DNA from: Dethiobacter alkaliphilus AHT 1
GTDB lineage: Bacteria; Bacillota; Dethiobacteria; Dethiobacterales; Dethiobacteraceae
Length of the DNA stretch: 64,000 nucleotides
Direction: 5' to 3'
Assembly: GCF_000174415.1 (NCBI RefSeq)
Contig: NZ_ACJM01000002.1
Span: forward strand, 62,001 to 126,000
Position 1 is the first letter of the stretch, and the number at the start of each line of letters is the position of its first letter. Under the pieces are notes generated by a model, which was given only the letters and a program-made list of their open reading frames with translations, was not told where the DNA came from and did no database searches. Positions 1-64,000 of the stretch are shown here, in pieces. The position numbers were made by a program, and so were the translations under genes.

Positions 1-2640
1 CTGGACCACCCGGTTTTGGCCCGGCGCTACGAAGATTACCTGCAGCGTCTCATCCGCCTGGCAGAACAGGAAACCATACGCACCCGCAGCATGGAAGAGT
101 ATCATCACCTTGCCCGTTTTTATCTTGACCGTCTGCAGAAAATCCACCGGGCCTACACAGTCACCTATAACTGCGACCTGACATCTGCTTTTGCCCGGCT
201 TTGCCGGACTGAAAAACTGGAGCTGATTACCACCTGTGCCACGCACGGATACCTGCCACTGCTCAAAACACCGGAGGCTGTCCGGGCTCAGGTAGGAATA
301 GGCCTGGAAGCCTTTGCTACCCGTTTCGGTTTTTATCCCCGGGGAATCTGGTTGCCCGAATGCGGTTATTTCTCCGGGCTGGACCACATCCTGGCTGAAA
401 AAAACGTGGAGTATTGTTTTGTGGATACCCACGGCGTACAAAACGCCTGGCCCACTCCCAGACATGATGTATATGCTCCGGTCCAGACTGCAGCGGGAGT
501 TGCTGTTTTTGCCCGGGATCCGGAAACATCTTCTCAGGTTTGGAGCCTTCACTCCGGTTATCCCGGTGATGAGAACTACCGGGAGTATTACCGCGATATC
601 GGTTTTGAACTGGATGAGGACTATATTAAACAGTACCTGCCTTATCCTGTCCGGGTAAATACCGGGATGAAATATTGGCGCGTCACCGGAGGTGAGGGCC
701 CCAAAGAGCCCTATAACCCCCACAGAGCGCAACAAAAGGCTCTGGAGCACGCGCAAAACTTTCACTTTAACCGGGAGCGGCAAATCGAATATCTACAAAA
801 CGAAGGTAATCAATCTCCTGTGGTTACCGCTCCCTATGATGCTGAGCTATTTGGTCACTGGTGGTTTGAAGGCCCTGATTTTCTGGAGCAGTTATTTCGC
901 CACGCTGCAGAACATCAGGATGTTTATACTTTTACCACCCCCTCGGGCTATATAGATGCCCACGGCAGCGGTTCCCGGGCGGAACTTACCCATTCCAGCT
1001 GGGGGGAAGGGGGCTACAGTCAGGTTTGGCTCAATCCCAAAAATGACTGGCTCTACCCGCCGGCGCATCAGGCAGAAACATGCCTGATTCGCCAAGCCAC
1101 CGCTCACCCCGACCCCGATGATGCTCAAAAAAGGGCTTTAACCCAGATGGGTCGGGAACTTTTGTTGGTACAAAGCTCTGACTGGGCCTTTATGCTCAAT
1201 GCAGGTACCACAGACAACTATGCCCGCAGCCGCTTTAACTGTCACCTGGAAAACTTCCGGCGTTTAGACCATATGCTCTCCGAAGGCAGGGTTCTCCTTG
1301 ATGAGGTCACCGCCATGGAAACAGACGCATCCGGCCTTTTTCCCGGCATGCATACCAGAGCCTATGCGCCGGAACCTCTGACTTCAGCGGCAAATTTAAG
1401 TGAAAATCCGGCCACGCTCATGCTGTCCTGGGAGTATCCGCCGCAAATTATGGGCGGGTTGGCCAGGCATGTTGACGATCTCAGCCAGACACTGTGTGAA
1501 ATGAATCAGCCGGTTTCGGTGCTTACTTCCCACGCCGGCGATATGCCGGCTCAGGAGATAAACGGCGGAGTACAGGTCTATCGGGTAGCTCCTTATCAAC
1601 GGGCCGGAGAAGAAATAGATTTTCATGACTGGGTCATGCAGTTAAACCTGGTATTCTTTAACTTCGCCCAACACATTGTTCCGGCCAACCAATTTGCCGT
1701 TCTCCACGCCCATGACTGGCTGGTGGGCACCGCGGCATTAGGCATGAAACGCTTTTGGCGCCTGCCCCTGGTTGCCACTATCCATGCCACAGAATACGGC
1801 AGAAACGGCGGACTGTTTACCCCGCTGCAAAAACAAATCCACCAACACGAGCAAAAACTGGTGGACGGGGCAGACCGGGTTATCTGCTGCAGCGAATATA
1901 TGGCTCGGGAAGTATGCCGCCTTTTTGATGCACCTGCGGAAAAGATAACGGTCATCGAAAACGGTGTTATGCAGGAAAAGGTGGCCGCCAAACCCTTTTC
2001 CCGCCTGGAGCGGCAGCAATACGCCCGTGAGGATGAAGCAATTATCTTTTTTGTGGGGCGGCTGGTCCGGGAAAAGGGGGTAGAGGTACTTCTGCGTGCT
2101 CTGCCCGCCGTCTTTGCCGCTCATCCCAAAACACGGGCTGTCATCAGCGGCAAAGGCCCCATGCTGGAGTCGCTAAAACAGCAGGCCAAGGATCTGGGCA
2201 TTGCCGCCAAAGTTACCTTCACCGGCTTTATCACCGACACGGAGCGAAATCGTCTTTTGGCTGCCGCAGACATTGCCGTCTTTCCCAGCCTTTACGAGCC
2301 GTTTGGCATTGTGGCGCTGGAAGCCATGATTGCTGAAACTCCTGTGGTGGTCTCCGATGTGGGCGGCATGGGGGAAGTGGTCATTGACGGAGTAGACGGC
2401 CTGAAATGCCCCCCCGGCAATACCAAAGCCCTGTCTTCCTGTATACGCACTTTACTGGAAGACAAAAAGCTTTCTGCCAGGCTGGCCAAACAGGGCAAAG
2501 AAAAAGCCACCACCACATTTTCCTGGGATACGCTGGCGCAAAAAACAAAACAGGTCTACCGGGAGGTCTGGGAAGCAGCCAGACTGCCCGAGCCGCAGAG
2601 CAAGGAGGAGGATTATGCCACGTCCACTGGTACTGGGTAA
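1..2640 (+). CDS. GH57 (DUF1957) alpha-glucan branching enzyme fused to GT4 glycogen synthase-like domain, 5' end outside window
   Basis: The frame is open from base 1, so the N-terminus is missing; numbers below count from the TTG at 16. The first half is GH57: motif WLPECGY carries the likely nucleophile E115, and YDAELFGHWW carries the likely acid D275, as in GH57 branching enzymes. The second half, from about residue 465 (LSWEYPPQIMGGLARHV), is a GT-B glycosyltransferase of family GT4 with GRLVREKG and the acceptor/donor motif EPFGIVALEAMIAETPVVVS (EX7E). Known family roles are chain branching and chain extension of alpha-glucan from a nucleotide sugar. One polypeptide carrying both suggests coupled glycogen synthesis. 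It overlaps the next gene by 26 nt and heads a four-gene operon. Cytoplasmic; no signal peptide is visible in the part present. Confidence 0.9.
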   Translation: MDHPVLARRYEDYLQRLIRLAEQETIRTRSMEEYHHLARFYLDRLQKIHRAYTVTYNCDLTSAFARLCRTEKLELITTCATHGYLPLLKTPEAVRAQVGIGLEAFATRFGFYPRGIWLPECGYFSGLDHILAEKNVEYCFVDTHGVQNAWPTPRHDVYAPVQTAAGVAVFARDPETSSQVWSLHSGYPGDENYREYYRDIGFELDEDYIKQYLPYPVRVNTGMKYWRVTGGEGPKEPYNPHRAQQKALEHAQNFHFNRERQIEYLQNEGNQSPVVTAPYDAELFGHWWFEGPDFLEQLFRHAAEHQDVYTFTTPSGYIDAHGSGSRAELTHSSWGEGGYSQVWLNPKNDWLYPPAHQAETCLIRQATAHPDPDDAQKRALTQMGRELLLVQSSDWAFMLNAGTTDNYARSRFNCHLENFRRLDHMLSEGRVLLDEVTAMETDASGLFPGMHTRAYAPEPLTSAANLSENPATLMLSWEYPPQIMGGLARHVDDLSQTLCEMNQPVSVLTSHAGDMPAQEINGGVQVYRVAPYQRAGEEIDFHDWVMQLNLVFFNFAQHIVPANQFAVLHAHDWLVGTAALGMKRFWRLPLVATIHATEYGRNGGLFTPLQKQIHQHEQKLVDGADRVICCSEYMAREVCRLFDAPAEKITVIENGVMQEKVAAKPFSRLERQQYAREDEAIIFFVGRLVREKGVEVLLRALPAVFAAHPKTRAVISGKGPMLESLKQQAKDLGIAAKVTFTGFITDTERNRLLAAADIAVFPSLYEPFGIVALEAMIAETPVVVSDVGGMGEVVIDGVDGLKCPPGNTKALSSCIRTLLEDKKLSARLAKQGKEKATTTFSWDTLAQKTKQVYREVWEAARLPEPQSKEEDYATSTGTG

Positions 2641-4597
2641 CGGCCAAATGCTGATAAACTTTGACAGCTCTTTAAATATCCGTGACTTGTATTTTCCCTA
2701 TGTGGGGCAACTTAATCATGTGGGAGGCCACTACTGCTCCTTTGGAATCTGGGCGGACGGACGCTTTGCCTGGTGCTACGACAAGAACTGGGAAAAAACC
2801 ATTGGCTACAAGCATGAGTCTCTGGTCAGCGAAGTCAGTGCCCGCCATGATAAACTGGAAATAGAGCTATACATCAATGATGCGGTGCACTTTACCGACA
2901 ACATCTATCTGAAACGGATGACGGTAAAAAATAAGGCCGCTAAAAAAAGGGAAATTCGCATCTTTTTTACCCATGACTTTTCCATCGATGAAAGTGAAGT
3001 AGGCGATACCGCCGTCTATAATCCGGAAATTCCCGCCATTTACCACTACAAACGGAATCGCTACTTTTTGGCCAACGGCAGAGCTGACGGCCAGCTGATC
3101 TATGAATTTGCCACCGGCATAAAACGCTTCGGTGGAGCGGAAGGAACCTGGCGGGATGCCGAGGACGGCCGGTTAGCCAATAACCCCATCGCTCAGGGTT
3201 CAGTGGACAGCACCATTTCTTTTCGGATGTTTTTGGATGCCGGAGAAGAAAAAACGTTATATTATTGGCTGGTTGTGGGCAGAAACTATCAAGAGGTCCG
3301 GGACCTGGATAAGTATGTGGTGGACCGTACCCCGGCCCGCCTGCTGGAGCGAATTGAAACATACATGGCCAACTGGGTCAACAAACAAGACACCCACTTT
3401 GCCAATCTGCCACAGAATGTGGTAGACCAATACAAACGCAGCCTGTTGATTACCAGCACACAAATTGACCGCAACATGGGAGCCATCATCGCCGCCAATG
3501 ATTCAGATATTATCCAGTTTAACCGTGACCATTACAGCTACATGTGGCCTCGAGACGGAGCCCTGGTAGCCATGGCTGCCATCCAGGCCGGTTACCCTGA
3601 GCTTGTCACCCAGTTTTTCTATTTCTGCGAAAACTCCATCACCGATAAAGGGTTTTTGCTGCATAAATATAACCCCGACGGGTCGGTGGGTTCATCATGG
3701 CATCCGTGGGTGGAACACGGACGGGCACAACTGCCCATCCAGGAAGACGAAACCGCCCTTGTAATCTGTGCCCTGTGGGAATATTATCAGAAACAGAAGA
3801 ATTTAAACTTTGTCCAGTTCTGTTACCGCGGTTTTGTAAAACCTGCCGCCGATTTTATGATGAACTACATCGATGACGAGCTGGAGCTTCCCTTACCCAG
3901 CTATGATTTATGGGAAGAGAGAAGGGGGGTCTTTACATACACCGCAGCCACTGTTTACGCAGCACTTCAAGCCGCCTCCCGCTTTGCCGATATCCTGGGC
4001 GAGGAAGAAAAATGCCATGCCTACGCAGAAGCGGCCCGCAAACTGCATAAAGCCATCATGACTCATCTTTACGATGAAGATCTGGGCCGATTTATCCGGG
4101 GCTATCTTGTTAAACCCGACGGAACTTTGCAAAAAGACAGTACCTTGGAAAGTTCCCTGTGGGCGCTCTTTGCTTTTGAAGTGTTAGAACCCGACGATAA
4201 TCGCCTAATCAATACGATGGAGGCCATTGAAAAGGGTTTATGGGTAAAAACAGAAGTTGGCGGCATTGCCCGCTATACAGATGATTATTACTTCCAAAAG
4301 TCCCGGGAGATTGAAACGGTTCCCGGCAATCCCTGGATTATCTGTACCCTATGGCTGGCTCAATGGCATATTGCCAAAGCCAAAACCACCGAAGATCTGG
4401 AACAGGCGGTGGAGCTGTTGTCCTGGGCTGACCGCTGGTCGCTTTCCTCCGGAGTACTCTCAGAGCAACTGCATCCTTACAACGGTTCACCGGTGTCTGT
4501 GGCACCCCTGACCTGGTCCCATGCCACCTATGTTGCCACCGTAGGTGCTTACCTGAAAAAATATGAGGAACTAACCGATATCACCTGTCAATGGTAA
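2615..4597 (+). CDS. GH15 family glucoamylase/glucodextranase-like hydrolase
   Basis: This 660-residue protein has the GH15 layout: an N-terminal beta-sandwich domain (about 1-260) and a C-terminal (alpha/alpha)6 barrel. In the barrel, YDLWEERRG supplies the expected general acid E434, and LSEQLHPYNG with PLTWSHATYV supplies the general base E617. The family releases glucose from alpha-1,4 (sometimes alpha-1,6) glucan ends by inversion. There is no signal peptide, so it probably acts on intracellular glycogen. The ATG is preceded by AAGGAGGAG inside the end of the upstream gene, indicating translational coupling. The following kinase could phosphorylate the glucose it frees. Confidence 0.9.
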   Translation: MPRPLVLGNGQMLINFDSSLNIRDLYFPYVGQLNHVGGHYCSFGIWADGRFAWCYDKNWEKTIGYKHESLVSEVSARHDKLEIELYINDAVHFTDNIYLKRMTVKNKAAKKREIRIFFTHDFSIDESEVGDTAVYNPEIPAIYHYKRNRYFLANGRADGQLIYEFATGIKRFGGAEGTWRDAEDGRLANNPIAQGSVDSTISFRMFLDAGEEKTLYYWLVVGRNYQEVRDLDKYVVDRTPARLLERIETYMANWVNKQDTHFANLPQNVVDQYKRSLLITSTQIDRNMGAIIAANDSDIIQFNRDHYSYMWPRDGALVAMAAIQAGYPELVTQFFYFCENSITDKGFLLHKYNPDGSVGSSWHPWVEHGRAQLPIQEDETALVICALWEYYQKQKNLNFVQFCYRGFVKPAADFMMNYIDDELELPLPSYDLWEERRGVFTYTAATVYAALQAASRFADILGEEEKCHAYAEAARKLHKAIMTHLYDEDLGRFIRGYLVKPDGTLQKDSTLESSLWALFAFEVLEPDDNRLINTMEAIEKGLWVKTEVGGIARYTDDYYFQKSREIETVPGNPWIICTLWLAQWHIAKAKTTEDLEQAVELLSWADRWSLSSGVLSEQLHPYNGSPVSVAPLTWSHATYVATVGAYLKKYEELTDITCQW

Positions 4598-4621
4598 ATC
4601 CATATTAAACGGAGAAAAAAT

Positions 4622-5602
4622 ATGACCAACAACTTATATGCCGCCATAGATCTGGGCGGCACCAAAATCTACTCTGTTTTGGCCGACAGTAAGGGAGACA
4701 TCCTGGCCCACACAAGACTGGAAACCCGTGCCCGTGAAGGGTCGGAAACAGTAATGGATCAGATGGTATCCTCTGTTGACCAACTCCTGGAGAAGTCCGG
4801 CGGGAAAAAAGAACAACTAGCCAAGATAGGTGTGTGCATTGCCGGCTTCTATGACTGGGAAAAGCGCCTGTTAATCCATTCGCCCAATATGGCCGGCTGG
4901 TCCGATGTGGATGTGGAAAGCCGGCTGCAGGACAAGCTGGGTATCCCGGTTATTGCCGAAAACGATGCCAATGCGGCGGCTCTGGGAGAATCACGCCGCG
5001 GCGCGGGGCAGGGAAGCGGTGACATGGTTTTTATCACAGTAAGTACCGGCATCGGGGCCGGTCTAATAACAGACGGCAAGATATACCGCGGTAGCCGGGG
5101 GTTTGCCGGTGAAGCAGGCCATATGGTGGTTAAACCGGACGGGCCACTTTGCGGCTGCGGCCGCCGCGGCTGCCTGGAAACAGTGGCTTCCGGCACAGCA
5201 ATTGCCCGCATTGCCAATGAACAAATGCAAAACGGCCGCAAAACTATCTTATCCGAAATTACAGCACAAAACAGCAAGGTCACAGCTCCCGATGTGTTTG
5301 CCGCAGCCAAAAAGAAAGACCCTTTGGCTCAGGAAGTACTGCAGGGAGCCATACATTATCTGGGTATAGGACTTGTGAACCTGGTTAACCTCTTAAATCC
5401 GCAGGTAATAGTAATTGGCGGCGGCGTGGCAGAAGCCGGAGACGACCTGTTTGTGCCCCTGCGACAAATTATTGCCGAACATGCAGTTCCGCCGGCAGCC
5501 GCATCCGTAACGCTACGTAAAGCAGAACTGGGCGTGGAAGCGGGAGTAGCCGGCATGCTCTGCCTGCTGACAGAATCAAAGGCTTTGGGGGAGGGAGAAT
5601 AG
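4622..5602 (+). CDS. ROK family glucokinase
   Basis: The protein has 326 residues. The N-terminal phosphate-binding motif DLGGTK begins at D10. The ROK zinc site is intact: H167 in GEAGHM followed by CGCGRRGC with C177, C179 and C184. The family phosphorylates glucose or related sugars with ATP in the cytoplasm. It lies 24 nt after the glucoamylase gene and abuts the debranching-enzyme gene, so the operon can release glucose and convert it to glucose-6-phosphate. A ROK repressor is excluded because there is no N-terminal helix-turn-helix. The exact sugar cannot be settled from sequence. Confidence 0.9.
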   Translation: MTNNLYAAIDLGGTKIYSVLADSKGDILAHTRLETRAREGSETVMDQMVSSVDQLLEKSGGKKEQLAKIGVCIAGFYDWEKRLLIHSPNMAGWSDVDVESRLQDKLGIPVIAENDANAAALGESRRGAGQGSGDMVFITVSTGIGAGLITDGKIYRGSRGFAGEAGHMVVKPDGPLCGCGRRGCLETVASGTAIARIANEQMQNGRKTILSEITAQNSKVTAPDVFAAAKKKDPLAQEVLQGAIHYLGIGLVNLVNLLNPQVIVIGGGVAEAGDDLFVPLRQIIAEHAVPPAAASVTLRKAELGVEAGVAGMLCLLTESKALGEGE

Positions 5603-7594
5603 ATGAGATTTGGACCAAATCTGGCGGGAGACTGGGAAAAAGGCGCTGAAAAGGAATGGCTCTTAACAAATGGCTTAGGTGATTATGCCGGAGGCACCAT
5701 TGCCGGCACCAATACCCGTCGTTATCACGGCCTCTTAATCGCCAGTCCTCCCACCGGCGGCGGGCGCCGTTTATTTGTCAGCAAAGTACAGGAAGAATTA
5801 ACGGTGGAAGGCAAAACTTATTATTTGGCGGCCAATGAACTGGCAGACGGGTACCGCCAAAACGGCAATATACATTTAGTGGAATTTATCCTGGAGCCAA
5901 TTCCCACCTTCGTATATCGCCTGGAAGACATTTACCTCATAAAAGAGCTGTTTATGGTTCACGGCGAAGCCACCACCATTGTCCGTTATAAGCTGGAGGC
6001 CAACCGACCCTGCAGCTTGCGAATTTACCCTCTGGTAAACGATCGTTCCCATCATAGTGTAAATGACAGCCCGTCCTGGCCCTTTGATAAAAAAATTGAA
6101 AAGACATGCGTCCATGTCAACTCACCGGATGGCCCCACCGTTACCCTGGAAGCCACAACCGGAGTGTTTAAGGAAATGTATGCCTGGTTCCATAACATGT
6201 GCTACCCCCATGAGAAGGAAAGGGGGGAGGAGCACCTGGAACATCACTTTATACCCGGATTCTGGGAGATGGAGTTTGAGTCCGGCGGAGAATTTGCCCT
6301 GTCTGCCTCACTTCACGGGTCCCGTGTGGAACAGTACAACCAGCTATACGAAAAAGAAATCAATAGACGCAAAGAGGTTACCGCCCGGGTTCGCACACAA
6401 AAACCTCTTTGTCGCGAACTGGCACGCGCCGGTGATAAATTTATTGTCAAAAAAAATGGAGAAACCGGCATTATTGCCGGCTATCCGTGGTTTGATGAAT
6501 GGGGCCGTGATACGTTCATTTCTCTGCCCGGTTTACTGCTGGTAACGGGGATGTACGAAGAGGCCCGGCAAGTACTGGCCAAATATGCCCGCTATGAACA
6601 AAACGGACTGATGCCCAATTTTATCCCCGATGACGGGGGAGAACCGCAATATAACACTGTAGATGCGTCCCTTTGGTATATCCAGGCCGTAAAAAGCTAC
6701 CTGGATTATACCGGAGACATGTCCTTTATTAAAACAGAAATTTATCCCATCCTCAAAAAAATAATCCAAAGCTACCGGGTGGGTACAGACTACGGCATTG
6801 TCATGGATGCCGACGGCCTGATTACCGCTGGTGAAAAAGGGGTTCAGCTAACCTGGATGGATGCCAAGGTGGGAGAATGGGTAGTGACACCGCGCCACGG
6901 CAAGGCAGTAGAGATAAATGCTCTGTGGTATAACGCTCTTTATTTCATGACCCTTTTGGCCGGCTGCATCGGAGATCAGGATGCTCGTAAGCTTTACGGT
7001 GAACTGGCTCTGCGCGTCCAGGAAAAATTCCCCACCACGTTCTGGTGTGTTCGTCATGATTACCTGGCCGATGTGGTCTTTCGCGGTGAAAGGGATGAAC
7101 GGCTGCGGCCAAACCAGATTTTTGCCTTAAGCCTGCCGTACCGCTTACTCTCCACCCGGCAGGAAAAACAGGTTTTAAACGCCGTTGGCCGTCATCTCTA
7201 CACTCCCTTTGGCCTGCGCACCTTAGCGCCTTACGAGACAGATTACCGCCCCGGATACTTTGGCGACAGGCTCAGCAGAGACGGCGCTTATCACCAGGGC
7301 ACTGCCTGGGCATGGCTCATCGGCCCTTACGTGTCAGCGTACCGACGCGTACACAAATACTCCAGGCCTTCCCGTAAAGTAGCTACACGTATGCTGGCCC
7401 CGTTTTTTCACCACCTCTTTGACTTTGGCCTGGCTTCCATTGCAGAAATCTATGACGGAGAGCACCCCCACACACCCCGCGGCTGCCCGTATCAGGCCTG
7501 GAGCGTAGCCGAGCTGTTACGCGTCTACGTCCAGGAAGTACTGGAGAAGCGCCCCAAACCCCAGTGGGTGTGTGAAACTAATATTCAGTCATAA
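5603..7594 (+). CDS. Amylo-alpha-1,6-glucosidase (glycogen debranching enzyme, GH133-like)
   Basis: The 663-residue protein has a bacterial GDE N-terminal domain (LTNGLGDYAGGT, NTRRYHGLL near residues 13-38) and a C-terminal GDE catalytic barrel. WFDEWGRDTFISLPG starts at W296 and includes D298, E299 and D303. Further barrel motifs are DASLWYI, TWMDAKVGEWVVTPRHGKAVEINALWYN and YHQGTAWAWLIGP. The family hydrolyses alpha-1,6 branch points of limit dextrin. The start codon directly follows the kinase stop, indicating co-translation. It completes a glycogen build-and-degrade set with the three genes before it. Cytoplasmic. Confidence 0.93.
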   Translation: MRFGPNLAGDWEKGAEKEWLLTNGLGDYAGGTIAGTNTRRYHGLLIASPPTGGGRRLFVSKVQEELTVEGKTYYLAANELADGYRQNGNIHLVEFILEPIPTFVYRLEDIYLIKELFMVHGEATTIVRYKLEANRPCSLRIYPLVNDRSHHSVNDSPSWPFDKKIEKTCVHVNSPDGPTVTLEATTGVFKEMYAWFHNMCYPHEKERGEEHLEHHFIPGFWEMEFESGGEFALSASLHGSRVEQYNQLYEKEINRRKEVTARVRTQKPLCRELARAGDKFIVKKNGETGIIAGYPWFDEWGRDTFISLPGLLLVTGMYEEARQVLAKYARYEQNGLMPNFIPDDGGEPQYNTVDASLWYIQAVKSYLDYTGDMSFIKTEIYPILKKIIQSYRVGTDYGIVMDADGLITAGEKGVQLTWMDAKVGEWVVTPRHGKAVEINALWYNALYFMTLLAGCIGDQDARKLYGELALRVQEKFPTTFWCVRHDYLADVVFRGERDERLRPNQIFALSLPYRLLSTRQEKQVLNAVGRHLYTPFGLRTLAPYETDYRPGYFGDRLSRDGAYHQGTAWAWLIGPYVSAYRRVHKYSRPSRKVATRMLAPFFHHLFDFGLASIAEIYDGEHPHTPRGCPYQAWSVAELLRVYVQEVLEKRPKPQWVCETNIQS

Positions 7595-7612
7595 TCCTTT
7601 TCACCCCAGGAT

Positions 7613-7654
7613 AATTGTGATAATATTTGATATAGACAGAAATTTATCACAATT
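7613..7654. promoter_or_regulatory. 11-bp perfect inverted repeat ahead of the EamA gene
   Basis: AATTGTGATAA at 7613-7623 is repeated in inverted form as TTATCACAATT at 7644-7654, with a 20-nt spacer. The right arm ends just before the GGAGGAG ribosome binding site. The half-site TTGTGA/TCACAA recalls CRP/FNR-family operators, but the spacer is too long for a single classical site. It could be two half-sites or a weak hairpin in the leader. Confidence 0.45.
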
Positions 7655-7668
7655 TGGAGGAGACATTC

Positions 7669-8616
7669 TTGGGAGAACTTCTGGCACTGCTGGGTGGCTT
7701 CTTTTTTAGTTCCAGCAATCTGATGGCCCGTCAGGGCATGAAAACCATGGAAAGAAACGGCGGCCAGCTGGTTACGCTGCTGATGACAAATACGGTCAAC
7801 ATCATTGCCTTACTGATTCTTGTTCTTTTATCGGCGTTGCCGCAGCTGACATTCTGGGGACTGTTTTATTTTGGCCTGGCAGGAGTATTTACCACCTTTG
7901 CCGGGCGCTTTTTCCTGTTTGCCTCAATTGAGCGCATCGGCGCTACCCGTGCCGGCCTCTTTAAAGTGTCGGCACCGATGTTTACCATCTTTTTGGGCAT
8001 TACCATTCTGGGGGACCGACTAACCCCCACAGACTTCATCGGTTCTGCGGTGGTGCTTTCCGGCCTTTATATCTTATCTGCGTCTAAAGATATGAAAGCG
8101 CCTTCTGCCAACATCGGTATTGTTCCGGCAGAGGTAGCAAAAACCAGAGAAAAGCCCTTTGCTCTGGACATGGGAGTAATTTTCGGTGTGCTTTCCGGAC
8201 TATCTCTCAGCGTGGGCCATATATTGCGCCAATTGGGAATGCGCCAAATCGGCTCGCCCATCGTCGGTGTGGCGGCAGGGACAGTAGTATCTTTGCTCTG
8301 CATCATCATCTACATGCTAATAAAAAACCGCGGTGATTTCGAAAACATAACTGCTTCCGCCAAGCAGGCACTTTGCTTTAAAAAAGAGTGCCGCGGCTAC
8401 CTGTGGTGCGGCTTCTTCAACACCCTGGCACAATACCTGTTTTTTGCTTCACTGCTCTATACCAGCGTATCCATCGCCAACATCCTCATCTCCACAGAAG
8501 CACTGTTTAACCTACTGCTGGTGGCACTATTTTTCCGCTCCGACGAACCGCTGTCACCACGTCTTATTTTTATCTCCCTGTTTATCCTGGCAGGTGTGGT
8601 TTTGGTAATTCTATAA
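7669..8616 (+). CDS. EamA/DMT family transporter
   Basis: This is an integral membrane protein of about 315 residues with roughly ten hydrophobic segments arranged as two EamA repeats (about 1-145 and 170-315). GRFFLFASIERIGATRAGLF is typical of the first repeat, and ILISTEALFNLLLVALFF of the second. I chose TTG at 7669 because GGAGGAG (7656-7662) lies 6 nt upstream. An earlier in-frame TTG at 7654 overlaps that ribosome binding site. DMT proteins export or import small metabolites, and the substrate cannot be inferred. It is separated from the glycogen operon by an inverted repeat and ends at a terminator. Confidence 0.85.
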   Translation: MGELLALLGGFFFSSSNLMARQGMKTMERNGGQLVTLLMTNTVNIIALLILVLLSALPQLTFWGLFYFGLAGVFTTFAGRFFLFASIERIGATRAGLFKVSAPMFTIFLGITILGDRLTPTDFIGSAVVLSGLYILSASKDMKAPSANIGIVPAEVAKTREKPFALDMGVIFGVLSGLSLSVGHILRQLGMRQIGSPIVGVAAGTVVSLLCIIIYMLIKNRGDFENITASAKQALCFKKECRGYLWCGFFNTLAQYLFFASLLYTSVSIANILISTEALFNLLLVALFFRSDEPLSPRLIFISLFILAGVVLVIL

Positions 8617-8618
8617 AT

Positions 8619-8640
8619 CCGGCTGCGGCCGGTTTTTTAT
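8619..8640 (+). terminator. Rho-independent terminator after EamA gene
   Basis: CCGGC and GCCGG pair around a TGCG loop and are followed by six T residues, immediately after the stop codon. Confidence 0.8.
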
Positions 8641-8681
8641 TTACTCTGCACAAGCTGCGCAATACCTTCAGAAGATTAATA

Positions 8682-8710
8682 AAGCCGACACCTACAGGTG
8701 CCGGCTTTAT
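8682..8710 (-). terminator. Hairpin downstream of the first DASS gene
   Basis: AAAGCCG-ACACC pairs with GGTG-CCGGCTTT across a short loop. It lies just after the end of the minus-strand transporter gene and faces the plus-strand terminator, so the two convergent units are insulated. Confidence 0.6.
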
Positions 8711-8712
8711 GT

Positions 8713-10407
8713 TTAGAAGGCAAAGATCACAGGTAACCAGAAGTAAGCAAATAACGTAATCACCGCTATCCCCAGGATGTTTAGCCAGGAGCCGGCCTTT
8801 ACCATTTGGGGAATGGTAATGTAGCCGCTACCAAAGATTACTGCGTTTGGTGGTGTGGCCACCGGCAGCATAAACGCATATGAGGCTGCGGTAGCTGCGG
8901 TAATCATTAAAGCAAAAGGATGAATGGCCATGGCAGCAGCCATTGCCGCCATAATGGGCATCATCATGGAAGTGGTGGCGGTGTTGGAGGTGATTTCCGT
9001 CAGATAAATTACCAGAGCCACAACTGCCAGCACAATCCAAATCATTTGTGCACCTTCAAGAACAGAGAGCTGCATGCCGATCCACTCAGCCAGACCTGAA
9101 TTTGTAAATCCGGCTGCGATGGCAAGGCCGCCCCCAAACAATAACAGGATACCCCAGGGAACCTTAACGGCCGTATGCCAGTCGTTTAAAAACTCTCCTT
9201 TTTTCAGGTTAACGGGAATAAGGAAGGTGATAATAGCCCCTAAAATAGCTATCAGCGCATCATTTATCATGGGGAAATAGTTCTCCAGAACAAAGGAGCG
9301 ACTAATCCAGGCCAGTGCCACAAAGAGAAACACTGCGCCCACCATTTTTTCTTCTCTGGAGATTATGCCAAGCTCGGCCTGTTCCTTACGAATAACTTCA
9401 CGGCCCCCGGGAATCTCTTTAAGTTTGGTGGGATACGCAACCCGGGTCATGTACAGCCAGGCCAAAACCATGAAAATTATAGAAATGGGCATTCCATAAG
9501 CCATCCACTGGGCAAAACCAATGGTCACGCCAAACATTTCCTCAGCTGCTCCGGCAAAGATAATGTTGGGGGGAGTACCAATAAGGGTGGCAACACCGCC
9601 GATGGATGCAGAATAGCCGATACAAAGCATCAGGCAGGTACCGAAATTAAACTTACCCTTACGGACATCAATTCCCTCAATACCCTGCTCCTGGACCAAC
9701 GTAGCCACCTGCAAAATCACAGCAAGACCAATGGGTAGCATCATCATGGTGGTGGCGGTATTGGAAATCCACATGGACAGAAAACCGGTAGCGGCCATAA
9801 AGCCCAGAATAAGCCGGTTGGGGCTGGTGCCGATAAAATTAATAATTGCCAGAGCAATACGGCAGTGCAGATTCCATTTTTCCATGCACACCGCAATCAT
9901 AAAACCACCCATGAACAAAAACACATTAGGGTTAGCATACGGTGCAGTGGTTTCTCCCACAGCCATGGCACCGGTTAATGGAAAGAGTACAATAGGAAGA
10001 AGGGAAGTTACAGGAATGGGAATAGCCTCGGTAATCCACCAGGTGGCAATCCAGGCGGTACTGGCCAGAACACGCTGTGCGTCCACACTCATACCTTCTG
10101 GGGTGGGCATCACTAAGAAGATTATAAAGAGCAGAGGACCTAAGAAAAGTCCGATTCTTTGGCGTGGTCCGTAATCATGACTTACATCCATTCCTTCTTT
10201 AGGGCTGCGGTCTCCTCCGGGTACAATCTCATTTTCATCAATTTCGCAATGAACCTTTTGGGCTAATTCCTTGCGTTCGCTATCCGAATCTGCCAGCATT
10301 AACTGATCTTTGGCTGAAAAATTTAATTTCATCATGTTTTTTGCCTGACGATGCAGATGCCACATATACAGCCAAAAACCTTTTAATCCTTCACTCCGGA
10401 ATGACAT
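8713..10407 (-). CDS. SLC13/DASS family sodium-coupled carboxylate transporter (copy 1)
   Basis: The 564-residue protein has about twelve membrane segments. It carries both DASS hairpin signatures with SNT sodium-site motifs: ISNTATTMMMLPIG in the first half and TSNTATTSMMMPI in the second. The start is the ATG with AAGGAGGTTGATT upstream; an upstream in-frame ATG lacks a ribosome binding site and its extra 29 residues are not shared with the paralogue. The family moves di- or tricarboxylates or sulfate with Na+. An unusual N-terminal cytosolic extension of about 85 residues (LYMWHLHRQAKN, NFSAKDQLMLA) precedes the first helix. The neighbouring gene is a close paralogue. Confidence 0.9.
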   Translation of the reverse strand: MSFRSEGLKGFWLYMWHLHRQAKNMMKLNFSAKDQLMLADSDSERKELAQKVHCEIDENEIVPGGDRSPKEGMDVSHDYGPRQRIGLFLGPLLFIIFLVMPTPEGMSVDAQRVLASTAWIATWWITEAIPIPVTSLLPIVLFPLTGAMAVGETTAPYANPNVFLFMGGFMIAVCMEKWNLHCRIALAIINFIGTSPNRLILGFMAATGFLSMWISNTATTMMMLPIGLAVILQVATLVQEQGIEGIDVRKGKFNFGTCLMLCIGYSASIGGVATLIGTPPNIIFAGAAEEMFGVTIGFAQWMAYGMPISIIFMVLAWLYMTRVAYPTKLKEIPGGREVIRKEQAELGIISREEKMVGAVFLFVALAWISRSFVLENYFPMINDALIAILGAIITFLIPVNLKKGEFLNDWHTAVKVPWGILLLFGGGLAIAAGFTNSGLAEWIGMQLSVLEGAQMIWIVLAVVALVIYLTEITSNTATTSMMMPIMAAMAAAMAIHPFALMITAATAASYAFMLPVATPPNAVIFGSGYITIPQMVKAGSWLNILGIAVITLFAYFWLPVIFAF

Positions 10408-10546
10408 AATCAACCTCCTTTGACTGTTAATTCTTTCACTATTATAGTAATATAAAAAATTCAGACTTATCAATAAAATGGGAAATTTGCTCATATTGTT
10501 CTTTTTAATCTTTTAATATTTAAAATAATTCTAAATACACAGTCAA

Positions 10547-10575
10547 AATGCCGGTACAACAAGTGTACCGGCATT
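10547..10575 (-). terminator. Terminator between the two DASS genes
   Basis: AATGCCGGTAC at 10547-10557 pairs perfectly with GTACCGGCATT at 10565-10575 across a 7-nt loop. A short T-rich stretch follows on the minus strand. It should end transcripts of the upstream paralogue. Confidence 0.75.
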
Positions 10576-10585
10576 GGTGATTCTA

Positions 10586-12271
10586 TTAAAAGATTATGGG
10601 TAACCAGAAGTAAGCAAACAGTGTAATTACTATTACACCCAAAATATTCAGCCAGGCGCCGGCCTTAACCATTTGCGGGATGGTAATATAGCCGCTGCCA
10701 AAGATTACAGCATTGGGCGGTGTGGCCACCGGCAACATGAAAGCATAAGAAGCGGCGGTAGCAGCAGTAATCATCATAGTAAAGGGAGGAACAGCCATGG
10801 CAGCAGCCATTGCCGCCATAATGGGCATCATCATGGAAGTGGTGGCGGTATTAGAGGTGATCTCCGTCAGATAAATTACCAGTGTTACCACAGCCAGGAC
10901 AATCAAAATCATAGCAGTACCTTCCAAAGCAGACAGCTGCATTCCGATCCACTCAGCCAAGCCTGTGGTGGAAAACCCTGCTGCAATGGCCAGGCCGCCA
11001 CCAAATAACAAAAGAATTCCCCAGGGAACCTTAACCGCAGTGTGCCAGTCGTTTAAAAACTCTCCTTTTTTCAGGTTAACGGGAATGAGGAAGGTGATAA
11101 TAGCCCCTAAGATAGCAATCAAGGCATCATTGATCATGGGGAAATAGGTCTCCAGGATAAAAGAGCGGCTAATCCAGGCCAATGCCACAAAGAGAAAAAC
11201 TCCGGCCACCAATTTTTCTTCTCTGGAGATGGTACCCAACTCAGCCATTTCCGACTGAATTACTTCACGCCCACCGGGAATTTCTTTTAATTTGGTAGGA
11301 TAGGCAACCCGTGTCATATACAGCCATGCAATTAACATGAAGACAACTGAAATGGGCAAGCCGTAAGCCATCCACTGGGCAAAGCCAATGGTAACACCAA
11401 ACATTTCCTCAGCTGCTCCGGCAAAAATAATGTTGGGCGGAGTACCAATAAGAGTGGCCACACCGCCGATGGATGCAGAATAGCCGATACAAAGCATCAG
11501 GCAGGTGCCGAAATTAAACTTACCCTTACGAACATCGATGCCTTCAATGCCTTGTTCTTCAACCAAAGTAGCCACCTGTAAAATCACAGCCAGGCCGATG
11601 GGCAGCATCATCATGGTGGTAGCGGTATTGGAAATCCACATGGACAGAAAACCGGTAGCCGCCATAAAGCCCAGAATAAGCCGGTTAGGGCTGGTGCCAA
11701 TAAAATTAATAATACCCAAAGCAATGCGTGAGTGTAAGTTCCATTTTTCCATACAAACAGCAATCATAAATCCACCCATAAACAAAAACACATTGGGATT
11801 GGCATAGGGGGCAGTCGTATCTCCTACCGCCATGCTGCCGGTCAGAGGAAAAAGTACAATGGGTAACAAGGAGGTGACAGGAATGGGAATAGCTTCAGTG
11901 ATCCACCACGTGGCAATCCAGGCCGTGCTGGCCAATACCCTCTGTGCCTCCGGACTCATGCCTTCAGGGTTAGGCATTATTAAAAAGATAAAAAAGAGCA
12001 AGGGACCCAGAAACAATCCGATTCTCTGCCGCGGACCGTAATCGTGGCTGACATCCATTCCTTCTTTGGGACTGCGATCTCCCCCTGGTAAAACCTCATT
12101 TTCGTCTATACCGTAGTGAGTTTTATCTGCCGGTTCTTTTCGTTCTTCCTCGGATTCTGCCAACATCATTTGCTCTTTGGCAGAAAAGTTTAGTTTCATT
12201 ACGTTTTTTGTTTGTCGATGCAGTTGCCACATATAAAGCCAAAATCCTTTTAGTCCTTCACTCCGAGACAT
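10586..12271 (-). CDS. SLC13/DASS family sodium-coupled carboxylate transporter (copy 2)
   Basis: The 561-residue paralogue is nearly identical to the preceding transporter through the membrane core, including both SNT sites and EITSNTATTSMM. Differences concentrate in the N-terminal cytosolic region and a few loop positions. The ATG start (MSRSEGLKGFW) has AAGGGGGT upstream, and the more distal ATG is not conserved between copies. Each copy has its own terminator and promoter region, so this is a tandem duplication with independent expression rather than an operon. The substrate is unknown; dicarboxylate uptake is the family default. Confidence 0.9.
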   Translation of the reverse strand: MSRSEGLKGFWLYMWQLHRQTKNVMKLNFSAKEQMMLAESEEERKEPADKTHYGIDENEVLPGGDRSPKEGMDVSHDYGPRQRIGLFLGPLLFFIFLIMPNPEGMSPEAQRVLASTAWIATWWITEAIPIPVTSLLPIVLFPLTGSMAVGDTTAPYANPNVFLFMGGFMIAVCMEKWNLHSRIALGIINFIGTSPNRLILGFMAATGFLSMWISNTATTMMMLPIGLAVILQVATLVEEQGIEGIDVRKGKFNFGTCLMLCIGYSASIGGVATLIGTPPNIIFAGAAEEMFGVTIGFAQWMAYGLPISVVFMLIAWLYMTRVAYPTKLKEIPGGREVIQSEMAELGTISREEKLVAGVFLFVALAWISRSFILETYFPMINDALIAILGAIITFLIPVNLKKGEFLNDWHTAVKVPWGILLLFGGGLAIAAGFSTTGLAEWIGMQLSALEGTAMILIVLAVVTLVIYLTEITSNTATTSMMMPIMAAMAAAMAVPPFTMMITAATAASYAFMLPVATPPNAVIFGSGYITIPQMVKAGAWLNILGVIVITLFAYFWLPIIF

Positions 12272-12400
12272 GAGAAACCCCCTTAGTATAAAAATAATTA
12301 CTTTTATTATATTAATTAAAAGATTCACAACAATCAATAATATGTCGAAATTTGTTCATTATGGTCTTATAAATCTTTTAATTTTTCTACATTTTCAAAA

Positions 12401-12475
12401 GAAAGGCACGCTTATTGAAGTTCCCTCAACGCGTGCTTTCACCCTTAGCAGCTTAGCAAAACTGCATTACAATTT
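12401..12475. repeat. Two-copy intergenic repeat, copy 1
   Basis: A GCACGC...GCGTGC hairpin followed by CTTAGCAGCTT-CGCAAA-CTGC-like sequence matches a second copy at 51909-51998. In both copies the hairpin loop contains TTATT and TTCCCTC. Either strand could use the hairpin as a terminator. Confidence 0.6.
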
Positions 12476-12501
12476 TCTGGCAGCAAAAAAAAATAGGCTT
12501 T

Positions 12502-12867
12502 TCAGCCCATTATCATCCCCACTAACCAAATTATAAAAACTGTAAATAAGGCCAGCAAAGACAGCCGGATCACTCTCTGTGGTGAGCGTGATTTTCTTTT
12601 TTGCCATTCTTCCAAAGTAAGCTTACCTACAGCAAAATTATAATCATCCTCACTTAGCAGACTCAGCTTTCTCTTTTGTCCATGGTCATCAATAACAATC
12701 TCTCTGGGATAGGAAGTGGTGAAGTGGTCATCATCTTCCTTTAAACGGCGGCCCGGCCATTTATGATGGCCAAAATCCTGGAGAAAATGCCACTGTTCAT
12801 CAACAATTTTGTACTTTCCCTGCTTTTTTATCTCATTGTATCGATCGTGACATAAATCCTGGTACAT
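12502..12867 (-). CDS. Hypothetical C-terminally membrane-anchored protein
   Basis: The 121-residue protein has a hydrophilic, charged N-terminal part (about 1-95; WHFLQDFGHHKWPGRR, then KLSLLSEDD) and one C-terminal transmembrane segment (SLLALFTVFIIWLVGMIMG). AAGGAG precedes the ATG. It starts 14 nt after the CoA-transferase B gene and is probably co-transcribed with both subunits. I do not recognise the family. The tail-anchor topology would place the soluble part in the cytoplasm. Confidence 0.7.
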   Translation of the reverse strand: MYQDLCHDRYNEIKKQGKYKIVDEQWHFLQDFGHHKWPGRRLKEDDDHFTTSYPREIVIDDHGQKRKLSLLSEDDYNFAVGKLTLEEWQKRKSRSPQRVIRLSLLALFTVFIIWLVGMIMG

Positions 12868-12881
12868 TTTAGGACTCCTTA

Positions 12882-13610
12882 TTAAGCGCCAAATGCTTTT
12901 TTAGCAAAGGCAGGATAAATTTTAGCCACGTTTTCCCGGACAGGTCCCCGCAGCAGTTTCAGTTCATCTTCTGAAGGAGGCTCCGTTGAACCGGCAAATC
13001 CTTCAAACAAAGGCAGTTCAAATCCAGTATTAGCCTGTACTTCTTCAGCAGTATGACCGGGATGTACAGAGTACAACTCCAACAAACCACTATCCTCATT
13101 GCGCACCAAAATAGCCAGCGGTGTTACCAAAAAGTGTAAACCACCGGGACGATGGACGGAGGGAGGAGAGGAGGCACTGCTGGTGGTGAAATCCACCTGC
13201 TCCACAAAGGATTTTGCGGAATGGTCGGTTTTAAACAGTACAACCTTCTTTACCATGTAATAAAGCATAGCCGAGCCTGCCCCGCCGGGCAGCCTGACTT
13301 TCGGCTTATCATAATCGCCGATGGCATGCAAATTAATATTACCCTTACGGTCAATCTGGGCCCCGCTTAAAAAGAAATAATCAAAACGGCCTTTTTGAGC
13401 CATATTAAAAAACTCCATGCTGCCTTCAGAAAAAGGCCACCAATCTTTACTCCCCATAATGTACACATCACTGTCCGGCGCATGGCTTTCCCTGGCCAAC
13501 AGAGCCGCTGTGGAAGGAATGGGGGAGAAAGTACCCACAGCGATGGTTTCCCCGTTTTTTACCTGCCGGGCAATCACTGTGGCCATTAATTCTTCCGTGG
13601 TATAGTTCAC
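12882..13610 (-). CDS. CoA-transferase subunit B (class I family, IpdB-like)
   Basis: The 242-residue protein shows the class I CoA-transferase beta fold pattern: GETIAVGTFSPIPSTAALLARESHAP near the N-terminus, FFLSGAQIDRKGNIN and the glycine-rich LPGGAGSA. Where glutaconate- and oxoacid-type enzymes have the catalytic Glu after the conserved APN-like stretch, this protein reads VYIMGSKDWWPF, with no Glu apparent. That resembles family members working as hydrolases or with a residue from the other subunit. It overlaps the A-subunit stop (ATGA), so the two are translationally coupled. Natural substrate unknown. Confidence 0.85.
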   Translation of the reverse strand: MNYTTEELMATVIARQVKNGETIAVGTFSPIPSTAALLARESHAPDSDVYIMGSKDWWPFSEGSMEFFNMAQKGRFDYFFLSGAQIDRKGNINLHAIGDYDKPKVRLPGGAGSAMLYYMVKKVVLFKTDHSAKSFVEQVDFTTSSASSPPSVHRPGGLHFLVTPLAILVRNEDSGLLELYSVHPGHTAEEVQANTGFELPLFEGFAGSTEPPSEDELKLLRGPVRENVAKIYPAFAKKAFGA

Positions 13611-14437
13611 TTTGCTTCACCTCCGTCACTAAAACGGCGGCAGAATGTCTCAATGTACCGGGCAAATCCTTCCGGATCCTTTGCCGCCCCCTGGTAAGCC
13701 TTCAAAGCTTCTATGTCTGCCCGGTAATAGCTCCCGCAAGCTGTGGGGAAGGCTCCCTGCGGCAATCTCACCACAGCATCAACATGAACACGGCTAACAA
13801 AGTTACCCCGCTGCGAAGACTTTAATTCTTCAGTATCCACAATCTCCTCAGCAGAGATAATCACTTTTTGCGAAGCCCGGGCCAGCAGGGCATCATCTAT
13901 ACTGCTGTTCACAATACAGTTGCCAAAACCATCAGCTTTAAAGGCATGAATTAGGGAAACATCCGGACTAATTGCCGGGACTACCAATACTTCATCATCT
14001 CCATATGGATTTTTAACAATTTTAAAATCAGGACGCACACTGGTATAATCGGTACCAATCACACCCCGCACAGGCATAAACGGAATCCCCATCGCTCCAG
14101 CCTGGAGCGCAGCCAAAAGACCCGGTCAGGTATGATCCAGTACTTTTACCGTACCGGACTGGACACTCTGCCGAAAAGCAGGAGCCATTCCCAACTCTTC
14201 AAAGCCCAATTGAGCCAATTCCACAGAGCGCACCGCGCCGGCGCCAATTAACAAATCGGCAGCAAACCCACCAATGGGTGCCACCACCACATCCAAATCT
14301 TTTACATCACTTAGAATCAACTGGGTAACCAGGCCCACCGGGTTCATGGCCAGCGGTCCGCCACCCAAGCCTAGCTGCATCCCGTCCTGAACCAATGACA
14401 ATGCATCGGAGACGGACACTACTTTATTCGCAGGCAT
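13607..14437 (-). CDS. CoA-transferase subunit A with in-frame UGA codon 104 (candidate selenoprotein)
   Basis: Two pieces of one gene lie in the same frame, separated only by TGA at 14126-14128. The N-terminal 103 residues (LGLGGGPLAMNPVGLV, VVVAPIGGFAADLLIGAGAV) and the C-terminal 172 (LQAGAMGIPFMPVRGVIGTD, ADGFGNC) together form a normal-length class I CoA-transferase alpha subunit. GGAGGTGTTGGA precedes the ATG. The first codon after the gap that could restart (TTG at 14116) has no ribosome binding site. Sixteen nt after the UGA is a perfect 7-bp hairpin fitting bacterial SECIS geometry. The context residues are HT-UGA-PG. A recent nonsense mutation or sequencing error remains possible, but the rest of the gene and its coupled partner look intact. 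Confidence 0.75.
14093..14109 (-). promoter_or_regulatory. bSECIS-like hairpin after the CoA-transferase UGA
   Basis: On the transcript CGCTCCA pairs with TGGAGCG across the loop GGC. The loop begins with G and lies 23 nt after the UGA. The general bacterial SECIS description is an upper stem of at least 4 bp, a small apical loop with G in its first two positions, and a loop about 16-37 nt from UGA. All three hold. The hairpin also encodes ALQAGA, so chance is not excluded. Confidence 0.6.
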
Positions 14438-14587
14438 TCCAACACCTCCATATTGTCATAATATTTTGACAAAAGCATCTTGATTTCCTGCCATAAATAC
14501 TTTTTTTTAATCCTGAGCAAATTAACACGAAAAACAGGAAAAATATACAAAGATGTAGAATCTGCCTTGAGGAAAGAGGTGAAAGTT

Positions 14588-15307
14588 TTGCCCAAAGCAA
14601 TATTATTCGATTTGGACGGAACATTATTAAACGTAGACATGGATGATTTCCTCGGCCGGTACTTAAAGCGGTTGGCAGTTCACTTTGCCCACATGATGGA
14701 CCCACAGGAGTTTGTGGTAAACCTTATGGCTTCCACACAAGCCATGATTGAAAACCGTGATCCTCAAAAAACAAACAGGGAGGCTTTTTGGGAGCACTTC
14801 TTAACCACGCTGCCCCATAAACCGGAAGCAGTTTATCCCCATATCGACACCTTTTATCAGGATGTCTTTCCGGAATTAAAGCCCTATGTTAAACCATATC
14901 CCCACACCCCGGAGGTGCTGGCCTCCGCAACTAAACATGCCTGCCCGCTAGTGCTGGCCACAAATCCGGTATTCCCCTTAGCAGCTATCCGCCACCGCAT
15001 GAATTGGGCAGGCCTCACAGAAGAGCAATTTGCCCTGGTCACATCTTATGAACACATGCATTACTGTAAACCCCACCCGGAATACTATCTGGAGATTGCC
15101 GAGCGCATTAACGTTGCTCCCCAGGACTGCTTAATGATTGGCAACGATGCCGACGATGATATCCGTGCCGCCGCCAAAGCCGGCATGCAAACCTATCTGG
15201 TAAAAGATCTGGTAGTAAATAAATCCGGTAAACCACCGCAGGCCGATTTCTCCGGCCACATAAAAGATATCCCGTCTTTTCTGGAAAAACTCAAAGAGGA
15301 CAGCTAG
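14588..15307 (+). CDS. HAD family hydrolase
   Basis: This is a roughly 240-residue haloacid-dehalogenase-type phosphatase. Motif I is FDLDGTLLN with both aspartates, motif II is LATNP, motif III is CKPHPEYY with the Lys, and motif IV is MIGNDADDDIRAAAKAG. I favour TTG at 14588 (AGAGGTG 7 nt upstream) because the product then starts just before motif I; a GTG at 14579 and an ATG at 14480 are in frame but poorly placed. It is divergent from the CoA-transferase operon and 16 nt ahead of adenine deaminase. The substrate is unknown; a nucleotide-related phosphatase would fit the context. Confidence 0.85.
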   Translation: MPKAILFDLDGTLLNVDMDDFLGRYLKRLAVHFAHMMDPQEFVVNLMASTQAMIENRDPQKTNREAFWEHFLTTLPHKPEAVYPHIDTFYQDVFPELKPYVKPYPHTPEVLASATKHACPLVLATNPVFPLAAIRHRMNWAGLTEEQFALVTSYEHMHYCKPHPEYYLEIAERINVAPQDCLMIGNDADDDIRAAAKAGMQTYLVKDLVVNKSGKPPQADFSGHIKDIPSFLEKLKEDS

Positions 15308-15323
15308 TGGAAGGAGCAATATA

Positions 15324-17123
15324 ATGGGCGAACGTAAAGAAAACAACTTACAGGATGTGTCCCAAACGCTGGTGGATGTGGCCATGGGACGTAAGACTGC
15401 CGACTTGGTGATAAAGGATGCACGTCTGGTAAACGTACATACCGCTGAAATCATCCCCGGTACCGATGTAGCAGTAGCCGAAGGCCGCATCGCCCTGGTG
15501 GGTGATGCCTCCCATACCATCGGTCCGGAGACCACAGTTATTGATGCCGCCGGCAAATACCTGGCTCCGGGATTTCTCGATGGCCATATTCATGTGGAAA
15601 GCAGTATGGTTAATGTCACAGGCTTTGCCGGAGCCGTCATGCCCCACGGTACCACAGCCATCTTCATGGACCCTCATGAAATCGCCAATGTCCTGGGAAT
15701 GGAAGGAATACGCCTGATGCATGAAGAGGGAAAAACAGTTCCCTTGCGCGTCTTTACCACCGTACCATCCTGTGTTCCCGCAGCTCCCGGCATGGAGGAT
15801 GCCGGTGCCGCCATCGGCCCTGAGGAAGTACGGGAAGTACTCTCTTGGGAGGGGGTAGCCGGCCTTGGCGAAATGATGAATTTCCCCGGAGTTTTAGCCA
15901 ATGACCCGCACGTCCATGCCATTATCAAAGAAACCCTGGCCGCCGGCAAAGTAGTCACCGGTCATTATGCTATGCCCACCGAAGGCCCGGGCCTTCATGC
16001 CTACATGTCCGCCGGCATCTCCTCCTGCCACGAGTCGGTTACCAAAGAAGGTGCCCTGGCCAAGCTCCGCAGCGGCATGTATGCCATGCTTCGTGAAGGC
16101 TCTGCCTGGCATGATGTAAAGGAAACCATCCGCGCTGTAACCGAACACAACATCGACAGCAGCTACTGCATACTCTGCTCCGATGATACCCACCCGGAAA
16201 CCCTCTTAGAACGCGGACACCTAAACCATGTAGTAATGCGCGCCATACAGGAAGGCCTAAACCCAATCCGGGCCATTCAGATGGTAACTATAAACCCGGC
16301 CCGCTACTTTAACTGTGACAAGGACCTGGGCAGCATCGCCCCCGGCAAGTATGCAGACATGCTCCTGATTTCAGACCTGACCTGCGTCGAAGTAGACAGC
16401 GTCTTTATCGCCGGCAACCTCATCGCAGACAAAGGTAAATTGCAAACCAAACTGCCCACCCACAAATATCCGGTTTCAGTCCGCCATTCGGTTCGACTAC
16501 CCAAGCCTCTGGAAGAAGCAGATTTCCACATTAAAGCGCCAAACACCACACCCACCGTCCGTGTAATGCAAATCTCTGAAGCCCAGGTAGGCACCAAAGA
16601 ACTGCAATTACAGGTACCAGCACAAAACGGCCTGATTCATGCCGACCCCACCAAAGATCTGGCCAAAGTGGCTGTCTTTGAGCGCCACAGCGGCCAGGGC
16701 ACCCATGCCGTTGGCTTTGTCACCGGCTTTGGCTTTACCCGCGGCGCCGTGGCCTCCACAGTAGCTCACGACAGCCACAACCTGCTTATCGTAGGAACCA
16801 ACGATGCCGATATGGCCGTGGCCGGTAACATCCTGGCCGAGCATGGCGGCGGCATGGTGGCCGTCTCCGAGGGTGAAGTACTGGCCCTGGTGGAGCTTCC
16901 GGTAGCCGGCCTGATGTCAGACCAGCCGGTGGAGGAAGTAGCCCAAAACGTTGCAGCGCTGGCCAAAGCATGGCAAAACCTTGGCTGCACACTGGTCTCC
17001 CCGTTTATGACCATGGCCCTGCTTTCGTTACCTGTTATTCCCGATTTGCGTATCACCAACCGCGGCCTGGTGGACGTAACCAAGTTCGACTTTGTAAATC
17101 TTTTTGTGGGAGCTGATGAATAA
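15324..17123 (+). CDS. ade: Adenine deaminase
   Basis: The 599-residue amidohydrolase has the bacterial adenine deaminase pattern: [17 protein letters not shown] with H88 and H90, [12 protein letters not shown], a central [27 protein letters not shown] region, the metal-site stretch [10 protein letters not shown], and the C-terminal family domain ending near GCTLVSPFM. It converts adenine to hypoxanthine and ammonia in purine salvage, in the cytoplasm. Length is normal. GGAAGGAGCAATATA precedes the ATG. It overlaps the following yjbQ-type gene by one base. Confidence 0.95.
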
Positions 17124-17536
17124 TGAAGTTCCATACCGAGTACCTGACGTTTAACACTCCTAAACGCTACCAGCTGGAAGTGATAACAGAAGAGGTCCAG
17201 CAAGCTCTGGACAAAAGCGGCATCCAGGAAGGCATGGTCCTGGTCTCGGCCATGCACATCACCGCCGGAGTATTCATTAACGACCTGGAATCCGGCATTA
17301 TGGAAGATATCCATGAAATGCTGGAACGTCTGGCACCCTTTGGCCCCGACTACCGCCACCACCGCACCGGAGAAGACAACGGTGATGCCCACCTGAAGAA
17401 CATCCTTGTGGGCCATCAGGTAATAATCCCTGTAACAAAAGGACGTTTGGATTTCGGCCCCTGGCAGCAGGTTTTCTATGCCGAATTTGACGGCCGCCGC
17501 AACAAACGGGTGGTAATCAAAGTGATGGGTGAATAA
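17123..17536 (+). CDS. YjbQ family protein (UPF0047)
   Basis: This 137-residue protein carries the family-defining stretches [46 protein letters not shown] and [13 protein letters not shown]. Members bind a metal through the conserved histidines. Some can complement thiamine-phosphate synthase, but the physiological role is unsettled. The ATG overlaps the ade stop codon (TAATG), so it is translated with adenine deaminase. Confidence 0.93.
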
Positions 17537-17551
17537 TACGTGTAAAACCCC

Positions 17552-17587
17552 CCTGTCAGGGCAAAATAATAAAAACAATCTGACAGG
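17552..17587 (+). promoter_or_regulatory. Inverted repeat ahead of the small protein gene
   Basis: CCTGTCAG (17552-17559) and CTGACAGG (17580-17587) flank an A-rich 20-nt loop and end next to the ribosome binding site of the gene at 17597. It could attenuate the upstream operon or shield that site. Confidence 0.4.
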
Positions 17588-17596
17588 CGGGATAAT

Positions 17597-17998
17597 ATGA
17601 AAGTCAATTTGGTAATTGGTAAATTTCGCTCCAAGGACAACGCACGCTTGGCTATCTGGGAACTGGGAGAGCAGGGATTTATGAAAGTCTCTTTTCACCA
17701 GCTTACCGACGACCCGGTAGAAGGGGTAGACCCCATGAACAACGCGTATTCCGCTGAACTCCCTCTGTATGCCCGAGGCGTAATGGGCAGCGATGTAGCC
17801 GTAGAAGGCCGCTCCAGCTCCGACCTCTACAATGAGGAGGATGCCAAAAAAATGATGGGGGAAGGAACCCATTTACCAGCTGCTTACGCTGTGGCCGTCA
17901 ATGTTACCGAAAGCGACAAACCCCACTTTGCCGTAGACATCCTCAATAAACACGGTGCAAATGCCCAAACATACGAAACAGAAGTAGAAGACGAATAG
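17597..17998 (+). CDS. Small soluble protein of unknown function
   Basis: This acidic 133-residue protein begins VNLVIGKFRSKDNARLAIWELGEQGF and ends with VDILNKHGANAQTYETEVEDE. The pattern of a beta-alpha-beta start and a C-terminal HGA element resembles ferredoxin-like folds of general-stress-type proteins, which is only an impression. The ATG is preceded by a weak GGCGGGAT site. It has its own terminator and no partner gene, and I do not recognise the family. Confidence 0.75.
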   Translation: MKVNLVIGKFRSKDNARLAIWELGEQGFMKVSFHQLTDDPVEGVDPMNNAYSAELPLYARGVMGSDVAVEGRSSSDLYNEEDAKKMMGEGTHLPAAYAVAVNVTESDKPHFAVDILNKHGANAQTYETEVEDE

Positions 17999-18020
17999 GC
18001 GCAACCAGCGCCTATTTTTG
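17995..18020 (+). terminator. Rho-independent terminator
   Basis: ATAGGCGC pairs with GCGCCTAT around AACCA and is followed by TTTT, overlapping the stop codon of the preceding gene. Confidence 0.85.
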
Positions 18021-18077
18021 CTTTGCAGGTTTTTTTCAACGCAGGTCGAATAGAAAGGGTGAGGAGGTAGTTGAACA

Positions 18078-18908
18078 ATGAAAATATTATCCCTGATAGC
18101 TTCACGCCGTTCCCCCGGAAACAGTGAAATCTTGGTCAAACAAGCATCAAAAGCTGCCCAGAAAGCCGGAGCAGAAGTGGAAACCATAAACATCACCGAT
18201 TTAAACATTGCATCCTGTGAAGGCTGTCTGGCCTGTGTGTTCCGCGGTAAATGCCGTGAAGAGGACCAAATGGACACACTGGTAGAAAAACTTATCCAGG
18301 CCGACGGACTCATTGTGGCCGCCCCAATCTATCTTTTAAGCCCCGCATCCGTCATCAAAAAAATAATGGACCGGGCGCTTATGATGTCTCTCTACATAGA
18401 TGACATGCAAGGCCGCCGCCGCGGCTCCCTTAACATGACCGTGGCCGGCAAAGCAGACTGGAACCCCATCGGCATGGAAATGATGAATCAGTTCGCCTTA
18501 TCCTTTGGATTCCCCGTCTACAACTATCACGAAGCATATGCCCCCGGACCCGGTGAAATACTCCTACAAGACGACCTTATGGAAGACGTAGCCAGCCTTG
18601 GCGCCGGACTGGTATCATACCTACGGGGAGAAACAGAACCCAGAACCCCCGAGCCTAACCAGTGCCCATCCTGCTACAGCCGTTCAGTACGCCTCCTGGG
18701 CGAAAACAAGATCCAGTGCCCGTTTTGCCTGGTAGAGGGGACTTTGGAAGCAAACAACCAAATCAACATCCCCCAGGAAGTACTAAACGATGCTTTCTGG
18801 ACACCACAACACCGTAAACGCCACCTGGAAGACTGGATTAAAGCAACCCGTGGCAGATACATGAAAAACAGAGAGGCAGTAAAACAAAAACTAAAAGATT
18901 TCTCCTAA
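18078..18908 (+). CDS. NAD(P)H/flavodoxin-like oxidoreductase with Cys clusters
   Basis: The 276-residue protein has an N-terminal NADPH-dependent FMN reductase/flavodoxin fold (MKILSLIASRRSPGNSEILV; APIYLLSPASVIKKIMDRA). The Cys motif CEGCLACVFRGKC (C47, C50, C53, C59) is similar to iron-sulfur flavoproteins. A C-terminal CPSCY...CPFC pair looks like a zinc ribbon. Known relatives bind FMN and often an Fe-S cluster and transfer electrons in the cytoplasm of anaerobes. GTGAGGAGGT precedes the ATG. It is a single-gene unit between terminators. Confidence 0.85.
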   Translation: MKILSLIASRRSPGNSEILVKQASKAAQKAGAEVETINITDLNIASCEGCLACVFRGKCREEDQMDTLVEKLIQADGLIVAAPIYLLSPASVIKKIMDRALMMSLYIDDMQGRRRGSLNMTVAGKADWNPIGMEMMNQFALSFGFPVYNYHEAYAPGPGEILLQDDLMEDVASLGAGLVSYLRGETEPRTPEPNQCPSCYSRSVRLLGENKIQCPFCLVEGTLEANNQINIPQEVLNDAFWTPQHRKRHLEDWIKATRGRYMKNREAVKQKLKDFS

Positions 18909-18929
18909 GCCGCTAAGCGGCTTTTTTTA
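18908..18929 (+). terminator. Rho-independent terminator
   Basis: AGCCGC and GCGGCT form a stem around TAA and are followed by seven T residues. Confidence 0.88.
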
Positions 18930-18953
18930 TGCAAATTTTCCCATAGAAATAAG

Positions 18954-18980
18954 AGGAAATAATCATATTATGTCGAATAT
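18954..18980 (+). promoter_or_regulatory. AGGAA-N12-TGTCGAATAT motif, copy 1
   Basis: AGGAA at 18954-18958 and TGTCGAATAT at 18971-18980 lie 45 nt before the ATG of the PAS-GGDEF-HD-GYP gene in the same orientation. Three similar elements occur at 33125, 39371 and 59891 on the minus strand. Confidence 0.5.
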
Positions 18981-19025
18981 TCATAATCATTGTCTGAAAA
19001 TTCTCAACACCACGGAGGGGCTTAA

Positions 19026-21317
19026 ATGGGCAATTGGTTAATCAAATCTTTTTTAATTAACTTTCACAGAAATACCTATGAAGGCACAGTGCCTTTACAG
19101 GAAGCTGTGCACACCTACCGGACAATATTTGACGTGGCGGCCACGCCTATGGTTGTGGTAGATGAGAATTATACCATTCTTTATGCAAACCAAGAAATGG
19201 AACTTTTCTCCAAGGTAAAGCTGGAGGATGTGCAGGGCAAGGAGAAAATACATAGCTTCATTCATCCCGCTCACCTAAAACGTGTACTTAAGTATCATAA
19301 AAATGAAACTGGATCACTGAAAACTGAAGTTTTCCCTTTCATAGATGCAGAAGGTAATGAAAAAGATGTTATCATTAAAGCTCGCCTGATTCCTGATACC
19401 AAACTCTCTCTGGTATCTATAGAAAATTATGCAGATATTACTGTATTGGAAAACAAACTCCAGGAGAGCAAGGAAAAATACCGACACCTCTTTGAAAATG
19501 CTCAGGAAGGTATTTTCCAATGCACTGAGGATGGAAAAATCCTTCTGGCCAATTCAGCCTTCGTAAAAATGTTGGGTTATGATTCACTTGAAGAAGTATT
19601 GGAGCTAAACACTCCCAGAGACATCTATATAGATAATAAACAACGCGAAGAAGTAATATCTTCGCTAAAAGATACCAACTATTACAGCAATATTGAGCTC
19701 AAATGGAGAAAAAAGGATGGCAAAACACTGGTAATACGTGCCGGAGGGCGAGCAATACGTAACCGTGACGGACAAATTCTTTACTATGAAAGCACTGTCA
19801 CAGACATTACAGATTTAAAGCGGGCGCACGAGGCACTGGATGCCTCGCGACAATACTTTAAAAATATTATCGACTGCCTCCCGGACCCTACTTTCACAAT
19901 TGATACAGAAGGCAGGGTCACAGCCTGGAATAAAGCTATGGAACGTTTAACCGGGGTGAGGGCAGAAAGAATGCTTGGCCGTGGCCACTTTGAGTACTCA
20001 ATACCGTTTTACGGTTCCCGCCGGCCAATTCTGATAGATTTTGTTCTAGATCCCGGTAAAATCCCACAAAAGCAGTATTCTTTCCTGAGATGGGAAGGGG
20101 ACTCTCTGATAGCCGAAGTTTACGTTCCCCGGTTACACGGAGGGAAAGGTGCCTTCATATGGGGATCCGCTTCAATCATTAAGGACGGAGAAGAAAATGT
20201 AATCGGTGCCATTAATACCATTAAAGATTTCACCTCATATAAAGAAACCCAAGAAAAAATGCGGTATCTCACTATGTACGATACATTAACCGGACTTCAC
20301 AACCGCAGCTATTTTGAAGAAGAACTGCTTAGATTAAACAACAAAGCATCAACACCGGTATCTGTAATAATGGTTGATATAGATGGATTAAAGTTAATCA
20401 ATGACTCCATGGGCCATCCAAAAGGAGACACAGTACTAAAAGCAGCAGCGAAAGTTATTCGCAGCGCTTTTCGGGCAACCGATGCAATTTGCCGCATTGG
20501 CGGTGACGAATTTGCAATTCTTCTCCCCAACACCACCGCCTCCCAGGCAGAAGCAGCAGCCAAAAGAATAGACAAAGCCCTAGATGACTATAACAACAAC
20601 CAACCTGAATTCCCCTTAAGCCTGTCTATCGGCTTTGCAACCGGAAACACTCCAATTCAGGATATCATTATAGAAGCAGATAACATCCTAAATAGCAATA
20701 AACTTTACCGCAGCACCAGCGCTAAAAGCCACTTTACCACAACCCTGATGGCCATGTTGGCCGAGCGAGACTACATCACCGAAGGCCATGCCGACAGGAT
20801 GGAGAAATTAGCTGCCATTATGGCCGATGAACTGCGTCTTTCCGCTAAGGAGAAAACAGACTTAATTCTTCTGGCAAAGTTTCATGATATCGGCAAGGTA
20901 GGCATATCAGACAAGTTACTTTTTAAGCCTCGCTCATTAACCGTAAAAGAGAGGGAGGAGATGAAGCGACATTCGGAAATCGGCTATCGGATTGCTCAGT
21001 CTTCCCCGGAATTAAGCCACATAGCCAAATACATCCTCCACCACCACGAATGGTGGAATGGGGAAGGGTACCCATTAGGCCTAAAAGAAAAGAATATCCC
21101 GCTGGCCTGTCGTATAATGGCCATCATGGATACCTATGATGCCATGACCAGCAATCGTCCTTACAGAAAAGCACTAAACTATAAAACAGTAATCGAACAC
21201 ATCAAAACATTAAAAACAATTCAATTTGATCCCTTCTTGGTAGATATTTTTATCGATGTTTTACATAAACATAATTTCTTTTCAAAAAAAAAGCAGGACT
21301 ATGATGAAGCACAGTAG
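19026..21317 (+). CDS. PAS-GGDEF-HD-GYP cyclic-di-GMP signalling protein
   Basis: The 763-residue protein has three PAS-type sensor domains (about 35-145, 150-270, 275-415). A GGDEF domain follows with the motif intact at 492-496 (RIGGDEFAILL). An HD-GYP domain has H620-D621 in KFHDIGKVG, HHHEWW and GEGYP at 680-683. No transmembrane segment is evident, so it probably senses a cytoplasmic signal. Known activities are c-di-GMP synthesis by GGDEF and hydrolysis by HD-GYP; both active sites look competent. It is the first gene after a terminator, with GGAGGGGC upstream. The intergenic motif at 18954 is in its leader region. Confidence 0.93.
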   Translation: MGNWLIKSFLINFHRNTYEGTVPLQEAVHTYRTIFDVAATPMVVVDENYTILYANQEMELFSKVKLEDVQGKEKIHSFIHPAHLKRVLKYHKNETGSLKTEVFPFIDAEGNEKDVIIKARLIPDTKLSLVSIENYADITVLENKLQESKEKYRHLFENAQEGIFQCTEDGKILLANSAFVKMLGYDSLEEVLELNTPRDIYIDNKQREEVISSLKDTNYYSNIELKWRKKDGKTLVIRAGGRAIRNRDGQILYYESTVTDITDLKRAHEALDASRQYFKNIIDCLPDPTFTIDTEGRVTAWNKAMERLTGVRAERMLGRGHFEYSIPFYGSRRPILIDFVLDPGKIPQKQYSFLRWEGDSLIAEVYVPRLHGGKGAFIWGSASIIKDGEENVIGAINTIKDFTSYKETQEKMRYLTMYDTLTGLHNRSYFEEELLRLNNKASTPVSVIMVDIDGLKLINDSMGHPKGDTVLKAAAKVIRSAFRATDAICRIGGDEFAILLPNTTASQAEAAAKRIDKALDDYNNNQPEFPLSLSIGFATGNTPIQDIIIEADNILNSNKLYRSTSAKSHFTTTLMAMLAERDYITEGHADRMEKLAAIMADELRLSAKEKTDLILLAKFHDIGKVGISDKLLFKPRSLTVKEREEMKRHSEIGYRIAQSSPELSHIAKYILHHHEWWNGEGYPLGLKEKNIPLACRIMAIMDTYDAMTSNRPYRKALNYKTVIEHIKTLKTIQFDPFLVDIFIDVLHKHNFFSKKKQDYDEAQ

Positions 21318-21377
21318 AATCAAAAGAGTTAGTACAAAACAGAACAAGCTATATTATGTAAAGCCGGAGAGGGAATT

Positions 21378-21845
21378 ATGATATTCTATATTGTTGCACT
21401 AACCATTGTATTTCTAGACCAGTTCTCCAAGTGGCTTATTGTCACTAATCTGGACATAGGAAATAGTATTCGCATCATTCCCGGCACCCTGTATCTTAGT
21501 TCACTTAGAAATCCGGGGGGCGCTTTTGGTATTCTCGCAGGCCAGTTAGGGCTGTTTATCATCGTTTCAGTAGCTGTGATAGGGGTCCTGATATATTTAC
21601 TCCAGATAAAGCCTAAAAACATGAAGTGGTACGGAGTATCCCTGGCATTATTATTAGGCGGAACATTAGGCAACTTCATAGACAGGCTTTTTCACGGCGG
21701 TGAAGTTATCGATTTTGTCAATTTAATATTATTTTCCTTTAGATTCCCAATCTTCAACATAGCCGACGTATCACTCAACATCGGTATAATAATGATGCTA
21801 GTTCATCTAGTAAAAGAACAACGTAAACAAAGCCCCCAACTATAA
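21378..21845 (+). CDS. lspA: Lipoprotein signal peptidase
   Basis: The 155-residue protein has four predicted membrane helices. The catalytic aspartates are visible in GNFIDRLF (D102) and FNIADVSLNIG (D130), and D14 lies in the conserved DQFSKW segment. It cleaves signal peptides of diacylglyceryl-modified prolipoproteins at the membrane. Length is normal for LspA. AGAGGGAA precedes the ATG. Several lipoprotein substrates lie elsewhere in the window. Confidence 0.95.
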   Translation: MIFYIVALTIVFLDQFSKWLIVTNLDIGNSIRIIPGTLYLSSLRNPGGAFGILAGQLGLFIIVSVAVIGVLIYLLQIKPKNMKWYGVSLALLLGGTLGNFIDRLFHGGEVIDFVNLILFSFRFPIFNIADVSLNIGIIMMLVHLVKEQRKQSPQL

Positions 21846-21877
21846 CCACAAAAAAGGAAGATAGAGCTAACACAAAA

Positions 21878-21903
21878 GAGCGCCTGGGTACAGATAGGCG
21901 CTC
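21878..21903. terminator. Hairpin between lspA and the convergent CPBP gene
   Basis: GAGCGCCT pairs perfectly with AGGCGCTC over a 10-nt loop, with A-rich sequence on one side, between two convergent genes. Confidence 0.6.
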
Positions 21904-21931
21904 ACTCATAAAAACATAAAACGTCCGATAA

Positions 21932-21947
21932 TATATATTATGTGAAC
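21932..21947 (+). repeat. Direct repeat TATATATTATGTGAAC, copy 1
   Basis: An identical 16-mer occurs at 22462-22477 and 27283-27298. Copies 1 and 2 share 20 of 21 nt and flank the CPBP protease gene almost exactly. Confidence 0.7.
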
Positions 21948-21951
21948 TTGC

Positions 21952-22449
21952 TTAATGAAATAGAAAAAAGTAAGTAAACGTGCTTACATTAACCAAAAAA
22001 TGAATCGCTATAACTACTATTAATCCATGCTTAATAAATGTATATCCCAGTAGCATTCCAAAGGCAAATGCAATCAGATACGCTTCTGTAGAATGAACAA
22101 ACATGAAAGCCAATGACGAAATAATCAATGATACTAGCCACATTCTGCTTACTGACATCTTATGAAACTTCGAGACTCTTTGCAGAAGATGCATAATGAC
22201 CGTAATCATTATAAACCGAAATACTACTTCTTCAAGAAGTGCAGCCCTGGCTGAAATTGCAACTATCTCTGATATGCTATTAAATTGCTTTAGTATGTCA
22301 GGTTCTCCTAATACCCTTAAATGCAACAATCCTGCTAGTATGTTTATGCCTATTAAAATTACTGTAAGCCCAATTATAAACAAAGCTTTCTCTTTAAAAT
22401 CAAATTGTTTTCGCATTCTGCTGTACGGTATTTTGTAAGGGGCCCTCAT
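21952..22449 (-). CDS. CPBP family intramembrane metalloprotease
   Basis: The short 165-residue membrane protein has about four helices. The CPBP/Abi motifs are visible: ALLEEVVFRF (EExxxR), FVHSTEAYLIAFAFGML (the H and the small-residue helix) and IHFLVNVSTF. Members are CAAX-type or bacteriocin-immunity-type peptidases; the target here is unknown. It is smaller than most family members but retains the catalytic core. It is bounded on both sides by direct repeats, which suggests that it moved or duplicated as a cassette. Confidence 0.8.
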   Translation of the reverse strand: MRAPYKIPYSRMRKQFDFKEKALFIIGLTVILIGINILAGLLHLRVLGEPDILKQFNSISEIVAISARAALLEEVVFRFIMITVIMHLLQRVSKFHKMSVSRMWLVSLIISSLAFMFVHSTEAYLIAFAFGMLLGYTFIKHGLIVVIAIHFLVNVSTFTYFFLFH

Positions 22450-22838
22450 ACAATCACCTACTATATATTATGTGAACCTGCTAGATTTTTTAATATTGAA
22501 TCTTGCCAGAATCCCTTTAACCTCTGCAAAACTGGTCTTTTGGTGTATTTACAGCTTTTCCGATTATTGATTTCACCAAGTCCTACTTTATCTCTATCAC
22601 TGCTGCATTGCTCCCAGTACTGCAGAAAACCGAAGCGTTTAAATCGTTTCTAAGTGGCTTTTGGTTTACGACTAATGTGGATTATACCTACCAATACAAT
22701 AACCTTGCAGCAAACTTAACTCTTCCTCTTATCTGTATTTTTCGTATTTTTTCTGCGCCTCCAACCCTTAAAGAGCAAGTTTAGGGATATTACGCATAGT
22801 CTAATATATAGAGTAAATATAATAGGGGAGGGATGCCC
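22450..22838. other. Intergenic region with repeats and a start-less open frame
   Basis: This stretch holds the repeat at 22462 and TTAAATCGTTTCTAAG at 22639-22654, both shared with the region around 27283-27522. A plus-strand frame at 22521-22784 is open for about 87 codons (hydrophobic, ending SAPPTLKEQV) but has no start codon, so it is at best a gene remnant. The promoter of spoIIP is expected near its right end; I could not identify sigma-factor boxes with confidence. Confidence 0.4.
22462..22477 (+). repeat. Direct repeat TATATATTATGTGAAC, copy 2
   Basis: It is identical to copies at 21932 and 27283 and lies 12 nt before the start of the CPBP gene. Confidence 0.7.
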
Positions 22839-23843
22839 ATGGCCAAAAGAACTTACTACAGGAGAAAAAGATACTACCGCAACAATAGGCACGACACTAG
22901 TAATTTATCAAATAATATTTTTTTAGCAACATCTCTCTTAGCTGCTGTGGCTATGGTATTCTCAATCTTTCTTACTTCAATTTATCAGACTGATACATAC
23001 TTAGACTATTTTTTTGAGAAATTCGGGCTACACGTTTTTTCACAAGCCATTCCAGGTTTTAGCTATATGGTTAAATTTGAAACTGATGATTTTATATATT
23101 TTACTGAACATTACAATACAGATACGGAAAAAGAGCAAGCTGTTGAGCAACCAAGGAATATCCTTGAACCAATAAGCAGAAATATTGTTGATGAACACAA
23201 TTCTGAGGAGCCTAATATCATAATTCCAGTTCGTAACATGGCCAATTCGGGAGAGGTAATCATTTACCATGCTCATACCACTGAGTCATTTAAGCCAACT
23301 TCAGGAAGTAATTTCACAAGCGACCTATCAATAGCCGTTGTCCGACTTGGGGAAGAGCTAAAACGAATATTACAAGAAGAGTATGGAATTCCTGTTGTTC
23401 ATGACAAAACAATCCATAACATCCCTCATGGAACAGCTTACGAAAAGGCCTTGCCCACTATTACGCAACTACTTGAAGAGTATCCAGATGCCAAATTGGT
23501 AATCGACTTGCATAGAGACGGCCAACTAAGGACTGTAACTACTACCAATCTAAATGGCAACCCAACAGGTAAAGTGATGTTTGTAATTGGGGGGCGTAAT
23601 AACCCATATTATCGCCAAAATGTTAGAGCTGCAGAATTCGTCGATAACAGACTGGAAGCAATTAATCCTAACTTAACTAGAGGATTGCTTCAGAGACCAC
23701 AACTAAATTACAACCAACATATACACCCTAATGCGCTCCTGATTGAAATAGGCGGAAACAACAATTCCCTGGAAGAAGCGTTAAGAACCATACCATACCT
23801 AGCTCAAGCAATAGCAGAACTTTATCAGGCAGACAAACAATAA
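22839..23843 (+). CDS. spoIIP: Stage II sporulation protein P-like amidase
   Basis: The 334-residue protein has an Arg/Tyr-rich cytoplasmic start (MAKRTYYRRKRYYRNN), one membrane anchor (about 28-50) and an extracytoplasmic SpoIIP domain. Domain motifs are VIIYHAHTTESF, VVHDKTIHN, VIDLHRDG and ALLIEIGGNNNSLEEA. SpoIIP cuts the glycan cross-link peptides of septal peptidoglycan during forespore engulfment, with SpoIID and SpoIIM. I chose ATG 22839 because GGGGAGGG is 6 nt upstream; an in-frame ATG at 22833 abuts that site. Its presence marks the host as an endospore former. Confidence 0.88.
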   Translation: MAKRTYYRRKRYYRNNRHDTSNLSNNIFLATSLLAAVAMVFSIFLTSIYQTDTYLDYFFEKFGLHVFSQAIPGFSYMVKFETDDFIYFTEHYNTDTEKEQAVEQPRNILEPISRNIVDEHNSEEPNIIIPVRNMANSGEVIIYHAHTTESFKPTSGSNFTSDLSIAVVRLGEELKRILQEEYGIPVVHDKTIHNIPHGTAYEKALPTITQLLEEYPDAKLVIDLHRDGQLRTVTTTNLNGNPTGKVMFVIGGRNNPYYRQNVRAAEFVDNRLEAINPNLTRGLLQRPQLNYNQHIHPNALLIEIGGNNNSLEEALRTIPYLAQAIAELYQADKQ

Positions 23844-23860
23844 AAAAAATCACAGAGTGA

Positions 23861-23894
23861 GGAAGAACGGAATCATACCGGTTCTTCCTTTTTT
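23861..23894 (+). terminator. Rho-independent terminator after spoIIP
   Basis: GGAAGAAC and GTTCTTCC pair over a 12-nt loop, followed by TTTTTT. Confidence 0.8.
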
Positions 23895-24570
23895 GATTAC
23901 ACTTATTAGAGACACTCTTAGGGCCTCCCCTTCCTCCCCTACCTGGATTACTCCCTTCTATCCAGGCACAGCGTACAATAGATCCGATTTTTTCATATGG
24001 AGTAACATCTATATGTTAAAAGACGGCTCATTGTCAAAGTTGGTTATAACTCTCCCGATGTTGATCTCAACAAAATGAACACTGTTCCCACACTCTGGGC
24101 ATACTGCTTTCTTAATGGTGTCAAATGGCATGCCTGCGTCCCCTCTATTTTACTCCATCAAGTCAATTTTACAGTAAATACTCTCTATAATCAATTTATC
24201 TCCTTCCCATCCTTTTACTAAAGAACCAAAATATAACAACATTTCAGACCTTACTCTGATGTGATTTTTACCATAACCAAAAAATATTGGTTAATTAACC
24301 CAACTTTGAGTTGTATAGTTTTGTTTTCTGATTGGAGTACGCAGACATTCCGCTTGTTACCCTGTGAAAAGTTTGTTAGTATTCACGGTTAATTGCCCCA
24401 AGCATTCTCTTTGGACTTTTTCAAAAATCCATTACAATATCAAATAAATACGCGTATTCACCAAATACCGGCTATTAAATTGCTGTGGCATGATGGTTAA
24501 AGCACATACACTGAGAACAAAGCTGCACCTAGCTTACGGTTATAAATAATCGGGACAGCTAAGGTGATGT
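23895..24570. other. Intergenic region with degraded small frames
   Basis: The minus strand holds two adjacent coding-like short frames. One (about 24159-24290) ends LVKGWEGDKLIIESIYCKIDLME and is open upstream to a TAA but has only an internal ATG. The other is the 40-residue frame listed at 24009. I see nothing recognisable between about 24300 and 24570. Confidence 0.35.
24009..24131 (-). CDS. Possible 40-residue protein with CPEC motif
   Basis: The frame reads MPFDTIKKAVCPECGNSVHF and continues to a TAG. GAGGGG lies about 9 nt before the ATG. The CPEC pair looks like half of a zinc ribbon. It may be the tail of a degraded gene rather than a functional one, since the preceding frame also looks coding and lacks a proper start. 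Confidence 0.35.
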   Translation of the reverse strand: MPFDTIKKAVCPECGNSVHFVEINIGRVITNFDNEPSFNI

Positions 24571-24975
24571 TTATGGAACGACTCTCGTGATCCCGTCTAT
24601 TTTGTCGAAGTCACCATCATATGAGTAAATAGTATATTGTTGGCTGGCAAGCATTTGTGCGCCTACAAATGCATCGCTCCAATCAATGTTTTTTTCAGCA
24701 TAAGTCTTCAAAGCAACCCTTATTGTTTCCTTACTGGAACAACGCAGGCCGCGGAGATTTATTATGGGAATTAGCAATTCTCCAATTCTTCTTTTTGGAA
24801 CACGGTAAAACTTTTCTAAAGTCCAGACAATATCCGCTAGTATAATATCAGGCAGAAAGGTTTGTTCACTATTTTTCTCCAACCGTTTTAATAAAAGTGC
24901 GCATTGCTCAGCTTGCTCCGGAATATCGTTAAGCAAAAACCTCAAAACAATATTTGCATCAATTATTCTTTTCAT
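24571..24975 (-). CDS. PIN domain toxin (VapC-like)
   Basis: The roughly 134-residue protein has PIN-domain acidic motifs: IIDANIVLRFLLND at the start, a central DIVWTLEKFY and a C-terminal NIDWSDAFVGAQMLA ending in YSYDGDFDKIDGI. PIN toxins are Mg2+-dependent ribonucleases. The ATG at 24975 with AGGAGCG upstream overlaps the antitoxin gene by 17 nt. The antitoxin-first order and overlap are typical of type II toxin-antitoxin operons. Confidence 0.88.
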   Translation of the reverse strand: MKRIIDANIVLRFLLNDIPEQAEQCALLLKRLEKNSEQTFLPDIILADIVWTLEKFYRVPKRRIGELLIPIINLRGLRCSSKETIRVALKTYAEKNIDWSDAFVGAQMLASQQYTIYSYDGDFDKIDGITRVVP

Positions 24976-25207
24976 CAATTCGCTCCTGTAGAGCTTTACG
25001 TCTAGCCTGCTCAATATCCTGAGGACTACTGACACATACGCTTCCTTTCAGATATTCAATCCCATTTTCGGCTACCAATATACGAACTCCTCCATCACTA
25101 TCTTCAACCAATCTCACATATTCGCCCGGCTTAACGTTAATCTTTTTTCTTATCGATGCCGGCAGAGTTATCTGCCCCTTACTTGAAACCTTGACCATTC
25201 TTGACAC
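24959..25207 (-). CDS. AbrB/MazE-type antitoxin
   Basis: This 82-residue protein starts with a SpoVT-AbrB swapped-hairpin domain (VKVSSKGQITLPASIRKKINVKPGEYV) and ends with a charged helix that probably binds the toxin. It should bind its own promoter and neutralise the PIN protein encoded immediately downstream. Confidence 0.88.
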   Translation of the reverse strand: MSRMVKVSSKGQITLPASIRKKINVKPGEYVRLVEDSDGGVRILVAENGIEYLKGSVCVSSPQDIEQARRKALQERIDEKNN

Positions 25208-25438
25208 TGCAAGCCACTCCCTTGCACTGATTTGACTTACCTACTTTGATTATAGTAAATATTTACCTTTGTGTAAAGCAGCAAAGCCTTCAGGGGGCAA
25301 TATTCTCAAAACCACCAATAATTGGTCTTTTCATAGTCTTTTCTCCTCCCATGCGACAATGAGGCTTCTGCGATAAACTTAGAATTTCTCCGCTATAGCT
25401 CTGAATTATGATGCTGGATTCCAATATTCATTTTTGAT

Positions 25439-26509
25439 TTATCTGCGACGAAATGCAATTTCTCCGATATGCACAGAACGTACCTGTTCATCCTCAAACA
25501 AAATCTTTAAATCTTCAGCCGGACCCCTCACTGTTATTCCGCTAATTTCAAAACCATTTTCTTGAACGTAATCCACGATATCATTTACACGCGGGTAACC
25601 AAAGATATTTTCAATAATATGATATCTCTCCGACAGCCAGATTAGTTCTTCAAGAAATGCTTCACTTTTCCTTATTACTGATTGCTGTGTTGCCGGAAGT
25701 AGATTATCATCAACAAGGGAAAACCCGAAGCGGGGAAGCCAGGGGGCGCCTTCTCCGTCATAATCGGGAATATCTGCATGGAAAGCGGCATGCAACGGTC
25801 TTAAGTTTCTGTCACTGAGAAAGTGGCTAACCTCAGCGGGGGTCAGATCTTCATAAAAGGAAATAACAGCTTCTGCTTCACTCCACTCAGGTAACCGTTC
25901 AAGTATTTCCTGCTGTTCGTCTCTTAGACTGTTATCATACTGTGTACCAATATCAGTTCGCCACGGCCAGGGCAGAGCTTCTAAATTTGCAGGCTCCTGC
26001 CTGAACTCTTTGATATCCATCACACCGCGGCGGTCAACCTGAACTTCCCAGGTTGTTTTTATGTTGGGCAGGGATCTTTCACCGTATACACTGATTATAT
26101 TCCGGTTGGAATAAGCAACAAGCACCTCTGTACCGGGCTGAGTCATCTCCATTATGATTGACAGTGCTTTTTTAGCATCTTCAGCGTATTGCTCGTATCT
26201 TTGCCCGACAGGTATATATGAAAGTGAAAAATAGAGAAATACCGTCGCTAACACCACAGTTGCCAGCAACTTATATCTTAGCCTCGTTTGGGCCCTGCGC
26301 AGCATACTTTTTTCTTTCTCGGAATCTGCAAGTGGAGCATCCAACTGTGAAATAAGTCCGGCCGCTTCATCTGTGGCAGATATCATTTTCCGACACTCCG
26401 GGCAGCCTTTTAAATGCTCTTCAATCTCAAGTACAGTTTTTGAGCTAAGCTGATTTTCCTGATACAGCGGCCAAAGGTCATTAACAACTTCACAAATCAG
26501 AGGGCTCAT
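25439..26509 (-). CDS. Anti-sigma factor with zinc-finger and Sigma_reg_C-like domain
   Basis: The 356-residue protein begins with an anti-sigma zinc-finger domain (H and CPEC at about 31-38 in EEHLKGCPECRKM). A single membrane helix follows (about 95-115, LLATVVLATVFLYFSL). The large extracytoplasmic domain resembles the sigma-regulator C-terminal family (SEAEAVISFYEDLTPAEVSHFL). It should hold the co-encoded ECF factor at the membrane until a surface signal arrives. The start overlaps the sigma gene (ATGA). The extracytoplasmic domain is similar to the protein at 29852. Confidence 0.85.
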   Translation of the reverse strand: MSPLICEVVNDLWPLYQENQLSSKTVLEIEEHLKGCPECRKMISATDEAAGLISQLDAPLADSEKEKSMLRRAQTRLRYKLLATVVLATVFLYFSLSYIPVGQRYEQYAEDAKKALSIIMEMTQPGTEVLVAYSNRNIISVYGERSLPNIKTTWEVQVDRRGVMDIKEFRQEPANLEALPWPWRTDIGTQYDNSLRDEQQEILERLPEWSEAEAVISFYEDLTPAEVSHFLSDRNLRPLHAAFHADIPDYDGEGAPWLPRFGFSLVDDNLLPATQQSVIRKSEAFLEELIWLSERYHIIENIFGYPRVNDIVDYVQENGFEISGITVRGPAEDLKILFEDEQVRSVHIGEIAFRRR

Positions 26510-27051
26510 TGTTCATCACCCTTTCTGTTGTATTCTTCAAACTTTCTTCGGAAAGCCAAACGGGCACGGTGGAGAAGGCTTTTGACTGACATCACGGACA
26601 AATCCATGATTTCTGCTATCTCCTGATAAGTCAGGCTCTGGTGGTCTTTTAGTAAAAGTGCTGTCCGCTGGTTTTCTGTCAACGACATAAGTGTGACCTG
26701 AATATCTTTCTGCAACTCCCTATTCTCATGCGAACGTTCAGGAAGATAGCCTGTATATTTTTCCCTCGGTAAATTTGGTGCAGATAAATCTTCAAAGCTA
26801 ACTATATCAATTTTAAAATTGGATTTTTTCGCATGATCAAAATAAAGGTTTCTTGCAATCGTAAAAAGCCAGGCTGAAACATATGTAATTTTTCTTTTTA
26901 ATAATAGGCTGCGTCCTGCACGGTAAAAAGTTTCTTGCACCAGCTCTTCTGCCAGATTATAGTCACCGCTTAAATAATACAGATAACTTTGAATCCGGCT
27001 AAAATATAGATGATAAAGCTCCTCAAGCTCATCATTTTTACCGTCACTCAA
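26506..27051 (-). CDS. ECF RNA polymerase sigma factor
   Basis: This 181-residue sigma-70 family member has region 2 (LYHLYFSRIQSYLYYLSGDYNLAEELVQETF) and region 4 (LTENQRTALLLKDHQSLTYQ, IAEIMDLSVMSVKSLLHRAR), with no regions 1 or 3, as in ECF factors. AGGAGGTGG sits ahead of the start. It is co-translated with the membrane anti-sigma factor that follows. Confidence 0.93.
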   Translation of the reverse strand: MSDGKNDELEELYHLYFSRIQSYLYYLSGDYNLAEELVQETFYRAGRSLLLKRKITYVSAWLFTIARNLYFDHAKKSNFKIDIVSFEDLSAPNLPREKYTGYLPERSHENRELQKDIQVTLMSLTENQRTALLLKDHQSLTYQEIAEIMDLSVMSVKSLLHRARLAFRRKFEEYNRKGDEQ

Positions 27052-27213
27052 CAGGCCACCTCCTTTACGGGAGCTACTAATAGTTATAACGACAGCTTAT
27101 CAGAAAAGTTTCGCTACATGTTGAAAATTGCACATAAAAAATGACCAGACATATCGTTTTATATGACGTTTCCCTAAACAGTGGTGAATTATGAGAACTT
27201 TTGATGCCTATGG

Positions 27214-27257
27214 AAAACCCCCACAACCCCTTATACCAAGGGAGTTACGGGGGTTTT
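27214..27257. terminator. Bidirectional-type terminator
   Basis: AAAACCCCC at 27214-27222 pairs with GGGGGTTTT at 27249-27257, with a further partial stem inside. It lies between the small membrane protein gene and the ECF operon. Confidence 0.65.
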
Positions 27258-27282
27258 AAAGCCTTTTCTCTGTGGGCGGAAA

Positions 27283-27298
27283 TATATATTATGTGAAC
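27283..27298 (+). repeat. Direct repeat TATATATTATGTGAAC, copy 3
   Basis: It is identical over 16 nt to 21932 and 22462. About 200 nt to its right, 27497-27522 matches 22639-22664 at 24 of 26 positions. The two regions therefore share both edges. Confidence 0.65.
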
Positions 27299-27347
27299 TA
27301 ACTTAAAATCATTATAAATGTAACATACGCAATAGTCAGTACAATGC

Positions 27348-27476
27348 TTAATCTTGATTCAGACTTTCTAATTCCTTAACCCTTTTTTCTAGCTCTTCTA
27401 CACGGCCATCTATGGCATGTATCTTATATAGCGCAATAATGGGTAACATAAATATTAACATTGCAACAATCTCCAT
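27348..27476 (-). CDS. Small membrane protein with coiled-coil tail
   Basis: Using the ATG at 27476 (AAAGGGTG upstream), the product is 42 residues: one membrane helix (EIVAMLIFMLPIIALYKI) and a short heptad tail (VEELEKRVKELE). No family is recognised; it resembles small bacterial proteins that associate with membrane complexes. Confidence 0.6.
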   Translation of the reverse strand: MEIVAMLIFMLPIIALYKIHAIDGRVEELEKRVKELESLNQD

Positions 27477-27507
27477 TAACAAATCACCCTTTCCTGTTAA
27501 ATCGTTT

Positions 27508-27735
27508 CTAAGAGGTTTTTGGACCTTTAACACCTACTATATCATCTAACTCCTGAATCAGATTAATATAGGTTTTTGTGAAAGCGGTTGGATTTACAAC
27601 TCCATCCAGTGGTAATCTTTCAGTATGCCCATGGAACCTTAGCCAAGCTGATTCAATTCTTTCAACAGTTTCCTTGTCGATATCTAAGTCATCGGTTCGA
27701 GCAGCATTAAGAAAATAGAAATAAACGCAACATAC
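27508..27735 (-). pseudogene. Remnant of an unrecognised gene
   Basis: The frame is open for about 75 codons and reads like protein (DDLDIDKETVERIESAWLRF, LDGVVNPTAFTKTYINLIQE), ending VGVKGPKTS. It has no usable start codon and an upstream TAA. The sequence at its 3' end is shared with 22639-22664. I interpret it as a 5'-truncated gene. This and adjacent DNA fill the gap between 27477 and 27838. Confidence 0.4.
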
Positions 27736-27838
27736 TTACCTCAAACATGATAGCAATAAATGTATTAAAGTATAATACACACGGTGTGCTATTATGCATA
27801 TACTATAAGACATCAATCAGTATACGAGGAGGATTAGT

Positions 27839-28284
27839 ATGAAAACAAAAACACTTTTTACCGTACTGTCATTCTTCCTCTGCTTCGGTCTTACTTTTAG
27901 TAGTATCGCCCACGCTCTGGCTGTTCCTAAACCAGAGGCACGCGGAGTAACTATCTCAGGTAGCAGGGTTGTTGCCGCTGGGGTGGCGACCGCCGCTGCA
28001 GTGTTCAATCAGCCCGACCAGTGGGGGGTCACATCAGTGGAGCTGAGCTCCGAGGAACGGGGGAAATCGTGGAAATCCCTGCTGTTGTGGTTAGATTGGA
28101 TACGGTAGACTTGGAGAACGTGACTTTCCTCAGCCCTAATGAGGCAGAATTCCGTGTCCCGTGGATAAGTGGTGAGGTTGAAGCCGGGTCCAGAATCAGG
28201 ATGTGCGTACAGTTGGTTAAATTTACTCCCAGGGGCATGCGGTTCATGGGTAACCCAGACTGTTTTGTAAGCACTCCTCTTTAG
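27839..28284 (+). pseudogene. Secreted small protein interrupted by a frameshift in a G6 tract
   Basis: The first frame encodes a clear signal peptide (TVLSFFLCFGLTFSSIAHA, cleavage near residue 28) followed by VPKPEARGVTISGSRVVAAG. It loses coding character near 28023-28028, a run of six G. The +1-shifted frame continues as SGAELRGTGEIVEIPAVVVR to a natural stop at 28284. One added G would give a single product of about 149 residues. CATCAATCA... GAGGAGG precedes the ATG. Possible causes are mutation, phase variation, programmed slippage or a sequencing error. The family is unknown. Confidence 0.6.
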
Positions 28285-28317
28285 AAGAAATGGCTAGCTA
28301 TTAAGGTGTTTTAGTTT

Positions 28318-28358
28318 AAACCCCGCTTACTCCCATATATAGGGCGCGCGGGGTTTTT
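28318..28358 (+). terminator. Terminator after the secreted protein gene
   Basis: AAACCCCGC pairs with GCGGGGTTT across about 21 nt, followed by TT. It sits between convergent genes and may serve both. Confidence 0.7.
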
Positions 28359-28734
28359 AGCTAAGTGCTACTACAAGCGTGCTAATTAAAGCAATGATAT
28401 TGGCTGGCCCCATAGTTAGCTTCTCTTTTCTGCTAGGTGATGAAATGTTTACAAGTGTGCCAAAAACAAAAAATGCTACAACAAACCAAATTCCAATTCT
28501 TCCAAAACTATAATACTGTTCAAACGCTATTCCTGCCTTTGCTGCCACTATAAAAACAAAAATCAGCAGTATAACGATTTGTGCTAATGCAGCCACTCTC
28601 ATTTTAATTGGCAATTTCCCTGTGAACTTGCCACCCATCGTAAACTCACCCAGTGGTGCACCCATTGCTAATGCAACCTGAAATATAGCAATAATTATCG
28701 TAAGTAATATATAAATATTTGCAAATAAGATCAT
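28357..28734 (-). CDS. Hypothetical four-helix membrane protein
   Basis: This 125-residue protein has four hydrophobic segments (about 3-25, 45-67, 78-96, 106-124) and a short cytoplasmic motif SSPSRKEKL between helices 3 and 4. GGAGG lies ahead of the ATG. I recognise similar unnamed proteins in Bacilli, but no function. Confidence 0.7.
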   Translation of the reverse strand: MILFANIYILLTIIIAIFQVALAMGAPLGEFTMGGKFTGKLPIKMRVAALAQIVILLIFVFIVAAKAGIAFEQYYSFGRIGIWFVVAFFVFGTLVNISSPSRKEKLTMGPANIIALISTLVVALS

Positions 28735-28803
28735 TTATTTCGGCCTCCTTGATAACACTAAGTGTTCTTATATACAATTGAATAACCGCGTCACCCCCTT
28801 ATA

Positions 28804-29523
28804 TTAATTGCGAATACCTCTTTCATCTTTCACCTCCTTGTTAAAAGACACCACCATCAAATGCGCCCCCGCGCACATAATCGTGAATAATAGGCACAGC
28901 AGGAAGGCGTTGCGGTCGAATTGTGAGGCGATATTGCGAAGCAGGTGGAATGGACGGAATAAGATGTCCCAACTGTTAAAACGCAGATTGCGGCCGATCC
29001 ATATGCCAATGCCGGAAAGCAGTGAAGTTCCGGCAACCAGCAGCCAGCTCCACACAGCACCGCGCGTTCGTTCCGTATACCGTTGGAGCATGACAAGCGA
29101 GAGCAAACCAAAGCCGCAACCTACTGCCACGCCCGCAACCAAGTGCAGAAAACCGAACCATACCGCCGGATCGGCACTGAATTGGGTGCCAATAACAAAC
29201 TCAAAGCGGTTTAGGTGAATCAAATCCGTAAGCATATATGGTGCGTTGGGATAGAAAAACAGCCACAGGCCCCAGCAGGTAATTATTATCAGACGACTCT
29301 GCTCTCCGTGCACCGCCCATAGTAGACACAAGGCGAAAAATAGAGGTAGCCACGCAAGGAAGATGTTCCAGGGCAACCACCACCAATGACCTTGGAGATA
29401 CATATCGAAAAACGGAATAAAAAACAATCCTGTAACCAGTATCGAACAGCTGATTAGATACAGAAACGGATTGATTAAGTCTCGCGGAAACCAAGCGGGA
29501 ATTTTTTCGTTTATGATGTGCAT
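28804..29523 (-). CDS. DUF1361 family membrane protein
   Basis: This protein of about 239 residues has seven or so membrane segments. The DUF1361 signature appears as WNIFLAWLPLFFALCL and FFYPNAPYMLTDLIHL. I prefer the ATG at 29523, with AGGCGAGG upstream, over an in-frame ATG at 29556. The function of DUF1361 is unknown. It is separated from the neighbouring anti-sigma gene by a region without clear genes. Confidence 0.82.
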   Translation of the reverse strand: MHIINEKIPAWFPRDLINPFLYLISCSILVTGLFFIPFFDMYLQGHWWWLPWNIFLAWLPLFFALCLLWAVHGEQSRLIIITCWGLWLFFYPNAPYMLTDLIHLNRFEFVIGTQFSADPAVWFGFLHLVAGVAVGCGFGLLSLVMLQRYTERTRGAVWSWLLVAGTSLLSGIGIWIGRNLRFNSWDILFRPFHLLRNIASQFDRNAFLLCLLFTIMCAGAHLMVVSFNKEVKDERGIRN

Positions 29524-29851
29524 AAGCTTCAACCTCGCCTGAAGTATCGTTGTCAATAATTATTAATTTTTCATTATTCCACTACCTTCCCACCAATTCC
29601 TTCCATGTAACACAATTATTTCTCTACTTAGTTTAACATCTGGACAAAGTAGGGCCCAGGTCAGGGGTTCACTCTTCTAATCCCAGTGGATAAGCCAATG
29701 TCAGTCATTCGGTCATTAAACCAGCTTAATCTATTTTGCCAATCTCTAAATCTAAGCCGATTATTGCTATTTGTTGTTATAGAAGTTTTAGAAAACCGAG
29801 TCATACTACCAAATCTTCACTAACATAGTCAACCAAGTTTAAGCCAAATAT
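29524..29851. other. Intergenic region
   Basis: A 47-codon minus-strand frame (29661-29804, starting MTRFSKTSITTNSNN) has an ATG but no convincing ribosome binding site, so it is not called. Otherwise I see AT-rich DNA that presumably holds the promoter of the DUF1361 gene. Confidence 0.3.
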
Positions 29852-30916
29852 TTAACGCCAATTCCATAAACGAACCTCACCCAGCAAAAGAAACGTTACC
29901 CAGCTTTCTTCTCTAAGTTGCAAAATCTCTTTTGTAGGGCCGGTAACCACAAGTCCATATATCTTTATGCCGTTATCATTTAGGTAATCCAAACGATCCT
30001 GCAAAAACAAATTATTCCTAAAACCAACACTATTGGCTATATCTTCATGCCTCTGTAAGAAAGTAAGCGTTTCCAGAAAATATTCTGAAACGTCGCTTCT
30101 CCCACTACCGACGGGAAAGCCAATGGGGGAAGGAATCCACGGATTGTCATCCATTTCTCTCATGTCATCAAATCCTGTATCCACTACAGCCCAAACCGGC
30201 GCGATTTCTTTGGCTGCAAATAGTTCTGTTACTTGCTCTAACTGATAAAACCCGTCCAGAGAAATATACGCCTCGGCCACAGTGCCCTCCGGCAAATTCT
30301 CTAAAATACTCCATTCCGGCTCTGTGGGAGCATCTGCTCCCGGATATTGAAAAGGATAACGGACTGCAACCCTCTCGGTATGCAGTTGAATATCAGGTGC
30401 CCCCGGCCGATTAAACAAGAACCTCATATCAAATTCTCCGGCTCTGATGTACTCGCCGCCCACTCTTTTTTCCAAAGTACCGGAATTATCCATGGTGAAG
30501 AAAGCGCCTATCTGGGAGTAGTCATTGTTTATCCTCAGATTAGGCCTGGTCACCGCAATTGTTCGAGATATTACCTCTCTGAATGTATCAACCCGATTAG
30601 GGCTCCCGCTAACAAAAAAAGCTCCAGAAATTGAGGAAGAAAGAATAGTTAAAACTAACAAGAAAACAATAGCAGTCAGGGCATTTTCAACCCTTGCCCT
30701 CCACTTCCCTTTTTTTATTATTTTTCGTTGTTTATTAGTATGTTGATCTCCATTTTTACCGCGACCCTGCTGCGGCTGGTCTTTATCTAAAAATTCGTCA
30801 AGGTAGGATTGATAAATCTCCATTTTTTCCAATTCATTCTCCACTTCTGCCGCCTCTTCTTCAGAAAGCGTTCCTTCGTAGTATCTTTTTAGCTTTATCC
30901 TAAACTCCTCTGTCAT
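29852..30916 (-). CDS. Anti-sigma factor with Sigma_reg_N/C-like domains
   Basis: Starting at the ATG at 30916 (GGGGAG 9 nt upstream), the product is about 354 residues. It has a charged cytoplasmic segment (YEGTLSEEEAAEVENELEKM), one membrane helix (VENALTAIVFLLVLTILSSS) and an extracytoplasmic domain like that of the protein at 25439 (WSILENLPEGTVAEAYISLD, ending LLGEVRLWN). It lacks the CxxC zinc finger of the other paralogue. It begins 4 nt after the ECF sigma stop, so the two form one operon. Confidence 0.82.
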   Translation of the reverse strand: MTEEFRIKLKRYYEGTLSEEEAAEVENELEKMEIYQSYLDEFLDKDQPQQGRGKNGDQHTNKQRKIIKKGKWRARVENALTAIVFLLVLTILSSSISGAFFVSGSPNRVDTFREVISRTIAVTRPNLRINNDYSQIGAFFTMDNSGTLEKRVGGEYIRAGEFDMRFLFNRPGAPDIQLHTERVAVRYPFQYPGADAPTEPEWSILENLPEGTVAEAYISLDGFYQLEQVTELFAAKEIAPVWAVVDTGFDDMREMDDNPWIPSPIGFPVGSGRSDVSEYFLETLTFLQRHEDIANSVGFRNNLFLQDRLDYLNDNGIKIYGLVVTGPTKEILQLREESWVTFLLLGEVRLWNWR

Positions 30917-30920
30917 CTTA

Positions 30921-31409
30921 TCAAACTCCCCTTTCCTGACGGATTTTTTGCCTTGCCCTGAATAATAAAACCTTAAAATAGCCAACCTTCACATCCATGA
31001 TTTCAGCGGATTGGTCATAGGAAAATCCATGGAAATCATATAACAGAATTGCTTCCTGCTGTTTGCCAGGCAGGTTGCAGATTATTGTGGTTAGTTCTGT
31101 TAGCCCTTCTTTTTTAATGGCTTCATCCTCAGCACTTACCCCATCTGTAAGTCTCTCGAAATAATCGTGAGCTTTGGTATAATTACGGGTATCTTTACGC
31201 TGAATATCAACAAAGGCATTGTGAGCTACTCTAAACAACCATGGCTTTACTCGCTCTTCCGGGCAATCCTCAAGATGCAAATAAGCGCGATAAAACGTTT
31301 CCTGCATCACATCTTCTGCCAGATAATGATTGCGGCACAAAAATAGCAGATAGCGATATACTTCATCCATATATGACTTGTATATTTCATCCAATGTATC
31401 ACGCTTCAT
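30921..31409 (-). CDS. ECF RNA polymerase sigma factor
   Basis: This 162-residue protein has region 2 (LCRNHYLAEDVMQETFYRAYLHL) and region 4 (LPGKQQEAILLYDFHGFSYD, SAEIMDVKVGYFKVLLFRAR). Region 4 has an atypical YFKVLLFRA in place of the usual VKSRLHRAR, but the helix-turn-helix is otherwise intact. AAGGGGGAAG precedes the ATG. Confidence 0.92.
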   Translation of the reverse strand: MKRDTLDEIYKSYMDEVYRYLLFLCRNHYLAEDVMQETFYRAYLHLEDCPEERVKPWLFRVAHNAFVDIQRKDTRNYTKAHDYFERLTDGVSAEDEAIKKEGLTELTTIICNLPGKQQEAILLYDFHGFSYDQSAEIMDVKVGYFKVLLFRARQKIRQERGV

Positions 31410-31467
31410 CTGCTTCCCCCTTGCTCTATTTACGTTTGAATCAGGAAAATGTTACAGGATTTATACA

Positions 31468-31500
31468 AAAAAAAAATAAAAAGGGGATTAAATTCCCCTT
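31468..31500 (-). terminator. Terminator downstream of the TRAP permease gene
   Basis: AAGGGGA and TCCCCTT pair over a 6-nt loop. On the minus strand the hairpin is followed by a long T run, so it ends leftward transcripts. Confidence 0.8.
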
Positions 31501-31641
31501 CGTAAAGCAAGAACACCCTACCCTTAAATTCAGGATCCTTTAACTTCGCATTAATTTTGTCTGTTGTCATTAAATCTGCGTTTACGGAAACCGGTGCTTT
31601 CGGTAGTTTTACAGCAAAAGGTATTCCTACTCTCCCCTCCG

Positions 31642-33030
31642 CTACGATATGTTGACTGATCTAGCCTTTAGGTAGAACAAAGCAAATGCAAATATACCCA
31701 CGAAATTACTGATTAAATTGGGCCAAAGCAGTGCAATTGCAATAGCCAGCAGGATAAATTGGTCTGCAATTCTGAGCTGCGTAATTAACCAGCGCTGCAC
31801 TATGGCGGCAATACAGTACAGGCCCACAAAGGTGATAGCACCAGTAAGCATGGCTATGTACCAGACGGTGTCTATCATCAGCAACTGTGGGTTCCAGATG
31901 AACAAAAAAGGTAGCAAAAACGCAGCCAGATTATATTTCACACCCAGCAGGCCGGTTTTATTAGGATCTGACCCGGCAGCCTGATAGGCGCTATGGGCGG
32001 CAATCCCAATCCGAGGCACATTGTCGGCCAGGACGGCGTAATAGAAAATGAACAGGTGAACGGCTAACCAATGAAGATTAGGTTGAACCAGTGGGATAGC
32101 CGCTGCAGTCAGTACTGCTGTAACGATCCTTTTGGCCGGCGCCGGCATGCCCATACCTGCAATTAAACAAACCAAAGCTGTCAATAGCAGGACCGCTACT
32201 AAACTGTTTCCTGCCAAAGTTTCAATGTAAACCACCATGCGACCTTGCAGGCCGGTTAGTGTTATTACGCTTAAAATAAAGGACGCTGCTGCAAATCCAA
32301 CCGTCATTGCTGCCATCGCTCTGGCTCCACCGTCCAGGCTGCGGATGATAAATGTCCAGATTGATGTAGCCTGTTTCTGTACGGACTTTGTGGACTGACC
32401 AGATCTGAGGTTTTTAAAGGCATGAACTACTTTTATGATGATAGCGAGAATAACCACAGCACCAATTGAGGGGATAACCGCAACGGCAGGTGCAGCCTGC
32501 AAAGTTAATATGAAATAGATGAAAACCAGGATAGGAATAAAGTATTGTATGCCAGAAAATAATGTGGGCCAAAACGGTGGAATATCGTCTATTGCGGTGG
32601 GTTTTATCTCTGACTTTTTGCTCTCAAGATGGAGCACGGCAAGAATGTAGCCAAAACTAAGCAAAGCCGGTAGAGTAGCGGCGGTAATAACCTGCACGTA
32701 GGACATTCCCATAAACTCAGCTATGATAAAACCAGCTGCTCCCATTAGCGGTGGCATCAGTTGGCTGTTGGTCAATACCGCAGATTCCACAGCACCAATT
32801 ACTTCCGGCTTATAGCCATTTTTCTGTAATACTGAAATAGTATGAGAGCCGGTAACATTGGCGTTTGCTGTGGGAACCCCGGTAATGCTACGCAAAAAAG
32901 CGGCAGCAATTACAATAGCTTTGGCGGGACCACCGCGAAATGGACCAAGTATGGCAAGAAAAAGCGTAAACAGATAACCTCCTGTCCCGGCCTCCCGTAG
33001 AAAGACATAGAAAAGGGTCAAGCCAAACAC
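31642..33030 (-). pseudogene. TRAP transporter fused permease (DctQM type), N-terminally truncated
   Basis: The 462-residue product aligns with the C-terminal DctM part of fused TRAP permeases: GPFRGGPAKAIVIAAAFLRSITG, SQLMPPLMGAAGFIIAEFMG, AGMGMPAPAKRIV and DNVPRIGIAAHSAYQAAGSDP. Family members normally have roughly 200 further N-terminal residues that include the DctQ-like helices. The frame upstream of the ATG stays open for only about 17 codons. No TRAP substrate-binding protein gene is nearby. The remaining protein keeps about twelve helices but is probably non-functional. A TnpB element begins about 250 bp upstream. Confidence 0.7.
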
Positions 33031-33124
33031 ATCTCTTTAATGTGCCTTGCTAAGCCTTGTAACAGGTGGGAATACCTGGTGCTATTCTATGCCCTTAGGC
33101 AGTAATGTATCTATGCAAACTTTA

Positions 33125-33156
33125 CTTTAATTTCTACAATCTTCCACCTTATTCCT
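33125..33156 (-). promoter_or_regulatory. AGGAA-N13-TGTAGAAATTA motif, copy 2
   Basis: It lies on the minus strand about 95 nt upstream of the truncated TRAP gene and shares GGTGGAA in the spacer with copy 3 at 39371. Confidence 0.5.
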
Positions 33157-33375
33157 GCAGAGTAAACTTCCTAAAAAAAACTCCGCATCCAATTAACAGG
33201 GTTACGGATCTATAGTCAAATAGCAGGCGTTTCAAATTCCTGATTGAAGTCAAAAAACTTTATCAAATCAGTCGAGAAGACTCCCACTTCTTTAAGTGGG
33301 AGATGAATCGGCTGCTCTCTTGCAAACACCTGTTCGCTATGGTATAATATTCCATAATGAAAGGCGGTGAATGCG

Positions 33376-34482
33376 ATGCATAAAGCCTACAATTTCAGGC
33401 TCTACCCTAATAAATCACAGCAGACGGTCATTAACCAAACCCTTGGCTCCTGCCGTTTCGTCTACAACTATTACCTAGATAGGCGGATTGAAGCCTACAA
33501 AACGGTAAAAGAAACGCTTAACTATACTAAGTGTGCTGCCAACCTAAAAGAATTAAAGAAAGAGTTGCCGTGGCTCAAAGCTGTTGACAGCATTGCTCTG
33601 CAGCAAAGCCTGCGGGATTTAGATGTAAGCTACAAGAATTTCTTCCAGAAACGAGCAGGCTTTCCTAAATTCAAAAGTAGACGAAACAACAAGCAATCTT
33701 ACCGCACACAAATGGTCAACAACAACATCAAGGTGATGGGAGATAAACTTGTACTGCCCAAAATTGGGGCGGTTTCGTTTGCTAAAAGCCGTGAAATTGA
33801 AGGCAACATCACATCTGTCACCGTCAAAAAGACGGCTTCGGGCAAATATTTTGCTTCAGTTCTTGCAGATGTCCACACGCCGAAGTCGCTAAAGGTCAGC
33901 AGCCAGAAGGTTGGCATCGACCTCGGGCTCAGGGATTTGGCTGTCCTCTCCACGGGAGAGGCAATCAAAAACCCCAAAACCTTGGCGGAAGCCGAAAGAA
34001 AACTGCAAAAGATGCAGCGGGAATTATCCCGCAAACAAAAAGGCAGCAAAAATAGGAACAAAGCCAGAATTAAGCTGGCTATCCAGCATGAAAAAGTGGC
34101 TAATATCCGCAAAGACTTCCTGCATAAGCTCTCAACCAGGCTGATTCATGAAAACCAAGTGATATGCCTGGAAACGCTAAGCCCTAAGGGAATGATGAAA
34201 AACAGGCGCTTATCCAAAGCTATCGGTGATGCCAGTTGGGGAACATTTAAGCAAATGCTTCTCTATAAAGCCGATTGGTATGGCAGAACCGTACACTTCG
34301 TGGACCGTTTCTTCCCATCCAGCCAAATATGCAGTGCGTGCGGATGCAGAAACAAAGAAATCAAAGACATGACTATACGCCAATGGCAATGTCCGCACTG
34401 TCAAGCACTGCACCAGAGGGATATCAATGCCAGTATTAATATTTTGCAGCAAGGACTTGTGGAGTTGGGTATGATAGCCTAG
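33376..34482 (+). CDS. tnpB: TnpB RNA-guided nuclease (IS605 family)
   Basis: The protein has about 368 residues. RuvC residues are all present: D182 (GIDLGLRDLAVLS), E266 (ICLETLSPKG) and D349 (HQRDINASINI). The zinc ribbon between them reads CSACGCRNKEI...CPHC. The N-terminal segment KAYNFRLYPNKSQQ is typical. Family members cut DNA under guidance of RNA from the transposon end. I use ATG 33376, since a GTG at 33367 overlaps the AAGGCGG ribosome binding site. Intact length and catalytic residues suggest an active nuclease. Confidence 0.93.
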   Translation: MHKAYNFRLYPNKSQQTVINQTLGSCRFVYNYYLDRRIEAYKTVKETLNYTKCAANLKELKKELPWLKAVDSIALQQSLRDLDVSYKNFFQKRAGFPKFKSRRNNKQSYRTQMVNNNIKVMGDKLVLPKIGAVSFAKSREIEGNITSVTVKKTASGKYFASVLADVHTPKSLKVSSQKVGIDLGLRDLAVLSTGEAIKNPKTLAEAERKLQKMQRELSRKQKGSKNRNKARIKLAIQHEKVANIRKDFLHKLSTRLIHENQVICLETLSPKGMMKNRRLSKAIGDASWGTFKQMLLYKADWYGRTVHFVDRFFPSSQICSACGCRNKEIKDMTIRQWQCPHCQALHQRDINASINILQQGLVELGMIA

Positions 34483-34626
34483 CCCCATCACAAGGATAAA
34501 CTAGGGCAGGGACTGCCCGAGGTCAAGCCTGTGGAGACAGCATAAGACCCTCATGTGACGGGGCAGCAGTCAATGAATCAGGAATCCCCCACTTCTAAAC
34601 GAAGTGAAAGTGGGGGAGGTTCAAAG
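34483..34626 (+). ncRNA. Predicted TnpB-associated guide (omega) RNA region
   Basis: This is inferred from position only: the stretch between the tnpB stop and the right-end hairpin is GC-rich, structured and non-coding. The guide would be the DNA immediately right of the element, around 34627-34645. Confidence 0.4.
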
Positions 34627-34697
34627 CTGACATCGTAATTGAAAATATAATGTGATAAAATAATATTATAATAGCTACACCTCAAGGAGGGTTGGTC

Positions 34698-34949
34698 ATG
34701 ACCTTTATTAGAAAAGTTGCGAACAGTAATATCTTAGCCGGAATTTTCAAATTACCAAAAGAACTTGTAGACAAGCAAGTGGAAATTATAATCCTACCAC
34801 ATGAGGAAAACATCTCTGTGGGAAAATGTAAGCCAGAACGACCCAAAAAAGCAAAAGGAATTTTACAAAACTACAAAAACGAAGACCTTATTGATAAGGA
34901 AATTAAGGCATGGCCCGAAGTGGTGGCGGAGAAAGATGAATATAGTTGA
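34698..34949 (+). CDS. Antitoxin of a PIN toxin module
   Basis: This 83-residue protein begins MTFIRKVANSNILAGIFKLP, followed by VDKQVEIIILP, a pattern seen in small antitoxins of DUF2281-like type. It ends in a charged tail. The ATG has AAGGAGG 7 nt upstream. It overlaps the toxin gene by 14 nt. Confidence 0.8.
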   Translation: MTFIRKVANSNILAGIFKLPKELVDKQVEIIILPHEENISVGKCKPERPKKAKGILQNYKNEDLIDKEIKAWPEVVAEKDEYS

Positions 34950-35304
34950 TGCTAATATAATTTTAAGATATCTTCTAAGTGATAATGATGAGTTGACACA
35001 GAAAGCCGCATTGTTGATAGAAAATGAAGATATTTTTGTTCCTAATGAAGTGATAGCTGAAATAGTTTATGTCCTCCAAAAGGTTTATAAGATAAGTAAT
35101 AAAGAAATATGCAGAGCATTGCGTGAGCTTTTTGATTATGATAATATCCAGGTCTATGATAAACAAGTCATTTTCGAAGCTTTACAGACTTACTCAACGA
35201 TAAAGATTGATTTTGTAGACTCTCTTCTGCTGGCATATAAAAATGTTAGAAATCATGAAGTTTATAGTTTTGATAAACAATTAATTCAGCTCCTTACTAG
35301 ATGA
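34936..35304 (+). CDS. PIN domain toxin (VapC-like)
   Basis: The 122-residue PIN protein carries IVDANIILRYLLSD, VIAEIVYVLQKVY, IDFVDSLLLAYK and YSFDKQL, giving the conserved acidic residues. It is probably a ribonuclease. The ATG lies inside the end of the antitoxin gene, indicating translational coupling. Confidence 0.9.
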   Translation: MNIVDANIILRYLLSDNDELTQKAALLIENEDIFVPNEVIAEIVYVLQKVYKISNKEICRALRELFDYDNIQVYDKQVIFEALQTYSTIKIDFVDSLLLAYKNVRNHEVYSFDKQLIQLLTR

Positions 35305-35498
35305 GGGAAGACCTGCTTACTTTCTTCACTTACAGGGGCTTTTTTGTATATTAAAAGATTATTGGAGATTACAAAACCCTTAATTTTAGTATTTTTTAGA
35401 GGTTAGTAAAGGTTTTGTGTTGAATCATCAGGCTAAGATTAACAAAGAATGCATGGGAATTTAGCCGGCTTTACCCGGGCCCATAAGGAGGAAATAAT

Positions 35499-35960
35499 AT
35501 GGATTTTTTGTTGAAAGACCAGAATGGTACGGATATTCGTCTCTCTGATTTTAAAGGCAAGAAAGTGCTGCTTTCATTTCATCCCCTGGCCTGGACCAGT
35601 GTATGCTCGGATCAAATGAGCTCCCTGGAAGAAAACCGGGAAAATTTTGCTGCACTGAACACGATAGCACTGGGTCTCAGTGTGGATTCCTTGCCCTGCA
35701 AAAAGGCATGGGCCGACTCTCTTGGTATTAGCGGCACCAGTCTGCTCTGTGACTTCTGGCCTCACGGAGATGTTGCCTCACAGTACGGTGTGTTCCGTGA
35801 TAAGCATGGCACTTCGGAACGGGCCAACATAATACTTGACGAAAATGGACGTGAAATGTTTCGAAAAATATACCCCATCAAAGAGCTTCCGGATATCAAT
35901 GAAATAATTGAACGGCTAAAAAACCCGCCTGCATTAGACAGCACTGACAAGGACAGTTAA
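35499..35960 (+). CDS. Peroxiredoxin (AhpC/TSA family)
   Basis: This 153-residue thioredoxin-fold protein has the peroxidatic site PLAWTSVC (PxxxTxxC) at about residues 29-36. The catalytic residue is a plain Cys codon, not UGA. LGLSVDSLPCKKAWADSLGI and NIILDENGREMF are further family hallmarks, and the second Cys in LPCKKA suggests an atypical 2-Cys type. It reduces peroxides in the cytoplasm. AAGGAGG precedes the ATG, and it appears monocistronic. Confidence 0.9.
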   Translation: MDFLLKDQNGTDIRLSDFKGKKVLLSFHPLAWTSVCSDQMSSLEENRENFAALNTIALGLSVDSLPCKKAWADSLGISGTSLLCDFWPHGDVASQYGVFRDKHGTSERANIILDENGREMFRKIYPIKELPDINEIIERLKNPPALDSTDKDS

Positions 35961-36046
35961 TTATTGCCGCAAACATTGCTGACGGCTGAGGATTTCTATG
36001 CTGTGGTATGATAGCGAAGAAACTGCAATAGAATAAATTACAGCTA

Positions 36047-36075
36047 GGCCCTGTTCCACTGGAACGGGGTCCTTT
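36047..36075. terminator. Hairpin between convergent genes
   Basis: GCCCTGTTCC and GGAACGGGGT form a stem with one mismatch around ACT, between the peroxiredoxin and saccharopine-dehydrogenase-like genes. Confidence 0.6.
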
Positions 36076-36076
36076 C

Positions 36077-37198
36077 TTAACCCTTTTTCTCCTCTCTGAT
36101 AATCTGCACACCCCTTTTTTCAAGTTCGTCAAAGAAAACTGAAGGATCTAAAACGCCTGGCGCTTCCGGTGCAAATACACCTACTTGCTTTATATTGCCT
36201 TTTGCAAGCTCCCTCACAGCAACAGCCATAGGTACTCCGGTCAGGATATCCATAGGGCCGGCAGCGCTATATACCAATTGCTTATTCTCTCCGTTTAAGG
36301 TGCCTGAAATATCAACCCTGATTCCTGAGTGCTCCGATGCCGCACCTATAGTTTTTCGCAAAAGCGGCAGTGACTTTCTCAGCATTGCCGCAAGCATGTC
36401 CCGGGTAGTTTGGCTTTTACTGAGGCCAAGCCTTCCCACAAGCAGCGCCAGTTTATTGAGGACATCTTCATTAATTCCACCCTTTAAGGTCACTTCTTTA
36501 ACACCGGAAAAATATCGCGGCATGGTTACCGGCTCTGGATGCCCCACATTATATACATTAATTCTGTCAAGAACACCGGGAAAGCTAACAACCTCTTTGC
36601 CTGAGCCGGCAGGAACCATTTTCAGTTCCCCATCCATAAATGAAGGAACCAATCCGTAAAAGATATGTAGAACATGAAGAATTACTGCGGCTCCCACAGA
36701 GTCGTCTGAATTACCCGCCCATGAGACATTAATCTTTTCTACTGTATCAAGGGAATCAGCGCCTGCTCTGGCCATAAAACTGGAGAGCCCCGGTGTCCAA
36801 CCCACTCCCGTAAGTACACGTTGATGCCTTTCCCGCACAAAACCGTCCAGTTCAAATACCTGTTGTGCAGCGTCAAAGTCATCGCAAATACTAACGTAGT
36901 CAGCGCCAGCTGTGACAGCAGCCAAAGCCAGTCTCTTCTCATATCTGTAAAACGGCCCAATTGCGCTGGCAGCAACATCATGCCCGCGGATAATACCGGC
37001 AAGATCCTCTGCACTGTTAATATCAAATTCAAGATATTTCAGCTTTTCGTTCCCTTTTTTTATTTGATTTAACAGTGTTTCATATTTCTCACGGGTTCTT
37101 GCTGTTACTGTAACTTCCTTAATTTCAGAAAAGCTGCAGAGCTCACTAACTGCCCGCTGTCCCATACTACCGGTACCGCCAAAAAATATTACTTTCAA
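36077..37198 (-). CDS. Saccharopine dehydrogenase-like NAD(P)-binding protein
   Basis: The protein of about 373 residues starts with a Rossmann motif (VIFFGGTGSMGQRAVSEL). It continues with the family's catalytic-domain pattern (LAAVTAGADYVSICDD, VLTGVGWTPGLSSFMAR). I place the start at TTG 37198, with AGGAG 9 nt upstream; another in-frame TTG at 37207 lies against that site. Members oxidise or reduce amino-acid-like substrates, or are of unknown function. No lysine pathway genes are nearby, so no substrate is proposed. Confidence 0.82.
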   Translation of the reverse strand: MKVIFFGGTGSMGQRAVSELCSFSEIKEVTVTARTREKYETLLNQIKKGNEKLKYLEFDINSAEDLAGIIRGHDVAASAIGPFYRYEKRLALAAVTAGADYVSICDDFDAAQQVFELDGFVRERHQRVLTGVGWTPGLSSFMARAGADSLDTVEKINVSWAGNSDDSVGAAVILHVLHIFYGLVPSFMDGELKMVPAGSGKEVVSFPGVLDRINVYNVGHPEPVTMPRYFSGVKEVTLKGGINEDVLNKLALLVGRLGLSKSQTTRDMLAAMLRKSLPLLRKTIGAASEHSGIRVDISGTLNGENKQLVYSAAGPMDILTGVPMAVAVRELAKGNIKQVGVFAPEAPGVLDPSVFFDELEKRGVQIIREEKKG

Positions 37199-37240
37199 TG
37201 ATCTCAACTCCTATAATATCTCATTTAAGATTAATACTGC

Positions 37241-37744
37241 TTACCCTTGTGTAAATTGATTAATGTAGTCAATGAGAGCATCATTATTCTCGAAATCACC
37301 TAAAGCATTCCCGCCAATGTCTGGATTACCGAAAAAAATTAGGTTACTGAGATCTCCTGTTAGAGGCATCAACAGTCGATTGTATCTTCTTTTGATTAAG
37401 TCTGTTCCACAAACTATGTCAGCGTTCATTTCTTTGGAGTAGACTAACTCCACTGCAAGACCATTTTGTTTGACACTTTCCAGTTCACAAATATCATAAT
37501 CACAATCTGCTGTACTGGGTTTATAAGTGGAGAGAATCTTTTTGTTTAGCAAACTCATAATTTGTGAATAAGCCTCATCATCTTTTGATATAGTATACTT
37601 TTCTCCTTCATAATGAATTTCTATTTTTTCTGGCGCTCCAAACCAGTTCTCTAAATCCTGTCTTAATAAAACTCCCTGTCCGGAACAGGCCACCAGAAAC
37701 AGTGTAATAAACAGCAATAAACAGGTTACTCCTTTTTTTATCAT
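37241..37744 (-). CDS. Lipoprotein of unknown function
   Basis: The 167-residue product has a type II signal peptide (CLLLFITLFLVACSGQ) with the lipobox Cys at about residue 20. The mature part contains two Cys pairs (CDYDICEL and CGTD). It is the last gene of a four-gene minus-strand cluster of exported proteins. No family is recognised. Confidence 0.8.
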   Translation of the reverse strand: MIKKGVTCLLLFITLFLVACSGQGVLLRQDLENWFGAPEKIEIHYEGEKYTISKDDEAYSQIMSLLNKKILSTYKPSTADCDYDICELESVKQNGLAVELVYSKEMNADIVCGTDLIKRRYNRLLMPLTGDLSNLIFFGNPDIGGNALGDFENNDALIDYINQFTQG

Positions 37745-37767
37745 AAGCCCCCCCTTTGCTTTAGCAT

Positions 37768-38160
37768 TTAATCAACCAGGTTTTGAATATAGTCGTAATC
37801 AATTGAATTTGTAGTTACCTGATAAAAAAACGGGTCTTTACGTATGTTGTTAGCGGAGTTAATGATAAATTCATTGTAAATGCTCGCATCGTTTTTTATT
37901 ATTGTTAATAGATAGCCGTAGCCCATATACCCAATGGAAAGCTTCTCTTTTCTAATGGTTGTTTTGTTAAAGCTGTCTATTATATAAGAAACATCATCCG
38001 ACTCTGAAATGGTAGTTGAATTGCCGGTATTTCCATTGAATATTATTATTACAGAAACTTTTTCCGGGTCAATACTGGTCAATGAGTTTGGCATGAACCA
38101 CCAGATCAAGGCTAATACGATAATTAACGAAAATATCATTGCTATTTTTGTTTTTGCCAC
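37768..38160 (-). CDS. Membrane-anchored protein of unknown function
   Basis: With the GTG at 38160 (AGGTGGGAG upstream) the product is 130 residues: an N-terminal membrane anchor (IAMIFSLIIVLALIWWFM) and a beta-rich exterior domain (VSVIIIFNGNTGNSTTISES). It sits between two other exported proteins, with short gaps on either side. Confidence 0.72.
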   Translation of the reverse strand: MAKTKIAMIFSLIIVLALIWWFMPNSLTSIDPEKVSVIIIFNGNTGNSTTISESDDVSYIIDSFNKTTIRKEKLSIGYMGYGYLLTIIKNDASIYNEFIINSANNIRKDPFFYQVTTNSIDYDYIQNLVD

Positions 38161-38241
38161 GGTATTTTCTCCCACCTAAAAGTAGATATTTTTTCTCGAG
38201 TGTTACTGGGTATACTGCAGGATAAATTAATTACTCTTCGA

Positions 38242-38769
38242 TTAATCTGTCTTATATTTGCGGAGGTCAATACGTGTTAATTCATTATGTCCTTCTGAAA
38301 TTATCAAGGTGGCTTCAAGCGCTTTGTCCAGAATCTCATCCAGGACATCCTGATCCGGCAATTGCTGTACACCTCCGACGCCTTTTGTATCTATTACCCC
38401 CAATTCATAATGGATTACAGCCTTCGATTCCTCATTAGGCGGTATTTCACCGGGGCCCGAAAATCCCCACCCCATTGAATAAAGAATGTCATTTAATAGG
38501 TCGCTTTCATGTTCCAGTGTCAGTTGCAACGTAACCGGATATTTGCCTAGTTGCCTTCTGCCTGTGTTAGCTAGAGTAAATTCATAAATCAGTGCGGTTG
38601 ATACGAAGATCTCCTGGTTATTCCCCACGGAAAACGAACCGGTATAAGCTTCATCGGTAATAATATCAACACTGACTTCAGATAAGCCTACCCGTGGAGA
38701 CTGGACATAAATAAAGAGCAATATCATTCCCAGGAAGAGTGCAAACAGAGTTGTTCTTTTAAATTTCAT
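38242..38769 (-). CDS. Membrane-anchored protein of unknown function
   Basis: From ATG 38769 (AAGGCGGT upstream, 7 nt after the previous stop) the product is 175 residues. It has an N-terminal helix (TTLFALFLGMILLFIYV) and a beta-sandwich-like exterior with repeated polar strands (YEFTLANTGRRQLGKYPVTL). An in-frame ATG at 38865 would overlap the upstream gene heavily and is not favoured. Confidence 0.72.
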   Translation of the reverse strand: MKFKRTTLFALFLGMILLFIYVQSPRVGLSEVSVDIITDEAYTGSFSVGNNQEIFVSTALIYEFTLANTGRRQLGKYPVTLQLTLEHESDLLNDILYSMGWGFSGPGEIPPNEESKAVIHYELGVIDTKGVGGVQQLPDQDVLDEILDKALEATLIISEGHNELTRIDLRKYKTD

Positions 38770-38776
38770 CACCGCC

Positions 38777-39325
38777 TTATTTATCTGTATATCTTTCAGC
38801 CCAGTACTGATCAAACTCGCTAAATGACATCCCTGCCTTCTCTTCAAAATCTTCAATCTCTCCATTTAAAGGATATGGTCCGCCGTCAAGTTCTTCTTGG
38901 TTGGCTTCACTTTTCATTTTCGGAATTGCATAGCCACCAACTATTTTTTTGTCCGAAGTCAATATGATGGCTAAAGATTGGCCAGTGTCCCCCCATTGTG
39001 CAGAGGAATGGCCTTCTACTACAAATCGGTAGCTATCTAGTGTCTTGTCAATATATTCAGCAGCATCCACACCATCAAACACCTCAAGATACTTAAATAC
39101 CCGTCCCCAGGCTACGTCATCAATTAACCATTCCCTGGCTAGCTCAAACGTATAGGATGGTTCCTCTTCATAAGATTTCACCGTAAGCCCAAGGTCTTCA
39201 AGATATGAAAACTGCTCCTGGGTTAACTCATTTGTCGGTGTTGGCAAGGTGAAATCATTGTTTCCTCCACAACCAGCCAGGCTAAAAAGCATAATTATCG
39301 CTATCATAAACAGCTTCATTTTCAT
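38777..39325 (-). CDS. Lipoprotein, DUF4830-like
   Basis: The 182-residue product has a lipoprotein signal (FMIAIIMLFSLAGCGGN, lipid-modified Cys at about residue 19). The domain TQEQFSYLEDLGLTVKSYEE followed by YRFVVEGH recalls DUF4830, an assignment I hold loosely. It is first in the cluster of four exported proteins, downstream of intergenic motif copy 3. Confidence 0.75.
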   Translation of the reverse strand: MKMKLFMIAIIMLFSLAGCGGNNDFTLPTPTNELTQEQFSYLEDLGLTVKSYEEEPSYTFELAREWLIDDVAWGRVFKYLEVFDGVDAAEYIDKTLDSYRFVVEGHSSAQWGDTGQSLAIILTSDKKIVGGYAIPKMKSEANQEELDGGPYPLNGEIEDFEEKAGMSFSEFDQYWAERYTDK

Positions 39326-39370
39326 TCTTGTAGCCCCTTTGATAAAATTTATCTTTTGAAATCTTTTACT

Positions 39371-39400
39371 TTATTTTCTACAATATTCCACCCTCTTCCT
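39371..39400 (-). promoter_or_regulatory. AGGAA-N13-TGTAGAAAATA motif, copy 3
   Basis: It lies on the minus strand 45 nt upstream of the lipoprotein gene start, in the same orientation. The spacer includes GGTGGAATA. Confidence 0.5.
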
Positions 39401-39557
39401 GCCGATTACTTGTCATTTCGCATCGTATTGTCAAAAATAGGCCTCCTCCAATACTAATATTATAACTACATACTCTATAGCATCAAATAGCTCCGCAATT
39501 GGGCTGCATCACGCATCCTTTCCGAAGACCGGAACCGGACGCCTGATTAAAGTAAAA

Positions 39558-39592
39558 AAGAAGCATGCACTTGACTTTAGTGCATGCTTCTT
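39558..39592 (-). terminator. Terminator of the ECF/DUF4179 operon
   Basis: A 14-bp perfect stem (AAGAAGCATGCACT with its complement) and a 7-nt loop are followed by a T run on the minus strand, directly after the DUF4179 stop codon. Confidence 0.88.
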
Positions 39593-39596
39593 ACTT

Positions 39597-40970
39597 CTAC
39601 TCCAGATCCATTTTTATTTCTTGCAAACCGTCCATCAGGCGTCCGGAAAAAAGGAGTGTTACCTCATATTCGTCCCGGTATTCAACATTCAGGCCATATA
39701 AGTGAGGCCGGGGATTGCCATCTTCGTCTAAACCAGTACTCCAGGCGTGGGAACTTATTTCTCCGTCAATTTCCATGTTTTCCAGCCAGACATTTTCAGG
39801 CTTCCTGATTTCTATGACTAAATCATCGCCTGCACTATGCAGGTAGCCTTCACCATTACCACTTCCCCTATAGGACACTTGCTCAATAATTATTTCCTCG
39901 CCCATAAAGTTAATGGACTTGGGGTACTCATCATTTAATGAGAGTGTAAAAGTGTCATCATATTCGGAGCCTACCCAGACACCATCAAATGCAAAGTACA
40001 TTTCCGTGTGGGGATCATCAAAGTAAATTGAAGGAACAAAGAACATGCTGCGTTCCACGTCACTAGTGTTTATGCTGACCAGGCCTTCAGATTGATAGGC
40101 ATTTCCCCCTGCATCCATGAGACGGGGATTTTCAAAACTTGTGAAATAGTAGCCATCTTCCATGTCAAAGGAGACATCAAGGCGCATTCTTGTGGGGCTG
40201 ACAGTAAAGTTGTGGAGCGTTAATAAGCCTTTTTCCAAATTGGTTATTGTTTCGATGGAGTACTTTTGTGAGAACAATATCTGCTCACTGTTTATTGGAA
40301 TTTTAATACTGCCAAACTCGTAAATTGTTTGTGAACCTCTCTCCGACAGTACAACTTCGAGGTTTATGTGCTCAGGATTACTTGCTAAAAACTCTCTCAA
40401 CTCATTATCAGCAAAAACTTTCTCTTCCCTAATCTCGATTATTGCTTCAGTTTCTGTTTCATATTCAACTTGTTGTAGGCCACCGCTGTCTGCAAAGTCT
40501 GTGTATCTTACCTCCAGCCTTTTATCTTCATCGTAACCTGTTTGGTCTTCGGTAAATAACTGAATACTCATCACCAGGCGGTCTTCATCCAGCATAATAT
40601 TATCGAACTTTAAAACATATGAGTCTTTTTCTACTGTAAAGCCGGGAATCTGATTGTATCCTTCTCTTCTGGCATGCTCTGTACCGGAATCACCCTGCAG
40701 CCAGTCAACTGCTATACGGAGTACTGGAAAGTTGCCGGCATACGCTGCAAAGCCAGGAAAGAACCTTACCGATGCGCTAAATAGCGTTACTAAAAGGAGC
40801 GACGCTACCAGGACCTTTGATAAAAATGGGTTAATGCTTTTCTTCTTTATTTCAACCTTATCAATGCGCTCTTTTATTCTCTCTTCCAGCATTGTAGGGA
40901 CCTCGATACTCTTTTTTTCCAGATTATCTATATATTGATCCAACAATTTTTCGTCATTTTTGTCAGTCAT
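39597..40970 (-). CDS. DUF4179 anti-sigma-type membrane protein
   Basis: The 457-residue protein has a cytoplasmic N-terminal part (about 1-45, LEERIKERIDKV), one helix (VLVASLLLVTLFSASVRFF) and a long extracytoplasmic region. The segment after the helix (FAAYAGNFPVLRIAVDWLQG) and the following strands match the DUF4179 pattern. Such proteins are encoded after ECF factors and act as membrane anti-sigma factors. It starts 3 nt after the sigma stop. Confidence 0.82.
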   Translation of the reverse strand: MTDKNDEKLLDQYIDNLEKKSIEVPTMLEERIKERIDKVEIKKKSINPFLSKVLVASLLLVTLFSASVRFFPGFAAYAGNFPVLRIAVDWLQGDSGTEHARREGYNQIPGFTVEKDSYVLKFDNIMLDEDRLVMSIQLFTEDQTGYDEDKRLEVRYTDFADSGGLQQVEYETETEAIIEIREEKVFADNELREFLASNPEHINLEVVLSERGSQTIYEFGSIKIPINSEQILFSQKYSIETITNLEKGLLTLHNFTVSPTRMRLDVSFDMEDGYYFTSFENPRLMDAGGNAYQSEGLVSINTSDVERSMFFVPSIYFDDPHTEMYFAFDGVWVGSEYDDTFTLSLNDEYPKSINFMGEEIIIEQVSYRGSGNGEGYLHSAGDDLVIEIRKPENVWLENMEIDGEISSHAWSTGLDEDGNPRPHLYGLNVEYRDEYEVTLLFSGRLMDGLQEIKMDLE

Positions 40971-40973
40971 AAT

Positions 40974-41489
40974 TTAAACCTCCCTCAATTCCAATTTATC
41001 TCTCATTACTTTGAGGTTGCCGTAGATTTTTGTTTTAACTGTTCCTAAGGGTAAATCTACGGAGAGAGCGATTTCGTCTAATGTGTAACCTAAGTAATAT
41101 TTCATATAAATCAGCAATCTGTCCAGCGGTTCCAGCTCATCAAGCATCTTCTCCAAATCAATGATATCTTCACGTTGCTTTTCCTGAAAACTTTCATTGA
41201 CATATAAACTATCAGCTAAAGAAATTACTTTTTGTTTCTGTCTGAGTTGCATCTTGGCCTCATTAATTACAATGCGGATGAACCAGGTCTTAAAATACTT
41301 AGGTTCTTTGAGTTTTTTCAGATTGACCATTGCTTTTTCAACTGCATCACAAACTGCATCCATGCTATCCTCTTGATTGTGGAGATAACAATATGCCACT
41401 CGGTAGGCGTCATCTTTTACTGCCATGATAGCCTGAGATAAACTATCCTTATCGCCTTTTTTTGCTTTTTTTATTAATAAATCTATCAT
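40974..41489 (-). CDS. ECF RNA polymerase sigma factor
   Basis: From ATG 41489 (AAAGGAGG 7 nt upstream) the product is 171 residues. Region 2 reads AYCYLHNQEDSMDAVCDAVEKAM, and region 4 reads LDRLLIYMKYYLGYTLDEIA and LPLGTVKTKIYGNLKVMRDK. It is paired with the DUF4179 protein. Confidence 0.92.
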   Translation of the reverse strand: MIDLLIKKAKKGDKDSLSQAIMAVKDDAYRVAYCYLHNQEDSMDAVCDAVEKAMVNLKKLKEPKYFKTWFIRIVINEAKMQLRQKQKVISLADSLYVNESFQEKQREDIIDLEKMLDELEPLDRLLIYMKYYLGYTLDEIALSVDLPLGTVKTKIYGNLKVMRDKLELREV

Positions 41490-41598
41490 TGTCATCCTCC
41501 TTTCAAGCATTAGATGCACAACTGCCGGTAATAGTTTTATATATTAGCAGATTTTCTTAAATATTTTTGTTAACTTACAATATCATAGCACAAATACC

Positions 41599-41640
41599 AC
41601 CGCAAAAGGGCCTTTCAATGTTTCTGAAAGGCCCTGCGGT
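41599..41640. terminator. Strong hairpin between polysaccharide deacetylase and ECF operon
   Basis: ACCGC-AAA-AGGGCCTTTCA pairs with TGAAAGGCCCT-GCGGT. The core 11-bp stem is perfect. Confidence 0.75.
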
Positions 41641-41656
41641 TACCGTAACTAATCTT

Positions 41657-42376
41657 TTAATCGACCTCATGGTACTCCAATAACTCCGATACAGTTTTAA
41701 ATGTATATCCGTCCCTTCTCAATGCTTCCACGATACCTTCAACGGAGTTTAGTGATTCTCTTCTGCTTTCATACATTACATGGAGAAGGATTATTGATCC
41801 CGGTTCTACATTCTCTATAACATGGTCCACAATTTTGTCCGAACTGGATGCTATCTGTGGATATGAGTCAGGCTCCACATCCCACATGATAGTTTTCGTA
41901 TCAAACTGTCTTAGCATATAAGGGAGTATAAGAAGCTTTTTCGCATTAGGAGGACGGAAATGAATCTCACCTTCATACCCTGCCTGCCTTATCAGCTGAT
42001 CTGTCTTGTCAATTTCCTCCTTTATGAAGCCAGGAGATTTTAGCACCATTCTTTTGTGAGAGTACGAATGATTGCCTATTTCATGGCCAGCCGATACTAT
42101 TCTTCGTCCCTCTTCAATGTTTTGTTCCAATTCCCTCCCAGTTAAAAAAAAGGTTGCTTTAACATCTAAGGATTCAAGTAACTTCAGGATTACATCAGTC
42201 TTTTCTGTTGGGCCGTCATCAAACGTTAAAGCAACTACCTTTTGCTGTGTTTGTACCCTGTCAACAATTCCTCCAAAAAACTGAAACGATCTTGAATTAC
42301 TAATATTATAGGCAGTGGCAAGTAGTGCAATTAAAGTAATAACGGCAATAATTAGCCATATAGAAATTCTTCTCAT
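41657..42376 (-). CDS. Polysaccharide deacetylase (carbohydrate esterase 4)
   Basis: The 239-residue protein has an N-terminal anchor (SIWLIIAVITLIALLATAY) and a NodB domain. The catalytic/metal motif TFDDGPTEKTD and the metal histidines in GNHSYSHKRM are present, followed by RPPNAKK and a C-terminal SIILLHV. It should remove acetyl groups from cell-wall glycan outside the cytoplasmic membrane. I use ATG 42376, where AAGGAG lies 7 nt upstream; the ATG at 42391 lies upstream of that site. Confidence 0.9.
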   Translation of the reverse strand: MRRISIWLIIAVITLIALLATAYNISNSRSFQFFGGIVDRVQTQQKVVALTFDDGPTEKTDVILKLLESLDVKATFFLTGRELEQNIEEGRRIVSAGHEIGNHSYSHKRMVLKSPGFIKEEIDKTDQLIRQAGYEGEIHFRPPNAKKLLILPYMLRQFDTKTIMWDVEPDSYPQIASSSDKIVDHVIENVEPGSIILLHVMYESRRESLNSVEGIVEALRRDGYTFKTVSELLEYHEVD

Positions 42377-42454
42377 GAAGTACTCCTTCATATTCTAAAT
42401 CGGCGTTCGAGCCTTCTATTATATTCAATTAAATGGCACTTGCTTCCTGCTAAC

Positions 42455-42492
42455 AAACCTCGCATCCATACATTATAATGAATGCGAGGTTT
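42455..42492 (-). terminator. Terminator after the Phd/PIN module
   Basis: AAACCTCGCAT and ATGCGAGGTTT form an 11-bp stem over a 16-nt loop, between the toxin gene and the deacetylase gene. Confidence 0.7.
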
Positions 42493-42532
42493 ATTAAATA
42501 GCGTTTTGGGGAATAGTCTATAATCTGGAATT

Positions 42533-42952
42533 TCAATAGTTACTACAATACTCATTATACCATTCGTCAACGGTTAAACATTTAACGGGGCTACCCGCAA
42601 AATCCTTTTTGTTACGGGATACGATTATATCCATGCCGTTCTGTTTTGCACATTGCATAATAATTGCATCCTCAAAATCCTTTACATCCATTTTCAAAGC
42701 GCTAACAACATCATTTGCTGCTACATTAAGAATTTTTATGAAGCCAAACATAATTAGCAAGTAGTTTCTAATTTCCTCCATGCGGTACGCTTTGCGTAAG
42801 ATATAAACAATATCTGTCACAGAATTAGAAGTAATGAATGCTTCCAGTTTCTCTTTTTCGGCCAATTCAAATAATCTTGCCGACTTTTCCACAAATGGCC
42901 GGCGATTAAGCAAGACGTCAAGGATAATGTTAGTATCAATCAATATTTTCAT
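42533..42952 (-). CDS. PIN domain toxin
   Basis: This 139-residue PIN protein opens with MKILIDTNIILDVLLNRRPF and has ITSNSVTDIVYILRKAY, MDVKDFEDAIIMQCA and DIIVSRNKKDF, the acidic PIN cluster of the COG2402/VapC type. It overlaps the antitoxin gene by 17 nt. Confidence 0.88.
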   Translation of the reverse strand: MKILIDTNIILDVLLNRRPFVEKSARLFELAEKEKLEAFITSNSVTDIVYILRKAYRMEEIRNYLLIMFGFIKILNVAANDVVSALKMDVKDFEDAIIMQCAKQNGMDIIVSRNKKDFAGSPVKCLTVDEWYNEYCSNY

Positions 42953-43169
42953 ATTTCTTAAGCCTCTCGCCTTTTACACGGACTGAGTCATACGAAGCTG
43001 CTTTTTCAAATACTCCGGTAAGAGCCTTGGTGGCAGGATACTCATTTTCATCTATAGCTACAAGCTTTGCAATGCTTTTTCCGTTTTTAGAGATTATAAC
43101 TTCCTCCTTCTGAGAAAGCTCCAAATATTCGCCTACTTTATTCTTGAACTCAGTGGCTGTTATAATCAT
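42936..43169 (-). CDS. Phd/YefM family antitoxin
   Basis: The 77-residue protein has the Phd fold pattern: ITATEFKNKVGEYLELSQKE, then VIISKNGKSIAKLVAID. The C-terminal part should bind the PIN toxin. AGGAGG precedes the ATG. Confidence 0.9.
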   Translation of the reverse strand: MIITATEFKNKVGEYLELSQKEEVIISKNGKSIAKLVAIDENEYPATKALTGVFEKAASYDSVRVKGERLKKYENID

Positions 43170-43343
43170 TAATACACCTCCTAATTTATTTTATAATTTT
43201 TTTCCTAACTTATCAATATATATTATGGGCATCTTCATCGGATAAATCCGCTAAATCCGCTAATATAGAAATATTTTCAAAAGCATTGACTTTTTGGAGC
43301 TTTTTGTGCGTCTATAGATATAGAGAGTAAAAGAGGTGAGAGA

Positions 43344-43847
43344 ATGCAAAAGTCTGAGCCCAGGCGCAATGAGTTTGAGATATTTCAGAGCATAAGGCCA
43401 AAACTATATCGATATGCAATTAGTATTCTGGGCAACCATGCTGATGCAGAGGATGCTTTGCAGGAGGCCTCTTTGAAAGTTTGGCGCCATATTGGCCAGG
43501 TAGCGGAAGTATCGTCTATTTCTTCCTGGCTCTACCAAGTAGTAGTAAATACATGTCGCGACCATTTACGCCGTAAAAAGCGTTTTCCTCTACCTATACA
43601 TACTAAGACAGAGTCTGCCCCCAGTCACGATGAGTATTGGGTAGAATTTGAAGCAATGGTATCACATCTTTCTGAAAGGCAGCAAGAAATAATTGTTTTG
43701 CGCTTCGGTTTAGACTTTACGTTTAAAGAAATTGCTGACGCTATTTCACTGCCTGAAAGCACTGTGAAGTATCAACTGGTAAAAGCGGTAGAAAACCTAA
43801 GGTCCATTTATCTCCCCGGAGAGGAGGCGGATTGTAATGAAATGTGA
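43344..43847 (+). CDS. ECF RNA polymerase sigma factor
   Basis: This 167-residue protein has region 2 (ISILGNHADAEDALQEASLKVWRHI) and region 4 (LSERQQEIIVLRFGLDFTFK, IADAISLPESTVKYQLVKAV). AGAGGTGAGAGA precedes the ATG. It overlaps the following DUF4179 gene by 11 nt. Confidence 0.92.
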   Translation: MQKSEPRRNEFEIFQSIRPKLYRYAISILGNHADAEDALQEASLKVWRHIGQVAEVSSISSWLYQVVVNTCRDHLRRKKRFPLPIHTKTESAPSHDEYWVEFEAMVSHLSERQQEIIVLRFGLDFTFKEIADAISLPESTVKYQLVKAVENLRSIYLPGEEADCNEM

Positions 43848-45300
43848 AGAAGTACGTTTTAACCTGATAGAAGAAAATATTACCTTTGAGATAACAAGAC
43901 ATCTTGATCAATGTACTGACTGTAGCTCTTTTCACCATATGTACAAAAAAATAAAGACTACTGCAATACAAGGTATAAACAGTATCTGTCCTCCTGAAAT
44001 TGAAAAAACAAAGAAAAGAAAAACAAAACCGCTAATAGTTGCGGCTTCACTCCTACTAGCTCTTTTAGTTGTCCTGCCTTTTGTTAGTCACGGAATAGCT
44101 CGTCAGCTTGAAAAAATTCCCTTCCTGGAAGCATTATTCTCCTTTGATGAAGGTTTATATGATGGGTTCACCAGAGGCAGAGATATCGAATATTCCGTAT
44201 CAGAGAACGGTATTGATTTCACTGTCCACAGAGTAGTGGCAGAGTCGGCCCGCACTGCGATATTCTACACAATAGAAGGAGAATTGCCGGAAGACATTTG
44301 GTTCAATATTCCCTCCTACCGTAGAGGCGGGATTAGCAGTATTCGGGAACAGGATCTAGAGAATGGTCATTCCGGCATGTTACAGTTAACTGAAGCCCTT
44401 CCTCCGGACTTAGAAATTCTTAAGCTGGAAATAAAGGATATCAGCAATTTTAGCAATTTCGAAACAGATTTGCCTCTGCTAACAGCGAAAATTCCGGTTG
44501 AGCTTATTGAGACATTTGAGAATGACGAATATAGCGGCCTGTCGGTGGAGAATGACGGTCTTGAACTGCGCGCTGATATAGCTTTAGGCGTAACGGGTAC
44601 ACGAATCGACTTTCAAATAAATGATTGGGATTATATATATTTAAAAGAAGAAAGTCGCATCGATGCCTCCCCTATTTCGTTGTTTGGAGAAACACTCTTA
44701 CCTCGGGGAATTACTGTTCAACTTGTTGACAGACGAGGGCATTCTTATAGACCAGTTAGTGGATCCGCTGTTTCGCAAAGCTCATATTATAAAGGAACCA
44801 CTATTTTTACCCCTGCTACAGATAGAAAGGGCCTAAGAATACGTGCTGATGGATTTATCGAAGAAAGCAATCCTCTGCAACTAAACTTCCGCAAGATTCT
44901 TTGGCGCTGGCAAACACCTACTATATGGCTCCACGATACACTTGTTTCTGTTGAGGACCTTGAATTGAATGATAAGGAAACAGTGATTACTATCTCATAT
45001 CAACATGGCCGACTGGCAGATGTGAGAGATCTATACGTTACAGACTCTCAAGGAAACCGTTATCGACTATTAAATTCATCACTTTCCATTCCCGGTTTTG
45101 ACAATCCTTTTGAAAAAGATATCCTAGATTTATTGGAACTAATGGAAACTGATTGGGACCGTGAGTATAGAAGATTAAAGAAATACCAAGAACTCCGGTT
45201 TGAGCCTTTGCCAAAGGGCGAAAACGCCTTTACACTTCATGCTGATACTGTCCTTTTTAAATCAACAACAGTTCTAGAAATTCCCGTACCAACTGAATAA
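43837..45300 (+). CDS. DUF4179 anti-sigma-type membrane protein with CxxC head
   Basis: The 487-residue protein starts with a short zinc-finger-like head (HLDQCTDCSSFHH), then one membrane helix (PLIVAASLLLALLVVLPFV) and a DUF4179-type extracytoplasmic domain (IPFLEALFSFDEGLYDGFTR; AESARTAIFYTIEGELP). The small cytoplasmic head is the part expected to bind the sigma factor. The gene is translationally coupled to the sigma gene and ends at a terminator. Confidence 0.83.
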   Translation: MKCEEVRFNLIEENITFEITRHLDQCTDCSSFHHMYKKIKTTAIQGINSICPPEIEKTKKRKTKPLIVAASLLLALLVVLPFVSHGIARQLEKIPFLEALFSFDEGLYDGFTRGRDIEYSVSENGIDFTVHRVVAESARTAIFYTIEGELPEDIWFNIPSYRRGGISSIREQDLENGHSGMLQLTEALPPDLEILKLEIKDISNFSNFETDLPLLTAKIPVELIETFENDEYSGLSVENDGLELRADIALGVTGTRIDFQINDWDYIYLKEESRIDASPISLFGETLLPRGITVQLVDRRGHSYRPVSGSAVSQSSYYKGTTIFTPATDRKGLRIRADGFIEESNPLQLNFRKILWRWQTPTIWLHDTLVSVEDLELNDKETVITISYQHGRLADVRDLYVTDSQGNRYRLLNSSLSIPGFDNPFEKDILDLLELMETDWDREYRRLKKYQELRFEPLPKGENAFTLHADTVLFKSTTVLEIPVPTE

Positions 45301-45337
45301 CTTGATCACTAATACAAATCAACTCCTGAGTTCAAAA

Positions 45338-45366
45338 AAGGCGCCCTCCGATTGGGCGCCTTCTAT
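45338..45366 (+). terminator. Rho-independent terminator after the ECF operon
   Basis: AAGGCGCCC and GGGCGCCTT form a 9-bp stem over a 7-nt loop, followed by a short T-rich stretch. Confidence 0.8.
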
Positions 45367-45671
45367 TATTCCTATAAGTGCGGGGGGGTACTCAATCTAC
45401 TGTTGAGAATATATCCTGCTTCCCAAAAAATCACAGGGGAAAGTTAATATGTACGTATACTTACTTGATCTCTGATCTATATTTTTTCCGCCGGCAAATG
45501 CTCCCTCAGAAGTAACAGCACCTTTTCAAAATCATCTCACCGCTCCGTGGGTTTTATTAAACTCCCAGCTTTCTCTTCACTGTCGAATGAATACTTTCAT
45601 GATTCACCACATCTCCAGCTCTTTTCTTTTATCTTCCATTTCCTGATATTGGCCACCACTCATCCAGGGTA
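45367..45671. other. Intergenic region, no supported gene
   Basis: The minus strand shows only short broken coding-like pieces (for example GGQYQEMEDKRKELEMW before a stop). A G7 run lies at about 45381-45387. This could be a decayed gene, but I cannot name it. Confidence 0.3.
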
Positions 45672-46253
45672 CTATATGTTTACAATAGAGTAATTTATCA
45701 GCCACGCAGTAAGAATAACGCCTAACGCAGCTGTGGCGGATAGTATTAGACGTTTGAGTTCTGTGCTCGAGGGTTCAGGTGGTTTGCCATTTAAATAAAG
45801 TGGATACAAAAAGCCGTTAAATACTATAATTATATAGAAAACAGGGCGAACAGTATTATATTCTACAACGGTGGCAGTAAGAGCAATATACGCAGCCAGT
45901 AGCCATGCCCCCAGATGATAAAAAGACAACACCTTACTTTTCCTAAAGGACGGCAAAAATGGGATATTCGGTCCTCTATTCTCGTTAGTGCGCTCTACTT
46001 TCGAGAAAGCCTTAATGATTTCATCTGAGAAAGCTGCAGCATCAACTCCTATCACCTCTTCTACAGGTTTACCCTCATTTTGGCCGGATAACAAAATGCC
46101 TAAGACATCATTACACACCTCTGTCTGCTCTGTCTTTGACAGATTACTTTCCCGCAAAGATGATGCGATTTCCAGGTACTTTTCGTTGTACTCCGTATTA
46201 AGTTTATTGCCCGCCACATTTCCCGCAGTGTTTTTTGCGTCTGTCTCACACAT
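45672..46253 (-). CDS. Membrane protein co-encoded with PadR regulator
   Basis: This 193-residue protein has a hydrophilic helical N-terminal half (LEIASSLRESNLSKTEQTEV, a HAAS/DUF1700-like shape) and four C-terminal hydrophobic segments. It overlaps the PadR gene stop. Small membrane proteins of this form commonly follow PadR-type regulators; their role is generally unknown. Confidence 0.75.
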   Translation of the reverse strand: MCETDAKNTAGNVAGNKLNTEYNEKYLEIASSLRESNLSKTEQTEVCNDVLGILLSGQNEGKPVEEVIGVDAAAFSDEIIKAFSKVERTNENRGPNIPFLPSFRKSKVLSFYHLGAWLLAAYIALTATVVEYNTVRPVFYIIIVFNGFLYPLYLNGKPPEPSSTELKRLILSATAALGVILTAWLINYSIVNI

Positions 46254-46584
46254 TATCGGACCCCTCCTCTCTGAATAACCTGTCTATGCTATTTCTGATT
46301 TCACTCCATAAACCATAGAAATCGCTTAACTCCGTCTCCCCTGCCTCAGTTAGGTAATAATATTTTCTTTGAGGTCCCTGGGGCGATGCTCTTTTTATGG
46401 ACTCAATAAATCCGTTTTTCTCCAATCGCAATAGGAGCGGGTAAATAGTGCCCTCGCTAATATCCTGAAAGCCATAACTTTTTAGTTTCGTGGCAATTTC
46501 ATAGCCATAGGTTTCATCAGTTTCAATAATCTTTAAAAGGCAACCTTCCAGAGTTCCCCGCAAAAACTGCGAGCGATCAGCCAT
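46246..46584 (-). CDS. PadR family transcriptional regulator
   Basis: From ATG 46584 (GGGAGGAG upstream) the product is 112 residues. The PadR winged helix is clear: FLRGTLEGCLLKIIETDETY, GYEIATKLKS, ISEGTIYPLLLRLEKNGFIE and PQRKYYYLTEAGE. It probably represses its own operon and may control the divergent membrane protein gene at 46782. Confidence 0.93.
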   Translation of the reverse strand: MADRSQFLRGTLEGCLLKIIETDETYGYEIATKLKSYGFQDISEGTIYPLLLRLEKNGFIESIKRASPQGPQRKYYYLTEAGETELSDFYGLWSEIRNSIDRLFREEGSDNV

Positions 46585-46629
46585 ACAAACTCCTCCCGCA
46601 ACTATCTTGCTCTGCATAATACCATCTGA

Positions 46630-46722
46630 GTATATTGTACAACAAGGTAGCAGAGGTGTCAATTTTGTTTGGGTGAGGCGCTATGGTGTCAGTCCCGGTG
46701 AGTTGGAAATATATTGTATCAT
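46630..46722. promoter_or_regulatory. Divergent promoter region with repeated TATATTGTA
   Basis: TATATTGTAC at 46631-46640 and ATATATTGTATC at about 46709-46720 are direct repeats between the divergent padR and membrane-protein genes. They are candidate PadR operator half-sites. Confidence 0.35.
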
Positions 46723-46781
46723 TATGTATTTTCTGTCATAATAATTGTACTATCAATACGTTAATGGTAAGGAGGATATGT

Positions 46782-47246
46782 ATGCCAGATAAAGAAAGCC
46801 GCATCCGTTTTATGTCCCAGAATATCTTGCTCTTTTTCGTAGGTGCTGTGATTTGGGCATTCTGGGTTCGATTCAGTGGTATTTTTGGATGGTTCATATC
46901 TACTGTGGGCATATTTTTCTTGCCGGCCTATGTTATTTATATGTATTGCAAAAGAATCATTGAGCATAACAACGGTAAGTTGACATTATATAGCTATTTT
47001 TCAATACTGTCCCCAATTTTTATCACCTGGATTGTCTTGGGATTTATTATGGGAATGGGAGGTTCGTCGGTTTTCAATTTTTCCTCCCTACCAGGCCCCT
47101 GGGAACTGTTAAAGGAATTAATGGGTTTGCCATTACGTTTGGCAGGAGACAAAATATCAACAGTGTTTATACTATCAGCACTTATTCTCATGTCTATCGG
47201 CATATTTAATTCAGTACTAACAATCGACAACAGGAAGAAGCATTAA
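46782..47246 (+). CDS. Hypothetical four-helix membrane protein
   Basis: The 154-residue product has four hydrophobic segments (about 12-35, 40-60, 75-100, 130-150). I use ATG 46782 because AAGGAGG lies 6 nt upstream. It is divergent from the PadR operon and may be its regulated target. No family is recognised. Confidence 0.72.
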   Translation: MPDKESRIRFMSQNILLFFVGAVIWAFWVRFSGIFGWFISTVGIFFLPAYVIYMYCKRIIEHNNGKLTLYSYFSILSPIFITWIVLGFIMGMGGSSVFNFSSLPGPWELLKELMGLPLRLAGDKISTVFILSALILMSIGIFNSVLTIDNRKKH

Positions 47247-47298
47247 ATTGAATACGATAGATTAAGGTGATAGTAGTAATTAAATAGCAATGTTGAAA

Positions 47299-47345
47299 AC
47301 AACCTCGCCTCAGTGTCTATAAAACACTGGAGCGAGGTTGTGCTT
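47299..47345. terminator. Terminator between convergent genes
   Basis: ACAACCTCGC pairs with GCGAGGTTGT, with an inner CAGTGT/ACACTG stem, followed by GCTTTT on the plus strand. Confidence 0.75.
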
Positions 47346-47540
47346 TTAAATCCCGATTTTACCGTCACCGTTTATATCGCGGTCTGTGTACTCCTCTAAG
47401 ACTTTTAACGTTTTATACAGCAGGTCTTGTGTATTTCTCAGTTCTTCCTCCAAGATAGCGACTCTATTTTCCAGCGTCTCAGACTTACGGTGCTGGTCGC
47501 TAATCTGACACTGCTGAATTAAATTCCAAAATAAACCCAT
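47346..47540 (-). CDS. Small coiled-coil protein ending in an EF-hand-like loop
   Basis: This 64-residue protein has heptads (LENRVAILEEELRNTQDLLY) and the C-terminal loop DRDINGDGKIGI, which fits the DxNxDGxI calcium-binding loop of dockerin/EF-hand type. GGAGGGGG lies upstream of the ATG. It is a single-gene unit, and I do not recognise it. Confidence 0.65.
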   Translation of the reverse strand: MGLFWNLIQQCQISDQHRKSETLENRVAILEEELRNTQDLLYKTLKVLEEYTDRDINGDGKIGI

Positions 47541-47732
47541 CTAACATTCCCCCTCCGATTTTGTTAGCAACTCCTTCTTCAAATATATTCTATTTCCTGC
47601 TGCACTTACGTTATAACTAAGGAACCTTAAAGCACCTCACATCCATTAGCATCGAAAAATCCCACATCCTCTTATTAAGAATGTGGGGTGAATATTTTAC
47701 TGTGTCAGGCTCTATTCTGGGAAATGCTGTAC

Positions 47733-48716
47733 TCAGAAGATTTCTGCTATAAACTTTCTTATTTCCCGAGCTATGAGGTCTGAATCATGATGGTGCAGGT
47801 AGTGCCCGCTGTCCAGGTTAAGGTACCTGCCCTTATTAGCCCTCGACACATAATCGGTTAAGATTCCTCTCCAGTCAGCTTCTGTGACTTCCTTGCCATC
47901 TGAAATAAAGAAGTACATGGGAATCTCTATGGGGAAATTAGTCTCACTTATAATTCTGGCATTTTTCTGCAAATAATTAACTTCATTGAGCATGTTTTTT
48001 GTATAAGCACTTCTATAAAACATGGCCAGGTACTGCTCTTTGTCTTCGCCAGACAGATCGTTTGATTTAAGCAGGGGAAAGTTTTTTTCCTTTTCTTCCT
48101 GAGGCATGAATCGGGACAAACCCATTCTTGAAACTAAATACATCATAGATAATTGGCTGCTTTGAGGAAGTTCAAGTGAATGTTGAATAAAATCAGGGAC
48201 AGAAGGATCCAGGCCTATGATGGCTTTTACTTCAGTTGGATAAGTCTGTGCCCAATAGATAGCTTCCAGACCCGACATGGAGTGAGGTACAAGGACATAC
48301 GGTCCTTTTTCCCCGGAAAGGCTTAGTGCTTCTCTTGTTTCTTCCAGCATTGTAGCTACATCTCTGGAACTGTGGGAGGCTTCACTCCATCCGTACCCCG
48401 GCTTCTCCATTACCACTATTCGGTATTCATTCCTTAGCCTTTGCCATAATGGTTTAAAGTCCAGGACTGGAGACGCAGTACCATGTCCGGACATAAAAAC
48501 AAAGGTAAGGTCTCCTTCGCCCTCACTAAAGACATGTATCTTTTGTTTATTTACATCCACCAACTGTCCTGGTGGAGGATACTTATTCACTTCTTTTTGC
48601 AGCTGATAATTATGATTAAAAGTAGATAATCCGAGAAGAATTGCCACAATAGCTACGATAACCAATACAATAATGCCGATAACCTGAATAATCTTTATCC
48701 CCACCTTCCATCGCAA
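47733..48716 (-). CDS. Alpha/beta hydrolase with N-terminal membrane anchor
   Basis: The 327-residue protein has a membrane anchor (about 8-30, IIQVIGIIVLVIVAIVAILL). The alpha/beta hydrolase domain has an oxyanion region MSGHGTASP, nucleophile elbow VPHSMSGLEAI (Ser in HSMSG), a likely acid in FFISDGKEV and the His in LDSGHYLHHHD. Substrate unknown. The TTG start at 48716 is the least certain point, because no ribosome binding site matches it well. Confidence 0.85.
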   Translation of the reverse strand: MRWKVGIKIIQVIGIIVLVIVAIVAILLGLSTFNHNYQLQKEVNKYPPPGQLVDVNKQKIHVFSEGEGDLTFVFMSGHGTASPVLDFKPLWQRLRNEYRIVVMEKPGYGWSEASHSSRDVATMLEETREALSLSGEKGPYVLVPHSMSGLEAIYWAQTYPTEVKAIIGLDPSVPDFIQHSLELPQSSQLSMMYLVSRMGLSRFMPQEEKEKNFPLLKSNDLSGEDKEQYLAMFYRSAYTKNMLNEVNYLQKNARIISETNFPIEIPMYFFISDGKEVTEADWRGILTDYVSRANKGRYLNLDSGHYLHHHDSDLIAREIRKFIAEIF

Positions 48717-48827
48717 ACATAACTTACCATTTCTACCACATATGAAAAAATCCTTTCAGTTGTTACATTTAGTTCAACTAAAAAACCCGCACACCTAAAT
48801 AATAAGGTTTACGGGGTTTATGCCCAA

Positions 48828-49259
48828 TTACAGCAATGACTCTTCTTCTCTTATTCCCAGTCGCATAAAGTGCTTTTTGTCAAAGGTATATATAGTAGGA
48901 GAACCGGATTGTGAAGCGTAAGCAAATAAATATGCATCAACATAGTCAACGTTTTTATCCAAATAAAATGTTAATGAAGTAGCTATAATCTCTTTTTCTG
49001 GCACATGGATGCCGTCGGCCTCAATAAAGCTGCGCAGAACACATACAATTTGTGATTTATCATAACCGTAAAAACTCTCCAGAGTCCAGATAATCTCGGC
49101 GACTGTTATCGGGTGCAATAACAGGAGGATTTCTCCACGCTCTGCTCTGGCAAATAGAGAGCTGGCTTTAGAAAACATCTCTTCGTTGTCACGGACTAAA
49201 AAGCGTAATACTACGTTGGTATCAAGCCAACCACCATTCAGAAAGCAGGGGTGGAGCAT
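48828..49259 (-). CDS. PIN domain toxin, probably 5'-truncated and fused to foreign sequence
   Basis: The PIN part is clear from WLDTNVVLRFLVRDN to YTFDKKHFMRLG, with TVAEIIWTLESFY and NVDYVDAYLFAYA. Its first ten residues (MLHPCFLNGG) do not look like a PIN start. They are the antisense of a Uma2-family gene remnant on the other strand. There is no ribosome binding site and no antitoxin gene upstream. The native start and partner appear to have been lost by a rearrangement near 49232. Confidence 0.75.
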   Translation of the reverse strand: MLHPCFLNGGWLDTNVVLRFLVRDNEEMFSKASSLFARAERGEILLLLHPITVAEIIWTLESFYGYDKSQIVCVLRSFIEADGIHVPEKEIIATSLTFYLDKNVDYVDAYLFAYASQSGSPTIYTFDKKHFMRLGIREEESLL

Positions 49260-49403
49260 TTTTGGATAATCAACCCCCAGGAGAAAACTGTTGAATGTTT
49301 CAGAGATGGTCTGTATACCGTGGTTGCTCTAGGAATGGAAGAAGATGTTTTGCGACATCCAGACTTTGACGGACTGGAAATTGAGTTAAATAATCTGTGG
49401 TAG
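49234..49403 (+). pseudogene. 3' fragment of a Uma2 family (DUF820) endonuclease-like gene
   Basis: The plus-strand frame reads QKAGVEHFWIINPQEKTVEC and continues through LGMEEDVLRHPDFDGLEIEL to LNNLW and a TAG. The pattern KAGVxxYWIVNPxxKTVE...FxGLEIxL is the C-terminus of Uma2 proteins (PD-(D/E)XK-like fold). The rest of the gene is absent and the fragment abuts the PIN gene on the opposite strand. Confidence 0.75.
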
Positions 49404-49455
49404 AAACAATCACTACGTGTATAGGCTGGTATTGTCTTAACGAACTTTCTACTGC

Positions 49456-49504
49456 AATAAGATAATTAGCGGCGCAACAATTGTGCGCCGCTAATTATCT
49501 TATT
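49456..49504. terminator. 21-bp perfect inverted repeat
   Basis: Arms 49456-49476 and 49484-49504 are perfectly complementary around a 7-nt loop. The structure lies just after the thioredoxin-fold remnant that follows acr3. It is long for a terminator but is placed to end the ars operon. Confidence 0.7.
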
Positions 49505-49634
49505 GCCCTATTGTAATCTTTTGTAACAGTTCCTTAAATTCGTGATACGGTTTAGCTCCGATGATTTTATATTTATCATTTATTATAAACGTGGGAACCA
49601 CCGTTACATGGTGCCGTTCCAATGTTCCCGTTAA
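49500..49634 (-). pseudogene. C-terminal fragment of a DsbA/thioredoxin-fold protein
   Basis: The minus-strand frame following acr3 reads VVPTFIINDKYKIIGAKPYH, then EFKELLQKITIGQ and a TAA. A cis-Pro VPTF followed by the last strand and helix is typical of DsbA-like oxidoreductases. A TAG closes the frame upstream and no CxxC is present, so only the C-terminus remains. Confidence 0.65.
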
Positions 49635-50695
49635 CTAACTTGAGGGAACCAATGCCTTGTTCTGTTGGCAATTCTGACTAAGGCCAACATCACAGGGACT
49701 TCTACCAATACTCCAACCACTGTTGCCAGGGTTGCTCCTGAGGTTAACCCAAACAACGAGATAGCCACCGCTACCGCCAGTTCAAAGAAGTTACTGGCAC
49801 CAATTAATCCTGCCGGTGCTGCTATACTATGGGGCAGCTTCCAAGCCTTTGCCCAGCCGTAAGCAACAATAAAAATGAAAAAGGTTTGGATGGTTAATGG
49901 AACGGCAATCAAGGCAATGTGCAATGGATTAGCAATTATTACATCACCCTGGAAGGTGAAGATAATTATTAAGGTCAGCAATAATCCTACAATGGTTACG
50001 TTATCAAACTTCCTCAAAAATACGTTTTCAAAGTATTCGATCCCTCTGCTGTTAACTATAAGAGTCCTGGTTAAATACCCGCCAGCAAAGGGAATGACGA
50101 TAAAAAGCAGGACAGATAGAATCAAAGTACCGTATGGGACAAATACATCAGTTACTCCCAGTAATATTGCTACGATGGGTGTAAAAGCAAATAACAAAAT
50201 AATGTTATTTACCGCCACTTGGATTAATGTATAGGCCGGGTCTCCCTTGGTTAGGTGGCTCCAGACAAAAACCATGGCGGTACATGGTGCTGCCCCTAAA
50301 ATCACCGCCCCCGCCACATATTGGTTGGCCAAAGCTTCCGGGATCCAGGCACTAAATACCACTCTTAAGAAAAAAGCGGAAATTAAAAACATGGTGAAGG
50401 GCTTAATTAACCAGTTTGTGACACTGGTTACAATCAGTCCTTTGGGCTTTTTTGTGGCCTCTACAATACTTGTAAAATCTACTTTGAGCATCATGGGGTA
50501 AATCATAAGCCAGATTAAGATAGCTACCGGGATAGATATTTGATGGTAAGTGAACCGGCTTAAAACTTCCGGGACAGCCGGTAAAAACTGACCGATGGCT
50601 ACTCCGATTATAATACAAAGCGCTACCCACACAGTTAAATAAGTCTCAAAGAACCCCAGTCCCTGTCCTTGTTGTTCAACAGTTTCCTGTTCCAT
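49631..50695 (-). CDS. acr3: ACR3 family arsenite efflux transporter
   Basis: The 354-residue protein has ten membrane segments and Acr3 hallmarks: IPVAILIWLMIYPMMLKVDF, VILGAAPCTAMVFVW with the essential Cys, and AGLIGASNFFELAVAVAISL. It exports arsenite using the membrane potential. GGGAGGC precedes the ATG. It is the last complete gene of the operon arsR, selenoprotein, arsC, acr3. Confidence 0.95.
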   Translation of the reverse strand: MEQETVEQQGQGLGFFETYLTVWVALCIIIGVAIGQFLPAVPEVLSRFTYHQISIPVAILIWLMIYPMMLKVDFTSIVEATKKPKGLIVTSVTNWLIKPFTMFLISAFFLRVVFSAWIPEALANQYVAGAVILGAAPCTAMVFVWSHLTKGDPAYTLIQVAVNNIILLFAFTPIVAILLGVTDVFVPYGTLILSVLLFIVIPFAGGYLTRTLIVNSRGIEYFENVFLRKFDNVTIVGLLLTLIIIFTFQGDVIIANPLHIALIAVPLTIQTFFIFIVAYGWAKAWKLPHSIAAPAGLIGASNFFELAVAVAISLFGLTSGATLATVVGVLVEVPVMLALVRIANRTRHWFPQVS

Positions 50696-50717
50696 AAAAC
50701 ATGCCTCCCTGCTTTAT

Positions 50718-51122
50718 TTACTTAAACTCACCAAACTCTACTCTTTTAATTAAATTTTCTACTTTTGCTTTAATCAAATCCCTGGTACTCCTGAATCCTT
50801 CGATGGGGCCACCGGATGGATCATCAAGACCCCAATCTTCACGGTGTTTGCACGGCACAAACGGGCACTCTACATTACAGCCCATGGTAATTAAAATATC
50901 TAATCCAGCTGGGATATCGGTTAATAATTTTGGATAGTGTCCACTCATGTCTATGCCTGCTTCTTCCATAACTTGCACTGCACCCGGCTTTACTTCCGGA
51001 TAGTTTTCTGTTCCAGCGGAATACACGTCAAATACATGGCTTCCTAATTTTTTTGCCCATCCTTCTGCCATTTGTGAACGACAAGAATTATGGACACAAA
51101 CAAAAGCAACTTTTTTCTTCAC
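50718..51122 (-). CDS. arsC: Arsenate reductase, thioredoxin-coupled type
   Basis: The 134-residue low-molecular-weight phosphatase-fold protein has the P-loop CVHNSCR (C9-x5-R15). The redox cysteine C82 is in GCNVECPFVPC, with C86 and C91 following, and a DDPSGG loop is present. It reduces arsenate to arsenite for export by Acr3. The GTG at 51122 with GGGAGGAG upstream is the start. It lies 19 nt after the selenoprotein gene. Confidence 0.93.
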   Translation of the reverse strand: MKKKVAFVCVHNSCRSQMAEGWAKKLGSHVFDVYSAGTENYPEVKPGAVQVMEEAGIDMSGHYPKLLTDIPAGLDILITMGCNVECPFVPCKHREDWGLDDPSGGPIEGFRSTRDLIKAKVENLIKRVEFGEFK

Positions 51123-51141
51123 AAACTCTCCTCCCTGGGGT

Positions 51142-51423
51142 TTAATGCCATTCCACAGAAAGTTTTTTCCACTTAAACAGCTTAGCAACCGAAATGATTA
51201 TCGCTTTTCTTTCTGCCTCTAACTTTTTTGGATAGTGCAACACAACTTCTCCTGTAACAAACTGTTGATAATCTTCCAGATTACCCGGGGGCTCGCCGAG
51301 ATTAATTACCGGCACATCTACAACCCCGGAATGACATCATCCCTTCTTACTATACCTAATGGTGGCATGCCTGCCATTTTCCAATATATACTTAATTGCT
51401 TCTACCCCTATGGTGATTTCCAC
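51142..51423 (-). CDS. Selenoprotein, HesB-like/CC-Se motif family (in-frame UGA codon 29)
   Basis: Reading TGA at 51337-51339 as selenocysteine gives an unbroken 93-residue protein from GTG 51423 (GAGGTGA 7 nt upstream) to TAA 51142. The sequence before is MEITIGVEAIKYILENGRHA. The motif is KKGUCHSG, and the tail VINLGEPPGNLEDYQQFVTG leads to KLSVEWH. This matches my recollection of HesB-like selenoproteins, small proteins with a U-C or C-C pair and a following LGxPxNLEDY segment. Function is unknown; redox or metal(loid) binding is plausible. It lies between arsR and arsC with 46- and 19-nt gaps, so it is part of the arsenic operon. Confidence 0.85.
51294..51314 (-). promoter_or_regulatory. 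Candidate bSECIS hairpin of the ars selenoprotein
   Basis: On the transcript UGCCG pairs with CGGCG (one U-G pair) around an 11-nt loop beginning with G, 27 nt after the UGA. It fits the loose bacterial SECIS description, though the stem is short. Confidence 0.45.
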
Positions 51424-51469
51424 ATATCTTCACCTCACTGTACCATATAGTACCAGGTTCACCAAGATT

Positions 51470-51802
51470 CTATAGTAATTTACATTGGAACTGTTCAGTT
51501 TTTTTAACCTGACAAATACATTCCTCTTTAAACGAAGTTACATTTTTTATGAATTCCTGCAGCTCCTCTACTCTATCTTGATTGATGGAATAATGAACCC
51601 ATTTACCTTCTTTTCTGCCTTTTACAAGCTTACATTGCTGTAGAATTTTCATATGATGCGAGATGGTAGGTTGGGTTAAGTTTAAACCATCCATAAGATC
51701 ACAGGCACATAACTCTCCACAGGAGAGCATCTCTAAAATCAATAGCCGGTTTTTATCGGCTAAAGCTTTAAATATTTCTACTTTATCATCCAATACCATC
51801 AC
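51470..51802 (-). CDS. arsR: ArsR family arsenic-responsive repressor
   Basis: The protein of about 110 residues is a winged-helix repressor: EIFKALADKNRLLILEML, the metalloid site SCGELCACDLMDG, and the recognition helix LTQPTISHHMKILQQCKLV. Extra C-terminal cysteines (ECICQVKK, FQCKLL) may add ligands. The GTG at 51802, ATG at 51799 and TTG at 51793 are all possible starts relative to AGGTGAT. It should repress the operon until As(III) binds. Confidence 0.94.
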   Translation of the reverse strand: MMVLDDKVEIFKALADKNRLLILEMLSCGELCACDLMDGLNLTQPTISHHMKILQQCKLVKGRKEGKWVHYSINQDRVEELQEFIKNVTSFKEECICQVKKTEQFQCKLL

Positions 51803-51810
51803 CTGCTTTA

Positions 51811-51836
51811 CATAGATAGTTGTCTATATATCTATG
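51811..51836. promoter_or_regulatory. Candidate ArsR operator
   Basis: CATAGATA and TATCTATG form an inverted repeat with a 10-nt spacer just upstream of arsR, a common form of ArsR sites in Firmicutes. Confidence 0.6.
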
Positions 51837-51908
51837 TATAGTGTAATATTTTTATACTCTGTTGTCAATATTTCCAACGGCAAGCCAATACAGTCTGAAC
51901 AATTATAG

Positions 51909-51998
51909 GAAAGGCACGCTTATTCGATTCCCTCTACGCGTGCTTTTCAATACCGGTTACCTTAGCAGCTTCGCAAACTGCGAAGCGTTATAATTTCC
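51909..51998. repeat. Two-copy intergenic repeat, copy 2
   Basis: It matches 12401-12475: the GGCACGC...GCGTGC hairpin, then CTTAGCAGCTT and a CGCAAACTGC stretch, here extended by a small CTTCGC/GCGAAG stem. Confidence 0.6.
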
Positions 51999-52010
51999 CA
52001 CCGGTACAAG

Positions 52011-52050
52011 AAACCCCACACGCCATTTTTCTCAATGGCGTGTGGGGTTT
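52011..52050 (-). terminator. Terminator of the SRAP gene
   Basis: A 16-bp perfect stem (AAACCCCACACGCCAT and complement) over a short loop lies just past the end of the minus-strand SRAP gene. Confidence 0.8.
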
Positions 52051-52064
52051 AAACATCTGTGATA

Positions 52065-52711
52065 TTATGCCGGCAAAATACATTCAGGCAGATCGTTTAT
52101 GGCGGAATTGCAGAGCTGCGATACCTGATAACAGCTCATTTGCTCTGCCGGGTAAGGAACCAGCAGTTGTTTTAAGTGCTTTGCGTCTTTGCCTTCCAAC
52201 CAAAGTTGCTGATTCTCCCGTGATAGGATTACCGGCATACGGTCATGGACTGTTCCCACCAATTCATTGGCAGTTGTTGTGATGATGGTAAAAGTTTGAA
52301 TTTCGTCTCTATTTGGCGAAATCCAACGGTCCATAGTCCGGCCATGGCAAACAGTCCACCGTTTGCTAAAGTGAAGCGATAGGGAACCTTTAAGCCATTT
52401 TGCCGCTGCCACTCAAAAAATCCATCTGCAGGCACCAGGCATCTTTTGTGCCGGAAACTACTGCGAAAAGACGGTTTTTCCTCAACCGTCTCCCCACGGG
52501 CATTTATCATTCTGCTGCCGATGGAAATCTCTTTTGCCCAATGGGGAACCAGACCCCAGCGCATCTGTACCAAGCGCCTCTTCTCCGAGCCGGTTATAAC
52601 GGGCACCTCTTGGGTGGGAGCCACATTGTAACGTGGAACAAGCTGAGCGCCCTCCACACCAAACCTCTCCCACAATTTACCTGTCTCAACGAAAGTGTAT
52701 CTACCGCACAT
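52065..52711 (-). pseudogene. SRAP (YedK/HMCES-like) protein with a one-base frameshift
   Basis: The first frame starts MCGRYTF, so Cys2 becomes the N-terminal catalytic residue that crosslinks abasic sites. It continues through RYNVAPTQEVPVI, MRWGLVPHWAK, INARGETVEEKPSFR and CLVPADGFFEWQR to FAMAGLWT. The next frame continues the family pattern as WISPNRDEIQTFTIITTTAN, then VHDRMPVIL. The switch lies near 52324-52332 and needs one missing base. The ATG has AGGGG upstream. Either the gene is inactive or the base was lost in sequencing. Confidence 0.82.
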
Positions 52712-52773
52712 CAAATCAACCCCTTGCCTTTTAACAAATAACATTTAATCGATGGCTGCCTAAATCTGCTTTA

Positions 52774-53940
52774 TTAATACACCTGCGATTTTTGACTATT
52801 TATCTGTAATAGAGACAATAATCTGTCTACATTAAAATCGGTAGTGATACCGTCTTTATGCCAGTGCTTTTTGCAGCCGCAATAATTTAGCAACACACAC
52901 TGAGGCTCCAGTCCTCTCGCTTTGGCTTTAAAACCGCCTGATATAAGATTCAGTGTACACGCTATGCCTACTATTCCTGTTTCACCGTGTGTGGTACCTC
53001 CATCTGAAAAAGCTGTTGTAGAGTGTGGGATTACAGAAACAGAAAAATTATGTTCTCTGCCCAGCCTGACCAGGGAGTTTACTTTACAGTTTGCTGAGCA
53101 TTGCCGGCAAGAATAGCCTACAGAAGTTTTTACTGCCTTACATTTATCGTTAGACTGAAAGCGAAGGCAGGTAGGTACAAGTACTCTTTTTACTTTACTG
53201 TCTACAAAGCCTTTCCTAAAAGCTTTGTTCATTATTTCCGCCCCAACCATATTTAAAAAATACTCGGCCTTTCCCCTGCGGCAAAAAATAACGTTCTCTT
53301 TCCATTTATAATTGGTACTGTTATCTTGCAGAAAGTTGTCAACATTTTCTACATACCTTCCCAGCTGCTGTGTACATTTCGTTTCAAACCACTGGGCCAA
53401 CTCTACAGCCTGGCAAATTATCTTTTCTGCGTCCTCGTCATCTTGGCTTTGCAGAAAACCAACCCAGACTTTTAACCTTTCAGCTTCCTGCTTAAAATCT
53501 CCGGCTGAGTTTAGCCAATCAATTAATTTGACTAAGCTTTGCGGCAAGCATTTAGCCTCTGCCCTGCTTTCTTTTAGCAAAAAGAGGGTTGCCAGAATTC
53601 CTCTAAGAGGATCAAAGAGCCTCTTGGCCAATTTCCCCTCTTCTCTTAGCGATGATAAACTGGAGAGAACTTTGGCTGCCACTGGCTGTAACGCGAGGGC
53701 TCGCTTTATATATTGGCGCCAATATACACCCATCATTAGCAGCTCCAAATAATAAAGGCTTTTGTCTGTCTCATGTTCTTCCTTTATATTTTCGCCGATA
53801 TATATTATGAATTTTTCTATTGTTATATAGGCCTCTTTTTCCAGCTGGGCCAACACATCATTGCTCAGTGCAGAGACAGTTAGATAGTAGTCCTGTGCCA
53901 TATGCTGTGGTGTATTCAGGGAATATGTTACAGCGTTCAT
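52774..53940 (-). CDS. DUF116 domain protein
   Basis: The 388-residue protein has an alpha-helical N-terminal half. Its C-terminal half matches DUF116: VPTCLRFQSNDKCKA, VGYSCRQCSANCKVNSLVRL, SVSVIPHSTTAFSD, GIVGIACTLNLISGG and a final LLNYCGCKKHWH. The cysteine array suggests a metal or Fe-S site. AGGCAGGTGA precedes the ATG. The function of DUF116 is unknown. It is probably monocistronic. Confidence 0.85.
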   Translation of the reverse strand: MNAVTYSLNTPQHMAQDYYLTVSALSNDVLAQLEKEAYITIEKFIIYIGENIKEEHETDKSLYYLELLMMGVYWRQYIKRALALQPVAAKVLSSLSSLREEGKLAKRLFDPLRGILATLFLLKESRAEAKCLPQSLVKLIDWLNSAGDFKQEAERLKVWVGFLQSQDDEDAEKIICQAVELAQWFETKCTQQLGRYVENVDNFLQDNSTNYKWKENVIFCRRGKAEYFLNMVGAEIMNKAFRKGFVDSKVKRVLVPTCLRFQSNDKCKAVKTSVGYSCRQCSANCKVNSLVRLGREHNFSVSVIPHSTTAFSDGGTTHGETGIVGIACTLNLISGGFKAKARGLEPQCVLLNYCGCKKHWHKDGITTDFNVDRLLSLLQINSQKSQVY

Positions 53941-54072
53941 TTAAAAGTTCACCTGCCTTTAATTATCCCACTGCATTATGGCGTTAACAGTATGCCAGGA
54001 AACCCCTGGTAATCAATTTGTTTAGAGACAAGATTGAATTGAACTTTCTTTGCATACAGAAATAGGAAGTAG

Positions 54073-55230
54073 CTAAGCAAAATATGGTTTCAGCATGGTG
54101 AGCAACTTGGGCACAACCTGGAAAGGCAGGGCCGTGGCTGCTACCTGACTCACATTTCCGGTAAGCATAATATCAAGTGGCGGGCAGTAGAACAGCCAAG
54201 ATCCCGATGCCCCGGTGTGACCGATAACCTCAGGGATAGGGCGAATCGGGTTTAAAAATTTGGGGTAGCGGAAGCGCATAATCCCCAGGCCATACTCTAT
54301 GGGCCAACCAGGGCCAACCGGGCTGATAGAGAAACCAAACTGATTCCATTCACCAGTCATCAACTTAGCGGTGGCCGGATTTTCGAATACCTCGCCTCGA
54401 ATCAGGGCCCTCATAAATGTTAGCAGTTCGCCGGCTGTGCTGTTTAAATCTCTGAAAGAATGTATAGCTTGAGGAATATTGAGGGGATCATCCTTATACC
54501 AAACATCAGCAACCGGAGCTGCTTGCCTTGCCGGTGTGGTTCCGGGATGGAAAGTTTGCTCCAAACCTAATGGACGATAAATCATTTCCTCAAAAGCGAG
54601 ATGGATTGGCTGCCCGGTTACCTTTTCAATTATTGCAATAAGTAACTGGAAGTTTGTGTCCGAGTAACGTATCTTCTTTTTTGCGCCTGACTGCGGAACA
54701 AATAGAGGAGTGTCTACATCACGGACAATCTGCATAATATCTTCAGTGCGCCATGACAGATCGTGGTTTTCAGCAACAAGCTCAAACAGGCTTTTCTCAT
54801 CTTTTCTGTGTATTTCCAGATATTCCGCAAGTCCGGAGGAATGGCTCATAAGATGGCGGATGGTTATTTTATCCGCATAGTCTACACCGTTTATCCGGTG
54901 TATTCCATCTACCAGATTTCCGGGCAGGTAAGATGCCATTGTATCGTCAATGGATAGGCGGCCTTGTTCATGTAGCTTTAAAATTGCTGCTGCAATGTAG
55001 AGCTTTGTTACGCTGGCAACCCAGAATGGGGTTTCGGTTGTCATAGGTGTCCCATCAGGGTTGGCTATGCCTTCGGCCCCAATCCATTTGAACGAGCCGT
55101 CCATACTCTCAACTGCTATAATTGCGTGCTTCACATGCTTTGCTGTCATAAGACGCTGTAGTTGTTCCTGCAAACGTTCTTGCAAACCGCTCAGATCTTT
55201 AGAGGAATTTGTTTTTGTATCTGCTGCCAT
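54073..55230 (-). CDS. Serine hydrolase, beta-lactamase class C family
   Basis: The 385-residue protein has the class C signature SVTK (S73, K76), YSDTN as the second motif and HTGASG as the third. There is no signal peptide, so it is unlikely to be a periplasmic-type beta-lactamase. Relatives include esterases and D-aminopeptidases, and the substrate is unknown. GAGGGG precedes the ATG. Confidence 0.88.
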   Translation of the reverse strand: MAADTKTNSSKDLSGLQERLQEQLQRLMTAKHVKHAIIAVESMDGSFKWIGAEGIANPDGTPMTTETPFWVASVTKLYIAAAILKLHEQGRLSIDDTMASYLPGNLVDGIHRINGVDYADKITIRHLMSHSSGLAEYLEIHRKDEKSLFELVAENHDLSWRTEDIMQIVRDVDTPLFVPQSGAKKKIRYSDTNFQLLIAIIEKVTGQPIHLAFEEMIYRPLGLEQTFHPGTTPARQAAPVADVWYKDDPLNIPQAIHSFRDLNSTAGELLTFMRALIRGEVFENPATAKLMTGEWNQFGFSISPVGPGWPIEYGLGIMRFRYPKFLNPIRPIPEVIGHTGASGSWLFYCPPLDIMLTGNVSQVAATALPFQVVPKLLTMLKPYFA

Positions 55231-55325
55231 TTCGCTACCCCTCTTCTTAACTTAGGATAATTCCAAAACATCTTCAAGACAAAGTGTTAATGATAAGCAG
55301 ATCTGCCTGGGACAGTAGGCGTTGA

Positions 55326-55472
55326 TTATTCGGCAAGGGGTCGTTTAAAGTAATGCCAGGCCCACGAAACCGCTACCAGTTCCCATCCCTGTCGGCCGTA
55401 CTCGTTTAATACTCGCTCTGTTTTTTCTGATAAACCAAAAATCAGTATACACTTGTACTCATAGTTTTGCAC
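55326..55472 (-). CDS. DUF4177 small protein
   Basis: From GTG 55472 (GAGGTGAT upstream) the product is 48 residues: NYEYKCILIFGLSEKTERVL, then EYGRQGWELVAV and WHYFKRPLAE. The GWELVAV core defines DUF4177, a small beta-alpha protein of unknown role. Confidence 0.82.
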   Translation of the reverse strand: MQNYEYKCILIFGLSEKTERVLNEYGRQGWELVAVSWAWHYFKRPLAE

Positions 55473-55590
55473 TTTATAATCACCTCGTCTTTCAGTTTCA
55501 TCATAGCGTAGTCTTCTAAACAAATTCTAAACAATATATAAACCGTTGACAAGCCTAAAAAAGTTTGGGTTCACCCATACTGTTTGATTT

Positions 55591-55626
55591 AAAACGCTCC
55601 GTAAACATAAGCTTACGGAGCGTTTT
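55591..55626 (-). terminator. Terminator of the ECF/DUF4179 operon
   Basis: A 14-bp stem (AAAACGCTCCGTAA and complement) over an 8-nt loop ends two bases before the DUF4179 stop region. Confidence 0.85.
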
Positions 55627-55628
55627 TG

Positions 55629-56972
55629 CTAATCAAATTTTACCACATGCTCATTTATGCTGACAGATTCCAGCTTTGAAATGTCCAGCGGTGAGCTGGA
55701 AGTGAACTTGGCCCTGGTCATGTTGTTTTCCCTGTAAACCCTTGTTGAATCGAAAGTATGCTTGCTGCCATCTATCAGATTGGCGCTGATTTTAATCTTA
55801 TCTAGTTCATCGCCTTCTCCGCTGCCCACTAGCGTTACTCCCATTGGAGAAACAGAAACGCTGTTTGCAGTCCAAGAATTTAATTCAATGTTTGCTGCAC
55901 TCCTTTTTTCCTCAACAACAGGTTCGAACCTGAAGGTGGTCCTCCATTTACCTGTGGTGAAGTTACCGTTGGTCACAAAGTACCCCATAAGCTCTACATC
56001 ATTTAAATCTATATCCTCTACAGCAAAGATGTACTCGCTATACTCACTTCCGTATTGAGTAGTGCCCGTTTCATCAGTCCCAAAAGAGATACGGGAGCTG
56101 TCGATATTGACTGTATCCCCCTTGCTATCCACAAAGTAGAAGTAGCCGTGATCATCAACACCATCCCCTACCCATCTTGTTTGGATATGCAGGCGATCTT
56201 CGATGTATCCCATATTAGAGATATACATAAAATCAATCCCGGGGAAACTTATCTTCATCTGTTCCGGCTTTAAGATATTAACAATTCCCTGATTCCTATA
56301 CTCTGAGTATAAGTTTCCACCGCCCCCGGGGATGTTGTCCATATCCAGGGGAATTAATTGCAATTGGTCTGTTTTTCCTATATCCAAAAGATTAATTCCT
56401 GTATTGACTTCATCGTGAATCTGCTTGTCACTAAGAAACGAATTAATATAAATGCCGGCAAGCTTATTGTTTAAACTTTTACCGCCATTACCTACGATAC
56501 GCAGAGTGGCTGTCTGTGTTTTTTCGTCATAGTGCACCACCTGGCTGTTAAGCATCATAGTGCCGGTTAGTGAGTAATTATAGAGGTCTATGTTTTCATC
56601 AACTCTATTGCCTGTTAAATCCTGCATTGTCACATAAATCACAGCCATTTCATCATCATTCATGGCAGCTACTACTTCCATTTTTATACCTTTATCCTCG
56701 TCGCTAACATTAACGGGATAAAGGATAGATGCAATACCGGGACTGACTAAAGCCAGTACGTTATTAAAACTTTTTATAGTAGCCGCCGCCACTCCGGTTG
56801 AAAATATGAAAAGTAAACAAATCATCAATGCAGCAGCCGCAGGCCTCTTATGACCCAGGGACAATTTCTTATTTTTCATTTTCTTTTCCACTTCCAACCC
56901 AATGTTATATTTAGGAGTTTTTATTGTATCAAGAGCATCTTTAATTAATTTTTCGTCCGCATCGTATCTCAT
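55629..56972 (-). CDS. DUF4179 anti-sigma-type membrane protein
   Basis: The 447-residue protein has a cytoplasmic head (about 1-40), one helix (AAAALMICLLFIFSTGVAAA) and an extracytoplasmic DUF4179-type domain (NNVLALVSPGIASILYPVN; EVVAAMNDDEMAVIYVTMQD) with a second C-terminal beta domain. It is the membrane regulator paired with the ECF factor at 56969 and overlaps its stop by 4 nt. Confidence 0.82.
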   Translation of the reverse strand: MRYDADEKLIKDALDTIKTPKYNIGLEVEKKMKNKKLSLGHKRPAAAALMICLLFIFSTGVAAATIKSFNNVLALVSPGIASILYPVNVSDEDKGIKMEVVAAMNDDEMAVIYVTMQDLTGNRVDENIDLYNYSLTGTMMLNSQVVHYDEKTQTATLRIVGNGGKSLNNKLAGIYINSFLSDKQIHDEVNTGINLLDIGKTDQLQLIPLDMDNIPGGGGNLYSEYRNQGIVNILKPEQMKISFPGIDFMYISNMGYIEDRLHIQTRWVGDGVDDHGYFYFVDSKGDTVNIDSSRISFGTDETGTTQYGSEYSEYIFAVEDIDLNDVELMGYFVTNGNFTTGKWRTTFRFEPVVEEKRSAANIELNSWTANSVSVSPMGVTLVGSGEGDELDKIKISANLIDGSKHTFDSTRVYRENNMTRAKFTSSSPLDISKLESVSINEHVVKFD

Positions 56973-57511
56973 TTACTCTCCTCCAATCTTACATAATAAG
57001 AATTGGTTTCCTTTAATGACTTTGCCAGTTTCGCCTTTGCTCGTTCATAGCGCTTACGCAATGTTGTGGCAGGCACCTGATAAATAGATTCCAAATCTGC
57101 ATAACTTGTTTCATCAATTACCCGGCTAAACACTAGCGCTCTCTCAGCAGGAGTCAATTTTAAAAGTGCATCTTTGAGATCATCTGCTATAAGATTGTCA
57201 TTTGCCGGAGCTTGTAAGCTTGAAGGCACTAATGGAATTATACTCAGTATTTTTTTCTTACGCAGTATGTCAATACAGGTCGTGTAAGCAATCCGGTATA
57301 ACCATGCCCTTAAAGAAGTACTGTTTTTAAAAGTATTTCTTTTATTGTAAGCTTTGATAAAGGTAACCTGGACAGCATCCTGAGCCTCCGCATAATCACA
57401 AAGTATATTGTGGCAATATCTGAGAAGGGGTTGGCCATATAGTTCTATCGCCCTATGTAGTTCAGTTTCACCGCCTGCAGCGAAGTGTTGGTCTATTTGA
57501 TCATTACCCAT
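56969..57511 (-). CDS. ECF RNA polymerase sigma factor
   Basis: From ATG 57511 (AAAGGAG upstream) the product is 180 residues. Region 2 is YCHNILCDYAEAQDAVQVTF, and region 4 is LTPAERALVFSRVIDETSYA and YQVPATTLRKRYERAKAKL. The longer ATG at 57607 adds a basic stretch unlike ECF starts and is not favoured. Confidence 0.92.
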   Translation of the reverse strand: MGNDQIDQHFAAGGETELHRAIELYGQPLLRYCHNILCDYAEAQDAVQVTFIKAYNKRNTFKNSTSLRAWLYRIAYTTCIDILRKKKILSIIPLVPSSLQAPANDNLIADDLKDALLKLTPAERALVFSRVIDETSYADLESIYQVPATTLRKRYERAKAKLAKSLKETNSYYVRLEESK

Positions 57512-57693
57512 GAAAATCTCCTTTAATATAATTGAAATCGATTTCACTATTATAACGGAAATAGCTGCTAATTTGTGACGTATTAGAAAAATTTTCTTCT
57601 CAAACAAAATAAAAACAAAATTAAGGCTAGCAATTTGTTAACTTTTGTTATATAGTATATATTTGTGAGCCTAAAACGAAGGAGAGAGTATTA

Positions 57694-58062
57694 GTGCAAA
57701 AAATTGTTCTTGGTCAAACAGAGTTTTCTAAATCCAATTTGGTGTCCCGTGAAGCAGTGGTTAACTTATTTGAAAGCAGTGAAGATTTTGCAGGAGAAAT
57801 TGAGTCTCAAAACATCCCGTATGTAGTATGGCATGATGATAAAAGCCATATCTTCTATATGTTAATCCCAACTGCAGATGGTGTTTGCAAAGTTGAGTTT
57901 GAGCGTTCTGAAATTGAGGGTCGTACAGGTTATGATTTTTATCTGAGCTTTGCAGATGGTCTGGCCAATACTGCGTTTGACCATTATAAAGGTACCCAGT
58001 GTTTCTTTGGCACAGAAGTAGATTTCTATGCTAAGCGCGTAAATAGTGAAAAAGCTGCATAA
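57694..58062 (+). CDS. Hypothetical soluble protein
   Basis: This 122-residue protein starts at GTG with GAAGGAGAGAG upstream. It has a mixed alpha/beta pattern (IPYVVWHDDKSHIFYMLIPT; GVCKVEFERSEIE) with no membrane segment or metal motif. It is monocistronic with its own terminator. I do not recognise it. Confidence 0.72.
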   Translation: MQKIVLGQTEFSKSNLVSREAVVNLFESSEDFAGEIESQNIPYVVWHDDKSHIFYMLIPTADGVCKVEFERSEIEGRTGYDFYLSFADGLANTAFDHYKGTQCFFGTEVDFYAKRVNSEKAA

Positions 58063-58066
58063 CAAG

Positions 58067-58093
58067 AAAAAAGGACGGGAACGTCCTTTTTTT
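58067..58093 (+). terminator. Rho-independent terminator
   Basis: AAAAAAGGACG and CGTCCTTTTTT pair over a GGAA tetraloop, ending in a T run. Confidence 0.9.
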
Positions 58094-58163
58094 TGTACCA
58101 GTAGATCATATCCTTACCCGCAACCATATCTATTCCGTTGCAAGCAACGTTATCTTGGGTGGC

Positions 58164-59840
58164 TTAAATGTCCTTCAGGACTTCTTCCAGCTCCTCAAGA
58201 CTAAAAGGTTTTGCAAGAACATTATCAAAGCCATAGTCTTTATAATTGGACATAACCGGACTGTTATTATAGCCACTGGATACGATAACTTTGATGTCTT
58301 CATTTATCCGTTTTACTTCTTGAATTATTTCTTTTCCACCTTTTGCTCCCGGGATTGTTAAGTCTAAAATAGCAACGTCAAAAGCATGTTGTTTAAGGAC
58401 TTCTAAAGCTTCATCTCCTTCTTCTACACTCTCAACCTCGAAACCAAAGGAACGCAAAGTATTGGCTAACATTTCCCTGATATTTGCCTGGTCATCCATT
58501 ACAAGTATTCTGCCACTAGCCACAAAGGGCTCGGTCCGCTGATTAATTTTAGCATCATAATTATTTTTTGAAGCTTTTAGGTAAATATGAAAAGTTGTCC
58601 CCTTACCCAACTGAGAATCAACTGCGATATAACCGTAGTGCTTATTGATTATAGAATGAGAAGTTGCCAGGCCTAACCCGCTGCCTTTTTGCTTAGTAGT
58701 AAAATAAGGATCGAATATTTTATTAATAAACTCTTTAGGAATACCTACCCCATGATCTTTAATAGATATTCTTACATATTGGCCGTCTTTAACAGGTAAC
58801 ACTTTTTCCTGGTTATTAACAAAAACGTTTTCAGCATCGATTCTGACAGTACCGCCATTTGGCATAGCTTGATTTGCGTTAATTATAATATTTTGGATTA
58901 CCTGACTTATTTGCCCTTTGTCAACTTCTACAGGCAATAAATCCTCCGCCAGATTAAAAACACATTTAACATTGGATCCTCTTAATGTAAAAGTCACAGA
59001 TTCTTGTAGTAATTCTTTAGTACAGACAACTTTAATTACCGGTGCACCACCCTTGGCAAAGGTCAACAGTTGTTGAGTCAGATTCTTTGACTCATACAAA
59101 CTTTTTTCTGCCTCATCTATATATTCCATGACTTTATCGTTCTCTTCCCTATTTAATTTTAATTTAATCAAAGAAATGTTACCAAGTGCAGCAGTTAGTA
59201 TATTATTAAAATCATGGGCTATTCCCCCGGCCAAAAAACCAATAGACTCTAATTTTTCCATTTTTGATTTGTATTCGTCAAGTTGTTTTTTTCGTTCATT
59301 GTTTTCCTGATCTCTTAAATTTTTTAGGCCTAGTGTGGTCAAAATTTCTGCAAAATCTGTGCAGAAGTTCATGATTTTCTTGGCTTTTTCTTCAGGATAA
59401 ACCGGCACCTTTTTCAAAGCATTCAAATAATTTGTCATATTAAAACCAAATTTTTCTGCTTGCTCCCTAAAGAGTTGTTCGTCTGGTTCTTCGAGGAGAA
59501 ACTGTCCCATCAAGAAAGTAGCCAGATGTTTTCCTTCAATGATTATGGGAGCGGACATATCGGTTAGCCCGTTTTCACATTTATAAATTATGCACTGATT
59601 TTCTATTACTTCTGATTCATGCAATTTCCGGTTAATAAATGTATTGCTTTTTTTACACATTGCATTAGAGGCAGGAAATTTACGATGAAAATCCTTACAG
59701 ATTTCCTGATACCCTACCCCAATTAAAATGTTGCCGTCTGCATCTGCTATAGCCACCGGGAGGTCTGTTACTGAGGAGAAATTCTCCAGAATTTTTTGAA
59801 GCTTTTTAATATTAACCAGGTCAGAAAATTTATAATGCAT
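58164..59840 (-). CDS. Hybrid histidine kinase with PocR sensor and receiver domain
   Basis: The 558-residue protein has an N-terminal PocR ligand-binding domain (about 5-170; CKKSNTFINRKL, YKCENGLTDMSAPIIIEGKH with the Cys set) and a short coiled coil. HisKA carries phospho-accepting H209 in GGIAHDFNN. The ATPase domain has NIIINANQAM, DHGVGIPKEFINKIFDPYFT and GSGLGLATS. A C-terminal receiver has D493 in AILDLTIPGAKGG. No membrane segment, so it senses a cytoplasmic ligand. PocR domains are known to bind small metabolites such as hydrocarbon derivatives. Motif copy 4 is in its leader. Confidence 0.92.
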   Translation of the reverse strand: MHYKFSDLVNIKKLQKILENFSSVTDLPVAIADADGNILIGVGYQEICKDFHRKFPASNAMCKKSNTFINRKLHESEVIENQCIIYKCENGLTDMSAPIIIEGKHLATFLMGQFLLEEPDEQLFREQAEKFGFNMTNYLNALKKVPVYPEEKAKKIMNFCTDFAEILTTLGLKNLRDQENNERKKQLDEYKSKMEKLESIGFLAGGIAHDFNNILTAALGNISLIKLKLNREENDKVMEYIDEAEKSLYESKNLTQQLLTFAKGGAPVIKVVCTKELLQESVTFTLRGSNVKCVFNLAEDLLPVEVDKGQISQVIQNIIINANQAMPNGGTVRIDAENVFVNNQEKVLPVKDGQYVRISIKDHGVGIPKEFINKIFDPYFTTKQKGSGLGLATSHSIINKHYGYIAVDSQLGKGTTFHIYLKASKNNYDAKINQRTEPFVASGRILVMDDQANIREMLANTLRSFGFEVESVEEGDEALEVLKQHAFDVAILDLTIPGAKGGKEIIQEVKRINEDIKVIVSSGYNNSPVMSNYKDYGFDNVLAKPFSLEELEEVLKDI

Positions 59841-59890
59841 TTGTGTCTCCCCCTAAGCTGACGGCTATTTTCGCGCTTCACATTCAGATA

Positions 59891-59924
59891 TTCTTTTATT
59901 TTCTACATAATTCCACAAGTTCCT
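59891..59924 (-). promoter_or_regulatory. AGGAA-N12/13-TGTAGAAAATA motif, copy 4
   Basis: It lies on the minus strand 50 nt upstream of the histidine kinase start, in matching orientation. The spacer carries TGTGGAATTA. Confidence 0.5.
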
Positions 59925-60031
59925 TCTGATAAATACTTTTGTATCATCAAACATAGTCTTTTAATTCGTTCAGCCATAAAGCATTTAAAAAAGACAGCCT
60001 AAGGCTGCCTTTTTTATTAGCAAGTATACAA

Positions 60032-61051
60032 TTACCGCTTTCTATTGGGATTCGCATTGCCATTGCCGTTGTTTCTGTTACCATTGTTGTTTCCGTTTAT
60101 TCCGTTGGCGTTGCCGTTGGCCCATGGCGGGGGACCAGTGCTCTTAACAGTCTTACCATCTTCCCGGTCCTTTTGTTTTGGTTCACTGTTTTCCAGGTCA
60201 ACATTGGTTGCCTGATCGTCTGTGCTTAAACTTTCAGAGTCGGCAATATCAGATCCATCGCCTTCTGCGTCTCCGTTTTCGTATTCGCCATTTTCTAAAT
60301 CAACGTTTTCCGAATCCTCTTTTTCCATCTCCTGACCTTCAGTATCATCGGCAGGGATTTTACCCTTTTCTATTGCGCGTTCACGCTGCCGTTCGGCGTT
60401 TAACATTGCTCGGGCAAGGCCGTTTTGTGCCGCTTCCGGAGCCCGGTCCGCAATTGACTGAAGATGGGCAATGCGCCACTGATACTTATCAAGTTCCGGT
60501 TCCAGTTCATCTCTTGCTTCGTCGCCCTCCACGCCATCGATGTCTTTTGCGTCGCCTTCCTTTGGAGCATCCAGGTCTGTATCACTGTCATCCTGGGTGC
60601 CATCCGAATCTGTAGTTTCTTCAACTTCATCTTTTTCTTCAGTCTTACCATCGTCAGCATCCAAAACCACCAGTTCATCTACCAGTCTCTCTGTGTAGAT
60701 AATCAGGTCATCCAGGGCCTTTTCCAGGGTAGCCAGCTGTTTATCGCTAAGTTCCCCATCTTCGTACATACTCTCCAACGCTGCCAGTTCTTTTGCCCTC
60801 TCTTCAGCCAGTTCATCCAGGAGTGCAACTTTAGTCTCTTGATCAAACGTCAGAATGAGGCGCACTTCTTCAATAAAGCGTTTAAAAAAGTAAAACGGAG
60901 AATCAGGCGTTAATACATCTTCCTGAGCTTCCAGGGTTTCAACAGCGATGATCCCGCCTTCATCTTCTACCGCCTCTGCCGTCCCTGCGGCAACAGGTGC
61001 AACTGCCATTATAAAAATGACAGCTAGAATAGATATAAAAATTTTCCGCAA
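60032..61051 (-). CDS. Secreted DUF5667-type protein with acidic linker and Asn/Gly tail
   Basis: The 339-residue protein has a signal peptide (FISILAVIFIMAVAPVAAGT) and a DUF5667-like helical domain (LTPDSPFYFFKRFIEEVRLI; LDELAEERAKELAALE). A strongly acidic low-complexity stretch (about 145-190), a second helical segment and another acidic linker follow. The tail of repeated NGN units is rich in Asn and Gly and ends NPNRKR. The TTG start has AAAGGGAGG 8 nt upstream. It is probably exported; function unknown. Confidence 0.82.
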   Translation of the reverse strand: MRKIFISILAVIFIMAVAPVAAGTAEAVEDEGGIIAVETLEAQEDVLTPDSPFYFFKRFIEEVRLILTFDQETKVALLDELAEERAKELAALESMYEDGELSDKQLATLEKALDDLIIYTERLVDELVVLDADDGKTEEKDEVEETTDSDGTQDDSDTDLDAPKEGDAKDIDGVEGDEARDELEPELDKYQWRIAHLQSIADRAPEAAQNGLARAMLNAERQRERAIEKGKIPADDTEGQEMEKEDSENVDLENGEYENGDAEGDGSDIADSESLSTDDQATNVDLENSEPKQKDREDGKTVKSTGPPPWANGNANGINGNNNGNRNNGNGNANPNRKR

Positions 61052-61163
61052 AGTCTCAACCTCCCTTTATTATTAATTCCTAAAAATAGTGTACCATAAT
61101 TTACTATCACTTGAATCTACTTTGAGTCTCATATCATCTGCGACAATAGTCCTAAATTTAAAA

Positions 61164-61187
61164 AAGGTGCGCTTATTGGCGCACCTT
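61164..61187 (-). terminator. Hairpin downstream of the universal stress gene
   Basis: AAGGTGCGC and GCGCACCTT form a 9-bp stem around TTATTG, with a T run on the minus strand. Confidence 0.8.
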
Positions 61188-61237
61188 CCCCTATGGTCCT
61201 TTACAGACGGAAATAGTGTGAAGAGTTACCTATTGAG

Positions 61238-61687
61238 TTATTTTACTATCAGTACGCTGGCTTTAATCTCATGTAATACCGCATTGCTGACACTTCCAAG
61301 GAACATTTTTTTCAAGCCGCTAAGTCCCCTGCTGCCAAGCACAACTATGTCGAACTCATTCTCTGCAGCAACCCTGACGATAGTTTCTGCAGCGCGACCC
61401 TCTTTTAAGAGTGTTTTTACGTTAATGTTTTTCTTCTCCAACGCCTTAGCTGCTTCTGATAAAACCTTTTTACTCTTTTCTTTCTCCTGCTCTTTTAACT
61501 CTATTAATTGCCGATTTAATTCTTCGGACAGGGTTTCATTTCCCTCGATCCTGTAAGGTCCATTTTTACTTGTTTCATATACATGGATGACTGTAACCTC
61601 AACATTACCGCCGGCTGCAATCTGTGCTGCTTTTTCTATAACTCTTTGGCTTTGTCCGGAACCGTCAGTACATACTAATATTTTCAT
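61238..61687 (-). CDS. Universal stress protein (UspA family)
   Basis: This 149-residue protein has the Usp fold: ILVCTDGSGQSQRVIEKAAQ at the start, and the ATP-binding motif GSRGLSGLKKMFLGSVS (GxxGx9GS) near the C-terminus. The central region (SEELNRQLIELKEQEKEKSK) is a charged helix. Such proteins bind ATP or AMP and support survival under stress. It appears monocistronic. Confidence 0.93.
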   Translation of the reverse strand: MKILVCTDGSGQSQRVIEKAAQIAAGGNVEVTVIHVYETSKNGPYRIEGNETLSEELNRQLIELKEQEKEKSKKVLSEAAKALEKKNINVKTLLKEGRAAETIVRVAAENEFDIVVLGSRGLSGLKKMFLGSVSNAVLHEIKASVLIVK

Positions 61688-61783
61688 TTCATCTCTCCTT
61701 GCCGATTCTTATTATCATATAATACAACCGGGGAGCTGGCTTTTGTCAATAATATTCCTGACAGCCTGGAAAAATGAATGGTA

Positions 61784-62713
61784 CTAATAATTGTATTGTA
61801 GTCCTATTACATTTAGATCGATTTTTAGTTCAAACTTCATATCGTCATTATAATTTACAATCAGATAAAGATCATCATAGTCAGAGGCGGGGTCAAACCT
61901 TGCTTCATAAAAAATATCCTCAGGATAATACTGTCCGCCCGATTCAATCATGTCGTCGTTTAAAATAAGGCGCTCCCGCTGGATTACTGCATCTCCTTTG
62001 CGAACCTCAGCAAAGGCTTGCTCAACCTGGTATTTACTTTCCTTAAATCCAAACGTGTCTTCATTCAGAGAAATATAGATTTCGTCATTTAAATGAACCC
62101 CAATATATAAAGGATTGTATAGGCGCCGAGACAATGTATCCAAATTTAAGCTGAGTACATCACTGCTGCGGAGTTTACCATCTTCCTTAACAGAAATGTA
62201 ATACTCATAGGCTTGATATTGATCAGACTCAAATCCTACCATTTTTTCCGAAACGCTGTCTCGCTTAGAAGGACTTGTAATATAGATTTCGAATGAAGGT
62301 TCATGTGTTATCTCTGCCATAAAATCAGCATAAAAGTAGCCTTCACTTTCAGATTCTGCAGCAATTGTTGTGAAAGTATCTTCACCACGCTTTCGGTAAT
62401 TGAGGGTTACCTGGCTTCCTGCGCTATATTCCCTTAATTGCCACTCCAACCTTACCAGGCCTTCATCTGCCCATGTTGCCAAGAATTCCACATCTCTGAT
62501 GTTCCACCAGCGCTCTGCTTCTCTCATATGTTGCACAGTACCTGAGATCTGTCCCACTTCATGTGAAACCTGAGATCGCAGCGAGGCAAACTCTCCGTGC
62601 ATATTGTTAATTCTGTGCTCCAGGTTTCGTGTTGCAGAGATGTTCATCCAGGAAAGGATCAATATAACTGCTGTAAGAAAGAGTACTAAACCGTTGTTTT
62701 TAATTTCCCTCAT
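61784..62713 (-). CDS. Membrane-anchored protein of unknown function
   Basis: The 309-residue protein has one N-terminal helix (GLVLFLTAVILILSWMNI), a coiled-coil neck (LEHRINNMHGEFASLRSQVS) and a beta-rich extracytoplasmic domain with paired Trp residues (ERWWNIRDVEFLATWADE). The ATG has no close ribosome binding site; GGGAGGTGA lies about 25 nt upstream, so the true start is uncertain. Its architecture recalls proteins that accompany ECF modules, but no sigma gene is adjacent. Confidence 0.7.
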   Translation of the reverse strand: MREIKNNGLVLFLTAVILILSWMNISATRNLEHRINNMHGEFASLRSQVSHEVGQISGTVQHMREAERWWNIRDVEFLATWADEGLVRLEWQLREYSAGSQVTLNYRKRGEDTFTTIAAESESEGYFYADFMAEITHEPSFEIYITSPSKRDSVSEKMVGFESDQYQAYEYYISVKEDGKLRSSDVLSLNLDTLSRRLYNPLYIGVHLNDEIYISLNEDTFGFKESKYQVEQAFAEVRKGDAVIQRERLILNDDMIESGGQYYPEDIFYEARFDPASDYDDLYLIVNYNDDMKFELKIDLNVIGLQYNY

Positions 62714-62764
62714 TTGTGTACCAGCTAATTAAGCCGGGTCACCTCCCAGATATTTAAAATATAT

Positions 62765-62786
62765 TTAGTTAGACGTACGTAACTAA
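62765..62786. promoter_or_regulatory. Near-palindrome around ACGTACGT
   Basis: TTAGTT and AACTAA flank an ACGTACGT core in the promoter region of the gene at 61784, a shape expected for a dimeric repressor site. Confidence 0.35.
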
Positions 62787-62878
62787 ACTTTGTTCCCCGT
62801 CAAACCGGGTTTGTCTTGTTTAATCATAAAGGATGCTTCTGAACATAAACTGAACATTTGCATAAAAGAAGCGAAAAA

Positions 62879-62907
62879 AGCCACCGGTATAAATAACTCC
62901 GATGGCT
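62879..62907 (-). terminator. Terminator of the yefM-yoeB operon
   Basis: AGCCATCGG and CCGGTGGCT pair (one wobble) over 11 nt and are followed by TTTTTT on the minus strand. Confidence 0.75.
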
Positions 62908-62984
62908 GGTGAAAATGTATCCTATATACTATAGGTTATTTTTTTCTTCATTTTCTAATGCGAAGTGAAAAACTGTAAATGTAA

Positions 62985-63239
62985 TCAATAATGATTTCTG
63001 CAACTAACTATATAGATGTTATTCTCGTCAATGCTATAAATAAGCCGGTGAACATTTGTAATTCTTCTGCTCCAGTAACCAGACAATTCATGTTTTAGCG
63101 GTTCTGGTTTTCCAAGTCCAGTATTCCCATGGCGCTCAATGTCTCGCAGAAGTTCGTTTATCTTTCTGAGGATTTTTTTGTCCTCGGTCTGCCAGTACAC
63201 ATAATGGGTCCATGCGATATCTGAAAAAACTTTATTCAT
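62985..63239 (-). CDS. yoeB: YoeB/Txe family toxin
   Basis: This 84-residue RelE-fold mRNA interferase shows IAWTHYVYWQTEDKKILRKI, GLGKPEPLKHELSGYWSRRI and the terminal HRLIYSIDENNIYIVSCRNH(Y), with the catalytic Glu, Arg and His typical of YoeB. It cleaves mRNA in the ribosomal A site. It overlaps its antitoxin gene by 8 nt. Confidence 0.94.
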   Translation of the reverse strand: MNKVFSDIAWTHYVYWQTEDKKILRKINELLRDIERHGNTGLGKPEPLKHELSGYWSRRITNVHRLIYSIDENNIYIVSCRNHY

Positions 63240-63486
63240 CTAACAACTCTCTTTTCGTACCTCTACCTTGCTTTAGCTGTTCTATAGATCTCATAAGTTC
63301 ATTATAGTACTCTGGATTACTCCTAACATACAAGTTTTCTAAAAGATTATTATATTCGGATTCAGAAAGCATTACTACGTTTTCACCGCGTTCTCGCGTA
63401 ATGATAATGGTTTCGAAGTCGTTAGTTGCTTTGTCACAGAATTCTTTAAAACGCTGTCTAATGGCTGAATAGCTTATCGCTATCAT
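63232..63486 (-). CDS. yefM: YefM family antitoxin
   Basis: From ATG 63486 (GGAGGTG upstream) the product is 84 residues. It has the YefM pattern ISYSAIRQRFKEFCDKATND, FETIIITRERGENVVMLSE and EYNNLLENLYVRSNPEYYNE. It neutralises YoeB and autorepresses the operon. Confidence 0.94.
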   Translation of the reverse strand: MIAISYSAIRQRFKEFCDKATNDFETIIITRERGENVVMLSESEYNNLLENLYVRSNPEYYNELMRSIEQLKQGRGTKRELLDE

Positions 63487-63725
63487 AAAAACACCTCCAC
63501 ACCTATATTGTACAGAACATTGTACAAACATGCAATGTTATTCTGTGGCTTTTTTCCATAATTATTGATAGATGCTAGTTCCAATGTTTCTATTCTGCCA
63601 ATTCACATTCCCTGCCAGAAAGCTTATTCTTGTTAAACTTGACCACTATCAAATACAGGTGAACACGCATATTATGTATAAAAGGCTAGCGGTAGTTGTT
63701 ACTTTTAGCCTGGGGGAGGGACAGT

Positions 63726-64000
63726 ATGGAAAAAATCTTAAGTGCCTCTGCCTCAAAAGAGATGTACCAGATTGTATCCAAGTTAAACCAGCTATTTTCC
63801 GAAATACATACAGCTTTTATGAAAAACAGATTATCATTAAAATACAGGCAGGCGCTGGAGAAGTTGGGAAAACAAATTAGTATGGGTTTGGTGGAGTTTT
63901 CTGAGTCTGCAAGACAGATGGACAAAAATGAAGCTTTAACTGTTCATGCAACAGCGGTCAATCTCAGCAAAATTTTTTATGATCTGCTGCGGCTGGCTAC
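63726..64000 (+). CDS. Hypothetical helical protein, 3' end outside window
   Basis: The frame starts at ATG 63726 with GGGGGAGGG upstream and stays open to the window end (91 codons). The product is all-helical and charged (KEMYQIVSKLNQLFSEIHTA; ALTVHATAVNLSKIFYDLLR). A PhoU-like or regulatory helical bundle is possible, but too little is present to decide. Confidence 0.6.
   Translation, partial: MEKILSASASKEMYQIVSKLNQLFSEIHTAFMKNRLSLKYRQALEKLGKQISMGLVEFSESARQMDKNEALTVHATAVNLSKIFYDLLRLA

Follow-up and report, generated by a model that had tools for sequence, protein, structure and literature searches.

A predicted selenocysteine-containing family of the CoA-transferase superfamily in Dethiobacter alkaliphilus and other anaerobic bacteria

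A two-gene locus in the 64,000-nucleotide stretch of the Dethiobacter alkaliphilus AHT 1 genome analysed here (hereafter, the window) very probably, with a likelihood that we put at roughly 0.92, encodes a selenoprotein: UGA codon 104 of the A subunit gene would be translated as selenocysteine (Sec) by means of SelB, tRNA-Sec and a bacterial SECIS (bSECIS) hairpin, and the product would be a heterodimer resembling IpdAB and AibAB, with a selenolate in the active site. As judged by sequence comparison, the locus belongs to a Sec/Cys family within the CoA-transferase superfamily, with the Sec form found in rare anaerobic bacteria and Cys forms in archaea and other bacteria.

Both genes are located on the minus strand, a detail that the preliminary description, otherwise accurate in its account of the gene, had left unstated. 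The coding sequence of the A subunit (13607-14437), which is class I CoA-transferase-like by its translation, Pfam match, alignments and AlphaFold2 model, starts with an ATG at 14437 preceded by an RBS-like GGAGG and terminates with a TGA at 13609-13607. As originally reported, it is split by a single in-frame TGA at codon 104 (14128-14126), and translation with TGA read as U yields a single protein of 276 amino acids with U104. A second start downstream of the UGA, giving two proteins, was considered and rejected: the TTG at 14116 falls within the coding region of a conserved helix, and no start is conserved there. The gene for the B subunit (12882-13610; 242 amino acids) is intact, and its GTG start at 13610 overlaps the stop codon of the A gene (GTGA), so that the proposed coupling of the two genes is plausible. 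The only Pfam family matched by the two subunits is PF01144 (CoA_trans), with a value of 1.1e-19 for the A subunit. Immediately downstream of the B gene, on the same strand, is an ORF of 121 codons (12502-12867) that has no family match and, among the loci compared, is present in the window genome only; its product contains a C-terminal hydrophobic stretch and is possibly related to the N-terminal extensions of the two DASS-family sodium:anion symporters encoded downstream of it on the minus strand (10586-12337 and 8713-10494), the first of which is possibly co-transcribed with the pair and is not conserved beside the family elsewhere.

The in-frame TGA recurs in the relatives of this gene. 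In a protein search of 100 relatives, 11 genomes, including that of the window, matched at 42% identity or above, and all of these contain one in-frame TGA. When 84,980 species genomes were scanned with an alignment in which X was placed at the Sec column, 47 loci were obtained, which added four UGA genes, from two Desulfarculaceae, a 'Desulfovirgula' MAG and an Armatimonadetes-labelled MAG. The resulting 15 species-level genomes, which represent Bacillota, Desulfarculaceae and the one Armatimonadota-labelled MAG, each carry a single in-frame TGA, which invariably falls in one alignment column, within the motif [DE]H[TV]U; the encoded proteins are 40-73% identical to the window protein. All 29 other relatives that were read, from Alphaproteobacteria, Alcaligenaceae, Actinomycetota and thermophilic archaea, have a Cys codon (TGC or TGT) in this position. 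Thus, the comparison of homologues at column 104 that had been suggested at the outset returned Cys or UGA and nothing else, and the column is invariant (Sec or Cys) in the 41-row alignment A2. Distant paralogues, with identity of 35% or less, contain Asn, Ala or Gln in the same column. In the phylogenetic tree, the UGA genes form one clade (support 99/96), with the Cys clades of Pseudomonadota and archaea beside it and the actinobacterial Cys sequences outside. The locus of the Armatimonadetes-labelled MAG (L060, JAIMBK010000039.1) and its neighbours are near-identical in order to those of the Desulfovirgula MAG (L059), so that the former MAG may be mislabelled or the UGA locus may have been transferred recently. 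The family is rare, given that extending the sample to 398 genomes from the phylum added no member; no relatives were found in viral contigs, and a phage collection yielded a single match, at 30% identity, in an unannotated 5-kb record.

An otherwise intact gene interrupted by one TGA could be a pseudogene or the product of a sequencing error, with the TGA representing a nonsense mutation. We consider this explanation extremely improbable and have discarded it because the same TGA column is present in 15 separately assembled genomes, which also disposes of the concern that reads might show a sense codon here, and is occupied by Cys elsewhere; furthermore, the hairpin described below is conserved, and the sequence 3' of the UGA is under purifying selection, with dN/dS values of approximately 0.06-0.23 that, in most pairs, are equal to or below the value upstream of the UGA.

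The preliminary description had noted a perfect hairpin with bSECIS-like geometry past the UGA. This element (CGCUCCA-GGC-UGGAGCG), with a perfect 7-bp stem, maps to 14109-14093, with its GGC loop at 14100-14102, and begins 16 nt after the UGA; at 3 nt for the GGC loop, 7 bp and 23 nt, it falls within the published limits for bSECIS elements (PMC13188914). The hairpin is present in all 15 UGA genes and absent from the Cys homologues, which retain between 1 and 5 of the 7 pairs in the same register. We tested the hairpin by counting pairs at a fixed register, in place of the minimum free energy of the whole segment. Across the 15 UGA genes, Watson-Crick pairing is seen at 101 of 105 positions; under synonymous randomisation (n=2000), the count averaged 44.9 and did not exceed 59. 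Three of the 7 pairs show double changes that preserve pairing (10 cells; C-G/G-C, G-C/A-U and A-U/G-C), and the covariation score of 0.339 was not reached in any of 500 shuffles, with slid registers scoring near zero. The folding energy of the whole 45 nt after the UGA did not differ significantly from that of synonymously randomised sequences (mean z -0.9), and accordingly the claim is based on this particular hairpin in its fixed register. By its conservation and covariation, this hairpin is evidently under selection in the UGA genes.

The Sec-decoding machinery that had been called for in this organism is encoded in the genome: selA (586 bits), selB (389 bits) and a tRNA-Sec with a UCA anticodon were identified. 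SelA and SelB were detected in 13 of the 15 UGA genomes; in the other two (G023, a 75%-complete MAG with locus L063, and G071, with locus L065), which are probably incomplete bins, selA and selB were not detected, and G071 nevertheless has a tRNA-Sec. In the two Desulfarculaceae genomes, no tRNA-Sec was found among the 139 candidates scored out of some 850-900. Of the 13 genomes with Cys-type genes that were tested, eight lack SelA and five possess Sec machinery and yet use Cys in this family. The window also contains the second UGA gene of a recognised selenoprotein type that had been pointed out previously (51142-51423, minus strand; UGA at 51339-51337 within the motif KKGUCHSG); it belongs to the NCBIfam family NF041239, CC/Se motif (seleno)protein, scoring 56.9 bits (cut-off, 40). 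A tRNA-like gene elsewhere in the genome (positions 335-428 of L103, G000:C3:124000-124800; 94 nt) scores 58.5 bits against the tRNA-Sec model and is called tRNA-Cys (GCA) by ARAGORN; it may be a tRNA-Sec-like tRNA-Cys of the selC* type. Second tRNA-Sec-like matches occur in the genomes G002, G012, G098 and G099. That the reading frame remains open through the UGA would also fit insertion of another amino acid, through a reassigned code or a suppressor; this we view as having only a negligible chance of being correct, and it was rejected on the grounds that the A gene itself ends with TGA, the genome encodes selA, selB and the UCA tRNA-Sec, and the aligned residue is always Cys and never Trp or Gly.

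In combining a Sec-UGA and a bSECIS element with Cys homologues, SelA, SelB and tRNA-Sec, the new family agrees with the known prokaryotic selenoprotein families. The 2026 inventory of 119 such families, through the table of which the families of Haft and Tolstoy (2025) were covered as well, contains none with the CoA-transferase fold (PMC13188914). No selenoprotein model in NCBIfam 20.0 matches the A subunit, and text searches of the openly accessible literature retrieved no report of a selenoprotein with this fold. The original remark that no selenoprotein CoA-transferase had been described is thus borne out by the inventory and by NCBIfam.

The AlphaFold2 model of the A subunit (pLDDT 92) places residue 104 at the beginning of a helix (104-116). 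The solved folds that best match the model are those of AibA (top by E-value), IpdA (TMq 0.92) and GctA. In two alignments, Sec104 falls on Glu105 of IpdA, the residue that was changed to Ala in the substrate-complex entry 6coj of IpdAB. The COCHEA-CoA hydrolase IpdAB of Rhodococcus jostii RHA1 and Mycobacterium tuberculosis shares the fold of the window pair and, likewise, the loss of the B subunit Glu; in contrast to IpdA, the window A subunit, at about 29% identity, has Sec (Cys in relatives) in place of Glu105, and no steroid-ring gene context was seen. IpdB has Gly57 in place of the transferase Glu, and, with the short acyl substrates that were tried, IpdAB did not act as a CoA-transferase (PMC5380842). 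The 3-methylglutaconyl-CoA decarboxylase AibA/AibB (5mzw) is also the second sequence match for the B subunit. In AibB, a Cys occupies approximately the column of GctB Glu54, where the window B subunit has Ile51/Met52, whereas the Sec or Cys of the new family is in the A subunit, aligned with a Gly of AibA. The glutaconate CoA-transferase GctAB of Acidaminococcus fermentans (1poi) shares the overall two-subunit fold but differs in both positions: GctB Glu54 corresponds to Met52 of the window B subunit, and GctA has Gln in column 104. Hence, of the features of class I CoA-transferases, the PF01144 fold and the two subunits are present and the catalytic Glu is missing from the B subunit, the latter in agreement with the preliminary description; all B subunits of the Sec clade lack Glu in this column. 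The actinobacterial Cys-type B subunits contain a VEGA motif, which may retain the transferase Glu via a one-residue shift.

The fold class and the selenoprotein assignment that had been advanced for the A subunit thus stand, and the proposed participation of Sec in acyl transfer is held back, given that the closest folds belong to a ring-cleaving hydrolase (IpdAB) and a decarboxylase (AibAB). The position of Sec104 at IpdA Glu105, its location at the N-terminus of a helix and the lack of the transferase Glu in the B subunit suggest that the enzyme is probably an acyl-CoA-processing heterodimer of the IpdAB/AibAB type that employs a selenolate, and not a classical CoA-transferase. Under the mechanism that we propose, SelB and tRNA-Sec would decode UGA 104 as Sec at the direction of the in-CDS hairpin, and the A subunit would pair with the translationally coupled B subunit to form a class I CoA-transferase-fold heterodimer of the branch that includes IpdAB, AibAB and glutaconate CoA-transferase. 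Sec104 would then lie at the N-terminus of the active-site helix, the end of which would favour the selenolate, and would act on a bound acyl-CoA, or on a thioether or C-C bond adjoining the thioester, either by attacking it or by activating an attack on it. This route would replace the glutamyl-CoA chemistry of true CoA-transferases, the B subunit Glu of which is missing here; in the relatives, including some with no Sec machinery at all, Cys would take on this function. From the sequences and the model, we infer read-through in vivo, the A/B heterodimer, the active-site role of Sec104 and an acyl-CoA class of substrate; the nucleophile chemistry attributed to Sec104 has, in our estimate, about an even chance of being right.

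Comparison of the gene neighbourhoods did not reveal a single shared pathway. The Dethiobacter-type loci share genes for adenine deaminase, a flavodoxin-like protein and signalling proteins, on the opposite strand; the Sec-type loci of Desulfarculaceae adjoin acyl-CoA ligase, acyl-CoA dehydrogenase and TRAP genes; and the Cys-type loci of Alphaproteobacteria adjoin genes for acyl-CoA dehydrogenase and a CaiB-type CoA-transferase. Adjacent A/B pairs annotated as 'CoA-transferase' and related to the Cys members are found in the alkene/epoxide plasmids of Nocardioides JS614, Xanthobacter Py2 and Mycolicibacterium chubuense NBB4; they differ from the window pair in that their hosts are aerobic, their neighbours are others and, in the actinobacterial members that were read, Cys replaces Sec. 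In Nocardioides JS614 and Xanthobacter Py2, the pairs adjoin SDR and acyl-CoA ligase genes, as well as genes for a CoA-disulfide-reductase-like flavoprotein or 2-oxopropyl-CoM reductase; related pairs were located at 12001-13721 of locus L130 and 12001-13757 of locus L131, on plasmids pNOCA01 and pXAUT01. The neighbourhoods with acyl-CoA genes favour an acyl-CoA substrate.

The same gene clusters bear on two other views of the enzyme. It could be a genuine CoA-transferase or acyltransferase in which Sec104 forms an acyl-selenoester, or cooperates with a substitute carboxylate, and the acyl group is passed to a second acceptor. Compatible with this possibility are the class I fold, the CoA-transferase family matches of both subunits and the location of the Cys relatives in alkene/epoxide clusters that also encode, next to them, an acyl-CoA ligase, an SDR and a candidate MetE-like CoM-transferase, the corresponding step of ethene metabolism having been attributed to a CoA-transferase (PMC6440738). 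However, the Sec-clade B subunits lack Glu at the transferase position, and the presence of Asn, Ala or Gln at position 104 in same-class paralogues, and of Gln in GctA, implies that this is not a known transferase residue; we therefore treat this possibility as tentative and rather unlikely. More doubtful still is a redox or C-S role, whereby Sec or Cys104 would attack a thioether or another alpha-leaving group of an acyl-CoA and would be regenerated by a disulfide reductase. Redox chemistry is the commonest use of Sec, and a CoA-disulfide-reductase-like flavoprotein adjoins the Cys pair in the alkene plasmids, but no reductase is consistently found beside the Sec-type genes, and the A subunit alignments contain no second conserved Cys or Sec in a CxxU-type motif.

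Most of the known selenoproteins are thiol oxidoreductases or metal binders. A Sec residue standing where an acyl-CoA enzyme has a catalytic acid suggests that selenium is put to another use here. The odds appear evenly balanced that the heterodimer described here represents a new class of selenoenzymes, in which a selenolate within the CoA-transferase fold would perform C-C, C-S or acyl cleavage as part of acyl-CoA chemistry, beyond the customary thiol-redox and metal-ligand roles of Sec; the Cys versions would then perform this step in thermophilic archaea and in the aerobic catabolism of alkenes and acyl-CoA compounds. With standard gene calling, which halts at the UGA, such genes would be truncated or divided. 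For the Cys family, which also occurs in archaea and in alkene and vinyl-chloride catabolic clusters, the invariant Sec/Cys column allows the key residue to be predicted; in particular, that of the 'CoA-transferase' pairs of pNOCA01 and pXAUT01 is predicted to be A subunit residue 104.
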